Assembly: GCF_001469875.2 (NCBI RefSeq)
Contig: NZ_LOPW02000018.1
Location: 1-64,000, forward strand
Direction of reading: 5' to 3'
Origin: Haloferax marisrubri
GTDB lineage: Archaea; Halobacteriota; Halobacteria; Halobacteriales; Haloferacaceae
Length of the DNA: 64,000 nt
The position numbers and the translations under genes are program-made. How positions within the stretch are numbered: the stretch's first letter is position 1; every line of letters starts with the position of its first letter. Of this stretch, positions 1 to 64,000 are shown one piece after another. The notes beneath the pieces are model-generated. The model was given only the letters and a program-made list of their open reading frames with translations, was not told the DNA's origin and ran no database searches.

Positions 1-25
1 AGGGTGGGTGGGAGGGCATGGGTAG

Positions 26-1852
26 TCAGGTGTCGACGAGGATGTCGTAGTTCGGATGGAAGATGGAGTTCTCGCGGACGCCGCGGTAGTGCGGGACCGC
101 GCGCCACTCGACTGCGGCGTAGTGTTCCTCGCGGGCGCGGACGTACCGGGTCGCACCGTCGCCGGTAAGTCGGGGGCGCTCGCCGGGGGCGAGCACGTAG
201 AACTGCTCGACGCGTTCGGTCTCGCCGTCGTCGTCGAGGTCCTCGCGCACCCAGTACGAAAGCTCGTTGGTGAAACCCGCGGCCCCGACGGTGTTGACGA
301 ACGCTTTGTGGTGTTCCGGGTAGGCGTCGGGGGAGTAGCCCCACGTCACCGCGACGCCGTCCTCGGAGAGGTGGGTCCGGACGGAGCGGTAGAACTCGGT
401 CGAGTAGAGCGTGAGCAGGTCGTCGTCGGTCGCGCCGGGCACGTCGAGCAACACGAGGTCGTACGTCTCGTTCGTCTCCTGGAGGTAGCGGTAGCCGTCG
501 GCGACCGTCGTGTTCAGCCGGTCGTACTCGTAGGCGTCGTCGTGCCAGCGGCCGAAGAACGGGTCCGTCTTCGCGTCGCGCATGAACTCGCCGTCGAGGT
601 CGACGTGGTCGACGGTGACCCCGTACTCCCGCAGGTGGTCGATAGCGATCCAGTCGCCGCCGCCGACGACGAGCACCTTGGTGTCGGGGCCGGGGTCGAC
701 CAGCGACATCGGCACGTCGACCAGCCCTTCATGGTAGCTGTCGGCCCAACTCTCGCAGAGTTGGACGGCCGCGCCGAGGCGGAGACACCGCTCTGTCCGC
801 CCGTCGAAGTGCGGGTTCGGGCCGGTACCGGTCCACGTGCGGTTGTACCGGATGACGTGCTGGTAGGCGGTCGTCTCCTGCGAGGTGACCGTCGCGCGCA
901 TCGCGCCCGGCGGGTACTCGTTTTCTATCTGTTGTTCGAGGTAGAGTTGCGACAGGCGCTCGTCGGCGGCGTCGTGCTTGGCGACGACGCCCGCGTAGGT
1001 CGCCGTCAGGAGCAGACAGACGACGAGGAGCGCCTTCGAGACGCGGGCGGCCGAAAGCGAGCGGTCGGCTCGGGCGCTGTCGGTCGTGTCGGTCGCGTTC
1101 CCCCCGGTGGCGGCGCTTACGGACGCGCCGGCGTCGCTGAAGGGCCACCACGACCACTCGCCGAAGTGAGCGACGAAGACGAGCGCGGCGACCCCGTTGA
1201 GGAGCGCCAGCACGAATATCGTCGGGATGAGGCCGATACCCGGGTAGAGGACGCGGGCGTAGACGACGGCACCGGCGAGGCCACCGACGTAGTCCATCGC
1301 GAGGATGACGGAGAGCCCGCTTCTGCGGCCCTCCGTCCGCTCGACGGTCCAGAGGGTGCCAACGGCGGCCACGACGAAATCGTGGATTCGCGTGCCGGCG
1401 GTTCGGAGCCACGAGGGCGTCGCCGACCCGTCGTCGTCGAGTTCGTCGAACATGCGGGTCAAAAGCGGGAGTTCGAACCCGGAGAGGAACCCGACGACGA
1501 CGACGGGAAGGCGGGCGACGGTCCAGATGACCTCCGCGGGCACCGCCTGCGGGATGCGGACGCTGTTGAGGCCGACGATGAGCAGGAAGCCCGCGGGCGC
1601 GGCGGCCGCGAGAAGCACTTCAGTGCGGAAGAAGTTCCCGCCGAGGTTCGCGCCGTCGAGGTCGTCGGAGAGCGCCGCGCCGATGCCGAGGCTGAAGAAG
1701 TACAGGCCGACCGTGATGACGTACTGGGTGACCGTCCCGCCGTACATCACCGTCAGCAGTTCCGAGTAGACAAACTCGTAGGCGAAGCTACAAAAGGACA
1801 CCACGAAGGTGAGCGTCAGGAGCGTCGCCGTGTCGGTTCGTGTGTCAGACAT
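26..1852 (-). CDS. Membrane-anchored spermidine synthase-like protein
   Basis: This 608-residue protein has an N-terminal half with about six to seven hydrophobic segments (roughly residues 10-230, then one near 275) and a C-terminal soluble half that looks like a spermidine/spermine synthase fold. The DSYHEGLVDVP stretch near residue 373 matches the YHE region of aminopropyltransferases, and VLVVGGGD near residue 392 is the nucleotide-binding glycine motif, followed by an acidic DLD. TYDLVLLDVPG fits the catalytic-region strand. Membrane-fused spermidine synthase-like proteins are widespread, and many have no proven aminopropyltransferase activity, so polyamine synthesis is only a possibility. 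ATG start at 1850-1852. It is last in a leftward set behind a lipoprotein gene (69 bp away) and a small membrane protein gene, suggesting a shared envelope role. Confidence 0.85.
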   Translation of the reverse strand: MSDTRTDTATLLTLTFVVSFCSFAYEFVYSELLTVMYGGTVTQYVITVGLYFFSLGIGAALSDDLDGANLGGNFFRTEVLLAAAAPAGFLLIVGLNSVRIPQAVPAEVIWTVARLPVVVVGFLSGFELPLLTRMFDELDDDGSATPSWLRTAGTRIHDFVVAAVGTLWTVERTEGRRSGLSVILAMDYVGGLAGAVVYARVLYPGIGLIPTIFVLALLNGVAALVFVAHFGEWSWWPFSDAGASVSAATGGNATDTTDSARADRSLSAARVSKALLVVCLLLTATYAGVVAKHDAADERLSQLYLEQQIENEYPPGAMRATVTSQETTAYQHVIRYNRTWTGTGPNPHFDGRTERCLRLGAAVQLCESWADSYHEGLVDVPMSLVDPGPDTKVLVVGGGDWIAIDHLREYGVTVDHVDLDGEFMRDAKTDPFFGRWHDDAYEYDRLNTTVADGYRYLQETNETYDLVLLDVPGATDDDLLTLYSTEFYRSVRTHLSEDGVAVTWGYSPDAYPEHHKAFVNTVGAAGFTNELSYWVREDLDDDGETERVEQFYVLAPGERPRLTGDGATRYVRAREEHYAAVEWRAVPHYRGVRENSIFHPNYDILVDT

Positions 1853-1921
1853 CGATGGAGGGCAAGTCGGTCGCGGCGGGTGCGACGACGCCGCCGCGGC
1901 CGTTGTCGTGGTTCGTCCCGC

Positions 1922-2650
1922 TCAGATGCGCGGGGAGACTTTCCACTCTTCCTCGATGGAGTACCCCGCGTCGCCGATGCCGTCGGTGACTTCGAGGTCG
2001 TAACACTCCCAGCGGAAGTCGTGGTTCACGTCGTCGCCGACGATGTGCGCGCCGACGCGGTACCAGCCGTCTCGACCGAGTTGGCTCCCGTCCGACAGGT
2101 CGTACTCGGCGGTGCCGCTCGGGTCCTGTATCTCGCGGTCCCACGGCACCGGGCCGGCCTCGGGCGCGTCGTCGCGCATCGCCGTGGTCGACCCGAGGTA
2201 GGCGATGCCGAGCGCGGCGACGCCGACGGGGAACCGGCTCACTTGGTTGGCGTTGTTCTCGTACCAGTCGTCGGCGTAGTCGCCGCCGTGGTACCACGCG
2301 TGGCCGTGGACCGTCCGCGGAGCGGAGGCGTACCCGCCCGTGCCGCGACCGGTCGCACCACGGCCGCCGCCGCCGCCGCCACCGCTTTTCGCCGCGCTCG
2401 CGACGCCGACGGGGCTGAGCGCGGCCAGCGACTGGGGACTGAAGCCCGACAGCGACGACTGGTCGGCGGCTTCGTAGCGCGACATCACCCACGTCTGGTC
2501 GGCGAGGTCGACGACGAGCGAGCCGTCGGACACCTCGAAGTCGGAGACCACGCTCGACTTTCGCGGGGGAGGGGAGTTCGAGCCGAGACAGCCGGCGAGT
2601 CCGCCGGCGGCCCCGAGACCGGTCAGTTGGAGGAACGTGCGGCGCTTCAT
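1922..2650 (-). CDS. Tat-type lipoprotein, function unknown
   Basis: The 242-residue product begins MKRRTFLQLTGLGAAGGLAGC, a twin-arginine-like signal (RRTFLQ) ending in a lipobox with the lipidated cysteine at residue 21. It is therefore expected on the outer face of the membrane. The mature part has a run of seven glycines near residue 115, followed by a Gly/Arg-rich stretch, then a His/Trp/Tyr-rich segment. I recognise no domain. An in-frame TTG seven codons upstream could extend it, but the ATG at 2650 places the signal peptide at the very N terminus and is preferred. It sits between a membrane protein gene and the spermidine synthase-like gene on the same strand, so co-transcription is likely. 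Confidence 0.75.
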   Translation of the reverse strand: MKRRTFLQLTGLGAAGGLAGCLGSNSPPPRKSSVVSDFEVSDGSLVVDLADQTWVMSRYEAADQSSLSGFSPQSLAALSPVGVASAAKSGGGGGGGRGATGRGTGGYASAPRTVHGHAWYHGGDYADDWYENNANQVSRFPVGVAALGIAYLGSTTAMRDDAPEAGPVPWDREIQDPSGTAEYDLSDGSQLGRDGWYRVGAHIVGDDVNHDFRWECYDLEVTDGIGDAGYSIEEEWKVSPRI

Positions 2651-2744
2651 GGGGACTCTCGTCTCTGTCAATCAGAAAACTAGGATAACAGTCTTGTGGT
2701 TCGATACGTCTCGTGAGAAAGAAAATCCCGTCGGCTGACGAGTT

Positions 2745-3335
2745 CTACGGGAGAACCGCCGCGAACGCGACCCTGACGCTCCCCACGAGGAGCCTGTCGA
2801 GCGAGTGCGTCGCCGCGCCGAACGCGACGAAGAAGACGACCATCGCGAGGAACTCGACGAGCGGGAACGCGCCGACCGGGAATACGCCGACGCCGACGCC
2901 CGCGACGAGTCGGATGAGCGCGATGCCCGCGTCGACGGCGCGGTCGAAGGTGAACGCGGCGATAGAGCCGCCGATGGCGGCGACGACAGCGTAGACCAGA
3001 AGCCACGGAATGGACGGGACCACCCGTCCCGACCCGGCGCGGTCGGCGCGCCCGCTTTCTCCGGCGACGACGCCGAGCGCCGCGAGTTGTCGGCGGAGTT
3101 GGTCGAGCGTCGTCACGACGAAGATGAACCACAAGAACGCCGCGAGACCGAAGCCGACCGCCGACGCCGAGAGCCCGGGGACGACGCCCGTCATGATTTC
3201 GACGATAGTCGGCGTGGCGCGCTCGACGAACAGGTAGAAGACGACGAACCCGAGCGCCGCGTCCACGGGCCCGTACGCGGGGAAGGGCCCGTGTTTCCGG
3301 GTGCGGTCGGGGCCGGTGTTCGCGTGCGCGTTCAT
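2745..3335 (-). CDS. Small integral membrane protein, function unknown
   Basis: This 196-residue protein has about four to five hydrophobic segments: near residues 28-48, 62-85, 105-125 and a long one from 130 to 175. Short charged loops lie between them. No catalytic motif or named family is recognised. The start chosen is the ATG at 3335 (MNAHANTG), because the upstream in-frame codons are arginine-rich and unlike a haloarchaeal N terminus. It is first of three leftward genes with the lipoprotein and the membrane-anchored spermidine synthase-like protein. A membrane protein, a lipoprotein and a polyamine-synthase-like protein together suggest an envelope-associated unit; this is inference from order only. 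Confidence 0.65.
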   Translation of the reverse strand: MNAHANTGPDRTRKHGPFPAYGPVDAALGFVVFYLFVERATPTIVEIMTGVVPGLSASAVGFGLAAFLWFIFVVTTLDQLRRQLAALGVVAGESGRADRAGSGRVVPSIPWLLVYAVVAAIGGSIAAFTFDRAVDAGIALIRLVAGVGVGVFPVGAFPLVEFLAMVVFFVAFGAATHSLDRLLVGSVRVAFAAVLP

Positions 3336-3522
3336 GCGCGAGAAGACGCGCCGTGAGCGCATCAATCGGCGACTCGATTGTCACGGCGCGGGAGCCAGCC
3401 CCCGGAGGGTCGTCGGCGACCCAGACCGCGGCCCGAGGGCGGGGCGACCACGAGAGAGAACGCCCGACTGCGACGGTTCACGGCCGATCAAACACTCGCA
3501 CTACGACACCCCCAACGGTTCG

Positions 3523-4692
3523 CTACGCGGCGAGCGGGATGACGATGACGAGGAGTTTCGCGTAGACGACCATGAACAGGAGCGCGAAGGGGTAGGTGTT
3601 GCCGTAGCCCGCCGCGACCTCGTCTGCGCCGGTGGCGTCGACGGCGGCCGCGAGCCCCTTCGTGTCGGTGTGCCCGCCGGTGATACCGCCGGCGGCGCTA
3701 ATCCAGTCCATCCCCCAGACGTACCGCGTGAGCGCGAGGCCCGCGAGGATGGCGACGAAGCTCGTGAGCGCCGAGGCCGCCACGATTTGGAGACCGTACT
3801 CGGCGATGGTCGCGAGGAAGCCGCCGCCGGCGCCGATGCCGACGACCGCGAGGAACATCGCGAGCGTGAACGCCCGAATCTCCGAGAGGATGGTCGTGTC
3901 CATGCGCGTCGGTACGGGACCGACCCGGCCGAAGTAGCCGAAGACGAGCGCGGCGACGAGGACGCCGCCGGTCGTCCCGAGCGAGGGCGTTCCGAACGGC
4001 CCCATCGGAATCGGAATCGAGCCGACGACCGCGCCAGCGACGATGACGAGCGCGTAGCCCATCACGCTGAACGTCACCTCTGAGACGGACGACTCCGACG
4101 CCGCGTCGTCGTCGGTCCCGCCGATGGCCTCGTCGAAACGGCGTTTTTCGTCGTCGAGGTTCAGTCGGGCGATGACGGGGTACAACTGCTGGAACACGAC
4201 GATGACGAGGACGCCGACGACGTAGCCGACGGAGTGGCCGATTTGGTAGTCCTGCCGGGCGGCCGCGGGGAGGGCCTCGATGGCCGACCCCAGCCCGGGA
4301 CTGCTCGTCAGCGCGCCCGAGAACGACCCCATGATGAGCGGCGTGGACGCGTTGGGGAAGACGAACTGCGTCCAGACGTAGGTGAGCGCCAGCGCGACGG
4401 TCGGCATCAGCACCGCGACGGCGACGAAGTTGAGCCCGTACGCCTTGACGGTCCCCTCGATTTCGTGGGCCGCGATGAGGCCGACCGCGGCGACGAACAG
4501 CGCCAGCGTGAGGCCGCTGTACGCGTCGGGGACGGTGAAGCCGAAGTGGCCGAGCACCAACCCCGCGAAGAGCGGGCCCGCGACGCCGAACTTGACGCCG
4601 CGGATACTGATTTTGCCGAGACCCATCCCGACGAGCACCGCGAGAAACAGGACGAACAGCCCGTTTCCGACGAGCGACTCGATTACCGCCAC
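3523..4692 (-). CDS. AspT/YidE-type permease
   Basis: This 389-residue, very hydrophobic protein has about ten to eleven membrane segments in two halves separated by an acidic cytoplasmic loop (about residues 180-205). Each half carries the Gly/Ser-rich motif of the Asp-Al_Ex permease family: GSFSGALTSSPGLGSA in the first and GGITGGHTDTKGLAAA in the second, near the same position of each repeat. Family members include the aspartate:alanine antiporter AspT and the uncharacterised E. coli YidE and YbjL. Bacterial members are usually about 550 residues with TrkA-C domains in the central loop. Those domains are missing here, so this is the short form. The start codon is GTG (4690-4692). The substrate is unknown, perhaps an organic acid. 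It appears monocistronic. Confidence 0.75.
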   Translation of the reverse strand: MAVIESLVGNGLFVLFLAVLVGMGLGKISIRGVKFGVAGPLFAGLVLGHFGFTVPDAYSGLTLALFVAAVGLIAAHEIEGTVKAYGLNFVAVAVLMPTVALALTYVWTQFVFPNASTPLIMGSFSGALTSSPGLGSAIEALPAAARQDYQIGHSVGYVVGVLVIVVFQQLYPVIARLNLDDEKRRFDEAIGGTDDDAASESSVSEVTFSVMGYALVIVAGAVVGSIPIPMGPFGTPSLGTTGGVLVAALVFGYFGRVGPVPTRMDTTILSEIRAFTLAMFLAVVGIGAGGGFLATIAEYGLQIVAASALTSFVAILAGLALTRYVWGMDWISAAGGITGGHTDTKGLAAAVDATGADEVAAGYGNTYPFALLFMVVYAKLLVIVIPLAA

Positions 4693-4950
4693 GGGCGCTC
4701 ACCCCCGGTCCCGAGACGGTGCACGCGGGCCGTCGGGCCGGCCCCGGCCGAACGACGTGAACGATGATGACAAAATTGTCTTCTCGATGACATACAGGTG
4801 GAGGTTCGCGGCTGCGATGGATAAGGCTTGATTCGATTCCCACGAGGTGGCGATGCACAGAATCGATAGACAGTACCGCCAAGTACGCTGTATTTAGCGG
4901 GATATTATTTGGGGTCACTCCAGGAACGATGCGGTCCGAACGGCCCGCGA
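4693..4950. other. Intergenic region, no gene seen
   Basis: These 258 bases separate the permease start from the glycosyltransferase stop. The part nearest the permease start is GC-rich. An AT-rich patch at about 4885-4910 contains TATTTAGCGGGATATTATTT. I see no coding potential on either strand. The region should hold the permease promoter and the end of the glycosyltransferase transcript. Confidence 0.5.
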
Positions 4951-6213
4951 TTAATCATCAGATATGTGAAAAGATTCCCGGAGTTCGCTCGTAACGCGGT
5001 TCATATCCAGATGTTCGGGGAGGTCGTTGCGCCCGTCGTGTTCCGTGAGCGAACCGGATTCGAACGCGGGGTTGCGCTCTTCGACCGTCTCCAGCGCCAC
5101 CTTGGTCGTGACGGCGAAGTGCTCGACCGGAGCGACGAATCCCCAGAGCGCGCCCGCGGTGTTGAGGACGACGAGAATCGGCGTCCACGGGACCGCGAGG
5201 AGCGTGAGTTTCGACTCGGACCAGTAGCTTGCGACGCCGACGCCGGTGACGACGAACAGCGTGGCGAACTCGAGGAGCGAGCCGATTCGATAGAGCATCA
5301 GGTCGGGCAGCGCGCCGGGGACGAGGAACGTGATGAGGGTTATCAGCGGGATGAGCGGCGAAAAGCCCCACGCGACGAGGCGGAACTGCAGGAACACCTG
5401 ATAGTGGAGCGGCAACAGGTCGGAGTCCTGCCGCGTCCCCGAGAACCACCGCCGGCGCTGTTTGAGCATCGTCATGACCGACGGCGGGGCCTGATTGCGG
5501 AACTTGCAGTTCAGCACGTTGAAATCGAGGTCGGTGTCGGCTGCCGCGCGCCACGCGAAGTCCGTGTCCTCGGTGATGGTCTTCGAGTCCCACGTGATGC
5601 GGTTTTCGAGACTCGTCCGAACCGCGATGCCGCCGCCCCACGCGTACAGCGGGAAGCTGAATCGGCCGAACGCCCGCTGTTCGCGCTGGTAGCCGATTCG
5701 GAACACCTCCGAGAGATACGTCACCCACGACCCGGTGTACAGCGGGAGTTCCGTAATCTGGACGATGTCGCCCTCCGGCAACCCCTCGAAGTTCGCCATC
5801 AGCGTGTCCTCGTCGAGGTAGAGGACGAACTCCTTGTCGCAGGGAATCTCGCGGCGCGCCCATTCGAGCGCACGGCCCTTGTGTGACGCCGTGCAGGTGA
5901 ACTCCTCCGGAACGGCGTGGACCGTCGCGCCGTCGACCGAAATCGGCTTCTCGGCGACGACCCGAACGTCGTCGAGGCCGTCGGGGACGGCGTTGACCGT
6001 CGATTGGACGATGTTGGCCGCGTCGATGGTGATGATGCGCACTTGGATGTCGTCGTAGCCGTAGGCGACGTCGCCGGCGGCGATAGTCTGTCGCCACGCG
6101 AGGACGAGCACCTCGACGAACCACGTGAAGACCGACGCCGAGTAGAGCACGAAGACGGTCCAGACGAGCATCAGGAGGACGAATATCGCCAGCTCGGACT
6201 GGACCTCGAACAT
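4951..6213 (-). CDS. Membrane-bound family 2 glycosyltransferase
   Basis: This 420-residue protein has an N-terminal hydrophobic segment (residues 8-38), a cytoplasmic catalytic domain, and about three C-terminal membrane segments (from about residue 285). The catalytic part has the hallmarks of processive GT2 enzymes: LDEDT (metal/nucleotide-binding acidic motif), TEDTDFAWR (second acidic motif with the catalytic base) and QRRRWFSGT, the QxxRW motif. The layout resembles cellulose-synthase-like and egghead-type beta-mannosyltransferases. It probably uses a nucleotide-sugar donor at the inner membrane face to make an exported glycan. The acceptor cannot be read from sequence. ATG start at 6213. 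No glycan-export partner genes lie beside it. Confidence 0.8.
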   Translation of the reverse strand: MFEVQSELAIFVLLMLVWTVFVLYSASVFTWFVEVLVLAWRQTIAAGDVAYGYDDIQVRIITIDAANIVQSTVNAVPDGLDDVRVVAEKPISVDGATVHAVPEEFTCTASHKGRALEWARREIPCDKEFVLYLDEDTLMANFEGLPEGDIVQITELPLYTGSWVTYLSEVFRIGYQREQRAFGRFSFPLYAWGGGIAVRTSLENRITWDSKTITEDTDFAWRAAADTDLDFNVLNCKFRNQAPPSVMTMLKQRRRWFSGTRQDSDLLPLHYQVFLQFRLVAWGFSPLIPLITLITFLVPGALPDLMLYRIGSLLEFATLFVVTGVGVASYWSESKLTLLAVPWTPILVVLNTAGALWGFVAPVEHFAVTTKVALETVEERNPAFESGSLTEHDGRNDLPEHLDMNRVTSELRESFHISDD

Positions 6214-6347
6214 GTAGATTAGAAATACATTCTTGGAATAATGAATGTACGGACTCCGGAATCGACCGACTCGGCGCGAGTCGACGCACGTTCCGTCTCG
6301 GTTTAAAAGAATTAATCACCGAAGGTTACATACATCGTTAGAGTAAA

Positions 6348-6357
6348 CCGATATCGG
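6348..6357. promoter_or_regulatory. Perfect 10-bp palindrome before the molybdate/tungstate genes
   Basis: CCGATATCGG lies 14 bases before the ATG of the first gene of the molybdate/tungstate set. It follows an AT-rich TACATAC stretch at about 6328-6334 that could serve as the TATA element. Its place between TATA and start would suit a repressor, for example a metal-oxyanion sensor. Such short palindromes also occur by chance. Confidence 0.3.
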
Positions 6358-6371
6358 ACTAGTGAGTACGC

Positions 6372-6845
6372 ATGCACGCACAACACGACCGGTCGGGGCC
6401 GGTGATCCCCCTCTCCGAGCCGATTCTCGTCCGCGGCGACAGCAGCGTGACGCTGTCCGGCCCGGAGCTACGCGGGTTGCCCGCCGAAGACCGAACGGTG
6501 ACGGTCGCGTGCGCGTCGGGGACGCGGCACACCGCGACGTGGACCGGGGTTCCGGTCCTCGACCTCTTCGAAGCCGCCGGTCTCGACGACGAGACGACGC
6601 ATCTCGTGGTCGAGAGTACCGACGGCTATCGGGTCTGCATCGACGTGTACGCCGCCCTCGACGCCGTCGTCTCCTACACCCGCGACGGGACGCCCATCGG
6701 GGAGGAACACGACTACGAGACGCGCTTTATCGCGCCCGACGTCGACGGGTCGCGAACGGTGAAAGGCGTCCGAGCCGTCGAGGCGCGCGCCCTCGACCCC
6801 GCCACCGACCCCGAATCGCTCGAAGACATCTTCAAGAAGCCCTGA
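6372..6845 (+). CDS. Small molybdopterin-binding-domain protein
   Basis: This 157-residue protein resembles the minimal oxidoreductase molybdopterin-binding domain (sulfite oxidase/YedY-like fold). VACASGTRHTATWTGVP (about residues 44-60) aligns with the segment that carries the cysteine ligand of molybdenum, followed by a conserved leucine-rich stretch and THLVVESTDGY. It has no signal peptide and lacks the C-terminal dimerisation domain of true sulfite oxidases, so it is likely cytoplasmic. It ends 4 bp before a WtpA-like binding protein and is probably co-transcribed with the uptake genes. It could be a small molybdenum or tungsten enzyme, a cofactor carrier or a sensor; the sequence does not decide. 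Confidence 0.7.
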   Translation: MHAQHDRSGPVIPLSEPILVRGDSSVTLSGPELRGLPAEDRTVTVACASGTRHTATWTGVPVLDLFEAAGLDDETTHLVVESTDGYRVCIDVYAALDAVVSYTRDGTPIGEEHDYETRFIAPDVDGSRTVKGVRAVEARALDPATDPESLEDIFKKP

Positions 6846-6849
6846 CCAG

Positions 6850-7812
6850 ATGACGCGAGACAGACGGAACCGACCGAGCCGAACGAACGCGGCGGTGAAG
6901 ACTAGCGAGCCCGCGAACGGGTCGAGCAGACGGGCGTTTCTCGCATCCGTCGGCGGGGTCGCGGCGACCGGCCTCGCGGCGACAGCGGGCTGTCTCGGAC
7001 GCGCGGGGGCGACGCCGACCGTGTCGATTCTCGCCGCCGGGAGCCTCCAGCAGGCGCTCACCACCGAGTTCGAAGCGCCCGAGGGAACCCGCGTCGAGGT
7101 CGAGGCACACGGCTCCGCGCGCGTGGCTCGGATGGTCGCCGACGACCAACGCGACCCCGACATCGTCGCCCTCGCGGACCCGACGCTGTTCGACGCGCCG
7201 CTTTCGGTCCCGTGGTACGCGACGTTCGCCAACAACGCGCTCGTCGTCGCGTACAACCCCCAGACCACCGGCGGGACGCGGGTTGCAGAGGCCACGTCGT
7301 GGCCCGACGCCCTCCTCGACGACGACGTCAGCCTCGGGCGAACCGACCCCGACCTCGACCCACTCGGCTACCGGACGCGGTTCGCGCTCGCGCTCGCGGC
7401 CGACTACTACGACTGGCCGGCGCTCGCCGACGACCTGCTCCGCCGCGACCAGATTTACCCCGAGACGCAACTGCTCGCGCAGTTCGACGCCGGCGGCATC
7501 GACGCGGCGTTCGTCTACCGGAGCATGGCCGTCGAGCGCGACTACCCGTACCTCGAACTCCCGGCCGAAATCAACCTGAGCGACCCCGAACACGCGTCGG
7601 CGTACGCGTCGGTCTCCTACACGCTCCCGGAGGGCGTCACCGTCCGCGGCGGCCCCATCCGGTACGCCGCGACGCGCCGCACCGACGCGACGGCGGCGAA
7701 GTCGGTGTTCGAAGCGCTCGTCGGGACCGCCGGCGAGCTCCTCGAACCCTCCGGGTTCACCGTGCGCGAGAGCCACCCACACTACTTCGGAGATGTCCCA
7801 CCGAGAACGTAA
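6850..7812 (+). CDS. Molybdate/tungstate ABC transporter, binding protein (WtpA/ModA-like)
   Basis: The 320-residue lipoprotein has a Tat-like region (SSRRAFLASVGG, residues 26-37) and a lipobox ending at a cysteine near residue 50. The mature part starts SILAAGSLQQAL, typical of ModA/WtpA oxyanion-binding proteins. GRTDPDLDPLGYRT (about residues 167-180) is close to the signature of archaeal WtpA proteins, where the acidic residues complete six-coordination of tungstate or molybdate. It should capture the anion outside the cell and deliver it to the permease encoded next, which overlaps by 20 bp. The choice between tungstate and molybdate is open. Archaeal WtpA proteins generally bind both. 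Confidence 0.88.
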   Translation: MTRDRRNRPSRTNAAVKTSEPANGSSRRAFLASVGGVAATGLAATAGCLGRAGATPTVSILAAGSLQQALTTEFEAPEGTRVEVEAHGSARVARMVADDQRDPDIVALADPTLFDAPLSVPWYATFANNALVVAYNPQTTGGTRVAEATSWPDALLDDDVSLGRTDPDLDPLGYRTRFALALAADYYDWPALADDLLRRDQIYPETQLLAQFDAGGIDAAFVYRSMAVERDYPYLELPAEINLSDPEHASAYASVSYTLPEGVTVRGGPIRYAATRRTDATAAKSVFEALVGTAGELLEPSGFTVRESHPHYFGDVPPRT

Positions 7813-8602
7813 CCGCCGCGAGAGCGGCGTCACGCGACTCCTGCCCGAGACGTGGCGAGGCCTGACGCTGCTTCTCGCCGGGATGCTCCTCGTCTACTAC
7901 CTGCTACCCATCGGCGCGCTCGTCCTCGCGCAGTCGCCGGCGTCGCTGGTCGGCGACGTGACGAGCGAGGTCGTCCTGACCGCCGCCACCAACTCCGTCG
8001 TCGCGGCGACGCTGAGCACGCTGGTCGCCGTCGCCTTCGGCGTCCCCTTGGCCTACTGGCTCTCGCGCACGTCGTTCCGCGGCCGCGACGTGATTCTGGC
8101 GACGGTGATGCTCCCGCTGGTGCTCCCGCCGGTCGTCAGCGGGATGTTACTGCTCAAACTCGTCGGCCCCGCGGGCCTCGGCCAACTGACGAGCGTCCCG
8201 CTGACGCGCTCGCTGGTCGGAGTCGTCCTCGCGCAGACGTACGTCGCCTCGCCGTTTCTGGTCGTGACCGCGAAGACGGCCTTCGACGGCGTGGACCGGC
8301 AACTCGAAGCGGCGGCCCGCTCGCTCGGCGAGGACCGCGTCGGGAGCGTCCGGCGCGTGACGCTCCCGCTGGCGAAGCAGGGCATCCTCGCCGGCGTGAC
8401 CCTGACGTTCGCGCGGGCGATGGGAGAGTTCGGCGCGACGCTCATGCTGGCGTACTACCCGCGGACGCTCCCGGTGCAAATCTGGGTGTCGTATCTCTCG
8501 ACCGGCCTCGACGCCGCGTTCCCGGTCGCGCTCGTCCTCGTCGCCATCGCCGTGGGGGCGATTCTGCTGGTCCACGCGCTGGGGACGAACCCATGGGAGT
8601 GA
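7793..8602 (+). CDS. Molybdate/tungstate ABC transporter, permease (WtpB/ModB-like)
   Basis: This 269-residue protein has about six membrane segments and belongs to the binding-protein-dependent permease family. The ATPase-docking EAA loop is seen as LEAAARSLGEDRVGSVRRVTLP (start about residue 180), followed by the strongly conserved ARAMGEFGATLML typical of ModB, CysT and WtpB permeases. Its start overlaps the end of the binding-protein gene by 20 bp, so translation is probably coupled. The expected third gene, an ATPase such as WtpC, is not present: the next gene is a MaoC hydratase. The energising subunit must be encoded elsewhere or shared with another transporter. Confidence 0.88.
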   Translation: MSHRERNRRESGVTRLLPETWRGLTLLLAGMLLVYYLLPIGALVLAQSPASLVGDVTSEVVLTAATNSVVAATLSTLVAVAFGVPLAYWLSRTSFRGRDVILATVMLPLVLPPVVSGMLLLKLVGPAGLGQLTSVPLTRSLVGVVLAQTYVASPFLVVTAKTAFDGVDRQLEAAARSLGEDRVGSVRRVTLPLAKQGILAGVTLTFARAMGEFGATLMLAYYPRTLPVQIWVSYLSTGLDAAFPVALVLVAIAVGAILLVHALGTNPWE

Positions 8603-8667
8603 GCGGACTGAAACCCACCGTCGCGCCGCACCCGAGGATTGAGTGCGGCGGCCATCGAAGCGACCGT

Positions 8668-9069
8668 ATGCCAGTCGCGACCGTCGGCGACCGCGCGGTA
8701 TCGGAGCGTTCCGTGACCGAGGAGGCAATCGACCGATTCGCCGAGGTGTCGGGCGACGAGAACCCGATTCACCTCGACGAGGAGTACGCCGCCGAGACGA
8801 TGTTCTGCGGGCGCATCGCCCACGGGATGCTCGCCGCCTCGGTCGTCAGCGCCGCGCTCGCGCGGCTTCCGGGCGACATCATCTACCTCTCGCAGGACCT
8901 GCGCTTCGAGAACCCGGTCCGTCCCGGTGACACGGTCGTCGCAGAGGTCGCCGTGGTCGAATCGCTCGGCGGCGACCGACTCACCGTCGAGACGACCGCG
9001 ACCGTCGGCGACGAGACGGTCGTCTCCGGCGAAGCCGTCGTGTTGTCGGTGCCGCACGACGGGGCGTGA
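8668..9069 (+). CDS. MaoC-like hot-dog hydratase
   Basis: This 133-residue protein is a single hot-dog domain of the MaoC / (R)-specific enoyl-CoA hydratase type. The segment FAEVSGDENPIHLDEEYA (about residues 22-39) contains the Asp and His pair used to hydrate trans-2-enoyl-CoA, and GRIAHGMLAASVVSAAL is the following conserved helix. The length is usual for the short PhaJ-like form. It could supply hydroxyacyl-CoA for polyhydroxyalkanoate formation or act in beta-oxidation. The frame is open upstream through the permease gene, but the ATG at 8668 gives the normal domain start. It lies 65 bp after the permease and may be read from the same transcript without a functional link. Confidence 0.85.
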   Translation: MPVATVGDRAVSERSVTEEAIDRFAEVSGDENPIHLDEEYAAETMFCGRIAHGMLAASVVSAALARLPGDIIYLSQDLRFENPVRPGDTVVAEVAVVESLGGDRLTVETTATVGDETVVSGEAVVLSVPHDGA

Positions 9070-9136
9070 GAGGAAGAGACGGAGAGACGAGGTGGGTCAC
9101 CGACCGCAGTTCGCTCTCAGACCGGCGTCGTCCGGC

Positions 9137-10627
9137 TTACAGCGGGTAGTCGCGGGGTTCGTGCTGGAGCGAAATCCACTTCTCCTCCGTGATTTCGTCG
9201 AGGAAGGCGTCGCTGTTGTAGGTGCCGACGCCGGAGGCTCCGATACCGCTGAACGGGACGTGCGCCTCGTCGTTGATGGGTTGGTCGTTGACGTGGACGT
9301 TGCCGGTCTCCATCCGGGTGGCGATTTCCTTGCCGGTGGCGAGGTCGCCGGCGTGGACCGACCCGGAGAGCCCGTAGTCGGTCTCGTTGGCGAGTTCGAC
9401 CGCCTCGTCCACGTCCGAGAACGGGATGACGGGCGCGATGGGCCCGAAGTGCTCGTTGCAGGCCGCGGCCATGTCGTTCGTCACGTCCGAGAGGACGGTC
9501 GGTTCGACGACCAGCGAGTCGTCGACGCCGTCGATATCGGCCGTCGAGCCGCCGGTTTCCAGCGTCGCGCCGGCGTCGACCGTCTCCTCGACGTAGCCCA
9601 GCATCTCGTCGCGCTGGGACTCGTCGATGATGGGGCCGACCACCGTGTCGTCCTCGTGGGCGGTGCCGACGGGTAGCTCCGCGGCCCGCTCGGCCAACTT
9701 CTCGACGTACTCGTCGTAGACTGACTCGTGGACGATGTGGCGGTTGATGGAGATACAGACCTGTCCCTGGTGGACGAAGCTCCCGAAGACCGCGGCGTCG
9801 ACCGCCCGGTCGACGTCAGCGTCCTCGGTCACGACGTGGGCGTTGTTGCCGCCGAGTTCCATCGCGGGCACGGCGAGGTTCTCGCCGGCGATGCCCGAGA
9901 CGCGCTTGCCGACCTCGGTCGACCCGGTGAACGCCACCACGTCGCTCTCGGGGTGGCCGGCGACGCGGTCGCCGATTTCGGAGCCGCGGCCGGTGACGAC
10001 GTTGACGACGCCCTCGGGGAGGTCGGTCTCCTCGAACAGTTTGGCGAACAGCAGCCCGCCCGTGATGGGGGAGTTGGTCGACGGCTTCAGTACGACCGCG
10101 TTCCCCGCGGCGACGGCGGGCGCGACCGCCCGCATCGACAGATTCAGCGGGAAGTTCCACGGCGAGATGACCGTGACCACGCCCTTCGGGTTCTTCTGAA
10201 CGATGTTCTCCTTGCCGGGGACGTTGGAATCGACGTGTTCTCCCCGCATCCGTCGGGGCAGCGTCGCGGCCTCACTCGCGTGGTCGGAGGCGATTTGGAT
10301 GGACGTCTCGCCCATGATGCGCGAGCCACCGACCTCGTGTGCGAGCAGGTCGATGATTTCCTCTTCGTACTCGTTCAGCGCCCCGAGGAACTGCTCGACG
10401 ACCTCCTGTCGTCGTGCGGGCGGCGTCTCGGCCCACGATTCCTGTGCTTCGGCGGCCGCTTCGTAGGCGGCATCGACGTCATTCTCCGTCCCGCGAGGGA
10501 CGTGCGAAATCGTCTCGCGGGTCGACGGGTCCTCGACTGCGATGCTCTCACCGCTCTCACTCTCGGTCCACTCGCCGTCGATGTACAGCGCGTTCCAGTC
10601 GGCGGCGGTGGCAATGTCGTCGACCAT
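9137..10627 (-). CDS. NAD(P)-dependent aldehyde dehydrogenase
   Basis: This 496-residue protein is a full-length aldehyde dehydrogenase. SPWNFPLNLSMRAVAPA (cofactor-binding region), FTGSTEVGKRV (Rossmann loop), MELGGNNAHV (catalytic base Glu) and GQVCISINRHIV (nucleophilic Cys) are all present and spaced as in the family. It oxidises an aldehyde to the acid in the cytoplasm. The GQVCISI motif is common in benzaldehyde- and lactaldehyde-type members, but substrate cannot be assigned from this. It stands alone, convergent with the MaoC gene. It is distinct from the pentose-pathway aldehyde dehydrogenase at the right edge (xacF). Confidence 0.9.
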   Translation of the reverse strand: MVDDIATAADWNALYIDGEWTESESGESIAVEDPSTRETISHVPRGTENDVDAAYEAAAEAQESWAETPPARRQEVVEQFLGALNEYEEEIIDLLAHEVGGSRIMGETSIQIASDHASEAATLPRRMRGEHVDSNVPGKENIVQKNPKGVVTVISPWNFPLNLSMRAVAPAVAAGNAVVLKPSTNSPITGGLLFAKLFEETDLPEGVVNVVTGRGSEIGDRVAGHPESDVVAFTGSTEVGKRVSGIAGENLAVPAMELGGNNAHVVTEDADVDRAVDAAVFGSFVHQGQVCISINRHIVHESVYDEYVEKLAERAAELPVGTAHEDDTVVGPIIDESQRDEMLGYVEETVDAGATLETGGSTADIDGVDDSLVVEPTVLSDVTNDMAAACNEHFGPIAPVIPFSDVDEAVELANETDYGLSGSVHAGDLATGKEIATRMETGNVHVNDQPINDEAHVPFSGIGASGVGTYNSDAFLDEITEEKWISLQHEPRDYPL

Positions 10628-10796
10628 GTGCAGTCGCGAGTTGGGGACTGCGGAATAAGTGGGGCCGTAAAGCAGAGAACCCCTCGCGTTGCGACAGCCT
10701 CAAATTCCGTTGTCCCTACGGCGCCCGATGCGCGGTCACAGTATAGAGACAGCAAATATCCGACAGTTATGGCAGTTGCCACAGAAATCAGTCCCT

Positions 10797-10991
10797 ATGG
10801 AGCGAACCAGAGCGCTCACCGTCTACCTCATCGGTCCGTGTCTGCTTTACGCTGCCGCGTTCGTAATCGTGTTAACTCAGTTTTCGGATGTCGTTGCGAC
10901 CAGCACGCTGAGGATGTCACACACGATATTCGCAGCGGTTATCGCGGTGATTCTTCTCGTCAAAAGAGACGAACTGTCCGCCGATAGGTAA
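10797..10991 (+). CDS. Small two-helix membrane protein, function unknown
   Basis: The 64-residue product starts MERTRALTVYLIGPCLLY. It has two hydrophobic helices (about residues 8-27 and 36-56) and ends with a charged tail (KRDELSADR). An AT-rich stretch lies about 30-50 bp before the ATG, which would suit a leaderless transcript. A small two-helix topology is common among haloarchaeal microproteins. It is convergent with another tiny membrane protein gene 45 bp away. Confidence 0.5.
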   Translation: MERTRALTVYLIGPCLLYAAAFVIVLTQFSDVVATSTLRMSHTIFAAVIAVILLVKRDELSADR

Positions 10992-11036
10992 GCACGCTCT
11001 GTCGAGGAGTCATGAAGGATTTTGTGCTGTAGTGAG

Positions 11037-11195
11037 TCACGGGTCGGAGTCATCCTCCGAGTTTGTGTCGTCATCCGTACGCCTCGAATTGGCCCGTTCG
11101 ACGGCGATACTTGGAAGCAGCAGAAGCACTGTCCCGGCCACGAATAGGAGGGCAACAAAGAGATACAAAGCCCAAGTGAGCAACAAATCAATCAT
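11037..11195 (-). CDS. Tiny single-pass membrane protein with acidic tail
   Basis: A 52-codon frame reads MIDLLLTWALYLFVALLF at its start, giving one long hydrophobic segment (residues 3-30). A tail from residue 34 is rich in Asp, Glu, Ser and Thr (DDDTNSEDDSDP), ending in TGA. The acidic soluble tail is the haloarchaeal signature expected of a real protein and would be unlikely in a random frame. ATG is at 11193-11195. It faces the 64-residue membrane protein gene. No function is recognised. Confidence 0.5.
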   Translation of the reverse strand: MIDLLLTWALYLFVALLFVAGTVLLLLPSIAVERANSRRTDDDTNSEDDSDP

Positions 11196-11472
11196 TAGTC
11201 TACGAGGAGCGATGGAGGCAGACGCGTCTGTAAACGAGCGAGAGCCGACAATATACCCTTCGTAAGAAAACTGAGGGGGTAGCGTGCTCCGATAGAGCGG
11301 AAAAACGGCTCTCCGTGTGCAGTCTCTGTCTAGTGCGCCAGCATCACCAGACAGGCGGTGTCACGGAGTCGGTAAGCGGAGCGCAACGGCGAGATTGCGC
11401 CGTTCCGCGAAGCATCCGAATCGGCACCCACCTTCTTTACGGAGCGTTCCGTGGTCGCGAATAGAGGACTCG

Positions 11473-11688
11473 ATGACATCGAAACAGGGTGGACACACAC
11501 CGCTTTCTCCTCGCGCGACGCGAGCGTTCGAGCACCTTCGGCCCCTCGTCGCCGACCGCGACGCCGGGATGCCCGTGACCGACGCGCGCCGCCGGGTGCG
11601 CTCGGCGGGCGAAGACCCCGAAGCCGTCGACGAACTCCTGAACAAGGGGTATCTCTACGAAGTCGAAGGCGACGTGTACGTGACGTGA
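11473..11688 (+). CDS. Small soluble haloarchaeal protein, function unknown
   Basis: The 71-residue product (MTSKQGGHTPLSPRATRAFE...) has a pattern of two or three helices followed by ELLNKGYLYEVEGDVYVT. That ending looks like the wing of a small winged-helix domain, or the short beta-hairpin that closes many archaeal DNA-binding microproteins. It has no cysteines and no membrane segment. I do not recognise a named family. It is preceded by about 200 bp without another gene and followed by 248 bp before the Spo0M-like gene, so it is probably monocistronic. Confidence 0.55.
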   Translation: MTSKQGGHTPLSPRATRAFEHLRPLVADRDAGMPVTDARRRVRSAGEDPEAVDELLNKGYLYEVEGDVYVT

Positions 11689-11936
11689 GGGCCGTCGAGC
11701 CGACCTGAGCGGCCTGAGCGAAGGCGGACCACCGAACCGGACGCGACGGAGTGCGAGGCCCCACGCCGACCCGCGACCCGCTCGCGGGAGTCAGGGGCGG
11801 CTATCCTGTGACACGCGAAGATTTTCGACTATATAGCTCCCGTTCGGCTCGTGAGACGCACGTATCCGTCACGAGAATCGCGAGACTGGGAGGCCACGAG
11901 ATACTTAGACCGCGAGCGAGACGTGCGGCGTGCATC

Positions 11937-12674
11937 ATGAAGAAGGTCCTCGCACGAATCGGAATCGGCAACGCGACCGTCGATACCGTCCTCCCCTCCG
12001 ACACCGTCCGCCCCGGCGAGACGGTCGACGCAGAGGTTCGCATCGAAGGCGGGTCGACGGAACAGGAAATCGGGAAGATTCGGTTCGAACTGGAGACCCG
12101 CTACCGGACCGAAGAGGGCTACCGAGAGGTCGATATCGCACAGTACACCCTCGCGGAGAGCCTCACCATCCAACCGGACGAACAGGAGACGCGAGACGTG
12201 TCGCTCGACATCCCGCACGGAACGCCCGTCACCCTCGGGAACGTCGACGTGTGGGTCGAGACCGAACTCGACATCGAACTGGCCGTCGACCCCGAAGACA
12301 AAGACTACCTGAACGTCCAGCCGACGCCGCGGCTGCAGGCCGTCTTCGACGCGCTCGACGACCTCGGCTTCTCGCTGCACAGCGCCGAGTGCGAGGCCGA
12401 CCCCCACGGCTTTTTCACCTCGACTCGGCGCTTCGTACAGGAGTTCGAGTTCCGACCCACGTCGGGACCGTTCGCCGGTTCGTTGGACGAACTCGAAGTC
12501 GTGCCCCGGCCGAGCGAAGACGCGCTGGAACTGTTCCTCGAAGTCGACCGCCGCGGCGGCGTCCTGAGCGAGCTTAGCGACCTGGACGAGCGGACCGTCC
12601 AGACGACGGTTCGGACCACCGACGCGAGCGAGGTACGCGACGAACTGGAGTCGCTGATTCGCGCCAACGCCTGA
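11937..12674 (+). CDS. Spo0M-like (sporulation-control) protein
   Basis: This 245-residue acidic protein matches the SpoOM family. The N terminus is MKKVLARIGIGNATVDTVL, then DTVRPGETVDAEVRIEGGSTEQEI, the arrestin-like beta-sandwich that opens Spo0M proteins, then a second beta domain and a C-terminal QAVFDALDDLGF segment. Bacillus Spo0M affects sporulation and cell division. In haloarchaea, which do not sporulate, the role is unknown and a scaffold or membrane-traffic-like function is possible. No signal or membrane segment is present. ATG start at 11937 follows 248 bp without a gene. Confidence 0.85.
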   Translation: MKKVLARIGIGNATVDTVLPSDTVRPGETVDAEVRIEGGSTEQEIGKIRFELETRYRTEEGYREVDIAQYTLAESLTIQPDEQETRDVSLDIPHGTPVTLGNVDVWVETELDIELAVDPEDKDYLNVQPTPRLQAVFDALDDLGFSLHSAECEADPHGFFTSTRRFVQEFEFRPTSGPFAGSLDELEVVPRPSEDALELFLEVDRRGGVLSELSDLDERTVQTTVRTTDASEVRDELESLIRANA

Positions 12675-12755
12675 CGGCGGCGCACGGGACGAATCACCCC
12701 GACTCACTTCCGGCTACCCAACGCTTTTGCGTCGATTCGGCGTATCTCTGCGGGC

Positions 12756-13766
12756 ATGACGACACTCGAAGACATCGACCTGGACTTCGTGCCGTTCGGC
12801 GAGACGGGCCTCCAGACGAGCGAACTCCAGTTCGGTACCTGGCGGTTCGGCAAGGAGACCGAACAGGGGAACGTCGAAATCGGCGAGGAGCGCGCGCACG
12901 AACTGCTCGACGCCTACGAGGCGGCCGGCGGGCGCTTCATCGACACCGCGGACATCTACGGCGGCGGCGCGAGCGAGCGCTGGATCGGCGACTGGCTCGA
13001 AGACCGAGACCGAGAGCGGTTCACTATCGCGTCCAAAATCTACTGGCAGATTCGCGACGGCGACCCGAACAGCCGCGGGACGAACCGGAAGAACATCCGC
13101 CATCGTATCGACGCCCTGCTCGACCGCCTCGACACCGACTACGTGGACGTGCTCTACATCCACCGCTGGGACGACGAGACGCCCACCCGCGAGATGATGA
13201 AGACGCTCAACGGCCTCGTCGAAGACGGGAAAGTCCACTACCTCGGCGCGTCGACGCTCCGACCGAACGCGTGGAAGGTGGCGAAGGCGAACGAAATCGC
13301 CCGCGCCGAGGGCTGGGAGCCGTTCACCGTCGCCCAGCCGCGGTACAACCTCGTCGACCGCGAAATCGAGGGGGATTACTTGGAGATGACCCGCTCGTAC
13401 GGCATCGCGGTCTGTCCGTGGAGTCCGCTCGGGCAGGGCTTCCTCACCGGGAAGTACACCCGCGAAGACGGCCTCACCGGCGAATCCCGCGCCGCGGAGT
13501 CCAGCCGGTTCGAGGAGTCGTATCTGACCGAGGAGAACTTCGACGTGCACGACGAACTCGACGCAGTCGCCGAGGAAGTCGATGCGACGCCCGCCCAGAC
13601 GGCGCTCGCGTGGCTCATGCACCGCGACGGCGTCACGGCCCCCATCGTCGGCGCGCGCACGATCGAACAACTGACCGAGAACCTCGAAGCCGCCGCTATC
13701 GACCTCTCGGACGAGCAGGTCGACCGCCTGACCGAGGCGAAGCCAGACCCCTACGCGGGGCTCTAA
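12756..13766 (+). CDS. Aldo/keto reductase
   Basis: This 336-residue protein is an aldo/keto reductase. The catalytic tetrad is visible: D63 in FIDTADIY, Y68 in the same motif, K94 in FTIASKI, and His in VDVLYIHRWDD near residue 141. QPRYNLVDREIEGDYLEM and PWSPLGQGFLTGKY match the NADPH-binding barrel region of the YakC/potassium-channel-beta-like AKR branch. It should reduce a carbonyl using NADPH in the cytoplasm; the physiological substrate is not evident. It is monocistronic, convergent with the GNAT-fold gene. Confidence 0.92.
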   Translation: MTTLEDIDLDFVPFGETGLQTSELQFGTWRFGKETEQGNVEIGEERAHELLDAYEAAGGRFIDTADIYGGGASERWIGDWLEDRDRERFTIASKIYWQIRDGDPNSRGTNRKNIRHRIDALLDRLDTDYVDVLYIHRWDDETPTREMMKTLNGLVEDGKVHYLGASTLRPNAWKVAKANEIARAEGWEPFTVAQPRYNLVDREIEGDYLEMTRSYGIAVCPWSPLGQGFLTGKYTREDGLTGESRAAESSRFEESYLTEENFDVHDELDAVAEEVDATPAQTALAWLMHRDGVTAPIVGARTIEQLTENLEAAAIDLSDEQVDRLTEAKPDPYAGL

Positions 13767-13785
13767 CCCGGGGCTGGCTGGGCAG

Positions 13786-14805
13786 TCACACGCCCTCGCG
13801 AATCGTTTTGTAGAGATGCGCGAGCGTCTTCATCCCCGCCGCGTTCCGTTCGAGGCTGTAGAAGGGGTGGAGTTTGGGGTTGAACTTCGCCTTGTATCGG
13901 TTGATGCGGCGGTTGTTCGCGCCGACGAGGTCGTAGGTCGTCCGCCCGCGGTCCATCGCGTCACGCATGATGTGCCAGTCGAGCAGGTCGTTGACGGCAA
14001 GGTCTGTCTCCACGTCGGTCCGCACGCCGCCCTGCCACCGCGACACCGTCCCATTGTAGTCGACGACGAGAATCCCGCCGACGAACTCGCCGTCGATTCG
14101 GAGGACGTAGGGGCGAATCTGCCCCTCCGGGAGGGAGGTGTAGAGGTCCCTGACGAACTCCGGTGACGACCGATAAGAGATGCCCTGGGCTTCGTAGCGC
14201 GAGGCGACCTGTTCGACGATTTGCTCGATTGCTTCGGGTCCGCCCTCCTCGATGGTGTACGCGTCGTCGGGCGCGTTCCGGACGTTCGACCGGGCGTCGC
14301 TACTGAAGCTCATGAGTACGTCGTCGACGCCCGGCGAGAGGTCGACGTGGTAGGTGTACTGCGGCGTTATCGTGTAGTCGTTCCACGAGAAGGCTCTGAG
14401 GTCGTCGTACCGACCGTCGAGCCGGATGTGGGTGTAGCGCGGTCGAATCTCGTCGCGGACCCATTCGAGGCAGTCGTCGATGAACTCGTGGTGTCGGCCC
14501 TCGCGCTTTCGCTGTTTCATGTGGTCCATGTTCAAGAGGACCGGACCGAGATACGCGACGCGAAGCTCCGGCGGTGGCGAGAACACCGTCGCTATCGGTC
14601 CCTTGTCGATGCGGAACATCGGGAACAAGCCGACGACTTCCTCGCCTTTTCGTCCGACGAGCGGAACCAACTCCGCGCCGGCGTGCGCCGCCTGAATCTC
14701 CAGCGCGTCGTACTGATGGAACGCGTTGCCATGCGGGGACTGTTCGACGAACGCGTCCCAGCCGTGGACGTCGTCTCCAGTCGCCCGCCGAACCTCGATG
14801 CTCAT
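13786..14805 (-). CDS. GNAT-fold protein of the FemAB-like type
   Basis: This 339-residue cytoplasmic protein has the double-GNAT architecture of FemAB/Acetyltransf_6 proteins. An N-terminal half contains SPHGNAFHQYDALEIQ and an acceptor-like region, and a C-terminal half contains GGILVVDYNGTVSRW and a final YKAKFNPKLHPFYSLER. Family members transfer amino acids or acyl groups to peptidoglycan precursors or sugars and often sit in polysaccharide loci. Archaea have no murein, so an acyl or aminoacyl transfer to a surface glycan or lipid is more likely. The ATG at 14805 (MSIEVRR) is chosen over an upstream in-frame start because the preceding 15 residues lack domain character. No neighbouring glycan genes support a pathway. 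Confidence 0.8.
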   Translation of the reverse strand: MSIEVRRATGDDVHGWDAFVEQSPHGNAFHQYDALEIQAAHAGAELVPLVGRKGEEVVGLFPMFRIDKGPIATVFSPPPELRVAYLGPVLLNMDHMKQRKREGRHHEFIDDCLEWVRDEIRPRYTHIRLDGRYDDLRAFSWNDYTITPQYTYHVDLSPGVDDVLMSFSSDARSNVRNAPDDAYTIEEGGPEAIEQIVEQVASRYEAQGISYRSSPEFVRDLYTSLPEGQIRPYVLRIDGEFVGGILVVDYNGTVSRWQGGVRTDVETDLAVNDLLDWHIMRDAMDRGRTTYDLVGANNRRINRYKAKFNPKLHPFYSLERNAAGMKTLAHLYKTIREGV

Positions 14806-15026
14806 GAGTAAGGTGCCTGAACTGTCGCGTCCGACCCCTTTGTTATGCACCCGTTATGAGGGTTATTTCGGCTGATTCGGACGAATGACAACCGCGTTCC
14901 GGCTGGCGTTAGGAATAACTAAACAGAACAAAGAGAGGACATGAAATCAGAGGGTTCGGGTGTTCACGGAGCAAGGAAGGGGGACGGAGGTTGTCAGAAC
15001 CGGCTGTGCCCGCCGTCGCGGGGACT

Positions 15027-15043
15027 ACCCTCGCGTTTGTAAA
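15027..15043 (-). repeat. Solitary ORB-like element away from the origin
   Basis: Read on the minus strand, the 19 bases from 15042 down to 15024 are TTACAAACGCGAGGGTAGT. That is 18 of 19 matches to the repeat TTACAAACGCGAGGGTGGT that forms the array at 19.8-20.2 kb. It lies about 4.7 kb from the array and 47 bp before the ATG of the PPOX-type gene. Chance recurrence of such a match is very unlikely, so it is probably an Orc1/Cdc6 binding site. Confidence 0.75.
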
Positions 15044-15089
15044 ACCGGGCCGAAGCCATCGTTTTACGCCGAGAGACCGATATCCGAGT

Positions 15090-15482
15090 ATGACTGGCCT
15101 CTCCGAACGCGCCGCGTCGCTCGTGACGAGCGAACCGCTCATGGCGCATCTCGCGACCAGCGTCGACGACCGACCCCACGTCGCTCCCGTCTGGTTCGAC
15201 TACGTGGACGACCGCGGGGTAATCGAGGTGCTCACCACGGGCCGGAAACTCGCCAACATCCGCGAGAACCCGCGCGTCGCGCTCTCCATCCAGAAGGACG
15301 AGAAGGGACAGGCGCAATGGAAGGTGACGGTTCTCGGAACGGCCACCGTCGTCGCCGACGAGGACGCCCTGCGAGACGCCACGCGGCGAATCAACCGGAA
15401 GTACGGGGCGGAAGAGTCGGCGTGGCCCGAGAACGAACTCGTCCGAATCTCGGTGGGAACCGCGACGGTCAGCGAGTACTGA
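15090..15482 (+). CDS. PPOX-class flavin-binding protein
   Basis: This 130-residue protein is a split-barrel FMN-binding protein of the pyridoxamine 5'-phosphate oxidase-related class. LMAHLATSVDDRPHVAPVWF (about residues 16-35) is the family's opening strand pair and KLANIRENPRVALSI the flavin-contact strand. Such short archaeal members bind FMN or F420; the substrate is unknown. ATG at 15090 is the natural start, as the upstream in-frame extension runs through non-coding-like sequence including the solitary ORB element. The gene is convergent with the sodium:solute symporter gene 46 bp downstream. Confidence 0.85.
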   Translation: MTGLSERAASLVTSEPLMAHLATSVDDRPHVAPVWFDYVDDRGVIEVLTTGRKLANIRENPRVALSIQKDEKGQAQWKVTVLGTATVVADEDALRDATRRINRKYGAEESAWPENELVRISVGTATVSEY

Positions 15483-15528
15483 GGCGGGGAGTCGAGATAC
15501 AGAGGCGGGGGAGTCAGACGATTCCGCG

Positions 15529-17058
15529 TCAGTCGGACGACGGCGCGTCGGTTCGGCCGTCGTCGAACCGCCGAATCTCCCGCGAGAGCCGACCGAGGTC
15601 GAACCCGGCGTCCGTGAGTCTGGCGACGACGAGCGACGCCGCCGTCGACACCACGAACGCCCCGCCGAAGGAGGTGAGATACAGCGGGTCGGCGGCGGGG
15701 AGCAGCCCGCCGACGACCGGAATCGACGTGATGACGCCGCGGAGGTCGGGGAAGAACGCGAGGCCGACGGCGAGCCCGGTGAGACTGCTCGCGAGCGCGC
15801 CGAGGCCGGTGATTCGCGTCGAGTACAGCCCGTAGACGAGCGGGAAGGCGACGGCCGCGCCGAGCAGGTCGGCGAAGAAGAACAGCCGGAGAACGCTCTG
15901 GGCCCGGAGACTGACGTAAATCGCGGCGACTGCGACGGCGATTGTGAGCGCCCGTGACCCGAGCGCGAGGCGGCGGTCGCTCGGCTCCGCGAGCAGGCGG
16001 GCGAGGTCCGCGGTCACGAGGCTCGAAAGCGCGTTGAACAGCGTGTCGATGGAACTCATCACGAGCAGGAGCGCGAGGAGGACCGCCGCGAGGACGAGCC
16101 ACTCGGGGAACGCTTCGCCGAGGAGGACGAAGAAGGCGGCGTCGGCGTTGTAACCCGCGCTCGCGGGGTCGGTGACGACGGCGGCGTTGCCGACCGCGAC
16201 GACGCCGAAGAAGGCGGTGACGAACACGATGGCACCGTTGGCGAGCGCCGCGGTCCGGAAGCTCCGCCCGACCGTCTCCGACGAGTCGGCCGCGTAGATG
16301 CGTTGCCACCACGTCTGATTGATGAGTTCCGCGCCGAGGATGGCGAACGCGAGCGCGAGACCGAACTGGAGGCCGGCGACCGCGCCGAGGTCGAGGAGCG
16401 CGGGGTTCGTCGCCGTGATACCGTCGATGGCGGCGGCGGGACCGCCGAGCGCGACGAGCGCGCCGACGAACGCGAGCAGTAAGAGTGGGATGACGACGGC
16501 CGCCTGGACCGCGTCGGTCGCGATGCTGGCACGGAGGCCGCCGTAACTCGTGTAGAGCAGGACGAAGCCGCCGACGAGGAGCGCGGTCTGCCACTGCGGG
16601 ACGCCGGCAACGAGCGCGAGCGCGCCCGCGATGCCGGTCAGCTCGGCGGCGAGGAAGATGAACATGTAAAGCGCGCTCACGAGGAGGACGAAAGCGTACA
16701 TCGCGGTCCCGTAGCGGGCGTGGGCGTACTCGGTCAGCGAGTGGCCCTCGGGGATGAGTTCCCGGATTCGCGGGCCGAGGCGGGCGTAGACGAGCATCGG
16801 GACGGCCTCGCCGACCGCGTAGCCGACGACGGCCGCGATACCGAAGCTCGCACCCGCTTCGGGGGCCGAAAAGAGCACCCAGACGCCCATGACGGACGCG
16901 ACGAGCGTCGCCGTCGTTCGCCGACTCCCCGTAGAGTCGCGGGCGCTGATGAGGTCCTCGACGGAGCCGACGCGGCCGCGGGAGAACCACACGCCGACGC
17001 CGGTAAACGCGACGAGCGTCGCGACGGTCAACCCGAGCGCGACGGTCGAACTCACCAT
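15529..17058 (-). CDS. Sodium:solute symporter, candidate thiamine-precursor importer
   Basis: This 509-residue protein has about thirteen membrane segments and belongs to the sodium:solute symporter (SSS) family. SYGGLRASIATDAVQA near residue 170 is the conserved SSS signature region, and LVMSSIDTLFNALSS near residue 340 resembles the second sodium-site helix. Its start overlaps the stop of the upstream TenA-type gene by 7 bp, the third gene of a tight leftward operon with two TenA proteins. SSS family proteins beside tenA have been proposed by comparative genomics as importers of thiamine or its pyrimidine moiety. I apply that by context; sequence alone would allow pantothenate or proline-like substrates. 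Confidence 0.85.
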   Translation of the reverse strand: MVSSTVALGLTVATLVAFTGVGVWFSRGRVGSVEDLISARDSTGSRRTTATLVASVMGVWVLFSAPEAGASFGIAAVVGYAVGEAVPMLVYARLGPRIRELIPEGHSLTEYAHARYGTAMYAFVLLVSALYMFIFLAAELTGIAGALALVAGVPQWQTALLVGGFVLLYTSYGGLRASIATDAVQAAVVIPLLLLAFVGALVALGGPAAAIDGITATNPALLDLGAVAGLQFGLALAFAILGAELINQTWWQRIYAADSSETVGRSFRTAALANGAIVFVTAFFGVVAVGNAAVVTDPASAGYNADAAFFVLLGEAFPEWLVLAAVLLALLLVMSSIDTLFNALSSLVTADLARLLAEPSDRRLALGSRALTIAVAVAAIYVSLRAQSVLRLFFFADLLGAAVAFPLVYGLYSTRITGLGALASSLTGLAVGLAFFPDLRGVITSIPVVGGLLPAADPLYLTSFGGAFVVSTAASLVVARLTDAGFDLGRLSREIRRFDDGRTDAPSSD

Positions 17059-17912
17059 CGGCCGTCACCCGGTTGGGAAGACCCGTCGGTCGAGTGTGAG
17101 GACGCGGCCGAGGTTGCAGTCGCGGTCGAATCGCCGGACGGAGCCAGTTCGTACGCCTCGTCGAAGAACGCGACCTCCAGTTCGACCGTGCGGCGGAACA
17201 ACTGTTCGAGCCGCCGTTGTCGGCGCGGTGACGCGGCCGCGCCCTCGCGGTCGAGTTCGGTCCGGAGCCACTCGACGAACGCCGCGAAGTCGTCGATTGC
17301 GTGGAGGTCTATCCACTCGGAGAGGTAGAACCGCGAGGGCGATTCGCCGGGATGGGTACCGGCGTCGGCCGCGTCGGTCGCCCACGACAGGTAGACCCAC
17401 TCGGCAGGGACGAGTACCGCCAGCGTCTCCGCGTACCCGCCCTGCCCCGCGGCGCGTTCGAGGAGGTCGATGAAGGCGCGCGTCGTCGGCGTCGTCTTCG
17501 GGTCCGAGTAGACGGACTGGGGCACGTCGAGCGCGTCGAACGCCCGCAGGAAGTAGTCGTCCTCGTCGTCGGTCAGGACGCCGAGGAACGAGACGAGTTC
17601 CGACTTCGACTCCATGGTCGGCGCGGTGCCGACGGCGTGGCCGAAGACGCCGACGAGCGTCTCCACGAAGGCGTAGTCCTGCACGAGATACTGCCTGAAC
17701 ACGTCGTCTGCGAGTTCGTCGGCGGCGAGTTCTCGCGTCAGTCGGTGAGCGGTCGCGTCGTCCCACGAGTCGCCCGCGCGCTCGCGGAGCCAGTCGGTAA
17801 AGCGCGGGTCCGACCGCGACGCGGCGAACTCGTCGTACGTCTCGGGGGTCGATGAGTCCGCGTCGGGTGAGTCGGGCGAACCAATCGAGTCTGACTGGTC
17901 GGCGTCGGTCAT
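17052..17912 (-). CDS. TenA-family protein without the catalytic cysteine (TenA_E-like)
   Basis: This 286-residue protein has a TenA/thiaminase II helical domain at about residues 35-250 with extra acidic, Ser/Thr-rich tails at both ends. QDYAFVETLVGVFGHAV matches the first active-site helix. At the position of the thiaminase cysteine it has LVPAEWVYLSW, so the nucleophile is missing, as in the TenA_E group. TenA_E enzymes in plants act on amino-HMP or formylamino-HMP in thiamine-breakdown salvage. The ATG at 17912 overlaps the stop of the cysteine-containing paralogue as ATGA, giving coupled translation. Together the two TenA proteins would deliver hydroxymethylpyrimidine for thiamine re-synthesis. 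Confidence 0.85.
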   Translation of the reverse strand: MTDADQSDSIGSPDSPDADSSTPETYDEFAASRSDPRFTDWLRERAGDSWDDATAHRLTRELAADELADDVFRQYLVQDYAFVETLVGVFGHAVGTAPTMESKSELVSFLGVLTDDEDDYFLRAFDALDVPQSVYSDPKTTPTTRAFIDLLERAAGQGGYAETLAVLVPAEWVYLSWATDAADAGTHPGESPSRFYLSEWIDLHAIDDFAAFVEWLRTELDREGAAASPRRQRRLEQLFRRTVELEVAFFDEAYELAPSGDSTATATSAASSHSTDGSSQPGDGRW

Positions 17913-18574
17913 AGCGGCCACTCCTCCCGCCGCCACGCGGCGTCCCAAAACAGGTACTCGTACTGCGCCGACGTGCGGAACAGGTCGCGGTAGCGCTCGC
18001 GGTCCGACTCGGTCGCGCTCGCGGCCACGTCGTCCATGAGCGCCTTACACCAGTCGGTGAGTTCGGTGAACTCGTCGCCGGCGTACATCTCGACCCACGC
18101 GGCGTACTGGTCGTGATCCGGGGTTCCCGCGTCGGCGAGTCGGAGACCGGTCTCGTTGAACCCCCACATACACGGGAGGAGGGCGGCGACGATGTCGCCG
18201 AACGAGCCGAGCGTCGCGGTGCGAACGAGGAAGTCCGTGTAGGCCCGGGTCGTCGGTGACGGCGTCGTCGCTTCGAGTTCGTCGGGCTCGATGCCGAACT
18301 CGGCGGCGTAACTTCGGTGGAGGTCCATCTCCTCGTTGACAGTCGATTCGAGGAGGCTCGCGAACGTCCCCATCGAGTCGAGCGTCGGAGCCTTCGCGGC
18401 CCCGAGCGCGAAGAGGCGGCTGTACTCGACGAGGTAGACGTAGTCCTGCCGCACCCAGTAGCGGAACGGCTCCTCGTCGAGGCTCCCCTCCCCGAGTCGG
18501 ACGACCATCGGATGGTCGAGGATGGCCGACCAGAACTCGTCGGCCTCGTCGCGAATCGTGTCTGTGAACGCCAT
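17909..18574 (-). CDS. tenA: TenA-type thiaminase II / aminopyrimidine aminohydrolase
   Basis: This 221-residue protein has the full TenA length. Residues align with the Bacillus subtilis active site at nearly identical numbering: D44 and Y47 in WVRQDYVYLVEYSRL, Y112 in RAYTDFL, C135 in LLPCMWGF, and a Glu near 206 in YEYLFW. F139 replaces the usual second tyrosine. The family hydrolyses aminomethyl-pyrimidine breakdown products of thiamine to hydroxymethylpyrimidine in the cytoplasm. It is first in a leftward operon with a cysteine-less TenA paralogue (ATGA overlap) and an SSS transporter, which makes a thiamine-salvage module convincing. Confidence 0.92.
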   Translation of the reverse strand: MAFTDTIRDEADEFWSAILDHPMVVRLGEGSLDEEPFRYWVRQDYVYLVEYSRLFALGAAKAPTLDSMGTFASLLESTVNEEMDLHRSYAAEFGIEPDELEATTPSPTTRAYTDFLVRTATLGSFGDIVAALLPCMWGFNETGLRLADAGTPDHDQYAAWVEMYAGDEFTELTDWCKALMDDVAASATESDRERYRDLFRTSAQYEYLFWDAAWRREEWPL

Positions 18575-18847
18575 GGCGAGTAATCGAAGAAGACGCTGAA
18601 AAGAATTATGATAGGGTGGTATTCATTAGTTATTCACGCGGGAGAGCGGGTGTCTCGGGCCATCGTATCGGCTTTGTTCGGCGGGTTCGCCATTCGGTTC
18701 GGCTGTTGTCAAGTCCGGATTGTTGGCCAGTTTCGACTGTTTCCGGCCACCGGTGGGTTAGTCGCCCGATTGTCCAGTTGTCCGGTGATTAACGGGGGTA
18801 AACGACCCCGGTAGTTTAACACAGATGAGTGTCAACAAATTCACAAG

Positions 18848-19414
18848 ATGTCGCACGTGAACGCCGTCGGGTCCATCGAGATTCAGAACGTCGTCGCTTC
18901 AACGGAAGTCCCGGTCGAACTCGACCTCGAACGACTCTCGCTCGACATGAACGGGACCGATTACGACCCCGAGAACTTCCCCGGACTCGTGTATCGAACC
19001 CGAGACCCGAAGTCGGCGTGTCTCGTCTTCCGGTCGGGAAAAGTCGTCTGTACCGGCGCGGACAGCGTCGGCGACGTGAGTACGGCCATCGAAACGCTGT
19101 TCGACGAGTTCACCGAACTCGGGATACCGATTCCCGACGACCCGGACATCACCGTCCAAAACATCGTTTCGAGCGCCGACCTCGGGGCGGCGCTCAACCT
19201 GAACGCGCTCGCTATCGGCCTCGGTCTCGAAGCCGTCGAGTACGAACCCGAGCAGTTCCCCGGACTCGTCTACCGCCTCGACGAACCGAGCGTCGTCGTC
19301 CTCATGTTCGGCAGCGGAAAAATCGTGATTACAGGAGCGAAGCGGATTGCCGACGCCGAAGCGGCGCTCGAAGTCGTCGACGAGGACGTTCGCGAACTCG
19401 GACTGCTCGGGTGA
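18848..19414 (+). CDS. tbp: TATA-box binding protein
   Basis: This 188-residue protein is a TBP with the usual two direct repeats of about 90 residues. Repeat one has IEIQNVVAS and FPGLVYRT; repeat two has ITVQNIVSS and FPGLVYRL, each followed by the conserved FxSGKxVxTGA strand (FRSGKVVCTGA, FGSGKIVITGA). It should bind promoter TATA elements with TFB. Haloarchaea carry several TBP and TFB genes, some on secondary replicons, allowing alternative transcription programmes. It lies immediately left of the replication origin. Position 1 starts MSHVNAVGSIEIQN, a short N terminus typical of archaeal TBPs. Confidence 0.97.
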   Translation: MSHVNAVGSIEIQNVVASTEVPVELDLERLSLDMNGTDYDPENFPGLVYRTRDPKSACLVFRSGKVVCTGADSVGDVSTAIETLFDEFTELGIPIPDDPDITVQNIVSSADLGAALNLNALAIGLGLEAVEYEPEQFPGLVYRLDEPSVVVLMFGSGKIVITGAKRIADAEAALEVVDEDVRELGLLG

Positions 19415-19524
19415 GCACTCGGCAGGTACTCGGTGGTCGTTGAGAGACGGGGTGGCGTACTGACGTGTTGACGTGGCTGGGAAGACGGTAAACCGGAGGC
19501 CGATTCCGTCTCCTTTAGTCTCTG

Positions 19525-19590
19525 ATTCGTTGTTTGTGGTTGTGTTGTTGTATTGTTATGTTATCGTGTTATTGTATTGTTGTGTTGAGT
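19525..19590. other. T/G-rich low-complexity tract, candidate unwinding element
   Basis: The top strand here is almost purely T and G, with repeated variants of TTGTATTGTT and TGTTATTGTATTG. It contains few C residues while the surrounding DNA is GC-rich. Strong strand asymmetry and low melting stability are typical of duplex unwinding elements. Its location about 200 bp left of the first ORB repeat is compatible with, but does not prove, that role. Confidence 0.5.
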
Positions 19591-19596
19591 GAGAGA

Positions 19597-19617
19597 ACTA
19601 GTAGTTTAGCTACTAGT
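19597..19617. repeat. Inverted repeat next to the T/G-rich tract
   Basis: Perfect 8-bp arms ACTAGTAG and CTACTAGT are separated by TTTAG. The element directly follows the low-complexity tract at the origin. It could be a protein-binding dyad or a small hairpin. Confidence 0.55.
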
Positions 19618-19782
19618 GATAGTTTGGTGTGTCAGTCGGGAGAACGGCATCACGTCGTTCGATGCGTGTCGAGATGTTGAGGTGCCGAGGTGTCGAATTG
19701 CTGATGTGTCGGAGTGTGGTGGCTGTTCTTCGAGAGGCGGGTGTTGTTCACAATTCGTCCGTCTTCGCTCGGGAGGACACAC

Positions 19783-19854
19783 ACACCCCCCTCGCGTTTG
19801 TAACGGCTACGCCAGTCCCTAGGGGAATTCGACACACCCCCCTCGCGTTTGTAA
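19783..19854 (-). repeat. ORB-like repeats, left pair (minus orientation)
   Basis: Two copies at 19783-19803 and 19834-19854 share a 21-base sequence whose minus-strand reading starts TTACAAACGCGAGGGG and continues GGTGT. They are oriented opposite to the copies on the right. The core TTACAAACGCGAGG is the same as in the right cluster. Inverted ORB pairs around an origin are the normal haloarchaeal arrangement for Orc1/Cdc6 binding. Confidence 0.88.
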
Positions 19855-19916
19855 ATCTAGGGGCAAAACCAACCGACAACACCCTGCTCTCCGACCCACC
19901 CCCACACCGATTCGCG

Positions 19917-20216
19917 TTACATTCGCGAGGGTGGTGTGTCTGCACCGCCGCTCCCACCACTCGACGTTACAAACGCGACGGTACTCCCCCGCTCGATTAC
20001 AAACGCGAGGGTGGTCTCTCGGAGACCGAGTTACAAACGCGAGTGTACCCCCACCGACCCCATCTTCCTCGTGACCGTTTCGGCCGTTACAAACGCGAGG
20101 GTGGTGTCTGACGGTCTTACTTGCGCGATGCTACTCGTTGATCGTCGAATCCAAAACCGGGTCCGAAGTACCGTTCAAACGGCCGTATTTGTCGCTGTTA
20201 CAAACGCGAGTCCACC
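19917..20216 (+). repeat. ORB-like repeats, right cluster (plus orientation)
   Basis: Copies of TTACAAACGCGAGGGTGGT lie at 19997-20015 and 20087-20105 (perfect). Variants are at 19967-19985, 20031-20049 and 20198-20216. Degenerate copies are at 19917-19937 (TTACATTCGCGAGGGTGGTGT minus the last base is close to consensus) and near 20117. All share orientation toward orc1/cdc6. Spacing is irregular (about 30-110 bp). The last copy is 40 bp before the initiator start, so autoregulation of orc by Orc binding is plausible. Confidence 0.9.
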
Positions 20217-20222
20217 CCTTCA

Positions 20223-20230
20223 CCTTTATT
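20223..20230 (+). promoter_or_regulatory. TATA-like element of orc1/cdc6
   Basis: CTTTATTA lies about 28-35 bases before the ATG at 20258, the spacing expected for a leaderless haloarchaeal transcript. The nearest ORB repeat ends 6 bases upstream of it, where bound Orc1/Cdc6 could block TBP. Confidence 0.6.
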
Positions 20231-20257
20231 AGGGGTGAGTATGAATACCGAACTCAC

Positions 20258-21490
20258 ATGACATCGGACGAGAGCGAGGGTGGGACTCGCGACCCGTTGT
20301 TCCGCTACGACCAGCCCATCTTCGCGAACGAGGATATCCTCAAAATCTCTCATCTCCCCGGTCCCGACAAGATTGTCGGCCGCGACGAGCACATGTCGAA
20401 AGTCGCACAGGCGCTCAACCCCGCCATCTTCGGACGCGAACCGACCCATCTGTTCATCTTCGGGAAGACGGGGTCGGGCAAGACGCTCACCGCCCGCCTC
20501 GTGAGCGAGCGACTCCAACACGAGGCGGTCCGCGAGGACGTCGACGTCCGAATCGCCGTCATCGACTGCGGCGAACAGCACACCGAGGCGTCGGTCATCA
20601 AGACGCTCGCCTCGCAGGTCAACGACCCGTCGAAAAGCGGGATGACGATTCCCGAGCGCGGGCTGTCGACCGGCGACTACTACAACCGACTGTGGCAGGT
20701 GCTCGACACCTGCTCCGACGTCACCATCGTCATCCTCGACGAGATCGACATGCTCCGCGACGACGAGGTGCTTCGGAAACTCTCGCGCGCGGGCGAGAAT
20801 CAAAAGATAGTGGACTCGCGTATCGGCATCATCGGCATCTCGAACAAGATCGACTACCCCGAGGAACTCACGGAGCGCGTCAAATCGAGTTTCGCCCACG
20901 ACGAACTCGTCTTCCCGTCCTACGACGCGAATCAGCTCCGCGAAATCCTCGAAAACCGGAAGGACGCGTTCAAGCCGGGCGTCCTCACCGACGACGTGAT
21001 TCCCCTCGCCAGCGCGCTCGCCGCCCAGGAACACGGCGACGCGCGGAAGGCAATCGACATCCTTCGGAACGCCGGCCGCATCGCGCGCAACGAGAGCGCC
21101 GAGACCGTCACCGACGACCACGTGCGGGCGGCGAAAGAAAAGAGCGAGGCCGACCGCTTCAGCGAACTCCTCGAAGGGACCGCCACGCAGTCGAAGGCCG
21201 TCCTCTACTCGCTCGTGCTCCAGACCGGCGGCCGAAAGACCGCCGAAATCACGACGAACAAGATTTACCGACAGTATCTCACGGTCGCCGACGACCTCGA
21301 CATGGACCAACTCTCCGAGCGCCGCGTGCAGGAACTCCTGCAGGAACTCGACTTCCTCAACGTCATCCAGTCGGAGGTCCGCGGGCGCGGCCGCGGGCAG
21401 GGCGTCCACGGGACCCACCGCCTCCTCGAAGACCCGGACATCGTCAAGCGGGTGCTCCTCCGGGACAGCCGTATCTCCACGCTCGAATAG
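20258..21490 (+). CDS. orc: Orc1/Cdc6 replication initiator
   Basis: This 410-residue AAA+ protein has Walker A GKTGSGKT (residues 69-76), Walker B VILDEIDML (158-166), a sensor-1 region IGIIGISNK, and the ORB-binding winged helix from about residue 320 (KAVLYSLVLQTGGRKTAEI onward). It binds ORB repeats next to its own gene and recruits MCM at the origin. The ATG at 20258 (MTSDESEGG) is chosen because upstream in-frame codons run through the last ORB copy and the TATA-like element. On H. volcanii pHV3 an orc gene marks the start of the replicon, and the gene order here agrees with that from memory. Confidence 0.97.
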   Translation: MTSDESEGGTRDPLFRYDQPIFANEDILKISHLPGPDKIVGRDEHMSKVAQALNPAIFGREPTHLFIFGKTGSGKTLTARLVSERLQHEAVREDVDVRIAVIDCGEQHTEASVIKTLASQVNDPSKSGMTIPERGLSTGDYYNRLWQVLDTCSDVTIVILDEIDMLRDDEVLRKLSRAGENQKIVDSRIGIIGISNKIDYPEELTERVKSSFAHDELVFPSYDANQLREILENRKDAFKPGVLTDDVIPLASALAAQEHGDARKAIDILRNAGRIARNESAETVTDDHVRAAKEKSEADRFSELLEGTATQSKAVLYSLVLQTGGRKTAEITTNKIYRQYLTVADDLDMDQLSERRVQELLQELDFLNVIQSEVRGRGRGQGVHGTHRLLEDPDIVKRVLLRDSRISTLE

Positions 21491-21612
21491 CGGCGCGCGA
21501 CACGCGACGCGCACGTTCGTACGAATCCTTCGACGCCTGCGCCCGCGTCGGAAAAAAGCTACCGCACGAACCCTTAACACACGTCCGTCTCTGTCGATAG
21601 ACGACCGAAACC

Positions 21613-22770
21613 ATGGACGAGGAGTTACTCTCGTTGCTCACGAGTCTCGTCGAAATCGAGACCGAGAACCCACCGGGAGACGAGGCGGCGGCGGCGAACT
21701 TCGTGTACGACTGGCTCGAATCCCGAGGCGTCTCGGCGACGCTCATCGAGGAACCGTTCCCCGACCGACCGCAGGTCGCGGCGCGCGTCGGCGACGGCGA
21801 GCCCTCGGTCGTGCTCAACGGCCATCTCGACGTGGTCCCGGCGGGCGACCGTGACAAGTGGACGCATCCGCCGTACGAACCGACCGTCAGAGACGGCAGA
21901 CTGTACGGCCGCGGGAGCGCGGACATGAAGTGCGGCGTCGCTCTCGCGATGCTCGCGACGGTCGAGTTCGCCGACGCGTTCGATTCCGAGGCCCTCGACG
22001 GCTCGGTCGTGTTCCACGCCGCCGTCGGCGAGGAGACGGCCGAACCGGGAACGAAGACGCTCCTCGAACGCGGCTACGACGGTGAGTACGGCGTCGTGCT
22101 CGAACCGACGGCGCTGCGGACCGCGACGAGCGCGAAGGGGCTCGGATGGTACGAGATTTCCGTCGGCGGCGACCCGTCGCACGCGAGCCGGCCCGACGAG
22201 GGGGACAACGCGATTGGGAACGCCCGGCCCGTTCTCGACGCGCTCGAAGCGTACGACGAGGAGATTCGAGCGCGCTCGGACTCGCTCGTCGGCCGCCCGA
22301 CTGCGACAGTCACGCGGTTCGAGGCGGGGACGAAGGAGAACGTCGTCCCGGAGAGCGCGACGATAACGGTCGACCGGCGGTTCGTTCCCGCGGAGTCCGT
22401 CGAGGAGGTCGACGCCGAAATCGACGCACTACTCTCCGACGTCGCGGCCGAACACGACCTGCGCGTCGAGTGGACGCGAACGCGGGTCTACGAGTCCGCG
22501 GCGGTTCCGACCGACAGCGACATCGCGACGCGCTTTCGGGACGCGGCCGCCGAGCAGGCGGATATCGACCCCGAACCGTGGGGTATCCGGGCGGCGACCG
22601 ACGTTCGGAACCTCGTCAACGACGCCGGGATGGACGCGATTACGTGGGGGCCGGGGTCGATGGCGCAGGCCCACGCCTACGACGAGTACATCGAACTATC
22701 GGAGGTCGAAGCCGGGTACGACATCCTCCGCACGGCGCTCCGCGGGCTGTTCGAAGCCGGCGGGAACTGA
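21613..22770 (+). CDS. M20-family metallopeptidase / deacylase (ArgE/DapE-like)
   Basis: This 385-residue cytoplasmic enzyme is a di-zinc M20 hydrolase. Metal and catalytic motifs are in order: NGHLDVVPAGD (zinc His and catalytic Asp), GRGSADMKCG (bridging Asp), GEETAEPGT (general base Glu and zinc Glu), a Glu in VVLEPTA, and the distal zinc His in MAQAHAYDEYI. The middle section is the usual dimerisation/lid domain with GGDPSHASRPDEGDNAI. Family members remove acyl groups or cleave dipeptides (acetylornithine, succinyl-diaminopimelate, carnosine and others). Substrate is not evident. It follows orc by 122 bp and has its own start region. Confidence 0.9.
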   Translation: MDEELLSLLTSLVEIETENPPGDEAAAANFVYDWLESRGVSATLIEEPFPDRPQVAARVGDGEPSVVLNGHLDVVPAGDRDKWTHPPYEPTVRDGRLYGRGSADMKCGVALAMLATVEFADAFDSEALDGSVVFHAAVGEETAEPGTKTLLERGYDGEYGVVLEPTALRTATSAKGLGWYEISVGGDPSHASRPDEGDNAIGNARPVLDALEAYDEEIRARSDSLVGRPTATVTRFEAGTKENVVPESATITVDRRFVPAESVEEVDAEIDALLSDVAAEHDLRVEWTRTRVYESAAVPTDSDIATRFRDAAAEQADIDPEPWGIRAATDVRNLVNDAGMDAITWGPGSMAQAHAYDEYIELSEVEAGYDILRTALRGLFEAGGN

Positions 22771-22824
22771 GCACTCGCCCGTCGGACGGGCGGCCCGAAA
22801 AAAAGCGGCTGACGGCGACGCCGG

Positions 22825-23244
22825 TTATTCGACGAGTTCTTCGAACCGCTCGACCGCGGCACTCGCGACCGCCATGTCTTCGGACACCTCGCCGCCGCTG
22901 ACGCCGACGGTCCCGACGATTTCGCCGTCGACTTCGAGGGGATAGCCGCCGCCGAAGACGACGAGTCGGTTCTCGTCCGTCGTCTGGAGACCCCAGAGCG
23001 ACTCGCCGGGCTCGGTCGCCTCGGCGAGTTCGTGCGTGGGTGTTTTGAGCGCGGCCGCCGTGTACGCCTTGTTCCGAGAGATGTCGACGCTCGCGAGCCA
23101 CGCGTCGTCCATTCGGTGCTGTGCGATGAGGTTACCCTCCGGGTTCGCGACCGTAATCACCATTCGCAGCCCCATCGACTCGGCCTCCGCTTCGGCCGCT
23201 TCGATGAGTACCTTCGCCGTCTCGAGATTGATTGCATCGGACAT
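22825..23244 (-). CDS. GlcG/HbpS-family (DUF336) protein
   Basis: This 139-residue protein belongs to the GlcG/HbpS fold: an N-terminal helix (LETAKVLIEAAEAEAESMG), VITVANPEGNLIAQHRMDDAWLASVDIS, a conserved Ala-rich KAYTAAAL helix, and FGGGYPLEVDGEIVGTVGVSGG near the end. Some family members bind or degrade heme; others sit in glycolate, propanediol or amine-degradation loci with unknown roles. No signal peptide is present, so it is cytoplasmic. It lies between the M20 peptidase and the betaine-degradation genes, on the same strand as glyA but with a 226-bp gap. A link to betaine metabolism is possible only by proximity. Confidence 0.85.
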   Translation of the reverse strand: MSDAINLETAKVLIEAAEAEAESMGLRMVITVANPEGNLIAQHRMDDAWLASVDISRNKAYTAAALKTPTHELAEATEPGESLWGLQTTDENRLVVFGGGYPLEVDGEIVGTVGVSGGEVSEDMAVASAAVERFEELVE

Positions 23245-23470
23245 ATCGCTTCGTCGAAACCGGTCTCGACGGTCCTACTTATACGTGCGCCGCGGGTCTC
23301 GGACGGCCTGACGATTTCGCTTCTTTCTCCCGATTTCGGGCGTCTGAGTGACTCTCGAACCACTCGAACGAGAGAACAACAAAAGTAAGAATTTTTATGA
23401 TTCGTGCCGGCCTCTGGCGAGACTCCATCGGGAAGACGTTCGGTTCGAGGCGAACCGACCCGGTGTCCGG

Positions 23471-24718
23471 TCAGTCGTACAGCGGGTACTCGTCGGTCAG
23501 TTCGTCGACCTTCTGGTCGACGAATCCCTTGACCGACTCGTCGTGCGGCGCGTCGACGATTTCGTAGATGAGGTCGGCGACGGTCCGGCAGGCCTCCTCG
23601 TCGAACCCGCGGGTCGTCAACGCGGGCGTGCCGGCGCGAATCCCGCTCGGGTTGAACGCCGAGCGACTCTCGCCGGGGACCGTGTTGGCGTTGAGGACGA
23701 TACCGACCTCTTCGAGGGCCGCTTCCACGTCTTTGCCGGTCGTGTCCGGGTGGGACGGCCGGAGGTCGACGAGGACCAGGTGGGTGTCCGTGCCTCCGGA
23801 GACGAGTTCGAGGCCGCGCTCCTGTAGCCGCTCGCCGAGGGCGGCGGCGTTATCGACGACCTGCGACGCGTACTCCTCGAACTCGGGGGTCAGCGCCTCG
23901 CCGAAGCCGACGGCCTTGCCGGCGACGTTGTGCAGTATCGGTCCGCCTTGGAGTCCGGGGAACACCGCGGAATCGACGTCGTCGGCGTGTTCTTCGTCGC
24001 ACATGATGATGCCGCCGCGACCCGATCGAATCGTCTTGTGGGTCGAACCGGTGACGAAGTCCGCGGTGCCGACGGGAGACGAGTGTTCGCCCGCGGCGAC
24101 GAGGCCCGTGATGTGGGCGATGTCCGCGAGGTGGTACGCGTCGACCGCGTCGGCCGCGGCCTGCACGCGCTCCCACTCGACCTCTCGCGGGTACGCGGAG
24201 TAGCCCGAGATGACGATGTCCGGGTCGAACTCCTCGGCCTTCTCGGCGAGTTGGTCGTAGTCGACGTAGCCGGTCTCGGCGTCGACCTCGTACTGTTCGA
24301 CCTCGTACGTCTTCCCCGCGACGTTCACCGGATGGCCGTGGCTCAGGTGACCGCCGTGGGTCAAATCGAGCGAGAGAATCTTGTCGCCGGGTTCGAGCAC
24401 GGCGAGGAACACGCCCATGTTCGCCTGCGACCCCGAGTGCGGTTGGACGTTGACGTGGTCGGCGCCCCAGAGTTCCTTGGCGCGGTCGATGGCGAGCTGT
24501 TCGACCTCGTCGGCGTACTCGCAGCCGCCGTAGTACCGGCTTCCCGGGTAGCCCTCGGCGTAGTTGTTCGTCAGTTCCGAGCTTTGGGCCTCCATGACCG
24601 CCTCGCTGACGTGGTTCTCGCTCGCTATCATGGCGAGCGTATCGTTCTGCCGCTGGCGTTCGCCCGTCAACGCGTCGGCGACGGCCGGGTCGGTCTCTCG
24701 AACGGTGTCGTAAGGCAT
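23471..24718 (-). CDS. glyA: Serine hydroxymethyltransferase
   Basis: This 415-residue PLP enzyme interconverts glycine plus methylene-folate with serine. Motifs include ASENHVSEAVMEAQ, the LTNNYAEGYPGSRYYGG stretch that binds substrate and cofactor, and VTGSTHKTIRSGRGG with the PLP lysine at residue 228. Length is normal for the family. The ATG at 24718 is preceded by a TATA-like sequence about 25 bases upstream. Its place at the edge of a cluster for betaine, dimethylglycine and sarcosine oxidation, next to a serine/threonine dehydratase, suggests a dedicated catabolic copy. It would consume the glycine and methylene-folate produced there. A housekeeping copy probably exists elsewhere. Confidence 0.95.
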   Translation of the reverse strand: MPYDTVRETDPAVADALTGERQRQNDTLAMIASENHVSEAVMEAQSSELTNNYAEGYPGSRYYGGCEYADEVEQLAIDRAKELWGADHVNVQPHSGSQANMGVFLAVLEPGDKILSLDLTHGGHLSHGHPVNVAGKTYEVEQYEVDAETGYVDYDQLAEKAEEFDPDIVISGYSAYPREVEWERVQAAADAVDAYHLADIAHITGLVAAGEHSSPVGTADFVTGSTHKTIRSGRGGIIMCDEEHADDVDSAVFPGLQGGPILHNVAGKAVGFGEALTPEFEEYASQVVDNAAALGERLQERGLELVSGGTDTHLVLVDLRPSHPDTTGKDVEAALEEVGIVLNANTVPGESRSAFNPSGIRAGTPALTTRGFDEEACRTVADLIYEIVDAPHDESVKGFVDQKVDELTDEYPLYD

Positions 24719-25090
24719 CGTGGGTGCATCTCGACTCTGCGGTATAACGCTTCGCCGACCCCCCGAGACGACGGCGGAACGACACACTAGAACCACAACG
24801 TGACAAGACACGTATGTTCTGTGTTCGGGTCGATACGCGTGGTAAGTGCCGCTTGGATATCTTCGAAAGATAACCCGAACTGGGTTCGCTAACGGCCAAA
24901 ATCGACGTATTATCTGTTCAGTTTCCGCCAAGACGAGCGCCGGCTAGCGATAGCTCTATATTGGAACTTCGTCACGTTTCTCACATACCGTGCTAAGAAC
25001 TATCACAGACTACGGAAAGTCCAGGAATCGAGGGGACACGCGCGTGTCGTCCCGTCGCGCCGTTCGCCCGGTCGCCGAGGTGAGCCGCCG
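24719..25090. other. Divergent glyA / dehydratase promoter region, no gene
   Basis: These 372 bases hold no convincing gene. On the minus strand a GTTATA-type box at about 24742-24747 fits a leaderless glyA transcript. Toward the dehydratase there is a perfect 14-bp palindrome at 25035-25048. A short AACCC-N5-GGGTT inverted repeat occurs near 24871. One 19-codon frame at about 24813-24872 is too short to support as a gene. Confidence 0.55.
25035..25048. promoter_or_regulatory. Perfect 14-bp palindrome before the serine/threonine dehydratase
   Basis: GACACGCGCGTGTC lies 42 bases before the ATG of the dehydratase gene and in the shared glyA/dehydratase promoter region. A dyad of this size is a fair operator candidate for a dimeric HTH regulator. 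Binding is not shown. Confidence 0.4.
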
Positions 25091-26332
25091 ATGAGTGAGG
25101 CCGAGTCTCTCCCGGTACAGTACAGCGACATCGAGCGCGCGCGCGAGCGACTCGAAAACGAGCGCGTCGTCAAGCGGACGCCGATAGAGCGGAGTACCTC
25201 GCTCGGCGACCTCGTCGGCGCGGACGTCTACCTGAAGATGGAACACCTCCAGTGGACGGGGTCGTTCAAGACGCGGGGCGCGTACAACAAGATTCGACAG
25301 GATACCGACCGCGGAATCGACGAGTTCGTGGCCGCGAGCGCCGGCAACCACGCGCAGGGCGTCGCGCTCGCGGCGACCGAGTGCGGGGCCGACTCCACGG
25401 TCGTGATGCCGGAGAACGCCCCGCAGACGAAAATCGACGCGACGCGCGACTACGGCGCTTCGGTCGAACTCGTCGGCGAGGACTTCCAGGAGACGATGGC
25501 GTACGCTCAGTCGCTCGCCGAGGGGTCGGACGCCGAGTTCGTCCACGCGTACGACGACTGCGACATCGTCGCCGGGCAGGGAACGCTCGGCGTCGAGATG
25601 TACCACGACCTCCCCGAGATGGACACGGTGGTCGTCCCCATCGGCGGCGGCGGTCTCATCTCAGGTATCGCCACCGCCATCAAGCACCACGACCCCGACA
25701 TTCGCGTCGTCGGCGTGCAGGCCGAGGGCGCGGAGACGGTCCACGAGAGCCTCGACAAAGGCGTCCCCGTGACGCTCGACGACACGAACACCATCGCCGA
25801 CGGCATCGCCACCGGCGGCATCTCCGAGTTGACGCTTCGAACCATCGAGGAACACGTCGACGAGGTCGTCACGGTCTCAGACGGGGAAATCGCGGAGGCA
25901 ATCCTCCTCTTGCTCGAACGCGCCAAGCAGGTCGTCGAGGGCGCCGGTGCCGCCTCCGTCGCCGCCATACTGAGCGACGACCTCGACGTCGAGGGCGAGA
26001 CCGTCATGCCGCTTCTCTGCGGGGGAAATCTGGATATGACGATGCTCCAGACGGTGCTCGTCCACGCGCTGACCAGCCGTCGCCAGACGCTCCGTCTCCG
26101 GGTTCGAATCCGGGACGAACCCGGCGAGATGGCGCGGCTCTCCCGGCTCATCGCCGACCGCGACGCGAACATTCACGACGTTCGCCACGTCCGCGCCGTC
26201 GACGCCCTCGACGTCGGCGAGGCACACCTCCTGTTCCGCATCGAAACGAAAGGGGCCGAACACGCGGCGGCCGTCGTGGACACGATAGAAGACGCGGGTT
26301 ACGCGGTTGACGACGTTTCGGCCCGGCGATAG
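25091..26332 (+). CDS. Threonine/serine ammonia-lyase with ACT domain
   Basis: This 413-residue PLP enzyme deaminates threonine to 2-oxobutyrate or serine to pyruvate. The PLP lysine is K60 in WTGSFKTRGAYNK; SAGNHAQGVALAA binds substrate carboxylate, and PIGGGGLISGIATA is the phosphate-binding glycine loop. A C-terminal ACT domain (about residues 330-410, LRVRIRDEPGEMARLSRL) matches catabolic TdcB-like archaeal/bacterial enzymes, shorter than biosynthetic IlvA with two ACT-like domains. Diverging from glyA, it would convert GlyA-made serine to pyruvate. Biosynthetic isoleucine use is the alternative. Chosen ATG at 25091 follows a GC-rich leader. Confidence 0.9.
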   Translation: MSEAESLPVQYSDIERARERLENERVVKRTPIERSTSLGDLVGADVYLKMEHLQWTGSFKTRGAYNKIRQDTDRGIDEFVAASAGNHAQGVALAATECGADSTVVMPENAPQTKIDATRDYGASVELVGEDFQETMAYAQSLAEGSDAEFVHAYDDCDIVAGQGTLGVEMYHDLPEMDTVVVPIGGGGLISGIATAIKHHDPDIRVVGVQAEGAETVHESLDKGVPVTLDDTNTIADGIATGGISELTLRTIEEHVDEVVTVSDGEIAEAILLLLERAKQVVEGAGAASVAAILSDDLDVEGETVMPLLCGGNLDMTMLQTVLVHALTSRRQTLRLRVRIRDEPGEMARLSRLIADRDANIHDVRHVRAVDALDVGEAHLLFRIETKGAEHAAAVVDTIEDAGYAVDDVSARR

Positions 26333-26494
26333 CCTCGCGTCGGCCATCGGGCTCGGTCTCGGTCTCTTTCCGCCGCTTGCCTACAAAAATAATATTTTTG
26401 ACACGTTGTGTGAGTCCGGACGGAACACACCTTGAACGACGGGCGTACCGACGCCCTCCCCACGAACCGAGTCATCCACCGGACGACGCGCCCG

Positions 26495-27379
26495 CTACGT
26501 CTCTCCGGCCGATTGCCTGATGCGCGCCACGACGTCCTCTCGACTCACGTCCGGGTCGTCGTCGGTCGTGAGTCGGCCCATCACGAATTCGAGCAGGTCG
26601 AGGTCTTGGAGCAGGTCGAGCGCGTCCATGCGTTCGAGGTCGAGCGCCTTGCCGAACTCGTAGACGGTCTTGGCGTCGTTGGCGGCGTCGGCGAGTTGGC
26701 CGATTGTGACGGACTCGGGGAGGCCGATGCCGTCGGCGAGCGCCTCGGGAGACCCGTCGCCGTCCGTCGCGGGCGTCGGTGGTCGCTCGACGCCCGTCGG
26801 TTCGCCGGCGAGCGACGTTTCGTACGACGAGGGCTCGTGGACGCCCTGGTCGATCATGTACCTGCGGACCGTCTCGTCCGTCACGTCCATCTCGAAGGCG
26901 TCGGCCATCCGCTCGAACGTGTCGTACCGCGCGTACACGGCTTCGAGGTACGTCGTGTCTTCGAACGCCGGCACGTTCGGATTCCGAACGGCTTCGGGTA
27001 GTTCGGTATCTGCATCGGCATCGTCGTCGGCTGTCTCGGTTGAACTCGTCGTCGGCGCATCGGTCGCGACCGTGACGACGATCGCCGGGTCGCCGTCGAG
27101 CGAGACGTCCGCGGCGTCGACGGCGACGTGCTCGTGGTCGCTCGGCAGGACGTCGTCGACGCCGAGCGTGAGGCCAATCGACCCGTCGGATTCGAGCGAA
27201 GCCCCGTGGATTCGAACGGGCGCGTCGCCGTCGGCGTCCGACGAGAGCGCGAACTCGACGTCTGCGGACGCGCCCGAGTCCGTAACCGCCACGGACGACT
27301 CGCGGACGCTCGCGGCGTCCGTCCGCTCGCACTCTTCGAGGAATTTGCCCAGTCGCCGAAGCGATGTGCCCACACTCAT
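26495..27379 (-). CDS. Acidic haloarchaeal protein with HTH-like segment, function unknown
   Basis: This 294-residue acidic protein has an N-terminal beta-rich part (residues 25-110), a disordered Asp/Thr/Ala linker (about 112-128), then YLEAVYARYDTFERMADAFEMDVTDETVRRYMIDQGVHEP. That stretch looks like a helix-turn-helix of the kind that reads YxxxxT..MA..F.V...TVR.YM. A final helical part ends in SREDVVARIRQSAG. It has no membrane segment. It starts at 27379, 242 bp from the divergently transcribed Bat-type regulator. I do not recognise a named family; a DNA-binding or adaptor role is inferred from the HTH-like stretch. Confidence 0.7.
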   Translation of the reverse strand: MSVGTSLRRLGKFLEECERTDAASVRESSVAVTDSGASADVEFALSSDADGDAPVRIHGASLESDGSIGLTLGVDDVLPSDHEHVAVDAADVSLDGDPAIVVTVATDAPTTSSTETADDDADADTELPEAVRNPNVPAFEDTTYLEAVYARYDTFERMADAFEMDVTDETVRRYMIDQGVHEPSSYETSLAGEPTGVERPPTPATDGDGSPEALADGIGLPESVTIGQLADAANDAKTVYEFGKALDLERMDALDLLQDLDLLEFVMGRLTTDDDPDVSREDVVARIRQSAGET

Positions 27380-27621
27380 TGTCCGTCTCGACGGACGCGC
27401 CGGGCCCCCCTGAAAAGCGGTGTGGAATACTGAGTCAGTTTATATAGCCCCACAGAATATGCGGCGAAAACTATAAACAAGGATCTGATGTTCAAACTAC
27501 TATATCGTGCCCATGAGACACGCTTCTGTCGCGAACGTCGAAACAACTTCGCGAAATTCAATCGAACCGGCAGTCTGGTTCTCCCGGTGTCGAATCTCTT
27601 TATCTACGAGGTGATGATACG

Positions 27622-28272
27622 ATGAGTCTGATAACCGTTGCCGACATCGCGCACGACGACCTCGCGCTGACGCCGACGATTCAGTCGGAGGCCGCGAGCG
27701 AGATAGACGTCATCTCTCAATCCGCAACTGACCCCGAGACCGGCCTGTTTTTCTTCGTCGTGAAGGGCGCGGACGTCTCGGCGTTCGAAGCGGCGTTAGA
27801 GGTTGACCACACGGTCAGCGACTGGCAGCTCGTCTCCGAGCGGGAGGAGTCGGCGGTGTATCGCATCGGACACACGTCGGACACGATTCTCCTCTCGCCT
27901 ATCATCACGGAACTCGGCGGGCTCATGCTCGACGCGTGCAGCAACGACACGGCGGGCTGGCGGGTCCGGCTCCAGCTCTCGGACCGCGAGGCGCTCTCGG
28001 AGCTGTGGGAGTACTGCGAGTCGAACGGCATCACCTTCGAGCTGAACCGGATGTTCCGACAGGACGGCTGGATGAACGGCGAGCCGAGCAAACTGACCGA
28101 CGCCCAGCGCGACGCGCTCGTCGCCGCCTACGAACACGGCTACTTCGAGGAGCCCCGAGAGGCGGCGCTAGACGACCTCTCGGAGGTACTCGACATCTCG
28201 CCGACGGCCGTCAGCGGACGCATCAGGCGGGGGACCGCGGAGCTGGTCGAGTCGATTCTCCTCGACGAGTGA
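27622..28272 (+). CDS. Bat-type HTH-10 transcriptional regulator
   Basis: This 216-residue protein has an N-terminal sensor-like alpha/beta region (residues 1-150) without a named domain. A C-terminal HTH of the bacterio-opsin-activator type reads KLTDAQRDALVAAYEHGYFEEPREAALDDLSEVLDISPTAVSGRIRRG over residues about 155-205. Proteins with this HTH regulate adjacent metabolic genes in haloarchaea. It precedes the zinc-finger/Rieske genes (opposite strand) and lies in the middle of the betaine-related cluster, so it is the best local candidate to regulate them. The N terminus probably binds a small effector. A second Bat-type gene at 39.4 kb has a similar HTH but a different N terminus. Confidence 0.9.
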   Translation: MSLITVADIAHDDLALTPTIQSEAASEIDVISQSATDPETGLFFFVVKGADVSAFEAALEVDHTVSDWQLVSEREESAVYRIGHTSDTILLSPIITELGGLMLDACSNDTAGWRVRLQLSDREALSELWEYCESNGITFELNRMFRQDGWMNGEPSKLTDAQRDALVAAYEHGYFEEPREAALDDLSEVLDISPTAVSGRIRRGTAELVESILLDE

Positions 28273-28304
28273 CGGGGTGACGCCCCGCAGAAAAGGTGTG
28301 GGCG

Positions 28305-28679
28305 TCAGACCACGAGGACGTAGTCGTCCCGCGGTTCGTATATTTCGCCGCTCATCCGCAGGTCGCGGACGGCGTCGAGCGTTTCGCCGATGGCGACGCC
28401 GTTGTCTGCGAGCGCCGCGGCGAGTCGCCCGAGTTCGACGCCGTCGGGGTGGGTCTCACCGAGTTCGGTGAGCGCCGTTTTCACGTCGCTGCTCTCGGCC
28501 TCGACGTCGAACGCGACGCGCTCCCACTCGACGTCGTGGCCGGTGACGTTCGCGTGTCGCCGGTACAGTTCGACGGCGTCGTTCGGCTCCGTGACGGAGA
28601 CGTGGAGGTCGCACGCCGGGCAGGTGACGACGCCGGCGCGTGGTTTTTCGGCTAGTTTGGCATCCTCGTCGTCAGGCAT
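28305..28679 (-). CDS. Small zinc-finger protein overlapping the Rieske gene
   Basis: This 124-residue protein carries VVTCPACDLHV and, about 17 residues later, RRHANVTGHDVEW. That gives two Cys (CPAC) and two His in a C-X2-C...H-X5-H arrangement suited to one zinc ion. The C-terminal part (about residues 65-124) is helical and ends with a hairpin-like EIYEPRDDYVLVV, similar to a winged helix. Its ATG overlaps the end of the Rieske oxygenase gene by 8 bp, so the two are almost certainly translated together. It may be a DNA-binding regulator or an iron/electron-transfer accessory for the oxygenase. No named family is recognised. Confidence 0.75.
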   Translation of the reverse strand: MPDDEDAKLAEKPRAGVVTCPACDLHVSVTEPNDAVELYRRHANVTGHDVEWERVAFDVEAESSDVKTALTELGETHPDGVELGRLAAALADNGVAIGETLDAVRDLRMSGEIYEPRDDYVLVV

Positions 28680-29814
28680 TGTAAGCGTCCTGTGCGAGGC
28701 GGTGCAGTTTGTGGACGGTGTGTTCGTTCGGACCGAGCTGTGCCTGCCCGAGCGCGCCAGACGTGAGTCCCTCGTACTGCCGTTCGACGAGTTCGAAGTC
28801 CTCCTCTTGGAGCTGTCGGCTCGTCTGGACGAACTTCTCTTCTTCTTCCGACAGGTCGGAGTCGCGGAAGTAGTAGTCCGCGATGAGTTGGAAGCGCCCC
28901 TCGTCGATGGGGTCGATGATGTACGTGCCGTAGCCGTCGGCGGTGCCGTACATGTTGACCGTGAAGTTCGGCCAGAAGTAGTAGAACTTGGCCTCGTGTT
29001 CGGGGTGGATGCGCATCTCGTCGTCGACGTCCTCTTTGTGCTTGTAGTGAAGCACCCAGTGGTAGTCGTTGACTTCGAGTTCGGACTCCATGAGTTCGAG
29101 CCCCTGCACCCAGTCTTGGTGGTTCGCCTGACAGTGGTCGCACTCGGAGTAGTTCCCGCTGAACGTCTTCCAGTTGCACTCGACTTCGGAGACGTAGCGC
29201 CGGGCGTGTTCGTACTCGCCGAGCGGCAGGTCCTCGAGTTCCGTCTTCATCGACCCGGCCTGTTCGGCCAGCGAGAGGCTCGGTTCGTCCTCGAAGTTGA
29301 CGAACACGAGCGGCCCGATGGCGTCCGTGTTGACCTCCATGAGCCCGTTTTCTTCGGGGTCGAGTTCGCTGACGGCGTCGTCGTCGAGGTCCGGGTTCAG
29401 GCTCGCCTCCTCGAAGCTCTTGGGGGTGCTCTGGAGCGACCCGTCGAGTTCGTACGCCCAGAGGTGGTACGGGCAGGTGATTCGATTGAGGGTTCCGGTG
29501 TCGGTCATCGGCGTGTCGTCGAGCATCTTCGACCCGCGGTGGGCACAGACGTTGTAGAACGCCCGCACGTCGCCCTCGCCGTCGCGGGTGACGATTATCT
29601 GCTTGTCACCGATGGTTCGCGTGAAGTAGTCGCCGGCGTCCGGGATGTGGGTCTCGTGGCCCGCGTAGACCCAGTACTGACCGAACACTTTCTCCTTTTC
29701 CATCTCGTGGACCTCCGGGTCGGTGAAGTACCTCGCCGGCAACGCGTTCGTTTCCGCGGTGATGTCGGCACTTACCGCACCGATCTCGTCACGATTGTTG
29801 TTCCACCGTGTCAT
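28672..29814 (-). CDS. Rieske mono-oxygenase, candidate glycine betaine demethylase
   Basis: This 380-residue protein is a ring-hydroxylating-oxygenase-type alpha subunit. The [2Fe-2S] Rieske centre is C90-x-H92 (YNVCAHRGSKM) and C114-x2-H117 (TCPYHLWAYELDG). The mononuclear iron site is in SGNYSECDHCQANHQDW with H227 and H232, and a later Asp in EEDFELVERQ. This NxxECxHC form occurs in GbcA (betaine), CntA (carnitine) and stachydrine demethylases. Flanking sarcosine oxidase, dimethylglycine dehydrogenase and BCCT genes point to betaine N-demethylation to dimethylglycine and formaldehyde. The reductase partner (GbcB type) is not in the window. The ATG at 29814 gives the natural N terminus; carnitine or proline betaine remain possible substrates. 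Confidence 0.88.
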   Translation of the reverse strand: MTRWNNNRDEIGAVSADITAETNALPARYFTDPEVHEMEKEKVFGQYWVYAGHETHIPDAGDYFTRTIGDKQIIVTRDGEGDVRAFYNVCAHRGSKMLDDTPMTDTGTLNRITCPYHLWAYELDGSLQSTPKSFEEASLNPDLDDDAVSELDPEENGLMEVNTDAIGPLVFVNFEDEPSLSLAEQAGSMKTELEDLPLGEYEHARRYVSEVECNWKTFSGNYSECDHCQANHQDWVQGLELMESELEVNDYHWVLHYKHKEDVDDEMRIHPEHEAKFYYFWPNFTVNMYGTADGYGTYIIDPIDEGRFQLIADYYFRDSDLSEEEEKFVQTSRQLQEEDFELVERQYEGLTSGALGQAQLGPNEHTVHKLHRLAQDAYNA

Positions 29815-30011
29815 GGGAGGAAGAAACACACATCTGTGGAAAAGGATTCGTCGGGAATAGTTGACCCGTATAAGTGGTGGTGGATATCCGAGAGCGGTCG
29901 CCGTTCGGCCGCCAGCGTCGCTCTCGGCGGGCCGGGCGTCGCTCCCTTGAAAAAGGGGCTCCGTGATACAGGTCAAGAGTGAAGGGGGGATGTTCCGAAG
30001 CGTCGGACACA

Positions 30012-31154
30012 ATGAGTGTCCGCGACGACCGATACGACGTCGCCGTCGTCGGGGTCGGCGGGATGGGAAGCGCGACCGCGTACCACCTCGCCGACCGCGG
30101 CCTCGACGTCGTCGGTCTCGAACGCTACGACATCCCTCACTCGCAGGGATCGTCTCACGGCATCACCCGCATCATCCGCCGCGCGTACTACGAACACCCC
30201 TCGTACGTCCCGCTCATCGAGCGGGCGTACGACCTCTGGGACGACCTCGCCGAGGAGACCGGCCGCAAGGTCATCCATCGAACCGGCTCCATCGACGCCG
30301 GACCGGAGGACAACGACGTGTTCGCCGGCTCGAAACGCTCCTGTGAGGAACACGACATCCCGCACGAGGTGCTGACCGGGGCGGAGGTCAACGAGCGGTT
30401 CCCCGGCTACGAACTCCCCGAGGAGTACCGCGCGGTCTATCAGGAAGACGGCGGGTTCATCGTCCCCGAGCAGGCGATTATCGCGCACACCGAGGCGGCG
30501 CAGGCCCGGGGTGCCGAGATTCGCGCCCGCGAACGGGTCGAAGACTGGGCGGAGACGAACGACGGCGGGGTGCGCGTCCGCACCGACCGCGGCGTGTACG
30601 TCGCGGACGCGCTCGTGCTCGCCGCGGGCGCGTGGAACTACAAACTCGCCGACGCGCTCGATGGGCTCGCAATCCCCGAGCGACAGGCGCTCGCGTGGTT
30701 CCAGCCCGAGTCGCCGGCGACGTTCGCGCCCGAGGAGTTCCCCGTCTGGAACCTCAGCGTCCCCGAGGGCCGGTTCTACGGGTTCCCGGTCCACGACGTG
30801 CCGGGGTTCAAACTCGGCAAGTACCACCACCGCGACGAGGAGGTCGACCCCGACGACTTCGACCGCGAGCCGAACCGCGCCGACGAGGCGATACTCCGGG
30901 ACGTCACGGAGAAGTACTTCCCGGAGGCCGCGGGGCCGACGATGTCGCTCGCGACGTGCATGTTCACGAACTCGCCGGACGAGCACTTCATCCTCGACAC
31001 GCTGCCGGACCACCCGCAGGTCGCCGTGGGAGCCGGCTTTTCGGGACACGGCTTCAAGTTCGCCAGCGTCATCGGCGAAATCCTCGCCGACCTTGTCGTC
31101 GAAGGCGAGAGCGACCTGCCGCTCGACATGTTCTCGCTCGACCGGTTCGAGTGA
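30012..31154 (+). CDS. soxA: Monomeric sarcosine oxidase-like flavoprotein
   Basis: This 380-residue FAD enzyme closely follows monomeric sarcosine oxidase. It has the dinucleotide-binding VVGVGGMGSATAYHLADRG (residues 12-30), QGSSHGITRIIRRAYYE, and GFKLGKYHHRDEEVDPD with a Lys at the position of the oxygen-activating lysine. LATCMFTNSPDEHFILDTLP follows, with C316 at the covalent FAD cysteine site, and GFSGHGFKF closes the active site. It would oxidise sarcosine to glycine plus formaldehyde and hydrogen peroxide. It diverges from the Rieske gene with 197 bp between. The close match in active-site motifs makes N-methyl amino acid oxidation likely; other N-methyl substrates (pipecolate, N-methyltryptophan) are the alternative. 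Confidence 0.93.
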   Translation: MSVRDDRYDVAVVGVGGMGSATAYHLADRGLDVVGLERYDIPHSQGSSHGITRIIRRAYYEHPSYVPLIERAYDLWDDLAEETGRKVIHRTGSIDAGPEDNDVFAGSKRSCEEHDIPHEVLTGAEVNERFPGYELPEEYRAVYQEDGGFIVPEQAIIAHTEAAQARGAEIRARERVEDWAETNDGGVRVRTDRGVYVADALVLAAGAWNYKLADALDGLAIPERQALAWFQPESPATFAPEEFPVWNLSVPEGRFYGFPVHDVPGFKLGKYHHRDEEVDPDDFDREPNRADEAILRDVTEKYFPEAAGPTMSLATCMFTNSPDEHFILDTLPDHPQVAVGAGFSGHGFKFASVIGEILADLVVEGESDLPLDMFSLDRFE

Positions 31155-31443
31155 CGACGGGCGGCCGAGCTTGCCGCTCGTCAACCGATTCGGCGATATA
31201 ACTTTCGTAACTTTTCTTCATTTGCGTATAAATGCCACTATTATCGAAGCCGACTTGTTATGATGTGTAATACCGATGGGATGGTTGAATCGTGAGGGGT
31301 GTGGTCTCGTGTCATGGTCAGAGCGGACGCGTCGAAGCCGATGCGGACCGTCTCTCGACGGTGACAGCGGGTGGCCCCAAAGCGGGGAAACGATATGAAC
31401 GAACACGAACTCAGGCGGCGGTTATCAACGGAGGCTGTATCGA

Positions 31444-33198
31444 ATGACGAATAGCAACGATTCGTCCGACCGGTCGACGAACGACTTGCAGGCGGACGTA
31501 TTCTACCCCGAGACGGAGCGCGAACCCGGCGACGGAAACATCCAGCGGTGGGGGCTCGATATCCATCCCGTCGTCTTCCCGGCCGCGCTCTTGGTCATCG
31601 GCGTCTTCGTCGCGGCGACGCTCATTCTCGGCGAGCAGGCGGCGAGCGTCTACTCGGCCGTCAGGGGCTTTTTCGAGGGTAACTTCGGGTGGTTCTTCCT
31701 CCTGTCGGTGAACCTCTTTATTGTGGTCTTGGGGTACTTCGCGCTGAGTAAGTACGGAAAGATAACGCTCGGCGGTGTCGAGGCCGAAAAGGAGTTCAGC
31801 GACTTCTCGTGGATGGCGATGCTGTTCAGCGCGGGCATGGGTATCGGGCTCATGTTCTACAGCGTCTCGGAGCCGCTGTACTACTTCACCAACGTCCCCG
31901 GCTTCTTCGACGCCGAGGCCGGGTCCGGCGGTGCGGGCATCGCGGCGATGACACAGACGTTCTTCCATTGGGGATTCCACCCGTGGGCAATCTACGGTCT
32001 CGTGGGACTGGGGCTCGCGTTCTTCTCGTTCAACAGGGGGCTCCCGCTCACCTTCCGGTCGATTTTCTGGCCGCTCCTCGGCGAGCGAATCTACGGCTGG
32101 CCGGGCCACCTCATCGACCTCGTGTCGGTGTTCGCGACGCTGTTCGGCCTCGCCACGTCGCTCGGCCTCGGCGTCGCACAGATAAACACGGGCCTGTCGT
32201 ACATCCTCGGCGAGAGCATGCTCGGCGTCCTGAGCGTTCCGAACAACACGGGGATGCAGATCGGGCTCATCGCCGTGATTACTCTCATCGCCACCGCCTC
32301 CGTCGCGGCCGGCCTCGAAGACGGCATCCGGCGTCTGAGCACGCTGAACGTCTTTCTGATGTTCGTCCTGTTGGCGTTCGTGCTCGTCGCCGGCGCGACG
32401 ATGAGCATCTTCGGCGCGTGGGTGCAGGGTCTCGGGAACTACTTCAGCGACTTCCTCTCGCTGGCGTTTTTCACCGGGACGCTCGGCGACGGCGCGTCAA
32501 CCGTCAACGGCTGGACGGTGTTCTACTGGGCGTGGTGGATTGCCTGGTCACCGTTCGTCGGCATGTTCGTCGCGCGCATCTCGAAGGGGCGGACGGTCCG
32601 CGAGTTCGTCTTCGGCGTGTTCGTCCTGCCGTCGCTGTTCTCGACGGTCTGGCTCTCGGCGTTCGGCGGGAGCGCGCTGTTCAACTCGCTTCAGGGTAAC
32701 GGCGCGGTCCTCGCGACCTACGGCGAGGCCGGACAGACGGTCGCGATGTTCGCGCTCCTCGAACAGTTCCCGTTCAGCGCCGTCACGGGACTGCTCGCCG
32801 TGACGCTCGTGGTGACGTTCTTCGTCACCTCCTCCGACTCGGGGTCGCTCGTCGTCGACCACCTCACGTCGGGCGGCAAGCACAACGTGCCGCGGACCCA
32901 ACGCATCTTCTGGGCGGTCGTCGAGGGTCTCGTCGCGTCGCTTCTCCTCTACGGCGGCGGCCTCGGCGCGCTCCAGACGGCGGCCATCGCGACGGGGTTC
33001 CCGTTCGCCGTCGTCCTCGTCGTCATGTGCTACACGGTCTATCTCGGTCTCGACAAGGAGTACGAACTCCTGCAGTCCGAGGAGTTCGCCGAGCGAATCG
33101 AGAACTTGGCGGACGATGACATCGACATCGACGTCGGTCGCTCTCGGATGTCGGTCGTGACCAACGTCCAAGAGAACCCCGGCACGACGGACGACTAA
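31444..33198 (+). CDS. BCCT-family transporter, candidate glycine betaine importer
   Basis: This 584-residue protein has twelve predicted membrane segments and the betaine/choline/carnitine transporter hallmarks. The glycine-rich GMGIG (residues 131-135) in FSAGMGIGLMFYSVSEP is shared with sodium-coupled betaine transporters. The aromatic substrate box FYWAWWIAWSPFVGMF (residues 360-375) holds the tryptophans that cage trimethylammonium groups, and RISKGRTVREF follows. Acidic, disordered N and C tails face the cytoplasm. It follows sarcosine oxidase (289 bp) and precedes a tiny membrane protein and the dimethylglycine dehydrogenase, so import of betaine for catabolism is the likely role. Osmotic uptake is also possible in a halophile. 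Confidence 0.93.
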   Translation: MTNSNDSSDRSTNDLQADVFYPETEREPGDGNIQRWGLDIHPVVFPAALLVIGVFVAATLILGEQAASVYSAVRGFFEGNFGWFFLLSVNLFIVVLGYFALSKYGKITLGGVEAEKEFSDFSWMAMLFSAGMGIGLMFYSVSEPLYYFTNVPGFFDAEAGSGGAGIAAMTQTFFHWGFHPWAIYGLVGLGLAFFSFNRGLPLTFRSIFWPLLGERIYGWPGHLIDLVSVFATLFGLATSLGLGVAQINTGLSYILGESMLGVLSVPNNTGMQIGLIAVITLIATASVAAGLEDGIRRLSTLNVFLMFVLLAFVLVAGATMSIFGAWVQGLGNYFSDFLSLAFFTGTLGDGASTVNGWTVFYWAWWIAWSPFVGMFVARISKGRTVREFVFGVFVLPSLFSTVWLSAFGGSALFNSLQGNGAVLATYGEAGQTVAMFALLEQFPFSAVTGLLAVTLVVTFFVTSSDSGSLVVDHLTSGGKHNVPRTQRIFWAVVEGLVASLLLYGGGLGALQTAAIATGFPFAVVLVVMCYTVYLGLDKEYELLQSEEFAERIENLADDDIDIDVGRSRMSVVTNVQENPGTTDD

Positions 33199-33234
33199 CG
33201 ACGGGGTCACCGAACCGATGACTCGATACTATCG

Positions 33235-33393
33235 ATGAACGCGCTCGCTGTCGTTTCGGCGGCGTTCGCGGTTCTCCTTTTCGTCGTTGCGCTGTTCGCG
33301 ATGACGGTCGGTGAGCTACGGGGCGCGGGTCTCGCGTTCCTGAGCGCCAGCCTCGTCATCTACCTCAGAGAGAAGTACCTCGTCGGCGAGTGA
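33235..33393 (+). CDS. Tiny two-helix membrane protein downstream of the BCCT gene
   Basis: A 52-residue frame starts MNALAVVSAAFAVLLFVVAL and has two hydrophobic segments (residues 3-23 and 27-43) separated by TVGELRG. It ends in REKYLVGE. It begins 36 bp after the BCCT stop on the same strand, with no room for an unrelated promoter, so co-transcription is likely. It may be an accessory of the transporter, or an independent membrane microprotein. It is too short for confident family assignment. Confidence 0.6.
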   Translation: MNALAVVSAAFAVLLFVVALFAMTVGELRGAGLAFLSASLVIYLREKYLVGE

Positions 33394-33586
33394 CGCTCGT
33401 CGGAGAACGCGCCCCGTTGGCGAGTGACGCTCGCTGACGAACACTATTCGTTGGCGAACAATTCTCGCCGGTGAACGTTCCTCGTCCCGTGCCGAGACCC
33501 GGCTCTCGTCACCCCCCGGTACGTATACACCTCAGATAGTGGACCCGGAGAGATATCCGGGGGCCGCGGTCACTACTGTTTGGTAT

Positions 33587-36100
33587 ATGAGCACATGGTC
33601 TACGTTTCCCGAACGCGCCGGAACGGTCGTTGTCGGGGCCGGCTGTGTCGGTTGTAGCGCGGCGTATCACCTCGCCGAGTCGGGTCGCGAAGACGTCGTC
33701 GTCCTTGACCGGGGTCCGCTGTTCGAGACGGGGGGGTCGACCTCTCACGCCCCCGGTCTCGTGTTCCAGACGGCCGGGAACAAACTGATGACGGAGATGG
33801 CGTCGTACACGCGCGACCTCTACGACGGGTTCGGCGACTTCCGGACGTGCGGTGGAATCGAAGTCGCCTACTCCGAAGCGCGCTGGGACTTCCTCAAACG
33901 CAAGCGCGAGTGGGGACAGTCCTACGGCATCGACGAGGGCGAACTCCTCACGCCCGAGGAGGTCGAAGCGCGCGTCCCGCAGATAAACCCCGACGTCATC
34001 TACGGCGGGTACTACGTCCCGTCGGACGGGAAGGCTGACGCCGTCAGCGCCGCCGAGTCGATGGCGGAGGAGGCGCGCGAGGCCGGCGTCGAGTTCTACG
34101 GCAACACCGAGGTCACGGACATCGACATCTCTGACGGCAGTATCGACGCGGTCGACACCGAACACGGCCGAATCGAGGCCGACGAGGTGCTCGTCGCCAC
34201 GAACATCTGGGGGCCGCTGTTCGGCGAGATGGTCGGCACGGACATCCCGCTCGTTCCCTGCGCGCACCAGTATCTCGTCTCCGACGAACTGGACGAACTC
34301 GAAGGCGCAGAGCGCGAAATCGAACAGCCGCTCCTCCGGCATCAGGACCACTCGCTGTACTACCGCCAGCACGGCGAGAGCTACGGTATCGGCTCGTACA
34401 ACCACGAGTCGCTCCTCGTCGACCCGGCGGATATCTACGGCCCGGACAAGCTCGACGACCTCGGACTCGAATACCCGTCGCTCCGCGAGTTCACGGAGGA
34501 GCACTTCTACGAGAACACCCACCCGGACCACGACCGGTCGGCCTTCGACGCCGCCAGCGAACTCGTTCCCGGCTTCGAGGACTGCGAGTGGACCTCCGCC
34601 ATCAACGGCATGTTCTCGTTCACGCCCGACGGCATGCCCATCCTCGGACCGGACGAGGACACGGACGGACTCTGGTGGGCGCTCGCCGTCTGGGTCACGC
34701 AGTCCGGCGGCGCGGGCGACATCGTCGCCAGCTGGATGGAAGACGGAACGCCGCGACTCGACGGTTCCCGAGTCAACGCTTCCGGCGCGCACGTCTCCCG
34801 GTTCCAATCGCACACGGGCAGTCGAGAGTACACCTACGGGCGCGGCGCACAGCAGTACCGCGAGGTGTACCAGCTCATCCACCCGCGCGAACAGCCGGAC
34901 GGACAGCGGGCCCTCCGCCGGAGCCCGTTTTACGACCGGCAGGCCGACCTCGGCGCGGAGTTCTACGACAGCGACGGCTGGGAGGTCCCGCAGTGGTACG
35001 AGTCCAACGAGACGCTCCTCGAAACGTACGACGTTCCGGACCGTCCCGACTGGCTCTCGCAGAACTGGTCGAAGGTCCACGGCGCGGAACACCAGCACCT
35101 CCGCGAGAAGGTCGGCATGGTCGATATGACGACCTTCACGCCCATCGAAGTGACGGGGCCGGGCGCGCTTGAGTTCCTGCAGGGGCTCCTGACGAACGAC
35201 ATGGACGTCACGCCGGGCCGGATGCGCTACTCGGCGATGCTCAACGAAGACGGCGGCGTGCTCGCCGACCTGACGGTCGCTCGCCTCGGAGACGAACGGT
35301 TCGTGCTGTTCACCGGGGGCGGAAGCTCGGCGACGCTCCACTCGCGGTGGGTCAAAGAGCACGCGCCCGACGACGGCTCCGTCGACGTGACCGCGCACGT
35401 CTCCAGTCGGACCGGCATCGGCGTCTTCGGACCCGACTCCCGGAAGGTGCTTTCGGATCTCGTCGAGGCCGACCTCTCGAACGACGAGTTCCCGTTCTAC
35501 TCCGCACAGGAGACCTACCTCGGAAGCATCCCCGTGACCATGCTTCGACTCTCGTACGCCGGCGAACTCGGCTGGGAAATCTACGCCCCGACCGAGTACG
35601 GGAGCCAGCTCTGGGACGCGATTCGAGAGGCCGGCGAGGAGTACGACATCGCACCCGTCGGCTGGGCCGCGCTCGATTCGACGAGCATGGAGAAAGGATT
35701 CCGTCTCTGGGGGACGGACCTCACGCCCGAACACAACCCGTACGAGGCCGGCATCGGCTTCGCGGTCGACCTCGATACCGACTTCGTCGGGAAGGCGGCG
35801 CTCGTGGAGGACAAAAACGACGACAGCCCGAGCGACCGAATCGTCCCGATAACGCTCGACGAGGAGGAAGCCGTCGTCGACGCGGGCCACCCGGTGTTCG
35901 CCGACGGCGAGGTCATCGGCTACTGCTGCCGGGCGGACTACGGCTACACTATCGACGCCGGCATCGCGTACGCGTACCTCCCCGAGGAGTACGCCAGTTC
36001 GGGGCAGGACGTCGAAATTCGGTACGAGGGCGACGCCTACCCCGCGACGGTCCGGTCGGGGCCGCTTTTCGACCCCGACCGCGACAAGATGATTCGGTGA
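33587..36100 (+). CDS. Dimethylglycine dehydrogenase/oxidase with GcvT-like domain
   Basis: This 837-residue protein has two fused parts. The N-terminal FAD oxidase (residues 1-430) shows VVVGAGCVGCSAAYHLAESG and the covalent-flavin segment GGSTSHAPGLVFQTAGN with His at residue 54, close to Arthrobacter dimethylglycine oxidase. The C-terminal aminomethyltransferase-like part (about 430-837) shows DMTTFTPIEVTGPGALEFLQ, LTNDMDV and GELGWEIYAP, typical of the GcvT folate domain. The enzyme demethylates dimethylglycine to sarcosine and passes the carbon to tetrahydrofolate (or a haloarchaeal equivalent) as methylene-folate. The start at 33587 is chosen because it puts the dinucleotide fold at residue 12. 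It completes the betaine route of this cluster. Confidence 0.93.
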   Translation: MSTWSTFPERAGTVVVGAGCVGCSAAYHLAESGREDVVVLDRGPLFETGGSTSHAPGLVFQTAGNKLMTEMASYTRDLYDGFGDFRTCGGIEVAYSEARWDFLKRKREWGQSYGIDEGELLTPEEVEARVPQINPDVIYGGYYVPSDGKADAVSAAESMAEEAREAGVEFYGNTEVTDIDISDGSIDAVDTEHGRIEADEVLVATNIWGPLFGEMVGTDIPLVPCAHQYLVSDELDELEGAEREIEQPLLRHQDHSLYYRQHGESYGIGSYNHESLLVDPADIYGPDKLDDLGLEYPSLREFTEEHFYENTHPDHDRSAFDAASELVPGFEDCEWTSAINGMFSFTPDGMPILGPDEDTDGLWWALAVWVTQSGGAGDIVASWMEDGTPRLDGSRVNASGAHVSRFQSHTGSREYTYGRGAQQYREVYQLIHPREQPDGQRALRRSPFYDRQADLGAEFYDSDGWEVPQWYESNETLLETYDVPDRPDWLSQNWSKVHGAEHQHLREKVGMVDMTTFTPIEVTGPGALEFLQGLLTNDMDVTPGRMRYSAMLNEDGGVLADLTVARLGDERFVLFTGGGSSATLHSRWVKEHAPDDGSVDVTAHVSSRTGIGVFGPDSRKVLSDLVEADLSNDEFPFYSAQETYLGSIPVTMLRLSYAGELGWEIYAPTEYGSQLWDAIREAGEEYDIAPVGWAALDSTSMEKGFRLWGTDLTPEHNPYEAGIGFAVDLDTDFVGKAALVEDKNDDSPSDRIVPITLDEEEAVVDAGHPVFADGEVIGYCCRADYGYTIDAGIAYAYLPEEYASSGQDVEIRYEGDAYPATVRSGPLFDPDRDKMIR

Positions 36101-36218
36101 GCGCCGGTTCCTCTCGCGTCACCGTCTCCGCTTTCCTTTGAATCGTCGGCCCCGTCGAACCCCTCCGTCGCTGCTACCGTATTGCGGCCGTGCTGACGTC
36201 GGGATGCGTGGAAATCAC

Positions 36219-36228
36219 ACACTAGTGT
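36219..36228. repeat. Perfect 10-bp palindrome downstream of the ParA partner gene
   Basis: ACACTAGTGT lies in the 227-bp gap between the dimethylglycine dehydrogenase gene and the ParA-partner gene (both ends face it). It could be a centromere-type or terminator-like element, but it is a single copy. Confidence 0.25.
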
Positions 36229-36327
36229 TACACTACTCTAGCGCTGTCACGGTCGGTGCGCTCCCGCTGTCGTTCCGCACGTGTTCTGTCCGGCGCTAAG
36301 AAGTTTGACAGAGACGGATTATCTGAA

Positions 36328-36744
36328 TTATTCGGAGCTCTCGTCCTCGACGCCGCGCTGTTCGAGGACGCGTTCGACGATTTCTTCGGGATGTTCGGTC
36401 GCCACGCCGAGCGCGGCGTTGTGGAGTTCGCTCTTCGTGACGCCCTTGAGTCCGTGGTCGCGGGTCAGTTCGCGCTCCACGTCGTAGGTGATGATGTCGT
36501 CGAACTCGTCGGCGACCGCTTCGAGCACGTACAGCGCCTTGTGGACGGTCTCGTCGAACTCGAAGGCGGGGAGCTCGCGGGGGTCGGCCGACTCGACGGA
36601 CTCCGACGCTGACTCGTCTTCCGATTCGGCCGCGTCGTCGGTGCCGGCGTCTTCGGTCGCTGGTTCGGGTTCAGGTTCGGGTTCCGACGCGGATTCCCCG
36701 CTTCCCATCGCGGCGTCGAGGTCGCCGAAGGGGTCTTCGCTCAT
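36328..36744 (-). CDS. Acidic partner protein of a ParA-like ATPase
   Basis: This 138-residue protein has a long disordered acidic N terminus (residues 1-55, with EPEPEPEP and Asp/Ser/Glu runs) and a helical C-terminal domain (about 57-138, starting PAFEFDETVHKALYVLEAVADEF). Its ATG overlaps the stop of the ParA gene as ATGA, so translation is coupled. Typical plasmid partition systems have a DNA-binding ParB after ParA. No ParB motifs are visible here, but position and small acidic helical character suit a haloarchaeal adaptor. Function is inferred from pairing only. Confidence 0.75.
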   Translation of the reverse strand: MSEDPFGDLDAAMGSGESASEPEPEPEPATEDAGTDDAAESEDESASESVESADPRELPAFEFDETVHKALYVLEAVADEFDDIITYDVERELTRDHGLKGVTKSELHNAALGVATEHPEEIVERVLEQRGVEDESSE

Positions 36745-37604
36745 CGGGCCACCTCGCCTTCTTCGACGATTTGCGCGAGTTCGTCGTAGCACGCCAACTG
36801 GTCGCAGGTGCTGTCGTAGTCCCGCAGCGGCATGTGCTCGCGAATCGACGCGTCGATGGCCGAGCGGTGCCGAATTCCGGGCTTCGGCAGGTCGCCGTCC
36901 CACTCACCGTTGTCGATGGCCTCGAACACCTCCGGGTCGGTGTACGCGAAGTTCGGGAGCTTCGAGGCGATGTTCGGCTTCGAGACGAGCTCCTCCACGA
37001 GCCGTCTCGTCGGGCGGTCGTGGTCGATTCGGTCCCGTAGGTCGGTCGGCACGACCGCGAGGATTTCGAGGTCGAAGTGTTCGCGCGCGGGCGTGATGAG
37101 CCGCTTGACGGTCTTTTCGAGCCCCGAGAGCGCCCCCGACTCGGGGCGCATCGGCAAGACGAGGTTCTGCGTGGCGTACAGCGCGTTGTCGTTGAGCTTC
37201 CCCCGCGCCGCGGGGCAGTCCACGACGACGTAGTCGTAGTCGTCGCCGAGAAGCGGGTCGATGACGCGCTGTTTGAGCCGCGCCGACCCCATCATCACGC
37301 CGCCGAGATCGGACTCGACCTGTTCGATGCGGTCGTTCGACGGGAGGAGGTCGATCTCGAACTCGGTCTCCAAGATGAGCTCTCGCGGCTCCAACTCGGC
37401 GTCGTCGAGGAGCACGTCGCCGAGATGCGCTTCCGAGTAGAACTCCTCGCCGAAGCCGAGGCCCGTCGTGGTGTGTCCGTTCGGGTCGAGGTCCACGAGC
37501 AGTACGTCACTTCCCCGGTGTGCGAGTTCGCGGGCGAGGTTGATGGAGGTCGTCGACTTGCCGATACCGCCTTTGAGGAGACAGACGCTGACTGCACGTG
37601 ACAT
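36741..37604 (-). CDS. ParA/Soj-family ATPase
   Basis: This 287-residue protein is a deviant-Walker ATPase. KGGIGKSTTSINLARELA (residues 11-28) has the signature lysine before GKST, and DVLLVDLDPNGHTTTG is the Walker A-prime/strand region. DYVVVDCPAARG is the Walker B-like strand. It should dimerise on ATP and bind DNA nonspecifically for segregation. It is paired with a small acidic protein (ATGA overlap) and sits 16 kb from the origin. The ATG at 37604 is chosen, as upstream codons lie in the AT-rich intergenic sequence. It may segregate this replicon or another cargo. Confidence 0.92.
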   Translation of the reverse strand: MSRAVSVCLLKGGIGKSTTSINLARELAHRGSDVLLVDLDPNGHTTTGLGFGEEFYSEAHLGDVLLDDAELEPRELILETEFEIDLLPSNDRIEQVESDLGGVMMGSARLKQRVIDPLLGDDYDYVVVDCPAARGKLNDNALYATQNLVLPMRPESGALSGLEKTVKRLITPAREHFDLEILAVVPTDLRDRIDHDRPTRRLVEELVSKPNIASKLPNFAYTDPEVFEAIDNGEWDGDLPKPGIRHRSAIDASIREHMPLRDYDSTCDQLACYDELAQIVEEGEVAR

Positions 37605-37802
37605 GATGGGGATATCCGTGATAGCGAGATTCTCGGCGTAGTTGAAATAATTATGGTTACTCCCGCTCTTTGAGCAACTCGGATTATCTAAATAAGCCAA
37701 ATAATCTAACTTTGGAGTTGCGCCGGTTCGCCCTTGCCTCGGCTGGCGGCCCGAATTGTCACCGGCAGTAGCTATTTGAGTCCGTTGTGTGCAGGTGAAT
37801 TC
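37605..37802. promoter_or_regulatory. Divergent promoter region with inverted repeat
   Basis: This AT-rich gap lies between parA and the anion transporter gene. An inverted repeat with arms GATTAT (37682-37687) and ATAATC (37701-37706) lies near the middle, with TATCTAA/AATCTAA-like direct similarity. The box AGCTATTTGAG at about 37770 would suit a leaderless transcript starting at the GTG at 37803. Autoregulation by ParA or its partner at the dyad is a guess. Confidence 0.4.
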
Positions 37803-39230
37803 GTGACAGATTGGTTGCCCGACCGAGGTCTGCGCACCCCCGAACTCTCGTCGCAGACGGTGACGCTCGCGGTCGCCGCCGCCCTGCTCTTGGCGGTCGT
37901 CGGCCTCCACCCCGTCTCCGTTCTCCCGGTCCGGTCGCAGTACGCGCTTTCGGTTTTCGTCGTCGCGCTCCTGCTCTGGTTGACCAAGCCGGTTCCGTAC
38001 GCGATTTCGAGTCTGGCCTGCGTCTCCCTGTTGTACGCCCTCGGCGTCGTGGACTCCTTCGAGGCCGCGGTCAGCGGCTTCACCTCCTCGCTCGTGTACT
38101 TCCTCCTCGTGTTGTTACTCCTCGGCAACGCGGTCCGGTCGGTTGGGTTGGACACCCGGTTAGCGAACCGACTGCTGTCCCCGGACAGCACCCCCCGCGG
38201 GACGTTTCGCTCCATCGCGCGGAACGTCCTCGTGCTGGCGCTGTTCATGCCGTCGGCGATGGCCCGCGCGGTCGCGTTCATCCCCATCGTCGAGGAGGTG
38301 ACTGAGGAGTTCGACCTCCCGTCGGGAAGCGGGTTCGAACGCGCGACGTATCTCCTCTTGGGCCACATCAACCCCATCGCGTCGATGGCGCTCATGACCG
38401 GCGGCGGGATGGCGCTCGTCACCTCGGGCATCCTCGCGACGAGCGTCCGACCGCTCTCGTGGGTCGAATGGGCGGTCCTGATGGTTCCGCCCACGGTGGC
38501 GCTCTACGCGCTGGCCGCCGCGGCCGCCGGTCTCCTCAACGCCGTCGACGCCGACTCGACCGTCGACCCCGGCGCGTCGGGGATTGCGGATGCGTCCGCC
38601 GACGGCGAGTTGACTCGCGAACAGGGACTCGTCGCCGCGGTGATGGCCGGGACTGTCCTCGCGTGGGTCGTCGGGTCGTTCGTCGGGATTCCCGAGATTC
38701 TCCCGGCGGTCGCCGCGGTCACCGTCCTCGCGCTTCCGGGGGTCGACGTCATCGACGCCGACGACGTCAAGGGACTCAGCTGGGGCGTCCTCTTTCTCAT
38801 CGGCGCGACGCTGTCGATTCTGGACGCCTTGGAAGCGACCCAAACCATCGCGCTCGTCGTCGACCTCCTCGCGCGGTTCGTCCCGTTCGGGGCGTTCAGC
38901 CACTGGCAACTCGTCGGACTGCTCCTCGGGTTCGCGGTCGCCGTCCGCGTGCTGTTTTCGACCGGGTCGGCCGCCATCGTGGTGATTCTCCCCATCGTAC
39001 TGCGGTTCGCGGAGACGTTCGGCGTGACGCGGCTCTACCTCGGACTCGCGGTCCTCCTCGTCGTGGGGTCGACGACGATTCTCCCGTTCAACACGACCGC
39101 CGTCCTCGTCTCGCTGGACCGCGGCCCGCTGACAAACCGGGACGTGACGCTGTTCGGACTCGTGACGATGGGCCTGTCGCTCGTCGTCGTGACCCTCTCG
39201 TGGCTCTTCTACTGGCCGCTCGTCGCCTGA
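37803..39230 (+). CDS. SLC13/DASS-family anion:sodium symporter
   Basis: This 475-residue protein has about eleven to twelve membrane segments and the divalent anion:sodium symporter (DASS) pattern. WLTKPVPYAISSL near the first substrate hairpin, MPSAMARAVAFIPI, and GSTTILPFNTTAVLVSL in the second repeat match conserved family loops with the SNT-like signature (here INPIAS and PFNTTA). Family substrates are dicarboxylates, sulfate or tricarboxylates. I chose the GTG at 37803 because a TATA-like sequence lies about 30 bases upstream; an in-frame ATG at 37734 exists. It appears monocistronic between parA and a Bat-type regulator. Confidence 0.85.
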   Translation: MTDWLPDRGLRTPELSSQTVTLAVAAALLLAVVGLHPVSVLPVRSQYALSVFVVALLLWLTKPVPYAISSLACVSLLYALGVVDSFEAAVSGFTSSLVYFLLVLLLLGNAVRSVGLDTRLANRLLSPDSTPRGTFRSIARNVLVLALFMPSAMARAVAFIPIVEEVTEEFDLPSGSGFERATYLLLGHINPIASMALMTGGGMALVTSGILATSVRPLSWVEWAVLMVPPTVALYALAAAAAGLLNAVDADSTVDPGASGIADASADGELTREQGLVAAVMAGTVLAWVVGSFVGIPEILPAVAAVTVLALPGVDVIDADDVKGLSWGVLFLIGATLSILDALEATQTIALVVDLLARFVPFGAFSHWQLVGLLLGFAVAVRVLFSTGSAAIVVILPIVLRFAETFGVTRLYLGLAVLLVVGSTTILPFNTTAVLVSLDRGPLTNRDVTLFGLVTMGLSLVVVTLSWLFYWPLVA

Positions 39231-39383
39231 GTCGGCGACCGGTCCGCGCCCGTCCGCGTGAACCCGCCCGGTATCGCCGCCCGTTGCGGCAACCACCTGG
39301 CTATTTGTGGGTGAACGGTATCTGCCCGGTACGGGTGAGTTCGCATCTTACGTGTTGAGTTTACGACGGCACCGACCGGCGTC

Positions 39384-40037
39384 ATGTCGAAGATAGACCG
39401 CCGTCTGCGAGACGCCCGGAGCATCGAGTTGGACAACGCGTTTTACGTCGAGGACGGGACGTGGATCGAGTCGCTCACCATCGCCTCCAACGGTCCCTTC
39501 GACGTGGAGTCCCTCCTCGCCGACATCTCGGGCGTGACCGTCTTCTACGACGAGGAGATTCCGACCGCCTCGACCGACGTGCAGATACGCCGAGTGACGA
39601 TTCTCGCCAACGAGTCGTACCCGTTCATCCTCGGACTGGTGCTCAGACAGGAGACGATTCCGAACCGCATCGTCCTCCAAGACGGCGTCTTCGAGGTCGT
39701 CGCCACCGCACAGGACTGGGACCACTTCAGGGAACTCGCCGACGAGATTCAGGAGACGCTCGGGGAGTTCGAACTCCGCTCCGTGACGCAGGACGAAACC
39801 CCCGGCGAACCGCTCGACAGCGGCCGATTAAAGGAGGTGTTAATCTCCAAGTTGACCGACGACCAACTCGCGGTTCTGGAGACGGCGTTCAACCACGGCT
39901 ACTTCCACATTCCCCGGGAGACCTCTGAGACCGAACTCGCCGACGAACTGGGCATCGCTCAGTCCACGCTGAGCGAACGACTCCGGACCGCGGAGCGAAA
40001 TCTGCTCGAACTCATCTACGGGCCGCGACAGGAGTAG
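39384..40037 (+). CDS. Bat-type HTH-10 transcriptional regulator (second)
   Basis: This 217-residue protein has an N-terminal beta-rich sensor-like region (about 1-145). A C-terminal HTH-10 domain reads KLTDDQLAVLETAFNHGYFHIPRETSETELADELGIAQSTLSERLRTAERNLLELI over residues about 155-210. The motif (N)HGYF.IPR.T is the hallmark shared with the regulator at 27.6 kb. It precedes an oligopeptide-type ABC operon by 117 bp in the same direction and is the obvious candidate to regulate it. The effector is unknown. Confidence 0.9.
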   Translation: MSKIDRRLRDARSIELDNAFYVEDGTWIESLTIASNGPFDVESLLADISGVTVFYDEEIPTASTDVQIRRVTILANESYPFILGLVLRQETIPNRIVLQDGVFEVVATAQDWDHFRELADEIQETLGEFELRSVTQDETPGEPLDSGRLKEVLISKLTDDQLAVLETAFNHGYFHIPRETSETELADELGIAQSTLSERLRTAERNLLELIYGPRQE

Positions 40038-40154
40038 CGTTGCACGTGCTGGTGAATGTTGCCGCTTTTCACCGGCCCAGTATATAAAGAACGATAGATA
40101 TCGGGGCGTATCGGGAACAGCACCATGGAAGATACTCCATAACAAGCGGTCGCA

Positions 40155-42089
40155 ATGTCGGAGAAAAATCGTGATAGTTCGGGTGTCGAACGTGGAACTG
40201 GCCTCACGCGGCGCGACTACGTGGCGGCGACGGCGACCGCCCTCGGCGTGACCGGACTCGCGGGGTGTACCGGTGGCGGCGGCAACGGGAGCGGCGGGAG
40301 CGACGGCGGGTCGAGTCTCACCCCCGACGTTCCGTCCGGGACCCCGGAGACGGTCGAGACGAAGTACTGGCGCGAGTGGGAGACCATCGACGCCGACGAA
40401 CCGCCGCTCGACTACAGCGCGACCGCCGGCGCGGTGTTGGACCCCGTCCCGCTCGAATTTTCGAGCGAGGACGACCCGTGGATGCGGGAACACGCGCTCA
40501 TGGTCCAGCGCGGACTGGACGCGCTCGGTATCGAGACGCAACTCAACGACCGACCGCTGAACCAACTGTACGCCCAGAGCTGGGACACGAAGGGGCTCGA
40601 AGCGATCATCTCGATGAGCACCCACGGTCCGGACCCGCAACGCGGGCTGGACCCGAACCCGCTTTTGATGCGGCGGACCGAGACGAGCCTCTCGAACTAC
40701 GACAACTACTACCACCCCGACCTGCAGGAGGTGCTGACGGAACAGAGTCGGGCGACCGACCGCACCGAGCGCGAGGAACTCGTCGCCGAGGCCCAGCGCA
40801 TCTTCAGCGAGGACGTGGGCGCGCTCATCACGCTGTTCCCCGATATCATCACCGCGGTCAACACGGAGCGCTGGAGCGGCTACGTCCAGACGCCGGGGAA
40901 CGGCCCGACGAAGGACTCGTTCGTCTGGTCGGAGGTGAACCTCCAACCCCAGACCGACGACCGGGCCTACATCAAGGGCGTGACCACCTCGATGAACTCG
41001 CTGAACCTCCCGTGGGCCGCCGGCGGCGCGGAGGCGAAGCGACTGACGTTCATCTACGACGGCCTCTTCGACGCCACGCCGGACCTCGAAGTCGTTCCGG
41101 CGCTGGCGACCGGCGGCGGGTTCGTCGACGACACCACCGTCGAACTCACTCTCCGCGAGGGCGTCGAGTGGCACGACGGCGAACCGTTCACCGCGGAGGA
41201 CGTGAAGTTCACCGTCGAACTGTACAAGGAACACTCCTCGACCAGTCAGACGCCGTTCTACGAGCCGGTCGAGTCGGTCGAGGTGCTCGGCGACCACGAG
41301 GTTCGGTTCAATCTGAAGGGCCCCGACGCGGCGTTCATGACCCAGCGCGTCGTTCGCAGCGTCATCATCCCCAAGCACAAGTGGGAAGACGTGGAGAACC
41401 CGTCCCAGCACAACCCCGAGTCTCCCGTCGGCACCGGGCCGTTCACGTACGAAAACTGGGAGCAGGGGACCCGCTTCGAGGTGTCGAAAAACGAGGACCA
41501 CTGGATGTTCGACGACGACTGGCGGGCCGACGTGCTCGGCGACCAGGCCACGACCGGCGAGGGCGTCGAGCGCGTCATCTGGATAAACGTCGGCAACATC
41601 GACTCGATGATCGGCTCGCTACAGGGCGGCGAAATCGACGCCATCGGGACGACGCTCTCGAACTCGCAGGCCGACCGCGCCGCGAGCACCGCCGGCGTCG
41701 AGAAGATGACCTCGGGCAACTTCGCGCCGCTCGACACGAAGCTGATGTTCTCCTGTCCGCTCGTTCGCGACAAGGAGTTCCGCGTCGCTCTCGCCAAGTC
41801 GGTCGACACCGAGGGCTTCGCCACCGACGTGTTGCAGGACCGCGCGACCGTCCCGAGCGGGGAGAACCCGATTTCGGACCTCACGCCGTGGCACACGTCG
41901 GACACGACGCACTACGAGTTCGATATCGACGGAGCGAAATCGAACCTCGAACGGGCCGGCTACACGTGGGACGACGACGGAAACCTCCGGTTCCCCAACG
42001 GGGACGCGTGGGCCGCCTTCGTCGAGCGCATCCAGCCCGGAAACATGCACCAACGCCGCGACGAACTCGGACAGGCGGACTTCTCGTGA
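40155..42089 (+). CDS. Oligopeptide-type ABC binding protein, apparently circularly permuted
   Basis: This 644-residue lipoprotein has a Tat-like LTRRDYVAATATALG and a lipobox GLAGC with cysteine at residue 38. Its order of segments is unusual for an SBP_bac_5 (DppA/OppA) protein. Residues about 97-245 look like the normal C-terminal lobe (EELVAEAQRIFSEDVGALITLFP, then AVNTERWSGYV). Residues about 275-640 look like the N-terminal lobe and middle (YDGLFDATPDLEVVPALA, REGVEWHDGEPFTAEDVKF, PVGTGPFTYENW). The chain ends after NLERAGYTWDDDGNLRFPNGDAW, where a normal protein would continue into the lobe placed first here. It should bind a peptide or other solute outside the cell. Confidence 0.85.
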   Translation: MSEKNRDSSGVERGTGLTRRDYVAATATALGVTGLAGCTGGGGNGSGGSDGGSSLTPDVPSGTPETVETKYWREWETIDADEPPLDYSATAGAVLDPVPLEFSSEDDPWMREHALMVQRGLDALGIETQLNDRPLNQLYAQSWDTKGLEAIISMSTHGPDPQRGLDPNPLLMRRTETSLSNYDNYYHPDLQEVLTEQSRATDRTEREELVAEAQRIFSEDVGALITLFPDIITAVNTERWSGYVQTPGNGPTKDSFVWSEVNLQPQTDDRAYIKGVTTSMNSLNLPWAAGGAEAKRLTFIYDGLFDATPDLEVVPALATGGGFVDDTTVELTLREGVEWHDGEPFTAEDVKFTVELYKEHSSTSQTPFYEPVESVEVLGDHEVRFNLKGPDAAFMTQRVVRSVIIPKHKWEDVENPSQHNPESPVGTGPFTYENWEQGTRFEVSKNEDHWMFDDDWRADVLGDQATTGEGVERVIWINVGNIDSMIGSLQGGEIDAIGTTLSNSQADRAASTAGVEKMTSGNFAPLDTKLMFSCPLVRDKEFRVALAKSVDTEGFATDVLQDRATVPSGENPISDLTPWHTSDTTHYEFDIDGAKSNLERAGYTWDDDGNLRFPNGDAWAAFVERIQPGNMHQRRDELGQADFS

Positions 42090-42139
42090 GGTGACGAGCA
42101 TGTCGAACACTACCCATTCGCGCCGTCGGGGGGCCGACC

Positions 42140-43135
42140 ATGAGTGAGTTCCAGCGCTTCCTCGCGAAGCGACTCGCCATCTCCATCCTGCTCACCCTCG
42201 TGGCCGTCTCGGTCATCTTCGTCGTCCTGCGGCTGCTGCCGGGAAGCCCGTTCGAGTCGCTCGTCACCGCGGGCAACCTGAGCCAGCAGCAAATCACCGA
42301 AATTCGGGCGATGTACGGCCTCGACCAGCCGATGTGGCGGCAGTACCTCAGCTACCTCCAGAGCATCCTGCTGTTCCAGTTCGGCTACTCCATCCTGCGG
42401 AGTCAGCCCGTCTGGGGTGTGTTGGCCCCGCGGCTCGTCAACACGCTCATCCTGCTCGTCCCCGCGTTAGTGACGACGGCGGTCCTGAGTTCCCTCCTCG
42501 GGATGTACGTCGGCTGGAACCGCGGGAGCAAACTGGAGAAGCTCAGCATCATCGCCACGACGTTCCTCCGGTCGACACCGGTGTTCATCACGGGCATCCT
42601 GTTCGTCATCGTCTTCGCGTACAACCTCGAACTGGTGCCCGCCTTCGGGATGCGCTCTATCAGCGCCTCGCCGGAGGGCTACGTCGAGACGTTCGCCTCG
42701 CTCGACTTCCTGCACCACTACATCCTGCCGTTTACCGTGTCGGTGCTGTACTACAGCGGCGACTTCCTGCTGTTGGCGCGCAACGGCGTCGTCGAAAAGC
42801 GGGGCTCTGAGTTCCTCAAACTCCACCGCGCCAAGGGGCTCTCGGAGATGCAGCAGCTCGCGCGGGCGGGTCGGAACTCCATGCTGCCGATTCTGACCTA
42901 CTTCGCGCTGCGTCTCGGGATGATATTCCAGGGACTCATCCTGCTCGAAGTCGTCTTCGGCTGGCCCGGCATCGGCCGCGAACTCGTGCTCGCCATCCAA
43001 CAGCAGGACTACCCGCTGGTGCAGGCGGCCGTGTTCATCATGGCGCTCGCGGTCATCGTGGCGAACCTCGTCGCCGACGTGCTGTACGCCTACTTCGACC
43101 CGACCGTCTCGACCAGCGGAGGTGGTGCCGCGTGA
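42140..43135 (+). CDS. Oligopeptide-type ABC permease (DppB/OppB-like)
   Basis: This 331-residue permease starts RFLAKRLAISILLTLVAVSVIFVVLRLLPGSP, the conserved DppB N-terminal helix, and has about six membrane segments. GVVEKRGSEFLKLHRAKGLS is the ATPase-docking EAA loop, and VFGWPGIGRELVLAIQQQDYPLVQA is the family's conserved C-terminal region. It pairs with the DppC-like permease encoded next (4-bp overlap, GTGA). The binding protein gene ends 50 bp upstream. The substrate is not evident. Confidence 0.93.
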   Translation: MSEFQRFLAKRLAISILLTLVAVSVIFVVLRLLPGSPFESLVTAGNLSQQQITEIRAMYGLDQPMWRQYLSYLQSILLFQFGYSILRSQPVWGVLAPRLVNTLILLVPALVTTAVLSSLLGMYVGWNRGSKLEKLSIIATTFLRSTPVFITGILFVIVFAYNLELVPAFGMRSISASPEGYVETFASLDFLHHYILPFTVSVLYYSGDFLLLARNGVVEKRGSEFLKLHRAKGLSEMQQLARAGRNSMLPILTYFALRLGMIFQGLILLEVVFGWPGIGRELVLAIQQQDYPLVQAAVFIMALAVIVANLVADVLYAYFDPTVSTSGGGAA

Positions 43136-44052
43136 GCACCGAGACGAAGCCCGAAGCCGAACTGAAAAAGCGCGTCGAAGGGGTCGCGGAGACGCTCCGC
43201 GACCAGTTCACGTTCCTGCGGCGCGACCGCCTCGCGTTCGCGGGCGTCGTCATCGTCGCCGCGTTCGTCTTCCTCGGCCTCCTCGGACCCGCGCTCGCCC
43301 CGCACGACCCCATCGAGCACACCGTCCGCGACGACGCCGGGTCGATGCTGCGGCTGTCCGAACCGACCGGCGCGGCCCCGTTCGGGACGACCGCCTACGG
43401 GAAAGACGTCCTGAGCCAGTTCCTCGCCGGCGCGCAACCGACGTTCATCGTCGGACTGTTCGGCGGCATCGGAACCGGCGCGCTCGGCTTTCTCGTGGGG
43501 CTCGTCAGCGGGTACTACGGCGGCTGGGTGGACGAGGTCCTCATGCGACTCACGGACCTCACGTTCTCCCTGCCGTTCACGCCGATGGCGCTGTTGCTCC
43601 TGACGTTCGTGACGCCGAGCGTCTGGCTCATGACGGGCATCATCGTCGCGTTCCTCTGGAAGATGCCCGCGCGCGTCGTCCGCTCCGAGGTCCTCTCCGT
43701 CAGGGAGCGCACCTTCGTGAAGTCGGCGCGCGCCAGCGGCGCGAGCGACCTGCGGACGATGCTCTACCACGTCGCGCCGAACGTGCTCCCCATCGGCTTC
43801 CTCTACACGGCCTACGGTATCGCGTGGGCAATCGCCGCGCAGGCCAGCCTGGCGTTCCTCGGATTCGGCGACCCGACCGTCACGAGTTGGGGCCGGATGC
43901 TCCGACAGGTGTTCGAATCGGGCAACATGCGCGTCGCTTGGTGGTGGGTGCTTCCGCCCGCACTCGGCATCGCGGCCATCACCACCTCGGTGTTCCTCAT
44001 CGGACGCGCCTACGAAGAAGTCATCAACCCGGAAATTCAGACCGAACAATGA
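43132..44052 (+). CDS. Oligopeptide-type ABC permease (DppC/OppC-like)
   Basis: This 306-residue permease has a GTG start (43132) overlapping the DppB stop. It carries the DppC pattern of a charged N-terminal tail, FGTTAYGKDVLSQFLAGAQPTFIVG near residue 86, about six membrane segments, RERTFVKSARASGASDLRTML as the EAA loop, and LAFLGFGDPTVTSWGRMLRQ near the C terminus. It forms the channel with the upstream permease. Its stop overlaps the ATPase start as ATGA, so the whole operon is translationally coupled. Confidence 0.93.
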   Translation: MSTETKPEAELKKRVEGVAETLRDQFTFLRRDRLAFAGVVIVAAFVFLGLLGPALAPHDPIEHTVRDDAGSMLRLSEPTGAAPFGTTAYGKDVLSQFLAGAQPTFIVGLFGGIGTGALGFLVGLVSGYYGGWVDEVLMRLTDLTFSLPFTPMALLLLTFVTPSVWLMTGIIVAFLWKMPARVVRSEVLSVRERTFVKSARASGASDLRTMLYHVAPNVLPIGFLYTAYGIAWAIAAQASLAFLGFGDPTVTSWGRMLRQVFESGNMRVAWWWVLPPALGIAAITTSVFLIGRAYEEVINPEIQTEQ

Positions 44053-46166
44053 GCCTCCTCGACATCACAGACCTCACGGTCACCTACTCGACCGACAGCG
44101 GAACCGTCCACGCCGTCAACGACGTGTCGTTCAGCATCGACGAGGGCGTCAACTACGGCCTCGCCGGCGAATCCGGCTCGGGGAAATCGACGCTCGCCGA
44201 GGCCGTTCTCGGCCTCCTCCCGGGCAACGGCTCCGTCGAATCCGGGAGCATCGAATTCAATGGCCGCGACCTGACCGGCCTCAGCGAGCGCGAGCGCCGC
44301 GACGTGCTCTGGGAGGATATCGCGTACATCCCCCAGAGCGCGATGGACTCGCTCGACCCGGTGATGTCCACCGGCGCGCAGATTCGGCAGGCGATTCAGA
44401 CCCATCGGAACGTCACCGACGACAAGGCCCGCGCGCGGGTCCGAGAGCTGTTCGAAATCGTCGGGCTCGACCCCGACCGCATCGACGACTACCCCCACGA
44501 GTTCTCCGGGGGGATGCGCCAGCGCGTGACCATCGCGATGGCGCTCGCGCTCGAACCGGACCTCATCATCGCCGACGAGCCGACCACGGGGCTCGACGTC
44601 ATCGTCCAGGACAAGATTATCGACAAGATTCTGGAGATACAGGACCGGATGGACAGCTCGCTGCTGCTCATCACCCACGAAATCGGCGTCATCGCCGAGA
44701 CGTGCGACGAGCTTTCGATACTCTACGGCGGGAAAGCCATGGAGCAGGGAAGCGTCGACAACGTCCTCGTGAACCCCACGAACCCCTACACGATGGGGCT
44801 GAAGAACTCCTTCCCGGAGATTGAGGAGGGCGACCAGGACCCCGTCTCGATTCCGGGGTCGCCGCCGAACCTGAGCGAGGAACCCAGCGCCTGTGTCTTC
44901 AAGGACCGGTGTCCGTTCGCCACCGAAGAGTGCGAGGCGTCCCATCCGGACCTCGTCGACCTGCCGAACCGCAACCACCGCTCGGCGTGCCACCACGTCA
45001 CCAAAGCCGCCCAGATGCGGCGCGACGCCACCGACCCGGAGACGTGGGGCATCCCCGACAGCCACGACGAATCGGACCGCGGCGAGGTGCTCCTCGAAAC
45101 CGACGGCCTCGAGAAGTACTACGAACAGAGCCAGCCGCTCCTGGATAAACTCAGGGGGAACGACCCGAACTACGTCCGCGCCGTCGACGGCGTCTCCCTG
45201 CGCGTCCGGCGGTCCGAAATCCTCGGTATCGCCGGGGAGTCGGGCTGTGGGAAGTCGACGCTCGGCGAGACCATCGCGCTCTTGAAACAGCCGACCGGCG
45301 GCGAGTTCGTCTTCGACGGCGAGCCCTACGAGCACTACGCGGACGGGAACATGCGCGAGTTCCGCCGGAAGGTCCAGATAATCTTCCAGGACCCCTTCGA
45401 CTCGCTCAACCCGAGACAGACGGTTCGGCAGTTGGTCGGCGAACCGCTCACCATCCACGACTACCGGACCGAAGAACGGGAACGGGCCATCGTCGAGACG
45501 CTGGAGAAAGTCGGGCTCACGCCCGCGAAGAAGTTCCTCGACCAGTATCCCCACCAGCTATCGGGGGGCCAACGCCAGCGCGTCGCGGTGGCCAAGGCGC
45601 TCGTTCTCGACCCCGACTTCCTCATCTGCGACGAGCCGGCGTCGATGCTCGACGTGTCGCTGAAGGTGAACCTGCTGAACCTCCTTCGGGAACTCGCGGA
45701 CACAGAGGACATCGGCATCGTCTACATCTCTCACGACCTCGCCAGTCTGGTGCAGGTGTCGGACCGCCTCGCGATTATGTACCTCGGGCGGGTCATCGAG
45801 GAGGGCGACGTCGAGTCCATCGCGGCCGAGCCGAAACACCCGTACACCACCTCGCTCCTCGCGGCCGCCCCCGAGAAGGACCCGACGGTCGACCGCGACC
45901 GCGTCCTGCTCGACGGTGAGCCCCCGGACCCGGTCAGCCTCCCGTCCGGTTGCGTCTTCGCCCCTCGGTGCCCGAAAGCAGAAGACGCGTGCCGGGAGAG
46001 CGAACCCGGACTCGATACCGTCCGTGACGGCGACCACCGCGCGGCGTGTTACTTCCCGGACGGCGAGACTCCCGACGCTGACGGCCTCGCCGACGACCGC
46101 TCGGATTCCACGTACGGGGACCCCGAGTTCTCGCCGCCGGCCAGCGGCGACTCGGCCAGCGACTGA
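44049..46166 (+). CDS. Fused two-domain oligopeptide-type ABC ATPase (DppD-DppF)
   Basis: This 705-residue protein carries both ATPases of a Dpp/Opp transporter. Half one has GESGSGKST, signature SGGMRQRV and DEPTTGLDV. Half two has GESGCGKST, SGGQRQRVAVA and DEPASMLDVS. Each half ends with the oligopeptide-ABC cysteine domain (CVFKDRCPFATEEC; CVFAPRCPKAEDAC), as separate DppD and DppF proteins do, so this is a clean fusion. It would hydrolyse ATP to drive uptake. It is the last gene of the operon; a Ser/Asp-rich tail follows the last cysteine region. Confidence 0.95.
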   Translation: MSLLDITDLTVTYSTDSGTVHAVNDVSFSIDEGVNYGLAGESGSGKSTLAEAVLGLLPGNGSVESGSIEFNGRDLTGLSERERRDVLWEDIAYIPQSAMDSLDPVMSTGAQIRQAIQTHRNVTDDKARARVRELFEIVGLDPDRIDDYPHEFSGGMRQRVTIAMALALEPDLIIADEPTTGLDVIVQDKIIDKILEIQDRMDSSLLLITHEIGVIAETCDELSILYGGKAMEQGSVDNVLVNPTNPYTMGLKNSFPEIEEGDQDPVSIPGSPPNLSEEPSACVFKDRCPFATEECEASHPDLVDLPNRNHRSACHHVTKAAQMRRDATDPETWGIPDSHDESDRGEVLLETDGLEKYYEQSQPLLDKLRGNDPNYVRAVDGVSLRVRRSEILGIAGESGCGKSTLGETIALLKQPTGGEFVFDGEPYEHYADGNMREFRRKVQIIFQDPFDSLNPRQTVRQLVGEPLTIHDYRTEERERAIVETLEKVGLTPAKKFLDQYPHQLSGGQRQRVAVAKALVLDPDFLICDEPASMLDVSLKVNLLNLLRELADTEDIGIVYISHDLASLVQVSDRLAIMYLGRVIEEGDVESIAAEPKHPYTTSLLAAAPEKDPTVDRDRVLLDGEPPDPVSLPSGCVFAPRCPKAEDACRESEPGLDTVRDGDHRAACYFPDGETPDADGLADDRSDSTYGDPEFSPPASGDSASD

Positions 46167-46548
46167 CGCCGCCCTTCGACTCTCCTCGCTTCGTCTCTTT
46201 GGCGACCTCCCGGTAGCGCCGCGTCTCGATTCGGATTCGAGGCTCGACTCGGTGCATTAGTATTGCGAAAAATAAAAAATTCTATCGAAGAAAATACCCG
46301 AACAGTTTTCAAATTATTGGGATCAAAGGCCAATAAAATTCTGTAAAACAATTTCAAATCCGCACATCACCTATTCTATTTAGGTAATATGGAAAAGATA
46401 CGCCGACTCCTTTCTAGAACGATTTTAAAACGCCGAAATTGCGCTATATCTGTGTATTAGCGGTTGAATAGCAGAAATCCTTACAAATAATATTGTAGAA
46501 AATTTAATTTACTGCCTCTGTCTGAACTGCTTTCGACCGAAACTCCCC
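46167..46548. other. AT-rich intergenic region, no gene
   Basis: These 382 bases between the ATPase and the zinc alcohol dehydrogenase are far more AT-rich than the rest of the window, especially 46260-46510. A hairpin with arms TTATTGG and CCAATAA lies at 46314-46336 with a 9-base loop. I see no coding frame with haloarchaeal codon use. It may hold a transcription end for both convergent genes and possibly the remains of a mobile element, though no transposase trace is visible. Confidence 0.6.
46314..46336. repeat. Inverted repeat in AT-rich gap
   Basis: Seven-base perfect arms TTATTGG and CCAATAA flank a 9-base loop. It sits in the gap between convergent transcription units. A termination or processing role is possible; it is short enough to arise by chance in AT-rich DNA. 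Confidence 0.3.
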
Positions 46549-47589
46549 TTACGCCAACTCCGAGATGTCGAACACCGGTTTGCACGTCCCGCCCTCGATG
46601 AACGTCTCGAAGGCCTCGTCGGCCTCGAACAGCGAAAACCGAGTGTCGACGAACGTCTCGCAGTCCACGTCGCCGTCGCGAATCAGGCGGAAGGAGCGCT
46701 CGAAGTCCTCGTACATGGACGCGTACGAACACTGGAGGTCGATTTCGGCCCGGACGAGCGGGGAGTAGGGCATCGAGGTCTCGCCGGTCTGGCCGACGAG
46801 GACGATTTGGCCGCCCTTCCGGACTTCATCGACGGCCGTCGTGAGCCCCGAGGGGTGGCCGGTCGTGTCGAACACCACGTCGTAGCCGACGCCGCCGGTG
46901 TGGCGCTCGCGGCGCGCCTCGGTGTCGTCGTCGGCGACGTTGACCGTCTCGAAGCCGAGTTCCTCCGCGAGCGGGAGTCGGTAGTCGGCGTCCTGTCCCA
47001 CGCCGGAGACGACGACGGTACCGCCCTGCGCGGCCGCGACTTGGGCCGTCAGCAGACCGATTGGACCGGGCCCCTCGACCAGCACGCGGTCGCCCGCGCC
47101 GACCCGAGAGTTCTCGATGACGGCGCGCGCGGCGATGCTCGTCGGCTCCGCGACCGCGGCGTGCTGCTGTTTCACGTCGTCCGGAATCGGGTGGAGGGCG
47201 CGCTCGGGGACGGCGATGAACCGCTCGTAAGCGCCGTCGTGGTCGACGCCGGTGATGACCGCGTCCTGGCAGACGTTCTCCTCGCCGATGCGACACTGAT
47301 AACACTCGCCGCAGCCGCGAATCGGACGCTCGACCACGCGGTCGCCGACGCCGAACTCCGTCACGCCGTCGCCGACTTCGACCACGCGACCGGCGTACTC
47401 GTGACCGATGACCGTCGGGAGTTCCATCCGTTCGAAGGCGGATTCGAACTCGTAGATTCCCGCGTCGCTCCCGCAGAGACCGGCGTAGTCGACCTCCACG
47501 AGCACTTCTCCCGCGCCCGGCTCCGGTTTCGCTCGCTCGACGAACTCCATAGCGCCGGAGCTACGCTCTACTTTGGCAAGTCCTCGCAT
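46549..47589 (-). CDS. Zinc-dependent alcohol/polyol dehydrogenase
   Basis: This 346-residue medium-chain dehydrogenase has catalytic zinc ligands in YAGLCGSDAG (Cys) and VIGHEYAG (His/Glu). The structural zinc site is the four-cysteine loop CGECYQCRIGEENVC, and the NAD(P)-binding region is GPGPIGLLTAQVAAAQG. It resembles threonine 3-dehydrogenase and sorbitol/polyol dehydrogenases. The ATG at 47589 is chosen because the upstream extension lacks domain features. It diverges from an SDR gene about 100 bp away. Both may act on a sugar or polyol, consistent with the pentose genes to the right, but the substrate is open. Confidence 0.9.
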   Translation of the reverse strand: MRGLAKVERSSGAMEFVERAKPEPGAGEVLVEVDYAGLCGSDAGIYEFESAFERMELPTVIGHEYAGRVVEVGDGVTEFGVGDRVVERPIRGCGECYQCRIGEENVCQDAVITGVDHDGAYERFIAVPERALHPIPDDVKQQHAAVAEPTSIAARAVIENSRVGAGDRVLVEGPGPIGLLTAQVAAAQGGTVVVSGVGQDADYRLPLAEELGFETVNVADDDTEARRERHTGGVGYDVVFDTTGHPSGLTTAVDEVRKGGQIVLVGQTGETSMPYSPLVRAEIDLQCSYASMYEDFERSFRLIRDGDVDCETFVDTRFSLFEADEAFETFIEGGTCKPVFDISELA

Positions 47590-47687
47590 GACAGCACATG
47601 TGGGACGGGTCCGTAAAAACGTACTGCATGCGGCACTTCCATCGCGCGTTCCGCAACTATCATGTCGGTACCGTGTGGAGTGGCACC

Positions 47688-48461
47688 ATGGTCGCATACG
47701 AGCACACGCCAGTCTCCGTCAGCGACAAGCGCGTAGTCGTCGTCGGCGGGACGAGCGGTATCGGACAGGCAATCGCCCTCGGATTCGCCAGCGAGGGCGC
47801 GGACGTACTCGCAACCAGCCGACGCGAGTCGGCGGTCGACGAGACGGCCGACGCAATCGAGGAACTCGGGGCGAACGCGGTTCGGGAGACGTGCGACGTG
47901 ACCGACTCGGCCTCGCTCGAACGCGTCCGCGAGCGCGCCGTCGAGGAGTTCGGCGGCGTCGACGTGGTCGTCGCCTCGCAGGGCGCGATTTCCCGCGAGA
48001 CGGTCCGCGACATCGACGACGACGCCTGGGACCACGTCACCGACATCGCGCTCGGAGGCGTCCGTCGGGTGACGCAGGAACTTGCCCCGGCCGTCGCCGA
48101 CGGCGGGTCGATTATCAACATCTCCTCTTTGGCCGCGCGCCTCTCGATGGCGAACCTCCCCGCCTACTCGGCGGCGAAGGGCGGCGTCGAGGCGTTCACC
48201 CGCGCGTCCGCGAAGGAACTCGCCCCCGAAATACGCGTCAACGCCATCGCGCCGGGCTTCGTCATCACCCCACAGAACGCCGACACCTACGCCGAGGGGA
48301 CCGAAAAGCGCGAGCGAATCGACGAGCGAACGCCGCTCGGTCGGGTCGCGGAGCGAGAGGAAATCGTCGGCGCGGCGGTCTTCCTCGCGAGCGACGCCGC
48401 CTCGTTCGTGACGGGTGAGGTCGTCACCGTCGACGGCGGGTTCGCTGACAGCGCTTTCTAA
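47688..48461 (+). CDS. Short-chain dehydrogenase/reductase (SDR), sugar-type
   Basis: This 257-residue SDR has VVVGGTSGIGQAIALGFA (cofactor-binding), ISSLAARLSMANLPAYSAAKGG with the Ser-Tyr-Lys catalytic residues, and NAIAPGFVITPQNADTYAEG followed by GEVVTVDGGF at the end. This classical pattern resembles gluconate 5- and 2-deoxygluconate 3-dehydrogenases. It diverges from the zinc dehydrogenase, so they likely share a promoter region. The ATG at 47688 places the cofactor motif at about residue 17. Substrate cannot be assigned. Confidence 0.9.
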   Translation: MVAYEHTPVSVSDKRVVVVGGTSGIGQAIALGFASEGADVLATSRRESAVDETADAIEELGANAVRETCDVTDSASLERVRERAVEEFGGVDVVVASQGAISRETVRDIDDDAWDHVTDIALGGVRRVTQELAPAVADGGSIINISSLAARLSMANLPAYSAAKGGVEAFTRASAKELAPEIRVNAIAPGFVITPQNADTYAEGTEKRERIDERTPLGRVAEREEIVGAAVFLASDAASFVTGEVVTVDGGFADSAF

Positions 48462-48694
48462 CCCGACGCTCCGCTGTTAGCGGACTCACCGTTCGCGAGC
48501 GTCGTTCCCTTCGGACGCGCGTCTCTCACCCTCGCTCGTCAGCGCGGGCCGTCTTCGGTCGGCATCGTGCTACTGAGCGCAAATTCTGTAATAGGGAACG
48601 CCCTTTCCGGGCTGAACCGCCGTCTCCCCGTCTCCGCTCCCCGCCCCGATGACTCGGCGGTCTCACCTCCCGTTCCCCGGTATCGGCCGTTCTA

Positions 48695-48718
48695 GATTAC
48701 AAGCGTACGCGTGTAATC
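48695..48718. repeat. Near-perfect 24-bp palindrome
   Basis: Arms GATTACA and TGTAATC are perfect and flank an inner GCGTACGC, itself palindromic; one base pair next to the inner part mismatches. TGTAAT in the arms recurs in the two TTCTGTAATAG copies on either side. It is a strong candidate for a protein-binding dyad or cruciform. Confidence 0.55.
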
Positions 48719-49234
48719 TTTCGCCTAATCGCCGTACATCGAGCGAGCAGTCCCCGTACGCGTCCGTTCGAACCCCGCCCGACTCCGTTCTGTAATAGAA
48801 AATACAAACGTCTGACAGCCATTCCGACTCGGCTGTGACCGAATATCGCCGGAGACGCGTTGCGACGGTCGAACTCCCCGCTCTCCGGAGTCGCTCCCTG
48901 AGAACTCGGCTGTCCGCTCTCGTCGAACTACGCCGGAACGGTCGCGTCTCCGCCGTTTGATTGATTCGTCTCGCTGTCTCGAAACGTTCTGTTACTGAGA
49001 ATACCCATGTCGCCCTCCAGCACGGTGGTTCCGTGTTGCGTCGGCCGCGTCGCGTAGAGTCGCCCGTGCCGCGCCGGCGACCGTCTTCCCCATGTCCCGT
49101 CCTTCCCACGGCCGCCGGCGCTCGTCTTCAGCCAACGACCGACTGCGCTCTCCCGGCGTTTCGAGACCGAACTCACCGTGGTCTCGCGGTTTTTGCGTCC
49201 TCCCCCGCGTCGCGCCGCTCGCGCCGGGACGTAC

Positions 49235-49258
49235 TTTTATAACAATCGATGGTAATGA
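49235..49258 (+). promoter_or_regulatory. xacE promoter: TATA box and candidate operator
   Basis: TTTTATA (49235-49241) lies 27-33 bases before the ATG at 49268, the spacing for a leaderless transcript. CGATGGTAATGA (49247-49258) follows and resembles CGATTGTCATCG in the same position before xacA. The shared CGAT-N4-AT(C/G)(G/A) pattern may be the site of the pathway regulator (XacR is the expected one) or of another factor. Confidence 0.5.
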
Positions 49259-49267
49259 GACTACTGA

Positions 49268-50137
49268 ATGCACTACCACCAGCTAGCGGTGTCGGGAGAG
49301 CGCCGGCTCACGGTGAGTCGCGGCTCCACGACGTACGACCTGACGAGCGCCGACGCGGACCTTCGGACGTTCGGGGACTTGGCTCGGGTGGCGAGTATCG
49401 CCCGGACTTCTATCGACCGTCTGGCGTCGGAACTGACCGAAGACGCCGACGTGGTTGACGAGGGGTTCGTCGACCAGCACGCGACGGTCCCGGTCGACGC
49501 CGAGGAAGTCTGGGCCGCGGGCGTCACCTACCAAATCAGCGAGCAAGCGCGCGAGGAGGAGAGTTCGATGCCGGACATGTACCTCGATGTGTACGACGCT
49601 GACCGACCGGAGATTTTCTTCAAAGCCACGCCATCTCGGACCGTCGAACCGGGCGACGCCATCGGCGTCAGAGAAGATTCCGAGTGGGACGTGCCCGAAC
49701 CGGAACTCGGTATCGTCCTTCGTCGCGGCGAAATCGTCGGCTACACCGTCGGCAACGACGTGAGCAGTCGGTCGATAGAGGGCGAAAACCCGCTGTACCT
49801 CCCGCAGGCGAAGGTCTACGACCGTTGTTGTTCTATCGGCCCGTGTGTGGTCACGCCCGAAGACGTGGACGACCCCCACGAGTTGGAGATGAGCATGACC
49901 ATCGAACGCGACGGCGAAATCATCTACGACGACGCCACGAACACCAGCGAGATGGTCCGCAGTTGCGACGAACTCGTGTCGTACTTCACGCGCCACAACA
50001 CGGTACCCGAACTGGCGGTCATCCTCACGGGCACCTCGCTCGTCCCCGAACAACCGTTCGACCTCCAAGCGGGCGACCGCGTCGATATCACCGTCGAGGG
50101 TATCGGCACCCTCTCGAACTCCGTCACCACCGTATGA
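49268..50137 (+). CDS. xacE: 2-keto-3-deoxypentanoate dehydratase (FAH family)
   Basis: This 289-residue protein belongs to the fumarylacetoacetate hydrolase fold. [25 protein letters not shown] is the conserved metal-binding core with Glu and Asp ligands, and [17 protein letters not shown] follows. In the H. volcanii xac locus, from established work, the gene in this position dehydrates 2-keto-3-deoxyxylonate/arabonate to 2-oxoglutarate semialdehyde. Its stop overlaps the start of xdh as ATGA, so the two are translated together. It has its own TATA box and the start gives a leaderless message. Confidence 0.9.
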
Positions 50138-51252
50138 GCTCTGCACCCACCGACATCGTCGAAGAATTCACGCGCCGCGACTGGCAGGGCGACGACGTGA
50201 CGGGCACCGTCAGGGTCGCCATGATCGGCCTCGGCTGGTGGACCCGCGACGAGGCGATTCCCGCGGTCGAGGAGTCCGAGTTCTGCGAGACGACGGTCGT
50301 CGTCAGCAGTTCGAAGGAGAAAGCCGAGGGCGCGACGGCGTTGGCCGAGTCGATAACCCACGGACTCACCTACGACGAGTTCCACGAGGGCGTCGCCGCC
50401 GACGCCTACGACGCGGTGTACGTCGTCACGCCCAACGGGCTACATCTCCCGTACGTCGAGACCGCCGCCGAGTTGGGGAAGGCGGTCCTCTGCGAGAAAC
50501 CGCTCGAAGCGTCGGTCGAGCGGGCGGAAAGGCTCGTCGCCGCCTGCGACCGCGCGGACGTGCCCCTGATGGTCGCCTATCGGATGCAGACCGAACCGGC
50601 CGTCCGGCGCGCCCGCGAACTCGTCGAGGCCGGCGTCATCGGCGACCCAGTGTTCGTCCACGGCCACATGTCCCAGCGCCTGCTCGACGAGGTCGTCCCC
50701 GACCCGGACCAATGGCGGCTGAATCCCGAACTCTCCGGCGGGGCGACCGTCATGGACATCGGGCTCTACCCGCTGAACACCGCGCGGTTCGTCCTCGGCG
50801 CAGACCCCGTTCGCGTCAGGGCGCGCGCCCGCGTCGACGACGAGGCGTTCGAGGCCGTCGGCGACGAGCACGTCAGTTTCGGCGTCGACTTCGACGACGG
50901 CACGCTCGCGGTCTGCACCGCCAGCCAGTCGGCCTACCAGTCGAGCCACCTCCGAGTGACCGGCACCGAGGGGGAACTCGAAATCGAGCCCGCCTTCTAC
51001 AACCGCCAGCGACGCGGCTTCCGGCTGTCGTGGGGGGACCAGTCCGCCGACTACGACTTCGAGCAGGTGAACCAGATGACCGAGGAGTTCGACTACTTCG
51101 CCTCCCGGCTCCTGACGGAGACCGACCTCGAACCCGACGGCGACCACGCCCTCGTGGACATGCGCGCGATGGACGCGATTTACGCCGCGGCGGAGCGCGG
51201 CACCGACGTCGCCGTCGACGCCGACCACGACCCCGCTCTCGACGGAGCGTAG
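50134..51252 (+). CDS. xdh: D-xylose 1-dehydrogenase (Gfo/Idh/MocA family)
   Basis: This 372-residue protein has the [20 protein letters not shown] cofactor-binding N terminus typical of the haloarchaeal xylose dehydrogenases, then [17 protein letters not shown] with the conserved Lys of the EKP motif, and [21 protein letters not shown] in the substrate domain. It oxidises xylose to xylonolactone with NADP. The N terminus (EEFTRRDWQ) resembles the H. marismortui enzyme from memory. It overlaps xacE by 4 bp and is followed, after 60 bp and a separate TATA box, by a related Gfo/Idh protein. Confidence 0.9.
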
Positions 51253-51312
51253 CGACCGATTCGACGCGTTTTCGCCCGGAGTTTTATTATCGGGGTCGCC
51301 GCACCTCCCCGC

Positions 51313-52290
51313 ATGCAGTTTGGTATCCTCGGCACCGCAGGTATCGGCGTCGAATCGGTGATTCCGGCGATTCAGGCGAGCGACCACGCGGCGGCCGCCA
51401 TCGCGTCCCGAGACGAGGAGCGGGCGAGCGCGGTCGCCGACGAGGTCGGTATCCCCACCGCCTACGGCAGTTACGAGGCGCTGTTGGCCGACGACTCCCT
51501 CGACGCGGTCTACATCCCGCTTCCCAACAGTCTCCACGCCGACTGGGTCCGGGCGGCCGCCGACCACGGTCTGCACGTGCTCTGCGAGAAGCCGCTAACC
51601 GCCAGCGCGGACGAGACCGCCGCCGTCTTCGACTACTGCGAGGACGCGGGCGTCACGCTGATGGAGGGGTTCATGTACCGCTTCCACCCGCGGACCGAGC
51701 GGGCCGCGGAACTCGTCGCGTCGGAGCTCGGCGAGGTCGTCTCGGTCACCTCGAACTTCTCGTTCCGCCTGCCCGACGGGGCGGAGAACATCCGCATCGA
51801 GCCCGAACTCGCCGGCGGGAGCGTCATGGACGTCGGCTGTTACGCCATCAGCGCGGCGCGGCTCTTCCTCGGGACGCCCGACCGGGTGTACGCGACCACG
51901 ACCGACACCCGTGACTGCGGCGTCGACACGCGGATGTCGGGCGTCTTGGAGTACGACTCCGGCGCGAGCGCCAGCGTCGAATCGTCGTTCGACACGCCCG
52001 AGACGCAGTACTACCGCGTCCAGACCACCGACGGCTGGCTGGAGGCGAAGACCGCGTTCAACATCGAGCCGACGGCGTCCGCCGAACTCACCTACGCCAC
52101 CGACGGCCGGGTCGTCACGGAGACGTTCGACCCGATAGACAACTACCGCAGCGAGGTCGAGGCGTTCGCCCGCGCCGTCGAGACCGGCGAGACGCCGCGA
52201 ATCGACCGCGAGGAGTCCGTCGACCTCATGCGAACCATCGACGCGATTTACGAGAGCGCCGACAGCGGGCGCACGGTCGAGTTGGACTGA
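51313..52290 (+). CDS. Gfo/Idh/MocA-family oxidoreductase (second)
   Basis: This 325-residue protein has FGILGTAGIGVESVIPAIQAS (cofactor-binding), YIPLPNSLHADWVRAAADHG, HVLCEKPLTASADETAAVF (EKP motif), MEGFMYRFHPRTERA, and GGSVMDVGCYAISAARLFLG. It is a distinct paralogue of the preceding xylose dehydrogenase, with clearly different sequence. A TTTTATTAT element at about 51282-51290 lies 23-31 bases before the ATG, so it has its own promoter. It could act on another pentose or hexose, or on a derived lactone; the substrate is unknown. Confidence 0.88.
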   Translation: MQFGILGTAGIGVESVIPAIQASDHAAAAIASRDEERASAVADEVGIPTAYGSYEALLADDSLDAVYIPLPNSLHADWVRAAADHGLHVLCEKPLTASADETAAVFDYCEDAGVTLMEGFMYRFHPRTERAAELVASELGEVVSVTSNFSFRLPDGAENIRIEPELAGGSVMDVGCYAISAARLFLGTPDRVYATTTDTRDCGVDTRMSGVLEYDSGASASVESSFDTPETQYYRVQTTDGWLEAKTAFNIEPTASAELTYATDGRVVTETFDPIDNYRSEVEAFARAVETGETPRIDREESVDLMRTIDAIYESADSGRTVELD

Positions 52291-52317
52291 CGGCCCGCGG
52301 CCGCCGTCCGTTTCGAC

Positions 52318-53178
52318 TCAGCCCAACCGAACGTCGGAGCGAAACTCGGGGCGACCGGTCGCCTCCACGTCGAGACGGAACAGCGCACCCGCGTCCTCGT
52401 CCTCGCCTGCTCCGCCGTCCGGGTCGCCGCCGGCGGTCGTCACGTAGAGCGAATCGAGGTCGGGCCCGCCGAACGCGACGCTCGTCACCTTCTCCGTCGG
52501 CACGTCGAACCGGTCGAGTTCGGTTCCGTCGGCGTCGTACTTCACCACACAGCCTCCTTCCCAGCGGGCCGACCAGATGTGGCCCGCCGAATCGACCGTC
52601 ATCCCGTCCGGCAACCCGGGCGTCGCCGGCGATTCGACGAACCGCTCGCGGTCCGAGACGGCCCCCGACTCCTCGTCGTAGGCGTACCGATAGATGGTGT
52701 GTGCCTCGGTCTCCGTGAAGTAGAACCGCTCGCGGTCGCGGGTGAACCCCATCCCGTTGGGGATTCCGACGCCGGTCTCGACCGTCGTCACCGTCGCGTC
52801 GGTGCCGAGGCGGAACAGCCGTCCACCCGCGGACTCCGAGGGCATCGTCCCGCAGAACACCCGCCCGGCGGGGTCGGCGATAACGTCGTTGAACCGGGTC
52901 GGTGAGTCGACGATTTCGGTCACTCCCGTGAGTTCGCCGTCGACGACGCACCCGACGCGGCCGCGGTCCATGAACGCCAAGAGCGACCCGTCGCGCTGAA
53001 TCGTCACGCCGGCCACGACCGACGTTTCGACCGGACAGTCGTGCGCCCCCGTCTCGGGGTCGTAGCGGTGGAGTCGCCCGCCTTCGATGTCTACCCAGTA
53101 CAGCCGCTTTTCGTCGGGGTGCCAGACCGGGCCCTCGCCGAGTCGGCACGACGTGTCGACCACTCTCGTGACGGTCAT
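52318..53178 (-). CDS. xacC: Pentonolactonase (SMP-30/gluconolactonase family)
   Basis: This 286-residue six-bladed beta-propeller lactonase belongs to SMP-30/regucalcin. LGEGPVWHPDEKRLYWVDI contains the metal Glu of blade one, SPTRFNDVIADPAGRVFCGTM the Asn ligand, VGIPNGMGFTRDRERFYFTE the second Asn, and GLPDGMTVDSAGHIWSARW the Asp ligand. It hydrolyses the arabinolactone or xylonolactone made by xacA or xdh. The position between the sugar dehydrogenases agrees with the H. volcanii xacC. The ATG at 53178 (MTVTRVV) is the natural start, as upstream codons encode no domain. Confidence 0.9.
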   Translation of the reverse strand: MTVTRVVDTSCRLGEGPVWHPDEKRLYWVDIEGGRLHRYDPETGAHDCPVETSVVAGVTIQRDGSLLAFMDRGRVGCVVDGELTGVTEIVDSPTRFNDVIADPAGRVFCGTMPSESAGGRLFRLGTDATVTTVETGVGIPNGMGFTRDRERFYFTETEAHTIYRYAYDEESGAVSDRERFVESPATPGLPDGMTVDSAGHIWSARWEGGCVVKYDADGTELDRFDVPTEKVTSVAFGGPDLDSLYVTTAGGDPDGGAGEDEDAGALFRLDVEATGRPEFRSDVRLG

Positions 53179-53255
53179 GGGCGTCCGTTCGGAACCGACC
53201 GCAAAATACGCTTCCCCCGAGTTCGTGGGGGCCGCCGCCACTTCCGTCGCCGTCT

Positions 53256-54017
53256 TCAGAAGTGCGAGAGCTTGTCGCGTCGGTAGAGGTCGAGCGACAA
53301 CACCGTGTTCGGCGACCGCTGGCGGACCGCGTAGGCGATGGCGTCGGCGACCTCTATCGCCTCCGTCACCGAGCCCTCCTCGAACGACTCTTCGAGCGTC
53401 TCGCCGCTCTCGGAGCCGAACTCGGTTCGCACCTCGGTCGGGTTGACGCAGGTCACGCCGACGTTCTCCTCGCCGATGCTCCCCTGCAGGCTCGACGCGA
53501 ACCCGCGGACCCACCACTTCGTCGCGGCGTACACCGGGTTGTGGGGTCGCGGGTGGTTCCCGGACATGCTCCCGAGGAAGACGAGGTTACCTTCCGACTC
53601 TTCGAGGTGCGGAATCGCCTCTCTGGCCGTGTAGAACATCCCGTCGACGTTGACGCCGGTCATCAGGCGATACTCCTCGTCGGTCAACTCCGCGACCGAC
53701 TTGTCGATGCCGAGGCCGGCGTTGCAGACGACGATGTCGAGCGAGCCGAACCGTTCGACGGTCGCGTCGACGAGCGCCCGGACCGCGTCGGGGTCGGTCA
53801 CGTCCGTCGGCACGACGCTCACGGCTGCGTCCGTCGCCTCGCGAATCTCGTCCGCGAGCGATTCCAGCCGTTCGACTCTGCGGGCGGCGAGGCACACGTC
53901 CGCGCCGTCTTCGGCGAGCACGCGCGCGGTCGCCGCGCCGATTCCCGAACTCGCGCCCGTGACGAGCGCCGTCCGCCCGTCGAGCGGGTCTTCCAAAGCG
54001 GTTGGTCGGTCGACCAT
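53256..54017 (-). CDS. Short-chain dehydrogenase/reductase in the pentose cluster
   Basis: This 253-residue SDR has LVTGASSGIGAATARVLAEDG, VVCNAGLG, the active-site LGSMSGNHPRPHNPVYAATKWW (Ser, Tyr, Lys) and CVNPTEVRTEF. It resembles clavulanate-dehydrogenase-like and YdfG-type enzymes. It diverges from xacA (100 bp), downstream of xacC on the same strand. It is an uncharacterised member of the locus as far as I can tell. It could act on a related sugar, a lactone or an unrelated alcohol. Confidence 0.88.
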   Translation of the reverse strand: MVDRPTALEDPLDGRTALVTGASSGIGAATARVLAEDGADVCLAARRVERLESLADEIREATDAAVSVVPTDVTDPDAVRALVDATVERFGSLDIVVCNAGLGIDKSVAELTDEEYRLMTGVNVDGMFYTAREAIPHLEESEGNLVFLGSMSGNHPRPHNPVYAATKWWVRGFASSLQGSIGEENVGVTCVNPTEVRTEFGSESGETLEESFEEGSVTEAIEVADAIAYAVRQRSPNTVLSLDLYRRDKLSHF

Positions 54018-54088
54018 ACGCCGTGATTGTGACCCTGTCGCATACGTGTTTTCCCCGTGGCAATCCGGCGACGGGCGCTTGGAACACG

Positions 54089-54116
54089 TTTATTAGACTC
54101 CCGTCGATTGTCATCG
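54089..54116 (+). promoter_or_regulatory. xacA promoter: TATA box and candidate operator
   Basis: TTTATTA (54089-54095) lies 23-29 bases before the ATG at 54118, giving a leaderless transcript. CGATTGTCATCG (54105-54116), with palindromic outer arms CGAT and ATCG, sits between the TATA box and the start. It parallels the site before xacE. Confidence 0.5.
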
Positions 54117-54117
54117 T

Positions 54118-54882
54118 ATGGCACGTATTGCGGTCACCGGAGCGGCTGGAAACGTCGGGAGAGTCACGGTCGAGACGCTGGACTCGGACCACGACGTGAC
54201 GCCCATCACGCATCGCGAGCGCGAGGGACTCGACAGCGTCATCCTCGACGTGCGCGACGAAGACGCGCTGACGGAGGCGTTCGAGGGCCACGACATCGTC
54301 GTCCACCTCGCGGCCAACCCGAACCCCGACGCGGCGTGGGACAGCGTCTACGAGGTCAACATCGGCGGCACGTACAACGTCTACGAGGCGGCGCTGGCGG
54401 CCGATATCGACCGGCTCGTCTTCGCCAGCACGAACCACGTCCACCAGATGTACAACATCGCGGACGCGACCCGACCGGAGACGCTGGCGGCCGAGGCCGA
54501 GGCGGTTCGGGTGTCGGACCCGCCGCGCCCCGACTCGTACTACGGCGTGAGCAAGGTGTTCGGCGAGGCGCTGGGCAACTACTACGCGGACCGACACGGG
54601 TTGGAGGTGCTCAACCTCCGCATCGGGTGGCTCCTGACGGTCGACGAGGTCCGAGAGAAGATGGACGAAGAGGAGTCCGTCGCGCGCTACGTCCGCGCGA
54701 TGTGGCTTAGTCCCGACGACTGCGAGCAGGGGATGCGGCGGGCCGTCGAAGCACCGCTTCCCGACTCGCCGCTCGCCGTCAACCTCATCTCGGCGAACGA
54801 CGACCGGTATCTCTCGCTCACGGAGGCGATGCGCACCATCGGTTATCGCCCGCGGGACAACTCGGCGACCGTCGTGGAGTGA
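54118..54882 (+). CDS. xacA: L-arabinose 1-dehydrogenase (extended SDR family)
   Basis: This 254-residue protein is an NAD(P)-dependent epimerase/dehydratase-type SDR. IAVTGAAGNVGRVTVETL (cofactor loop), HLAANPNPDAAW, NIGGTYNVYEAA, FASTNHVHQMY and PRPDSYYGVSKVFGEAL with the Tyr and Lys catalytic pair. In the H. volcanii locus the gene at this place is the L-arabinose dehydrogenase XacA. It forms the first step to arabinolactone, which xacC opens. It has its own TATA box. It is separated by 250 bp from the transporter operon. Confidence 0.9.
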   Translation: MARIAVTGAAGNVGRVTVETLDSDHDVTPITHREREGLDSVILDVRDEDALTEAFEGHDIVVHLAANPNPDAAWDSVYEVNIGGTYNVYEAALAADIDRLVFASTNHVHQMYNIADATRPETLAAEAEAVRVSDPPRPDSYYGVSKVFGEALGNYYADRHGLEVLNLRIGWLLTVDEVREKMDEEESVARYVRAMWLSPDDCEQGMRRAVEAPLPDSPLAVNLISANDDRYLSLTEAMRTIGYRPRDNSATVVE

Positions 54883-55099
54883 GCGAGAGCGTCGTTACCC
54901 GAGCGACTGCGACGTGACGTACGCGGCTGTCGACCGACCGTGAGACGGCGTCGCGGGCGAGGACGATCGCCCCCGGACAGCGTTTCGTTCGGCTCTCGAA
55001 AACGCCTTCTTTTCGGTGCTCACGGTTTTCGCCCCGAGCGCGCCGCAGCACGCGTTGACGAAACCCCGCCCCTTTTATATCATCATCTGTCATTCACAA

Positions 55100-55109
55100 C
55101 TTATATATG
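55100..55109 (+). promoter_or_regulatory. TATA-like element of xacG
   Basis: CTTATATATG ends 24 bases before the ATG at 55133, at leaderless spacing. A second CCTTTTATAT box lies 29 bases further upstream (55071-55080), so a second start site with a short leader is possible. Confidence 0.5.
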
Positions 55110-55132
55110 CGGGTAGCTAACATGGGTACTAC

Positions 55133-56506
55133 ATGGTCGAGCATGACAGTAGCGATGGAAGTGTGAACCGTCGAAAGTACCTGAAGGCCCTGACCGTGGG
55201 TGCCGCCGCCGGCCTCGCTGGATGTACCGGTGGTGGCGGCTCCGAGACCGAGGCCACCGAAGGAGGGAGTGGCTCTGGTGGCTCCGGCGACGACACCGAG
55301 ACCGGCGGGAGCAGTTCGGGCAGCACGTGGGACTCGCAACTGGAAGTGCTCCACGGCTGGGCCGGTGGCGACGGCGAGGCGGCGGTCACCGCGCTCATCG
55401 AGGCGTTCGAGGAAGAGCATCCCGAGATGGACACGAACTTCCAGGCGGTCGGCGCGAGCGCGAACGTGAACCTCAACGCGACGATTCTCCGGCGACTCGC
55501 GAACAACAACCCGATGAGTTCGTTCGCCAACTGGCCGGGGAAGAACCTCGAGCGCTACTCGGGCGCGCTGATGGACCTCGAAGCCGACGTGTGGGACGCC
55601 GAGGGCTTCAAAGACACCATGCAGGCCCGCGCGGTCGAACTGTGTAAGTTCAACGACAAGATGCCGGCGGTCCCGCTCGGGTCCCACCGGATGAACAACC
55701 TGTTTTACAACACCGCCGTGTTCGAGGAGGCCGGCATCGACGCGTCGAGCCTCGACAGCGTCGACGCGCTCCTCGACGCGCTCGAAGCTATCGACCAGAA
55801 CACGGACGTGACGCCGATGGCGCAGGCGATGGTCGCGCCGTGGACGAACCTCCAGCTCTGGGCGCAGATTCTGACGAGCCAAAGCGGCGTCGACGCGTAC
55901 ACGAACTTCATCGAGGGCAACCCCGACAGGGCGGCCGTCGTCGAGGCGCTCGAAGCGCTGAAGACCATCAACGAGAACTACATCACCGCCGACGCCTCGT
56001 CCATCAGCTTCACGACGGCGGGCCAGAAGGTCATCTCGGGCAACGCGGCCACCATTCACCAGGGGAACTGGGTGTACGGCATGTTCCGCGCCGACGACAG
56101 TTTCAACTACAAAGAGCAGTGGGACTGGATACCGTTCCCGGGCACGGAGGGAATCTACTTCTACCACGTGGACTCCATCGTCGCGCCGAGCAACAACCCG
56201 AGCCGCGAGGAGACCATCGCGTGGCAGAAGTTCGTCGGCACGAAGAAGGCCCAAATCGCCTTCAACAACCCCAAGGGGTCGGTTCCGCTCCGCACCGACA
56301 TCGACCCGAGCGAACTGACCGACTTCCTCGCGATGACCTACGAGGACCTCACCGACTCGGAGGCGTACCCGCCGACCATCGCCCACGGTCTCGCCGTCAC
56401 GCCCAAGACGATGGGCGCGTGTAAGACCGCCTTCGGCGACAACTTCATGGGGCCGTTCAAGGTCGAAGCCACCGCTGACGCGCTCATCGAAGCGGTCTCC
56501 GAGTAA
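55133..56506 (+). CDS. xacG: Pentose ABC importer, binding protein
   Basis: This 457-residue lipoprotein is a family 1 sugar-binding protein. Its N terminus has RRKYLKALTVGAAAGLAGC, a Tat-like signal with lipobox, then a Gly/Ser/Glu linker rich in acidic residues, and the mature LEVLHGWAGGDGEAAVTALIEAFEEEHPEMD opening. GTEGIYFYHVDSIVAPSNNPSREETIAWQKFV near the C terminus is typical. It should bind xylose and arabinose outside the cell and feed the XacH/XacI channel. Its position and order match the H. volcanii XacGHIJK importer. Confidence 0.92.
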   Translation: MVEHDSSDGSVNRRKYLKALTVGAAAGLAGCTGGGGSETEATEGGSGSGGSGDDTETGGSSSGSTWDSQLEVLHGWAGGDGEAAVTALIEAFEEEHPEMDTNFQAVGASANVNLNATILRRLANNNPMSSFANWPGKNLERYSGALMDLEADVWDAEGFKDTMQARAVELCKFNDKMPAVPLGSHRMNNLFYNTAVFEEAGIDASSLDSVDALLDALEAIDQNTDVTPMAQAMVAPWTNLQLWAQILTSQSGVDAYTNFIEGNPDRAAVVEALEALKTINENYITADASSISFTTAGQKVISGNAATIHQGNWVYGMFRADDSFNYKEQWDWIPFPGTEGIYFYHVDSIVAPSNNPSREETIAWQKFVGTKKAQIAFNNPKGSVPLRTDIDPSELTDFLAMTYEDLTDSEAYPPTIAHGLAVTPKTMGACKTAFGDNFMGPFKVEATADALIEAVSE

Positions 56507-56560
56507 GGCTTCGGTCGAAACTACACCTTTATCACCCACAAATAAAATATAGGTATATCG

Positions 56561-57514
56561 ATGGCTACACACGATAACACGGAGCACGTCGCCGACGCGA
56601 CCGACGAGGCGGTCGGGTGGGAGTCGAAGCTCCGGTATTTCCTCAACAGCGACTTCGTTCGCTCCGCGCCGTACTGGGGAATCCCGTTCGTCCTCATGAG
56701 CATCGCCGTTTACGGTGGCATCGGCTACAACTTCGCCATCTCGTTTACGGACTACGAGGGCCTCGGCACCCCCGATTACTCCGCCCTCGACCTGGAGATG
56801 TACGCCCAGGCGCTGTCGAGCGACGCGTTCGTCTCCGCCGCGCAGAACAACTTGGTCCTCCTCGTGGCGTTTACGACCGTCTGTCTGATACTCGGCCTGT
56901 TCCTCGCAATTCTGTTGGACCACGGCATCCGCTTCTCGGAGAAGTTCCAGACGGTCTATCTCCTCCCGATGAGCCTCTCGTTCGTCGTCACCGCGCAACT
57001 GTGGCTCTGGATGTTCAACGTCGAAAGCGGCATCCTCAACCTCGTCGTGACGACTCTCGGGTTCAACCCGGTGGACTGGCTCGGAAATCCGTCAATCGCG
57101 CTCGGGGCGGTGATATTCGCCCTCATCTGGCAGTTCAGCGGGTACACGATGGTCGTCTACCTCGCGGGGCTCCAGTCGATTCCGAACGACCAGTTCGAGG
57201 CCGCCCGCGTCGACGGTGCGAGCATCACCCGGACCTACCTCCGCATCATCGTCCCGCAACTGAAGGAAGCGTCCGTCAGCGCGGCCGTCGTGCTGATGGT
57301 GTTCGCGCTGAAGGCGTTTACCTTCCTGTACGCGCTCGTCGGCCGGTACCGCCCGCCGAACGGGACGGACATCCTGGCGACGCTCATGGTGCGCCGCGCG
57401 TTCAAGTTCGGTGAGTGGGCCTACTCGGCCGCCATCGCGACCATGCTCCTCGTCATGGCGCTCGGCGTCATCGGACCGTACCTCTACTACCAGTACAAAC
57501 AGGGGAGTCTCTGA
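56561..57514 (+). CDS. xacH: Pentose ABC importer, permease
   Basis: This 317-residue permease has six membrane segments of the MalF/UgpA class. FGTL-type features include PMSLSFVVTAQLWLWMFN, the SIPNDQFEAARVDGASITRTYLRIIVPQL EAA loop (about residues 208-236), and a final GPYLYYQYKQGSL tail. It begins 54 bp after xacG, with a CTTTATC box about 28-35 bases before the ATG that could give an extra internal start. It pairs with XacI, which begins 2 bp after its stop. Confidence 0.92.
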   Translation: MATHDNTEHVADATDEAVGWESKLRYFLNSDFVRSAPYWGIPFVLMSIAVYGGIGYNFAISFTDYEGLGTPDYSALDLEMYAQALSSDAFVSAAQNNLVLLVAFTTVCLILGLFLAILLDHGIRFSEKFQTVYLLPMSLSFVVTAQLWLWMFNVESGILNLVVTTLGFNPVDWLGNPSIALGAVIFALIWQFSGYTMVVYLAGLQSIPNDQFEAARVDGASITRTYLRIIVPQLKEASVSAAVVLMVFALKAFTFLYALVGRYRPPNGTDILATLMVRRAFKFGEWAYSAAIATMLLVMALGVIGPYLYYQYKQGSL

Positions 57515-57516
57515 CC

Positions 57517-58446
57517 ATGTCACAGTCGTCATCCACAGGCAGTTTCGACGTCGCATCGCTCGTCGAGGACGTGAACCTCCGGCGCGTCGGCCAGTACGCG
57601 CTCGTCGTGTTCTTCCTCGGGTTCTTCCTCGTCCCGCTGGAGACGGGCATCATGACCGCCATCAAGACGAACGAGTCTGTCGCTCGCTCGCTCCCCTTCG
57701 CGCCGCCGGTCGGCGAGGGATTCACCCTCGGGAACATCCAGTTCGCCCTCGAACAGCTCTCGGGGTCGTTCTTCAACTCGCTCGTCATGTCGATTCCGGC
57801 GACCATCGGGAGCGTCCTGTTCGGGAGCATGGCCGCCTACGGCCTCACGATGGTCAACTGGCGGGCGCAGATGGGCGTGCTGATGCTGTTCGTCGTCGGC
57901 GTCTTCGTCCCGTACCAGGCCGTGTTGGTCCCGCTCGCGCGCTTCTGGAACAACATCTTCCCGCTCGCGCGGATGATAGAGCCGATGGTGGCGTCGATAC
58001 CCTTCTTCCAGGGGTACCACGCCGAACTCGTGCCGCTCGTCATCACCCACATCGCCTACGGGATTCCCATCTGTACGATACTGTTCCGGTCGTACTACCA
58101 GAGCCTCCCGAACTCGCTCGTGGAGGCCGGCAAAATCGACGGCGCGAGCATCACGAAGATCTACCGGCGCATCATCCTGCCCATCTCGAAGCCGATGTTC
58201 GGCGTCGTGTTCATCTACCAGTTCACGCAGATTTACAACGAGTTCCTCTTCGCGTTCACGCTCGTCACCGGCTCCGACGCGCCGGCGGCACCGGTCACGC
58301 TGGTGCTGCCCGCAATCGGGGCCTCGACCTCCGGCATCGACTTCGGTATCAGGATGTCCGCGGCGTTCCTCGCCGCGATTCCGACGCTCATCCTGTACGT
58401 CGCGTTCGCCGAGCAGTTCGCCAAGGGACTTCGCACGGAGGCCTAA
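57517..58446 (+). CDS. xacI: Pentose ABC importer, permease
   Basis: This 309-residue permease has six membrane segments of the MalG/UgpE class. FLGFFLVPLETGIMTAIKTNESV (first helix and loop), FGSMAAYGLTMVNWRAQ, and the EAA loop SLPNSLVEAGKIDGASITKIYRRIILPIS are visible. It forms the channel with XacH. ATG at 57517 is 2 bp after the xacH stop. The start and stop spacing with the ATPase genes (3 bp to xacJ) indicates one operon. Confidence 0.92.
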   Translation: MSQSSSTGSFDVASLVEDVNLRRVGQYALVVFFLGFFLVPLETGIMTAIKTNESVARSLPFAPPVGEGFTLGNIQFALEQLSGSFFNSLVMSIPATIGSVLFGSMAAYGLTMVNWRAQMGVLMLFVVGVFVPYQAVLVPLARFWNNIFPLARMIEPMVASIPFFQGYHAELVPLVITHIAYGIPICTILFRSYYQSLPNSLVEAGKIDGASITKIYRRIILPISKPMFGVVFIYQFTQIYNEFLFAFTLVTGSDAPAAPVTLVLPAIGASTSGIDFGIRMSAAFLAAIPTLILYVAFAEQFAKGLRTEA

Positions 58447-58449
58447 GCT

Positions 58450-59613
58450 ATGGGACAGATTCAACTCACCGACCTGACGAAGCGCTTCGGCGACACGGTC
58501 GCCGTCGACGACCTCTCGCTCGACATCGCCGACGAGGAGTTCCTCGTCCTCGTCGGTCCGTCGGGCTGTGGGAAGTCGACGACGCTCCGAATGCTCGCCG
58601 GCCTGGAGACCGCGACCAGCGGGGACATTTACATCGGCGGGGACCACATGAACTACCGCGTCCCGCAGAACCGCGACATCGCGATGGTGTTCCAGGACTA
58701 CGCGCTGTACCCCCACATGACCGTCCGGCAGAACATCCGGTTCGGGCTGGAAGAAGAGGAGGGATACACGTCTGCGGAGCGCGACGAGCGCGTCGTCGAA
58801 GTCGCGGAGACGCTCGGCATCGCCGAGCTGCTCGACCGCAAGCCCGACGAACTCTCGGGCGGCCAGCAACAACGGGTCGCACTCGGGCGCGCAATCGTGC
58901 GCGACCCCGAAGTGTTCCTGATGGACGAACCGCTGTCCAACTTGGACGCCAAACTGCGGGCGGAGATGCGGACCGAACTCCAGAACCTGCAGGACCAACT
59001 CGCGGTCACGACCGTATACGTCACCCACAACCAGACCGAGGCGATGACGATGGCGGACCGCATCGCCGTCATGGACGACGGCGAACTCCAGCAGGTGGCC
59101 TCGCCCTTCGAGTGCTACCACGAGCCGAACAACCTGTTCGTCGCGGAGTTCATCGGCGAGCCGATGATAAACCTCGTCCGCGGGACGCGCTCGGAGACGA
59201 CGTTCGTCGGCGAGCACTTCTCGTACCCGCTCGACGAGGGCGTGATGGAGGCGGTCGGCGACCGCGAGGACCTCGTCTTGGGGATTCGTCCCGAAGACAT
59301 CGAGGTCGTTGACGCGGCGACCGACGACACCGCCGCCGACGCCGCGCTCGGCGACCACGAACTCCGGATGGACGTGACCGTCGTGGAACCGCACGGCGAC
59401 CAGAACGTCCTCCACCTCTCGCACCCGGACCAACCCTCCGCCGACGACGCCCTGCAGGCGGTCACGGAGGGGATGCACCTCGTCACCCGGGGCGACCGCG
59501 TCACGGTGACGATTCCGCCGGACAAGATTCACGTGTTCGACGCGGAGACCGGAACCGCGGTGCACAACCGCCGCCACGACCAGGAAGCCGACCTCACACA
59601 ACTCGAACAGTAG
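58450..59613 (+). CDS. xacJ: Pentose ABC importer, ATPase 1
   Basis: This 387-residue ATPase belongs to the MalK/UgpC class. It has Walker A GPSGCGKSTTLRMLAGLE, Q-loop VFQDYALYPHMT, signature ELSGGQQQRVALGRAIVRDP, Walker B FLMDEPLSNLDAKLR and switch His THNQTEAMTM. The C-terminal OB-like regulatory domain (about 240-387) includes LGIRPEDIEVV. It powers XacHI. A second ATPase, xacK, follows 3 bp later. Part of the two genes is nearly identical at the DNA level, which suggests gene conversion. Confidence 0.93.
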   Translation: MGQIQLTDLTKRFGDTVAVDDLSLDIADEEFLVLVGPSGCGKSTTLRMLAGLETATSGDIYIGGDHMNYRVPQNRDIAMVFQDYALYPHMTVRQNIRFGLEEEEGYTSAERDERVVEVAETLGIAELLDRKPDELSGGQQQRVALGRAIVRDPEVFLMDEPLSNLDAKLRAEMRTELQNLQDQLAVTTVYVTHNQTEAMTMADRIAVMDDGELQQVASPFECYHEPNNLFVAEFIGEPMINLVRGTRSETTFVGEHFSYPLDEGVMEAVGDREDLVLGIRPEDIEVVDAATDDTAADAALGDHELRMDVTVVEPHGDQNVLHLSHPDQPSADDALQAVTEGMHLVTRGDRVTVTIPPDKIHVFDAETGTAVHNRRHDQEADLTQLEQ

Positions 59614-59615
59614 CC

Positions 59616-60767
59616 ATGGCACGATTGACACTCGACGACGTAACGAAGGTTTACACGGACGACGGCGGCGGCGACATCGTCGCCGTCGAAGAGATATCGC
59701 TCGACATCGACGACGGGGAGTTCCTCGTGCTCGTCGGTCCCTCGGGGTGCGGCAAATCGACGACGCTTCGGATGATGGCGGGGCTCGAAACCGTCACCGA
59801 GGGCGAACTCCGTCTCGAAGAGCGCCTCCTCAACGGCGTGTCCGCACAGAACCGGGACATCGCGATGGTGTTCCAGTCGTACGCGCTGTACCCGCACAAG
59901 AGCGTCCGCGGGAACATGTCGTTCGGCCTCGAAGAGTCGACCGACCTGCCGGACGACGAGATACGCCAGCGGGTCGAGGAGACGACCGACATGCTCGGCA
60001 TTAGCGACCTGCTCGACCGCAAGCCCGGACAGCTTTCGGGCGGCCAGCAACAACGGGTGGCCCTCGGGCGCGCAATCGTGCGCGACCCCGAAGTGTTCCT
60101 GATGGACGAACCGCTGTCCAATCTGGACGCCAAACTGCGGGCGGAGATGCGGACCGAACTCCAGCGCCTGCAGGAGGAACTCGGCGTCACGACCATCTAC
60201 GTCACTCACGACCAGACGGAGGCGATGACGATGGGCGACCGGGTCGCCGTCCTCGACGACGGCGAACTCCAGCAGGTCGGCACGCCGCTGGACTGCTACC
60301 ACCGGCCGAACAACCTGTTCGTCGCGGGCTTCATCGGCGAGCCGTCGATGAACTTCTTCGACGGGTCGCTTTCGGGCGACACCTTCCGCGGCGACGGCTT
60401 CGACTACCCGCTTTCGGGCGCGACCAGAGACCAACTCGGCGGCGCGAGCGGCCTCACGCTCGGCATCCGACCCGAGGACGTCGCGGTCGGCGAGCGGCGC
60501 GCCGGCGAGCGCACCTTCGACGCCGAAGTCGTCGTCGTCGAACCGCAGGGGAACGAAAACACCGTCCACCTGCGGTTCGCCGACGGGGGCGAGGGAACCC
60601 AGTTCACCGCGACCACCACCGGTCGGTCGAGGGTCGAAGCGGGCGACCGCACGACTGTCTCGTTCCCCGAAGACGCGATTCACCTGTTCGACGGGGAGAC
60701 CGGCGACGCGCTGAAGAACCGAGAACTCCCGTCGAACCGCGCCATCGACGCGTTCGTCTCGAACTGA
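59616..60767 (+). CDS. xacK: Pentose ABC importer, ATPase 2
   Basis: This 383-residue ATPase is the paralogue of xacJ: Walker A GPSGCGKSTTLRMMAGLE, VFQSYALYPHKS, QLSGGQQQRVALGRAIVRDP, FLMDEPLSNLDAKLR, THDQTEAMTM, and a C-terminal TOBE-like domain with LGIRPEDVAVG. The two probably form a heterodimer, as each half-transporter binds its own permease. Between about 60036 and 60164 it differs from xacJ by only four bases in 129, while the C-terminal parts differ widely. It ends the xacGHIJK operon. Confidence 0.93.
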   Translation: MARLTLDDVTKVYTDDGGGDIVAVEEISLDIDDGEFLVLVGPSGCGKSTTLRMMAGLETVTEGELRLEERLLNGVSAQNRDIAMVFQSYALYPHKSVRGNMSFGLEESTDLPDDEIRQRVEETTDMLGISDLLDRKPGQLSGGQQQRVALGRAIVRDPEVFLMDEPLSNLDAKLRAEMRTELQRLQEELGVTTIYVTHDQTEAMTMGDRVAVLDDGELQQVGTPLDCYHRPNNLFVAGFIGEPSMNFFDGSLSGDTFRGDGFDYPLSGATRDQLGGASGLTLGIRPEDVAVGERRAGERTFDAEVVVVEPQGNENTVHLRFADGGEGTQFTATTTGRSRVEAGDRTTVSFPEDAIHLFDGETGDALKNRELPSNRAIDAFVSN

Positions 60768-61164
60768 CGCCGCGGCCCCGCTCCCGGCCCCGGCCGCTGA
60801 CGCTGTTTCGATTTCTCCGCGCCGTCTCTCGCTTCCTGTCCCCGCACGCAGAGTCTCGCACTCGGCGCTTCTTTCGGACCGACCTCACTCCGTTCTTCGT
60901 TTTCGCTTTCGCTTTCGCTTTCGTTTCTCGCTCGCAGTTCGCGCGCCGCTCTCAGTCGTAGCTATCTGCGTCAGCGTAGCGACTGCACCCGCGAGTCGCG
61001 TCGCTCCGGTATCGAACGCCAGCGAGTGAAAAAGCGGCCGCGGCGGACGCGCCGCGTGTCGGGAGACGCTCACGTCTCTCGTTCGCGGTGGTGCGTCCGG
61101 GTTATGGGTGTGGTATGTCAGGCTGTCGCGGCCGCTGTGGGACAGTCTCGCTCTCGGTGTCGGG
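60768..61164. other. Gap between importer operon and xacD, no gene
   Basis: This 397-base gap between two convergent units has no coding frame I can support. It contains a short TTTCGC tandem repeat (60901-60924) and otherwise GC-rich sequence. It probably holds the 3' ends of both transcripts. Confidence 0.55.
60901..60924. repeat. TTTCGC hexamer tandem repeat
   Basis: Three perfect TTTCGC units (60901-60918) are followed by TTTCGT and a degenerate end. It is a short simple-sequence repeat in a gene-free gap and may vary in copy number between strains. Confidence 0.6.
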
Positions 61165-62403
61165 TTACTCCTCGTCGAAGAGGGTCTCCCCTTCGACCAT
61201 GTGTTCTCCGACGGCGTCGAGGTCGAGCGTCAGCCCGAGGCCGGGCTTCTCGGGAATCTCCATGCGACCGTTCTGAATCAGGCCGTCTTCCTCGACGAGG
61301 TCCTCCCACCAGCCGAGCTGGTAGGAGTGGTATTCGAGGGCAAGCGAGTTGGGGATGGCCGCGGCGACCTGCGCGGAGGCCATCGTCCCGATGGGCGACG
61401 AGACGTTGTGCATCGCCACGGGGATGTAGTACATGTCCGCGAGGTCGGCTATCTTTCGCGTCTCGCGCATGCCGCCGACGCGGGGCAGGTCGGGCGCGAT
61501 GATGTCCACCGCCTGCGGTTCGAGCAGCGTCCGCTGGCCGAACTTCCGGTAGACGTTCTCGCCGACCGCGATGGGCGTCGTCGTGGACTGGGTCACGAGC
61601 TTCTGCACGTCGTGGTTCTCCGGCGGCACGGGGTCTTCGAGCCACCACACGTCGTAGTCTTCCAGCTCGGCGGCGAGGCGCTTGGCGCTCCCGCCCGTGA
61701 AGGACCAGTGGCAGTCGAACGCCACGTCCGCGCGGTCGCCGACGGCCTCGGTGACGGCCTCGACGATTTCGACCTTGTGGTCGATTTCGGGGTTGCGGAG
61801 GTGGCGGTTCGCGCGGTCCTTCTCGTGGCCCGAGGGGACGTCGAGGTCGAACTTGATGGCGTCGTAGCCGAGCTCCTCGACCACGCGGACGCCCTCCTCG
61901 GCGCAGGCCTGCGGGTTGGCCTCGTCTTCGGTGTGGAGGTCACAGTAGACGCGCACCTCGTCCCGGTACTTCCCGCCGACGAGCTGGTAGGCGGGCACGT
62001 CGAGGAGTTTCCCGGCGACGTCGTGCAGCGCGATTTCGATGCCCGAGATGGCGGAGATGACCTTGCCCGAGACCGAACCCTCGCCGGACATCTTCTGAAC
62101 GAGATGCTCGTAGAGGCGGTCGATGTCGAGGGGGTTCTCGCCGACGAGGAACGGTTTCATCCGCTCGATGATGGCGGTGTCGCCGCCGCCCCAGTAGGCC
62201 TCGCCGGTGCCGACGACGCCCGCGTCGGTGTAGACGCGGACGAGAATCCACGGGTAGTTCCCGTCGACCATCGTCGTCTGTACGTCCGTGATTTCGGCGT
62301 CGCGGACGCCGCCTCGCGGATTCGTGATATCCATCGTCTCCGCGGACAGGTCGCGCATCGTGTACTCCGCGTTCGGGTCGCTAAGCTTCGCTTGCTCAAC
62401 CAT
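61165..62403 (-). CDS. xacD: Pentonate dehydratase (enolase superfamily)
   Basis: This 412-residue protein belongs to the mandelate racemase/enolase family. FDCHWSFTGGSAKRLA supplies the first metal Asp, WWLEDPVPPENHD the second Glu, and PIAVGENVYRKFG the third Glu; the catalytic His/acid region is NVSSPIGTMASAQV near the end. It dehydrates xylonate or arabonate to the 2-keto-3-deoxy acid, the substrate of xacE, with magnesium in the cytoplasm. The ATG at 62403 is divergent from xacF, with 156 bp between. This fits the H. volcanii xacD gene. Confidence 0.93.
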   Translation of the reverse strand: MVEQAKLSDPNAEYTMRDLSAETMDITNPRGGVRDAEITDVQTTMVDGNYPWILVRVYTDAGVVGTGEAYWGGGDTAIIERMKPFLVGENPLDIDRLYEHLVQKMSGEGSVSGKVISAISGIEIALHDVAGKLLDVPAYQLVGGKYRDEVRVYCDLHTEDEANPQACAEEGVRVVEELGYDAIKFDLDVPSGHEKDRANRHLRNPEIDHKVEIVEAVTEAVGDRADVAFDCHWSFTGGSAKRLAAELEDYDVWWLEDPVPPENHDVQKLVTQSTTTPIAVGENVYRKFGQRTLLEPQAVDIIAPDLPRVGGMRETRKIADLADMYYIPVAMHNVSSPIGTMASAQVAAAIPNSLALEYHSYQLGWWEDLVEEDGLIQNGRMEIPEKPGLGLTLDLDAVGEHMVEGETLFDEE

Positions 62404-62559
62404 TGCGCACGTATATCTCGAAAGCCACTACAAAAGTGTGTGGGTCGGTAGTTCGTGGCTCACCCCGACGCGCGCTCCCGAACTCGCCTCGCCGACGACA
62501 GCCAACAAATAGTGACAACTTCGCAAGAATTGTATGTCGGAAGACGGAACGTGTACTCG
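62404..62559. promoter_or_regulatory. Divergent xacD/xacF promoter region with a short upstream frame
   Basis: These 156 bases separate the divergent xacD and xacF genes. On the plus strand a ten-codon frame (ATG at 62534 to TGA at 62561-62563) ends over the xacF start codon as ATGA. The AT-rich stretch AACAAATAGTGACAAC at about 62505-62520 could be the promoter element for xacF. It is where the pathway regulator would be expected to act on both genes. Confidence 0.5.
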
Positions 62560-64000
62560 ATGACGGACCCCAGTAAAAACTACGTCAACGGCGAGTGGGT
62601 GACCTCGGAGACCGGCGAGACGGCCGAGGTGACGAACCCCGCGAACCCGAGCGAGGTGGTCGCGACGTATCAGCACTCGAACGAGAACGACGCCGCCGCG
62701 GCCGTCGACGCCGCCGTCGCGGCCGAAGACGAGTGGCGAAACACGCCCGGTCCCGAGCGCGGGCGCATCCTCCGCGAGGCGGGGACACTCCTCGCCCAGC
62801 GCAAGGAGGAACTGACGGAGATTCTCATCGCCGAGGAGGGGAAGGCGCGGCCCGAGGCGGCGGGCGAGGTACAGCGCGCTATCGACATCTTCCACTACTT
62901 CTCGACGAAGGCCGCCGACCTCGGCGGCACGAAGAAGGGCGCGAGCGGGTCGAACACGAACCTCTACACGCGGCAGGAGCCCGTCGGCGTCGCGGCGCTC
63001 ATCACGCCGTGGAACTACCCCATCGCCATCCCGGCGTGGAAGCTCGCCCCGGCGCTCGCCGCCGGCAACACTGTCGTCCTGAAGCCCGCCTCCATCGCGC
63101 CCGGCGTCGTCATCGAAATCGCCCGCGCGCTCGACGAGGCCGGCCTCCCGGACGGCGTCCTCAACGTCGTCACCGGCCCCGGTAGCTCGGTCGGCAGCGA
63201 GTTCATCGGCAACGAGGGCACGGACCTCGTCTCCTTCACCGGGAGCAGTCAGGTCGGCGAGATGGTCTACGAGCAGGCCACAGACGCCGGCAAGCGCGTC
63301 CAGACCGAACTCGGCGGGAAGAACCCGACGCTCGTCGCCGACTCCGCGGACCCCGCCGAGGCGGCCGACATCGTCGCCAACGGCGGATTCGGAACGACCG
63401 GCCAGTCATGTACGGCCTGTTCCCGCGCCATCGTCCACGAGGACGTGTACGACGACTTCGTCGCCGAACTCGTCGACCGCGCGGAGTCCCTCGACGTCGG
63501 CCCCGGAACCGACCACGAGATGGGCCCACAGGTCAGCGAGTCCGAACTCTCCTCGACGCTCGAATACATCGACATCGCCGAGGGCGAGGGCGCGACGCTC
63601 GCCGCCGGCGGCGGCGTCCCCGAGGGCGAGGAAGTCGAGACGGGTCACTTCGTGGAACCGACGGTGTTCACCGACGTCGACCCCGACATGCGCATCGCAC
63701 AGGAGGAGGTCTTCGGGCCGGTCGTCGCCGTCATCGAAGTGAGTGACTTCGACGAAGGGCTGGCGGTCGCGAACGACGTCGACTACGGCCTGTCGGCCAG
63801 CGTCGTCACCGACGACCACACCGAGGCGAACCGCTTCGTCGACGAGGTCGAAGCCGGCGTGGTGAAGGTAAACGACAAGACGACCGGCCTCGAACTCCAC
63901 GTCCCCTTCGGCGGGTTCAAGCGCTCGTCCTCCGAGACGTGGCGCGAGCAGGGCGACGCCGGTCTCGACTTCTACACCATCGAGAAGACCGTCTACGACA
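62560..64000 (+). CDS. xacF: 2-oxoglutarate semialdehyde dehydrogenase (partial, runs off the edge)
   Basis: The 480 codons seen are an aldehyde dehydrogenase. TPWNYPIAIPAWKLAPALAAG (cofactor), FTGSSQVGEMVYEQ, ELGGKNPTLV with the catalytic Glu, and GQSCTACSRAI with the nucleophile Cys at residue 284, plus HVPFGGFKRSS near the right edge. It oxidises 2-oxoglutarate semialdehyde to 2-oxoglutarate, the last step of the oxidative pentose route, as for H. volcanii XacF. The 3' end is outside the window. The ATG at 62560 overlaps the stop of a short upstream frame. It diverges from xacD. Confidence 0.92.
   Translation, partial: MTDPSKNYVNGEWVTSETGETAEVTNPANPSEVVATYQHSNENDAAAAVDAAVAAEDEWRNTPGPERGRILREAGTLLAQRKEELTEILIAEEGKARPEAAGEVQRAIDIFHYFSTKAADLGGTKKGASGSNTNLYTRQEPVGVAALITPWNYPIAIPAWKLAPALAAGNTVVLKPASIAPGVVIEIARALDEAGLPDGVLNVVTGPGSSVGSEFIGNEGTDLVSFTGSSQVGEMVYEQATDAGKRVQTELGGKNPTLVADSADPAEAADIVANGGFGTTGQSCTACSRAIVHEDVYDDFVAELVDRAESLDVGPGTDHEMGPQVSESELSSTLEYIDIAEGEGATLAAGGGVPEGEEVETGHFVEPTVFTDVDPDMRIAQEEVFGPVVAVIEVSDFDEGLAVANDVDYGLSASVVTDDHTEANRFVDEVEAGVVKVNDKTTGLELHVPFGGFKRSSSETWREQGDAGLDFYTIEKTVYD

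Follow-up and report, generated by a model that had tools for sequence, protein, structure and literature searches.

Orc proteins bind ORBs (PMC3528665, PMC7776575), and ORBs that lie outside an origin and probably act by titration have already been described in a haloarchaeon. The passages of PMC3936714 on Haloarcula hispanica describe an ORB-rich element, oriC2D, which lies outside oriC2 and restrains initiation, likely by titrating Cdc6E. In Bacillus subtilis the removal of six DnaA-box clusters outside oriC leads to early initiation, though the review reporting this also states that none of significant role is known from this bacterium (PMC5295017). How each origin is restrained in archaea with several initiators is poorly known. 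Among titles and abstracts on ORBs or origins in haloarchaea or archaea, drawn largely from outside the subscription literature, none dealt with conserved single ORBs outside origins.

The locus under study lies in a stretch of 64,000 nucleotides (the window) at the start of contig C18 (NZ_LOPW02000018.1) of Haloferax marisrubri (genome G000). The contig comprises 558,626 bases. Its two end sequences sit side by side in a second Haloferax genome (G001), and the same holds for the corresponding contig of G009; the replicon is therefore very probably a closed circle of 559 kb. The initiator gene measures 1,233 bases, as does orc6 of H. volcanii pHV3 (201-1433; PMC2841640, Table 4), and its closest match in a plasmid collection belongs to a 344-kb H. 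larsenii plasmid (93% over 410 aa). The replicon is thus very probably a pHV3-type megaplasmid with an Orc6-type initiator, an assignment that draws on gene length, replicon type and the literature. The GC skew of the replicon gave no clear terminus. The features referred to below are:

12756..13766, plus strand: aldo/keto reductase (AKR) gene, which ORBs adjoin in other species
13786..14805, minus strand: FemAB/GNAT-type gene, divergent neighbour of the lone ORB region
15021..15042, no strand: 22-base run invariant in the alignment of eight genomes, the longest of the intergenic region
15024..15042, minus strand: lone ORB TTACAAACGCGAGGGTAGT, the subject of this report, recognised by motif match and invariant in 8/8 close genomes
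15060..15067, plus strand: TATA-like CGTTTTAC (CGTATTAC in G014), probably the PPOX-type gene's promoter; in 8/8 it follows the ORB at 17 bases
15090..15482, plus strand: PPOX-type gene (Pfam PNPOx_N, Pyridox_ox_2)
19500..19649, no strand: candidate unwinding element, an AT-rich stretch (GC 0.38-0.39) on the left side of the array
19785..19803, minus strand: array ORB
19836..19854, minus strand: array ORB
19917..19935, plus strand: array ORB
19967..19985, plus strand: array ORB
19997..20015, plus strand: array ORB
20031..20049, plus strand: array ORB
20087..20105, plus strand: array ORB
20198..20216, plus strand: weak array ORB adjoining the initiator gene, matrix score 14.5
20258..21490, plus strand: Orc1/Cdc6 initiator gene encoding 410 aa, its length that of the Orc6 (pHV3) type

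A sodium:solute symporter gene and two TenA-family genes (15529-18574), possibly a cluster for thiamine-precursor salvage, separate the lone ORB from the array. A gene for a TATA-binding-protein paralogue (window 18848-19414) directly adjoins the array; of the array loci compared, all but those of G003 and G005 share this neighbourhood. The same replicon also carries a second Orc gene (C18:252.1-254.3 kb), preceded by a ParA-like gene and accompanied by inverted repeats of a different sequence; two origins may thus be present on the megaplasmid.

The first-pass annotation of this DNA had placed the isolated repeat at 15027-15043. Its exact place is 15024-15042, the start lying three bases further left. 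The remaining particulars of that description hold. The site agrees with the origin repeats at 18 of 19 positions (TTACAAACGCGAGGGTAGT against array repeat TTACAAACGCGAGGGTGGT), a single base separating it from the two best array repeats. It is set off by 47 bases from the ATG of the PPOX-type gene at 15090 and by 4,742 bases from the first repeat of the array, which spans 19785-20216; relative to the initiator gene it lies 5.2 kb upstream. In its terminal part the lone ORB reads GGG and then TAGT, two array repeats show six G in a row there, and others read GGGTGGT. As expected of an Orc6/pHV3-type ORB, the lone site agrees with the repeats that adjoin the cognate orc gene. It has no partner: no further motif above matrix score 8 was found up to the array or 15 kb leftward, and this single ORB does not show the layout of a replication origin with an inverted ORB pair and an AT-rich element.

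With up to three mismatches allowed, the 19-mer has eight matches in the window against none in each of 100 shuffles. In the whole genome (3,904,985 bases, 26 contigs) there are nine (seven in the array, the lone site at 15 kb and TTACATTCGCGAGGGTAGT at C18:416344), and the reversed control pattern gives none. The 13-mer TTACAAACGCGAG occurs in seven exact copies genome-wide, all of them on this replicon; the lone site accounts for one and the array for the other six. A matrix scan of the whole replicon scored the lone ORB at 35.5 (maximum 35.6) and the far copy at 31.8, the reversed-matrix control reaching 6.8; these scores are slightly inflated, because the training set of the matrix, every site within four mismatches from 13 loci plus the window, itself comprised the lone sites and one site that is probably spurious. 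Shuffles, whole-genome counts and the controlled matrix scan together rule out a chance match. A scan of the replicon for the 19-mer had been proposed in the first-pass annotation, together with the suspicion that other copies may exist outside the window. Genome-wide, at up to three mismatches, the copies are concentrated in the array and not scattered in a chance-like manner, and there is indeed one strong lone copy elsewhere, at 416 kb on the same replicon.

Conservation was assessed in 15 Haloferax genomes. The exact 19-mer is present in eight of them (G000, G001, G002, G004, G009, G011, G013 and G014), 4.5-4.8 kb from the array; six of the eight are assigned to H. denitrificans, H. sulfurifontis, H. 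gibbonsii, H. massiliensis, H. prahovense and strain Q22. In the alignment of the FemAB-PPOX intergenic region all 19 ORB columns are invariant, against 102 of 270 columns elsewhere, and indels are numerous. A ninth genome of the same gene order, that of H. mucosum (G010), shows TTACATCCGCGAGGGTACT at this position. Each of its three changes is also found among the array repeats of the same genome (TTACATCC and GGGTACT variants), so the lone site varies as an ORB varies. Across the 15 genomes a site outside the array stands on the PPOX side in nine and on the AKR side in three; one genome has a decayed copy, and two have none. Letter-for-letter conservation amid changed flanks suggests that outlying ORB copies help control replication.

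The second lone ORB (C18:416344-416362) extends over the final codons and stop of a DUF7521 gene encoding 103 aa, whose neighbour is convergent. It is identical in all seven close genomes that possess the host gene (G013 does not) and sits in an invariant run of 38 bases extending past the stop codon. It uses the rare leucine codon TTA, which 12 genes of the window contain twice among their 371 leucine codons. The DUF7521 orthologues of G010, G003 and G005 have nearly the same peptide end, and the ORB is absent from them. Its distance from the array is 396 kb in H. marisrubri and 244 kb in G009. A further candidate, TTACATACGCGAGCATGGT at C18:552324 with its counterparts, was set aside: these sites lie in the leader and start of a gene and vary as ORBs. 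The TTACATACGCGA-type motif there stands just before and over the start codon and is partly kept in at least five genomes.

Other gene orders separate the ORB from the PPOX-type gene. In G003, G005, G006, G007 and G008 none of the five PPOX homologues has an adjoining ORB, the homologue of G006 having only the array nearby, 1.3 kb away; the site does not follow the PPOX gene wherever that gene is placed. The AKR gene, two genes away from PPOX in the window, is accompanied by one ORB in G006 (15.6 kb from the array), by one in G007 (15.8 kb from the array, between convergent genes) and by three tandem ORBs in G012 (on a contig too short to be placed relative to the array), in each case with no PPOX gene adjoining. 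The three ORBs of G012 (C399; L151 2268-2334) have an exact 24-base spacing and lie between the convergent 3' ends of the AKR gene and a large surface-type protein gene. In G008 a decayed ORB is found about 130 bases behind the AKR stop; PPOX-like gene fragments with an in-frame stop, probably a decayed copy, lie 4.3 kb left of its array (C3:36938-37205) and have no ORB. In G003 and G005 the AKR gene is on another contig and a lone ORB is absent. The AKR-side sites of G006 and G007 are on the strand opposite to the PPOX-side site. Their common descent with the latter is possible, but since distance and orientation differ, the two may not be one ancestral site. Array without satellite is the state of the H. 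larsenii and H. elongans type replicons (for the complete H. larsenii plasmid, only the array was found at up to two mismatches), and the satellite is therefore dispensable there. For G014, the weak ORB matches considered are those among the matches listed. Two TTACAAACGCGAGCGTACC copies in G007 coincide in part with reading frames, and the other isolated matches inspected (G006 C1:1820152, G012 C42:7560, G010 C13:92733) are in frames or were set aside.

Our preferred reading, held with moderate confidence, is that the lone site is a binding site for the replicon's own Orc6-type initiator, selected outside the origin, and that it serves as a satellite ORB controlling initiation at the array. 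Replication control is the best reading of a site that is ORB-like, rare in the genome, near an origin and not tied to one gene. The first-pass annotation had proposed an extra Orc1/Cdc6 site acting on gene expression, on replication timing or by titration. Conservation lends good support to the initiator-type site, a role in gene expression alone fits badly, and replication control or titration would fit the site better, although this is unproven. The Orc6-type protein (20258-21490) would bind the satellite ORB at 15024-15042. Orc held there could retain or pair initiator molecules in cis, either by titration or by handcuffing or looping with the array, and initiation or copy number of the megaplasmid might be damped or timed through the satellite-bound Orc. 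For titration, one site weighs little against eight or nine array repeats. A local effect, by pairing with the array or looping to it, or the combined action of several satellites is therefore more plausible than titration in bulk.

Among the alternatives, control of the adjacent promoter survives best, and we regard it as rather unlikely. Orc6 bound just upstream of BRE/TATA would activate or repress the PPOX-type gene, tying it to initiator level or to the replication cycle. The spacing from the ORB to the TATA-like box is fixed at 17 bases and that to the ATG at 47-48 in all eight close genomes, the indels falling on the other flank, and in Saccharolobus an Orc1 paralogue, Orc1-2, does regulate promoters (PMC9738581). 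The eight genomes are, however, close (AKR four-fold-site differences of 8-13% in sampled pairs), so that the unchanged 47-base spacing is weak evidence, and in G010 the ORB is separated from the ATG by 112 bases. The five ORB-free PPOX homologues and the AKR-side ORBs of G006, G007 and G012 further argue against a PPOX switch as the sole role, which we reject as the main reading. The G007 and G012 sites lie between convergent genes, which makes a promoter role unlikely for them, and the second lone ORB likewise stands at the 3' end of convergent genes. For the volcanii group, a promoter role may still be entertained on account of the exact 17-base ORB-TATA spacing in 8/8.

It is improbable that the sequence serves some other DNA-binding protein, whether a transcription factor or an Orc paralogue, and that Orc6 is not involved. 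The ten Cdc6_C matches of this genome would offer candidates, but the sequence is absent from every other origin array of the genome, and the second Orc gene on the same replicon adjoins repeats of a different sequence.

Still less probable is a remote start or loop partner, in which the initiator brings a distant single site to the array and replication begins or is licensed near that site. Plasmid R6K is a precedent for such an arrangement. The distance of 4.5-4.8 kb in 9/9 genomes with this gene order and a moderately AT-rich stretch at 14850-14949 (GC 0.47) would suit this model. Against it stand the absence of an inverted ORB partner at the site, an AT-rich flank that is shortened in three genomes, and the distances of 15.6-15.8 kb in G006 and G007 and of 244 and 396 kb for the second site. 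That the site is a relic, left over from a former origin or from an insertion that split the array, is very improbable: orientation is shared with the two left array repeats and neighbouring gene content varies among species, but all 19 bases are kept in eight genomes amid scrambled flanks, and the ninth shows ORB-type variation.

The satellite reading, to which we return, was set against a control for how unusual lone ORBs are, a search for the repeat of the chromosomal oriC1 in the same 15 genomes at up to three mismatches. It gave 83 matches, 31 of them core, 44 within 45 kb and eight elsewhere, against two in all for the reversed control. Several initiator sites thus lie near but outside this origin (44 of 52 non-core matches within 45 kb), and the pHV3-type replicon has one satellite at 4.7 kb and one far away. 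In 77.6 kb around oriC1 of H. marisrubri, 12 motifs exceed matrix score 6 and the reversed control reaches at most -0.1; by a rough composition rule, one of 11 motifs checked in this region lies in a coding-like frame. A site at about 38 kb lies between genes, and of 14 genomes aligned 11 keep it although its flanks have diverged; it is degraded in G006, and matches in G003 and G005 that resemble it were set aside, being in a different, coding place. Another, at 4.6 kb, falls within a reading frame in all nine genomes of its alignment, where selection on DNA and on protein are not separable. The single ORB-like motifs around oriC1 extend over C4:318619-386218, and one lies six bases upstream of the orc1 start codon. 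As the control also shows a halo of single sites, the lone site is one case of a pattern. We tentatively propose that oriC1 and the pHV3-type origins are ringed by a conserved halo of single dispersed ORBs spanning tens of kb, an archaeal counterpart of the bacterial DnaA-box clusters of which the 15-kb site would be a member, and that this halo might set the timing and frequency of initiation for each replicon.

Beyond the genus, a degenerate ORB with up to one mismatch has matches in 14 of 59 genomes of the family, three of the 59 being Haloferax. A sister genus was represented by three genomes, and in two of these the exact TTACATTCGCGACGGTGGTCC lies behind the same gene, in non-coding DNA and on contigs other than that of the array (G052 C17:118290 and G066 C42:54989). 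Another sister-genus set (G033 C7:59613 / G052 C17:135055 and G066 C48:11092) was set aside, since these sites fall within the reading frames of what appear to be genes.

Haloferax lends itself to genetic work, and a conserved single non-coding site of 19 bases can be deleted while the origin and all genes stay intact. Should lone ORBs tune initiation, a part of its control in multi-replicon, polyploid haloarchaea would be explained and defined targets given. Otherwise, something else must account for their conservation.

Several described systems resemble this arrangement in part. The Saccharolobus Orc1-2 regulon likewise involves promoters bound by an Orc1 paralogue; that paralogue is a non-initiator, however, and recognises a different motif, ANTTTC (PMC9738581). 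In Vibrio cholerae a distant initiator-bound site, crtS, controls a secondary replicon, but from the other chromosome, whereas the Haloferax satellites are on the replicon itself (PMC11711613). The E. coli locus datA also binds the initiator away from oriC and restrains initiation; it comprises five DnaA boxes with IHF and promotes DnaA-ATP hydrolysis (PMC5295017). The DnaA-box clusters of B. subtilis resemble the oriC1 halo in being initiator sites that lie outside the origin and, to judge by the title of the primary study cited in PMC5295017, close to oriC, but they are clusters and belong to a bacterium. A further likeness is to oriC2D of Haloarcula hispanica, where ORBs outside the origin of a haloarchaeon are proposed to limit initiation by holding the initiator (PMC3936714, in its account of this element). 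There, 11 ORBs are clustered directly behind cdc6E. In Haloferax, single ORBs lie 4.5-16 kb or much further away, the lone ORB is a single one upstream of the initiator gene, and the nearest approach to a cluster is the group of three ORBs in G012.
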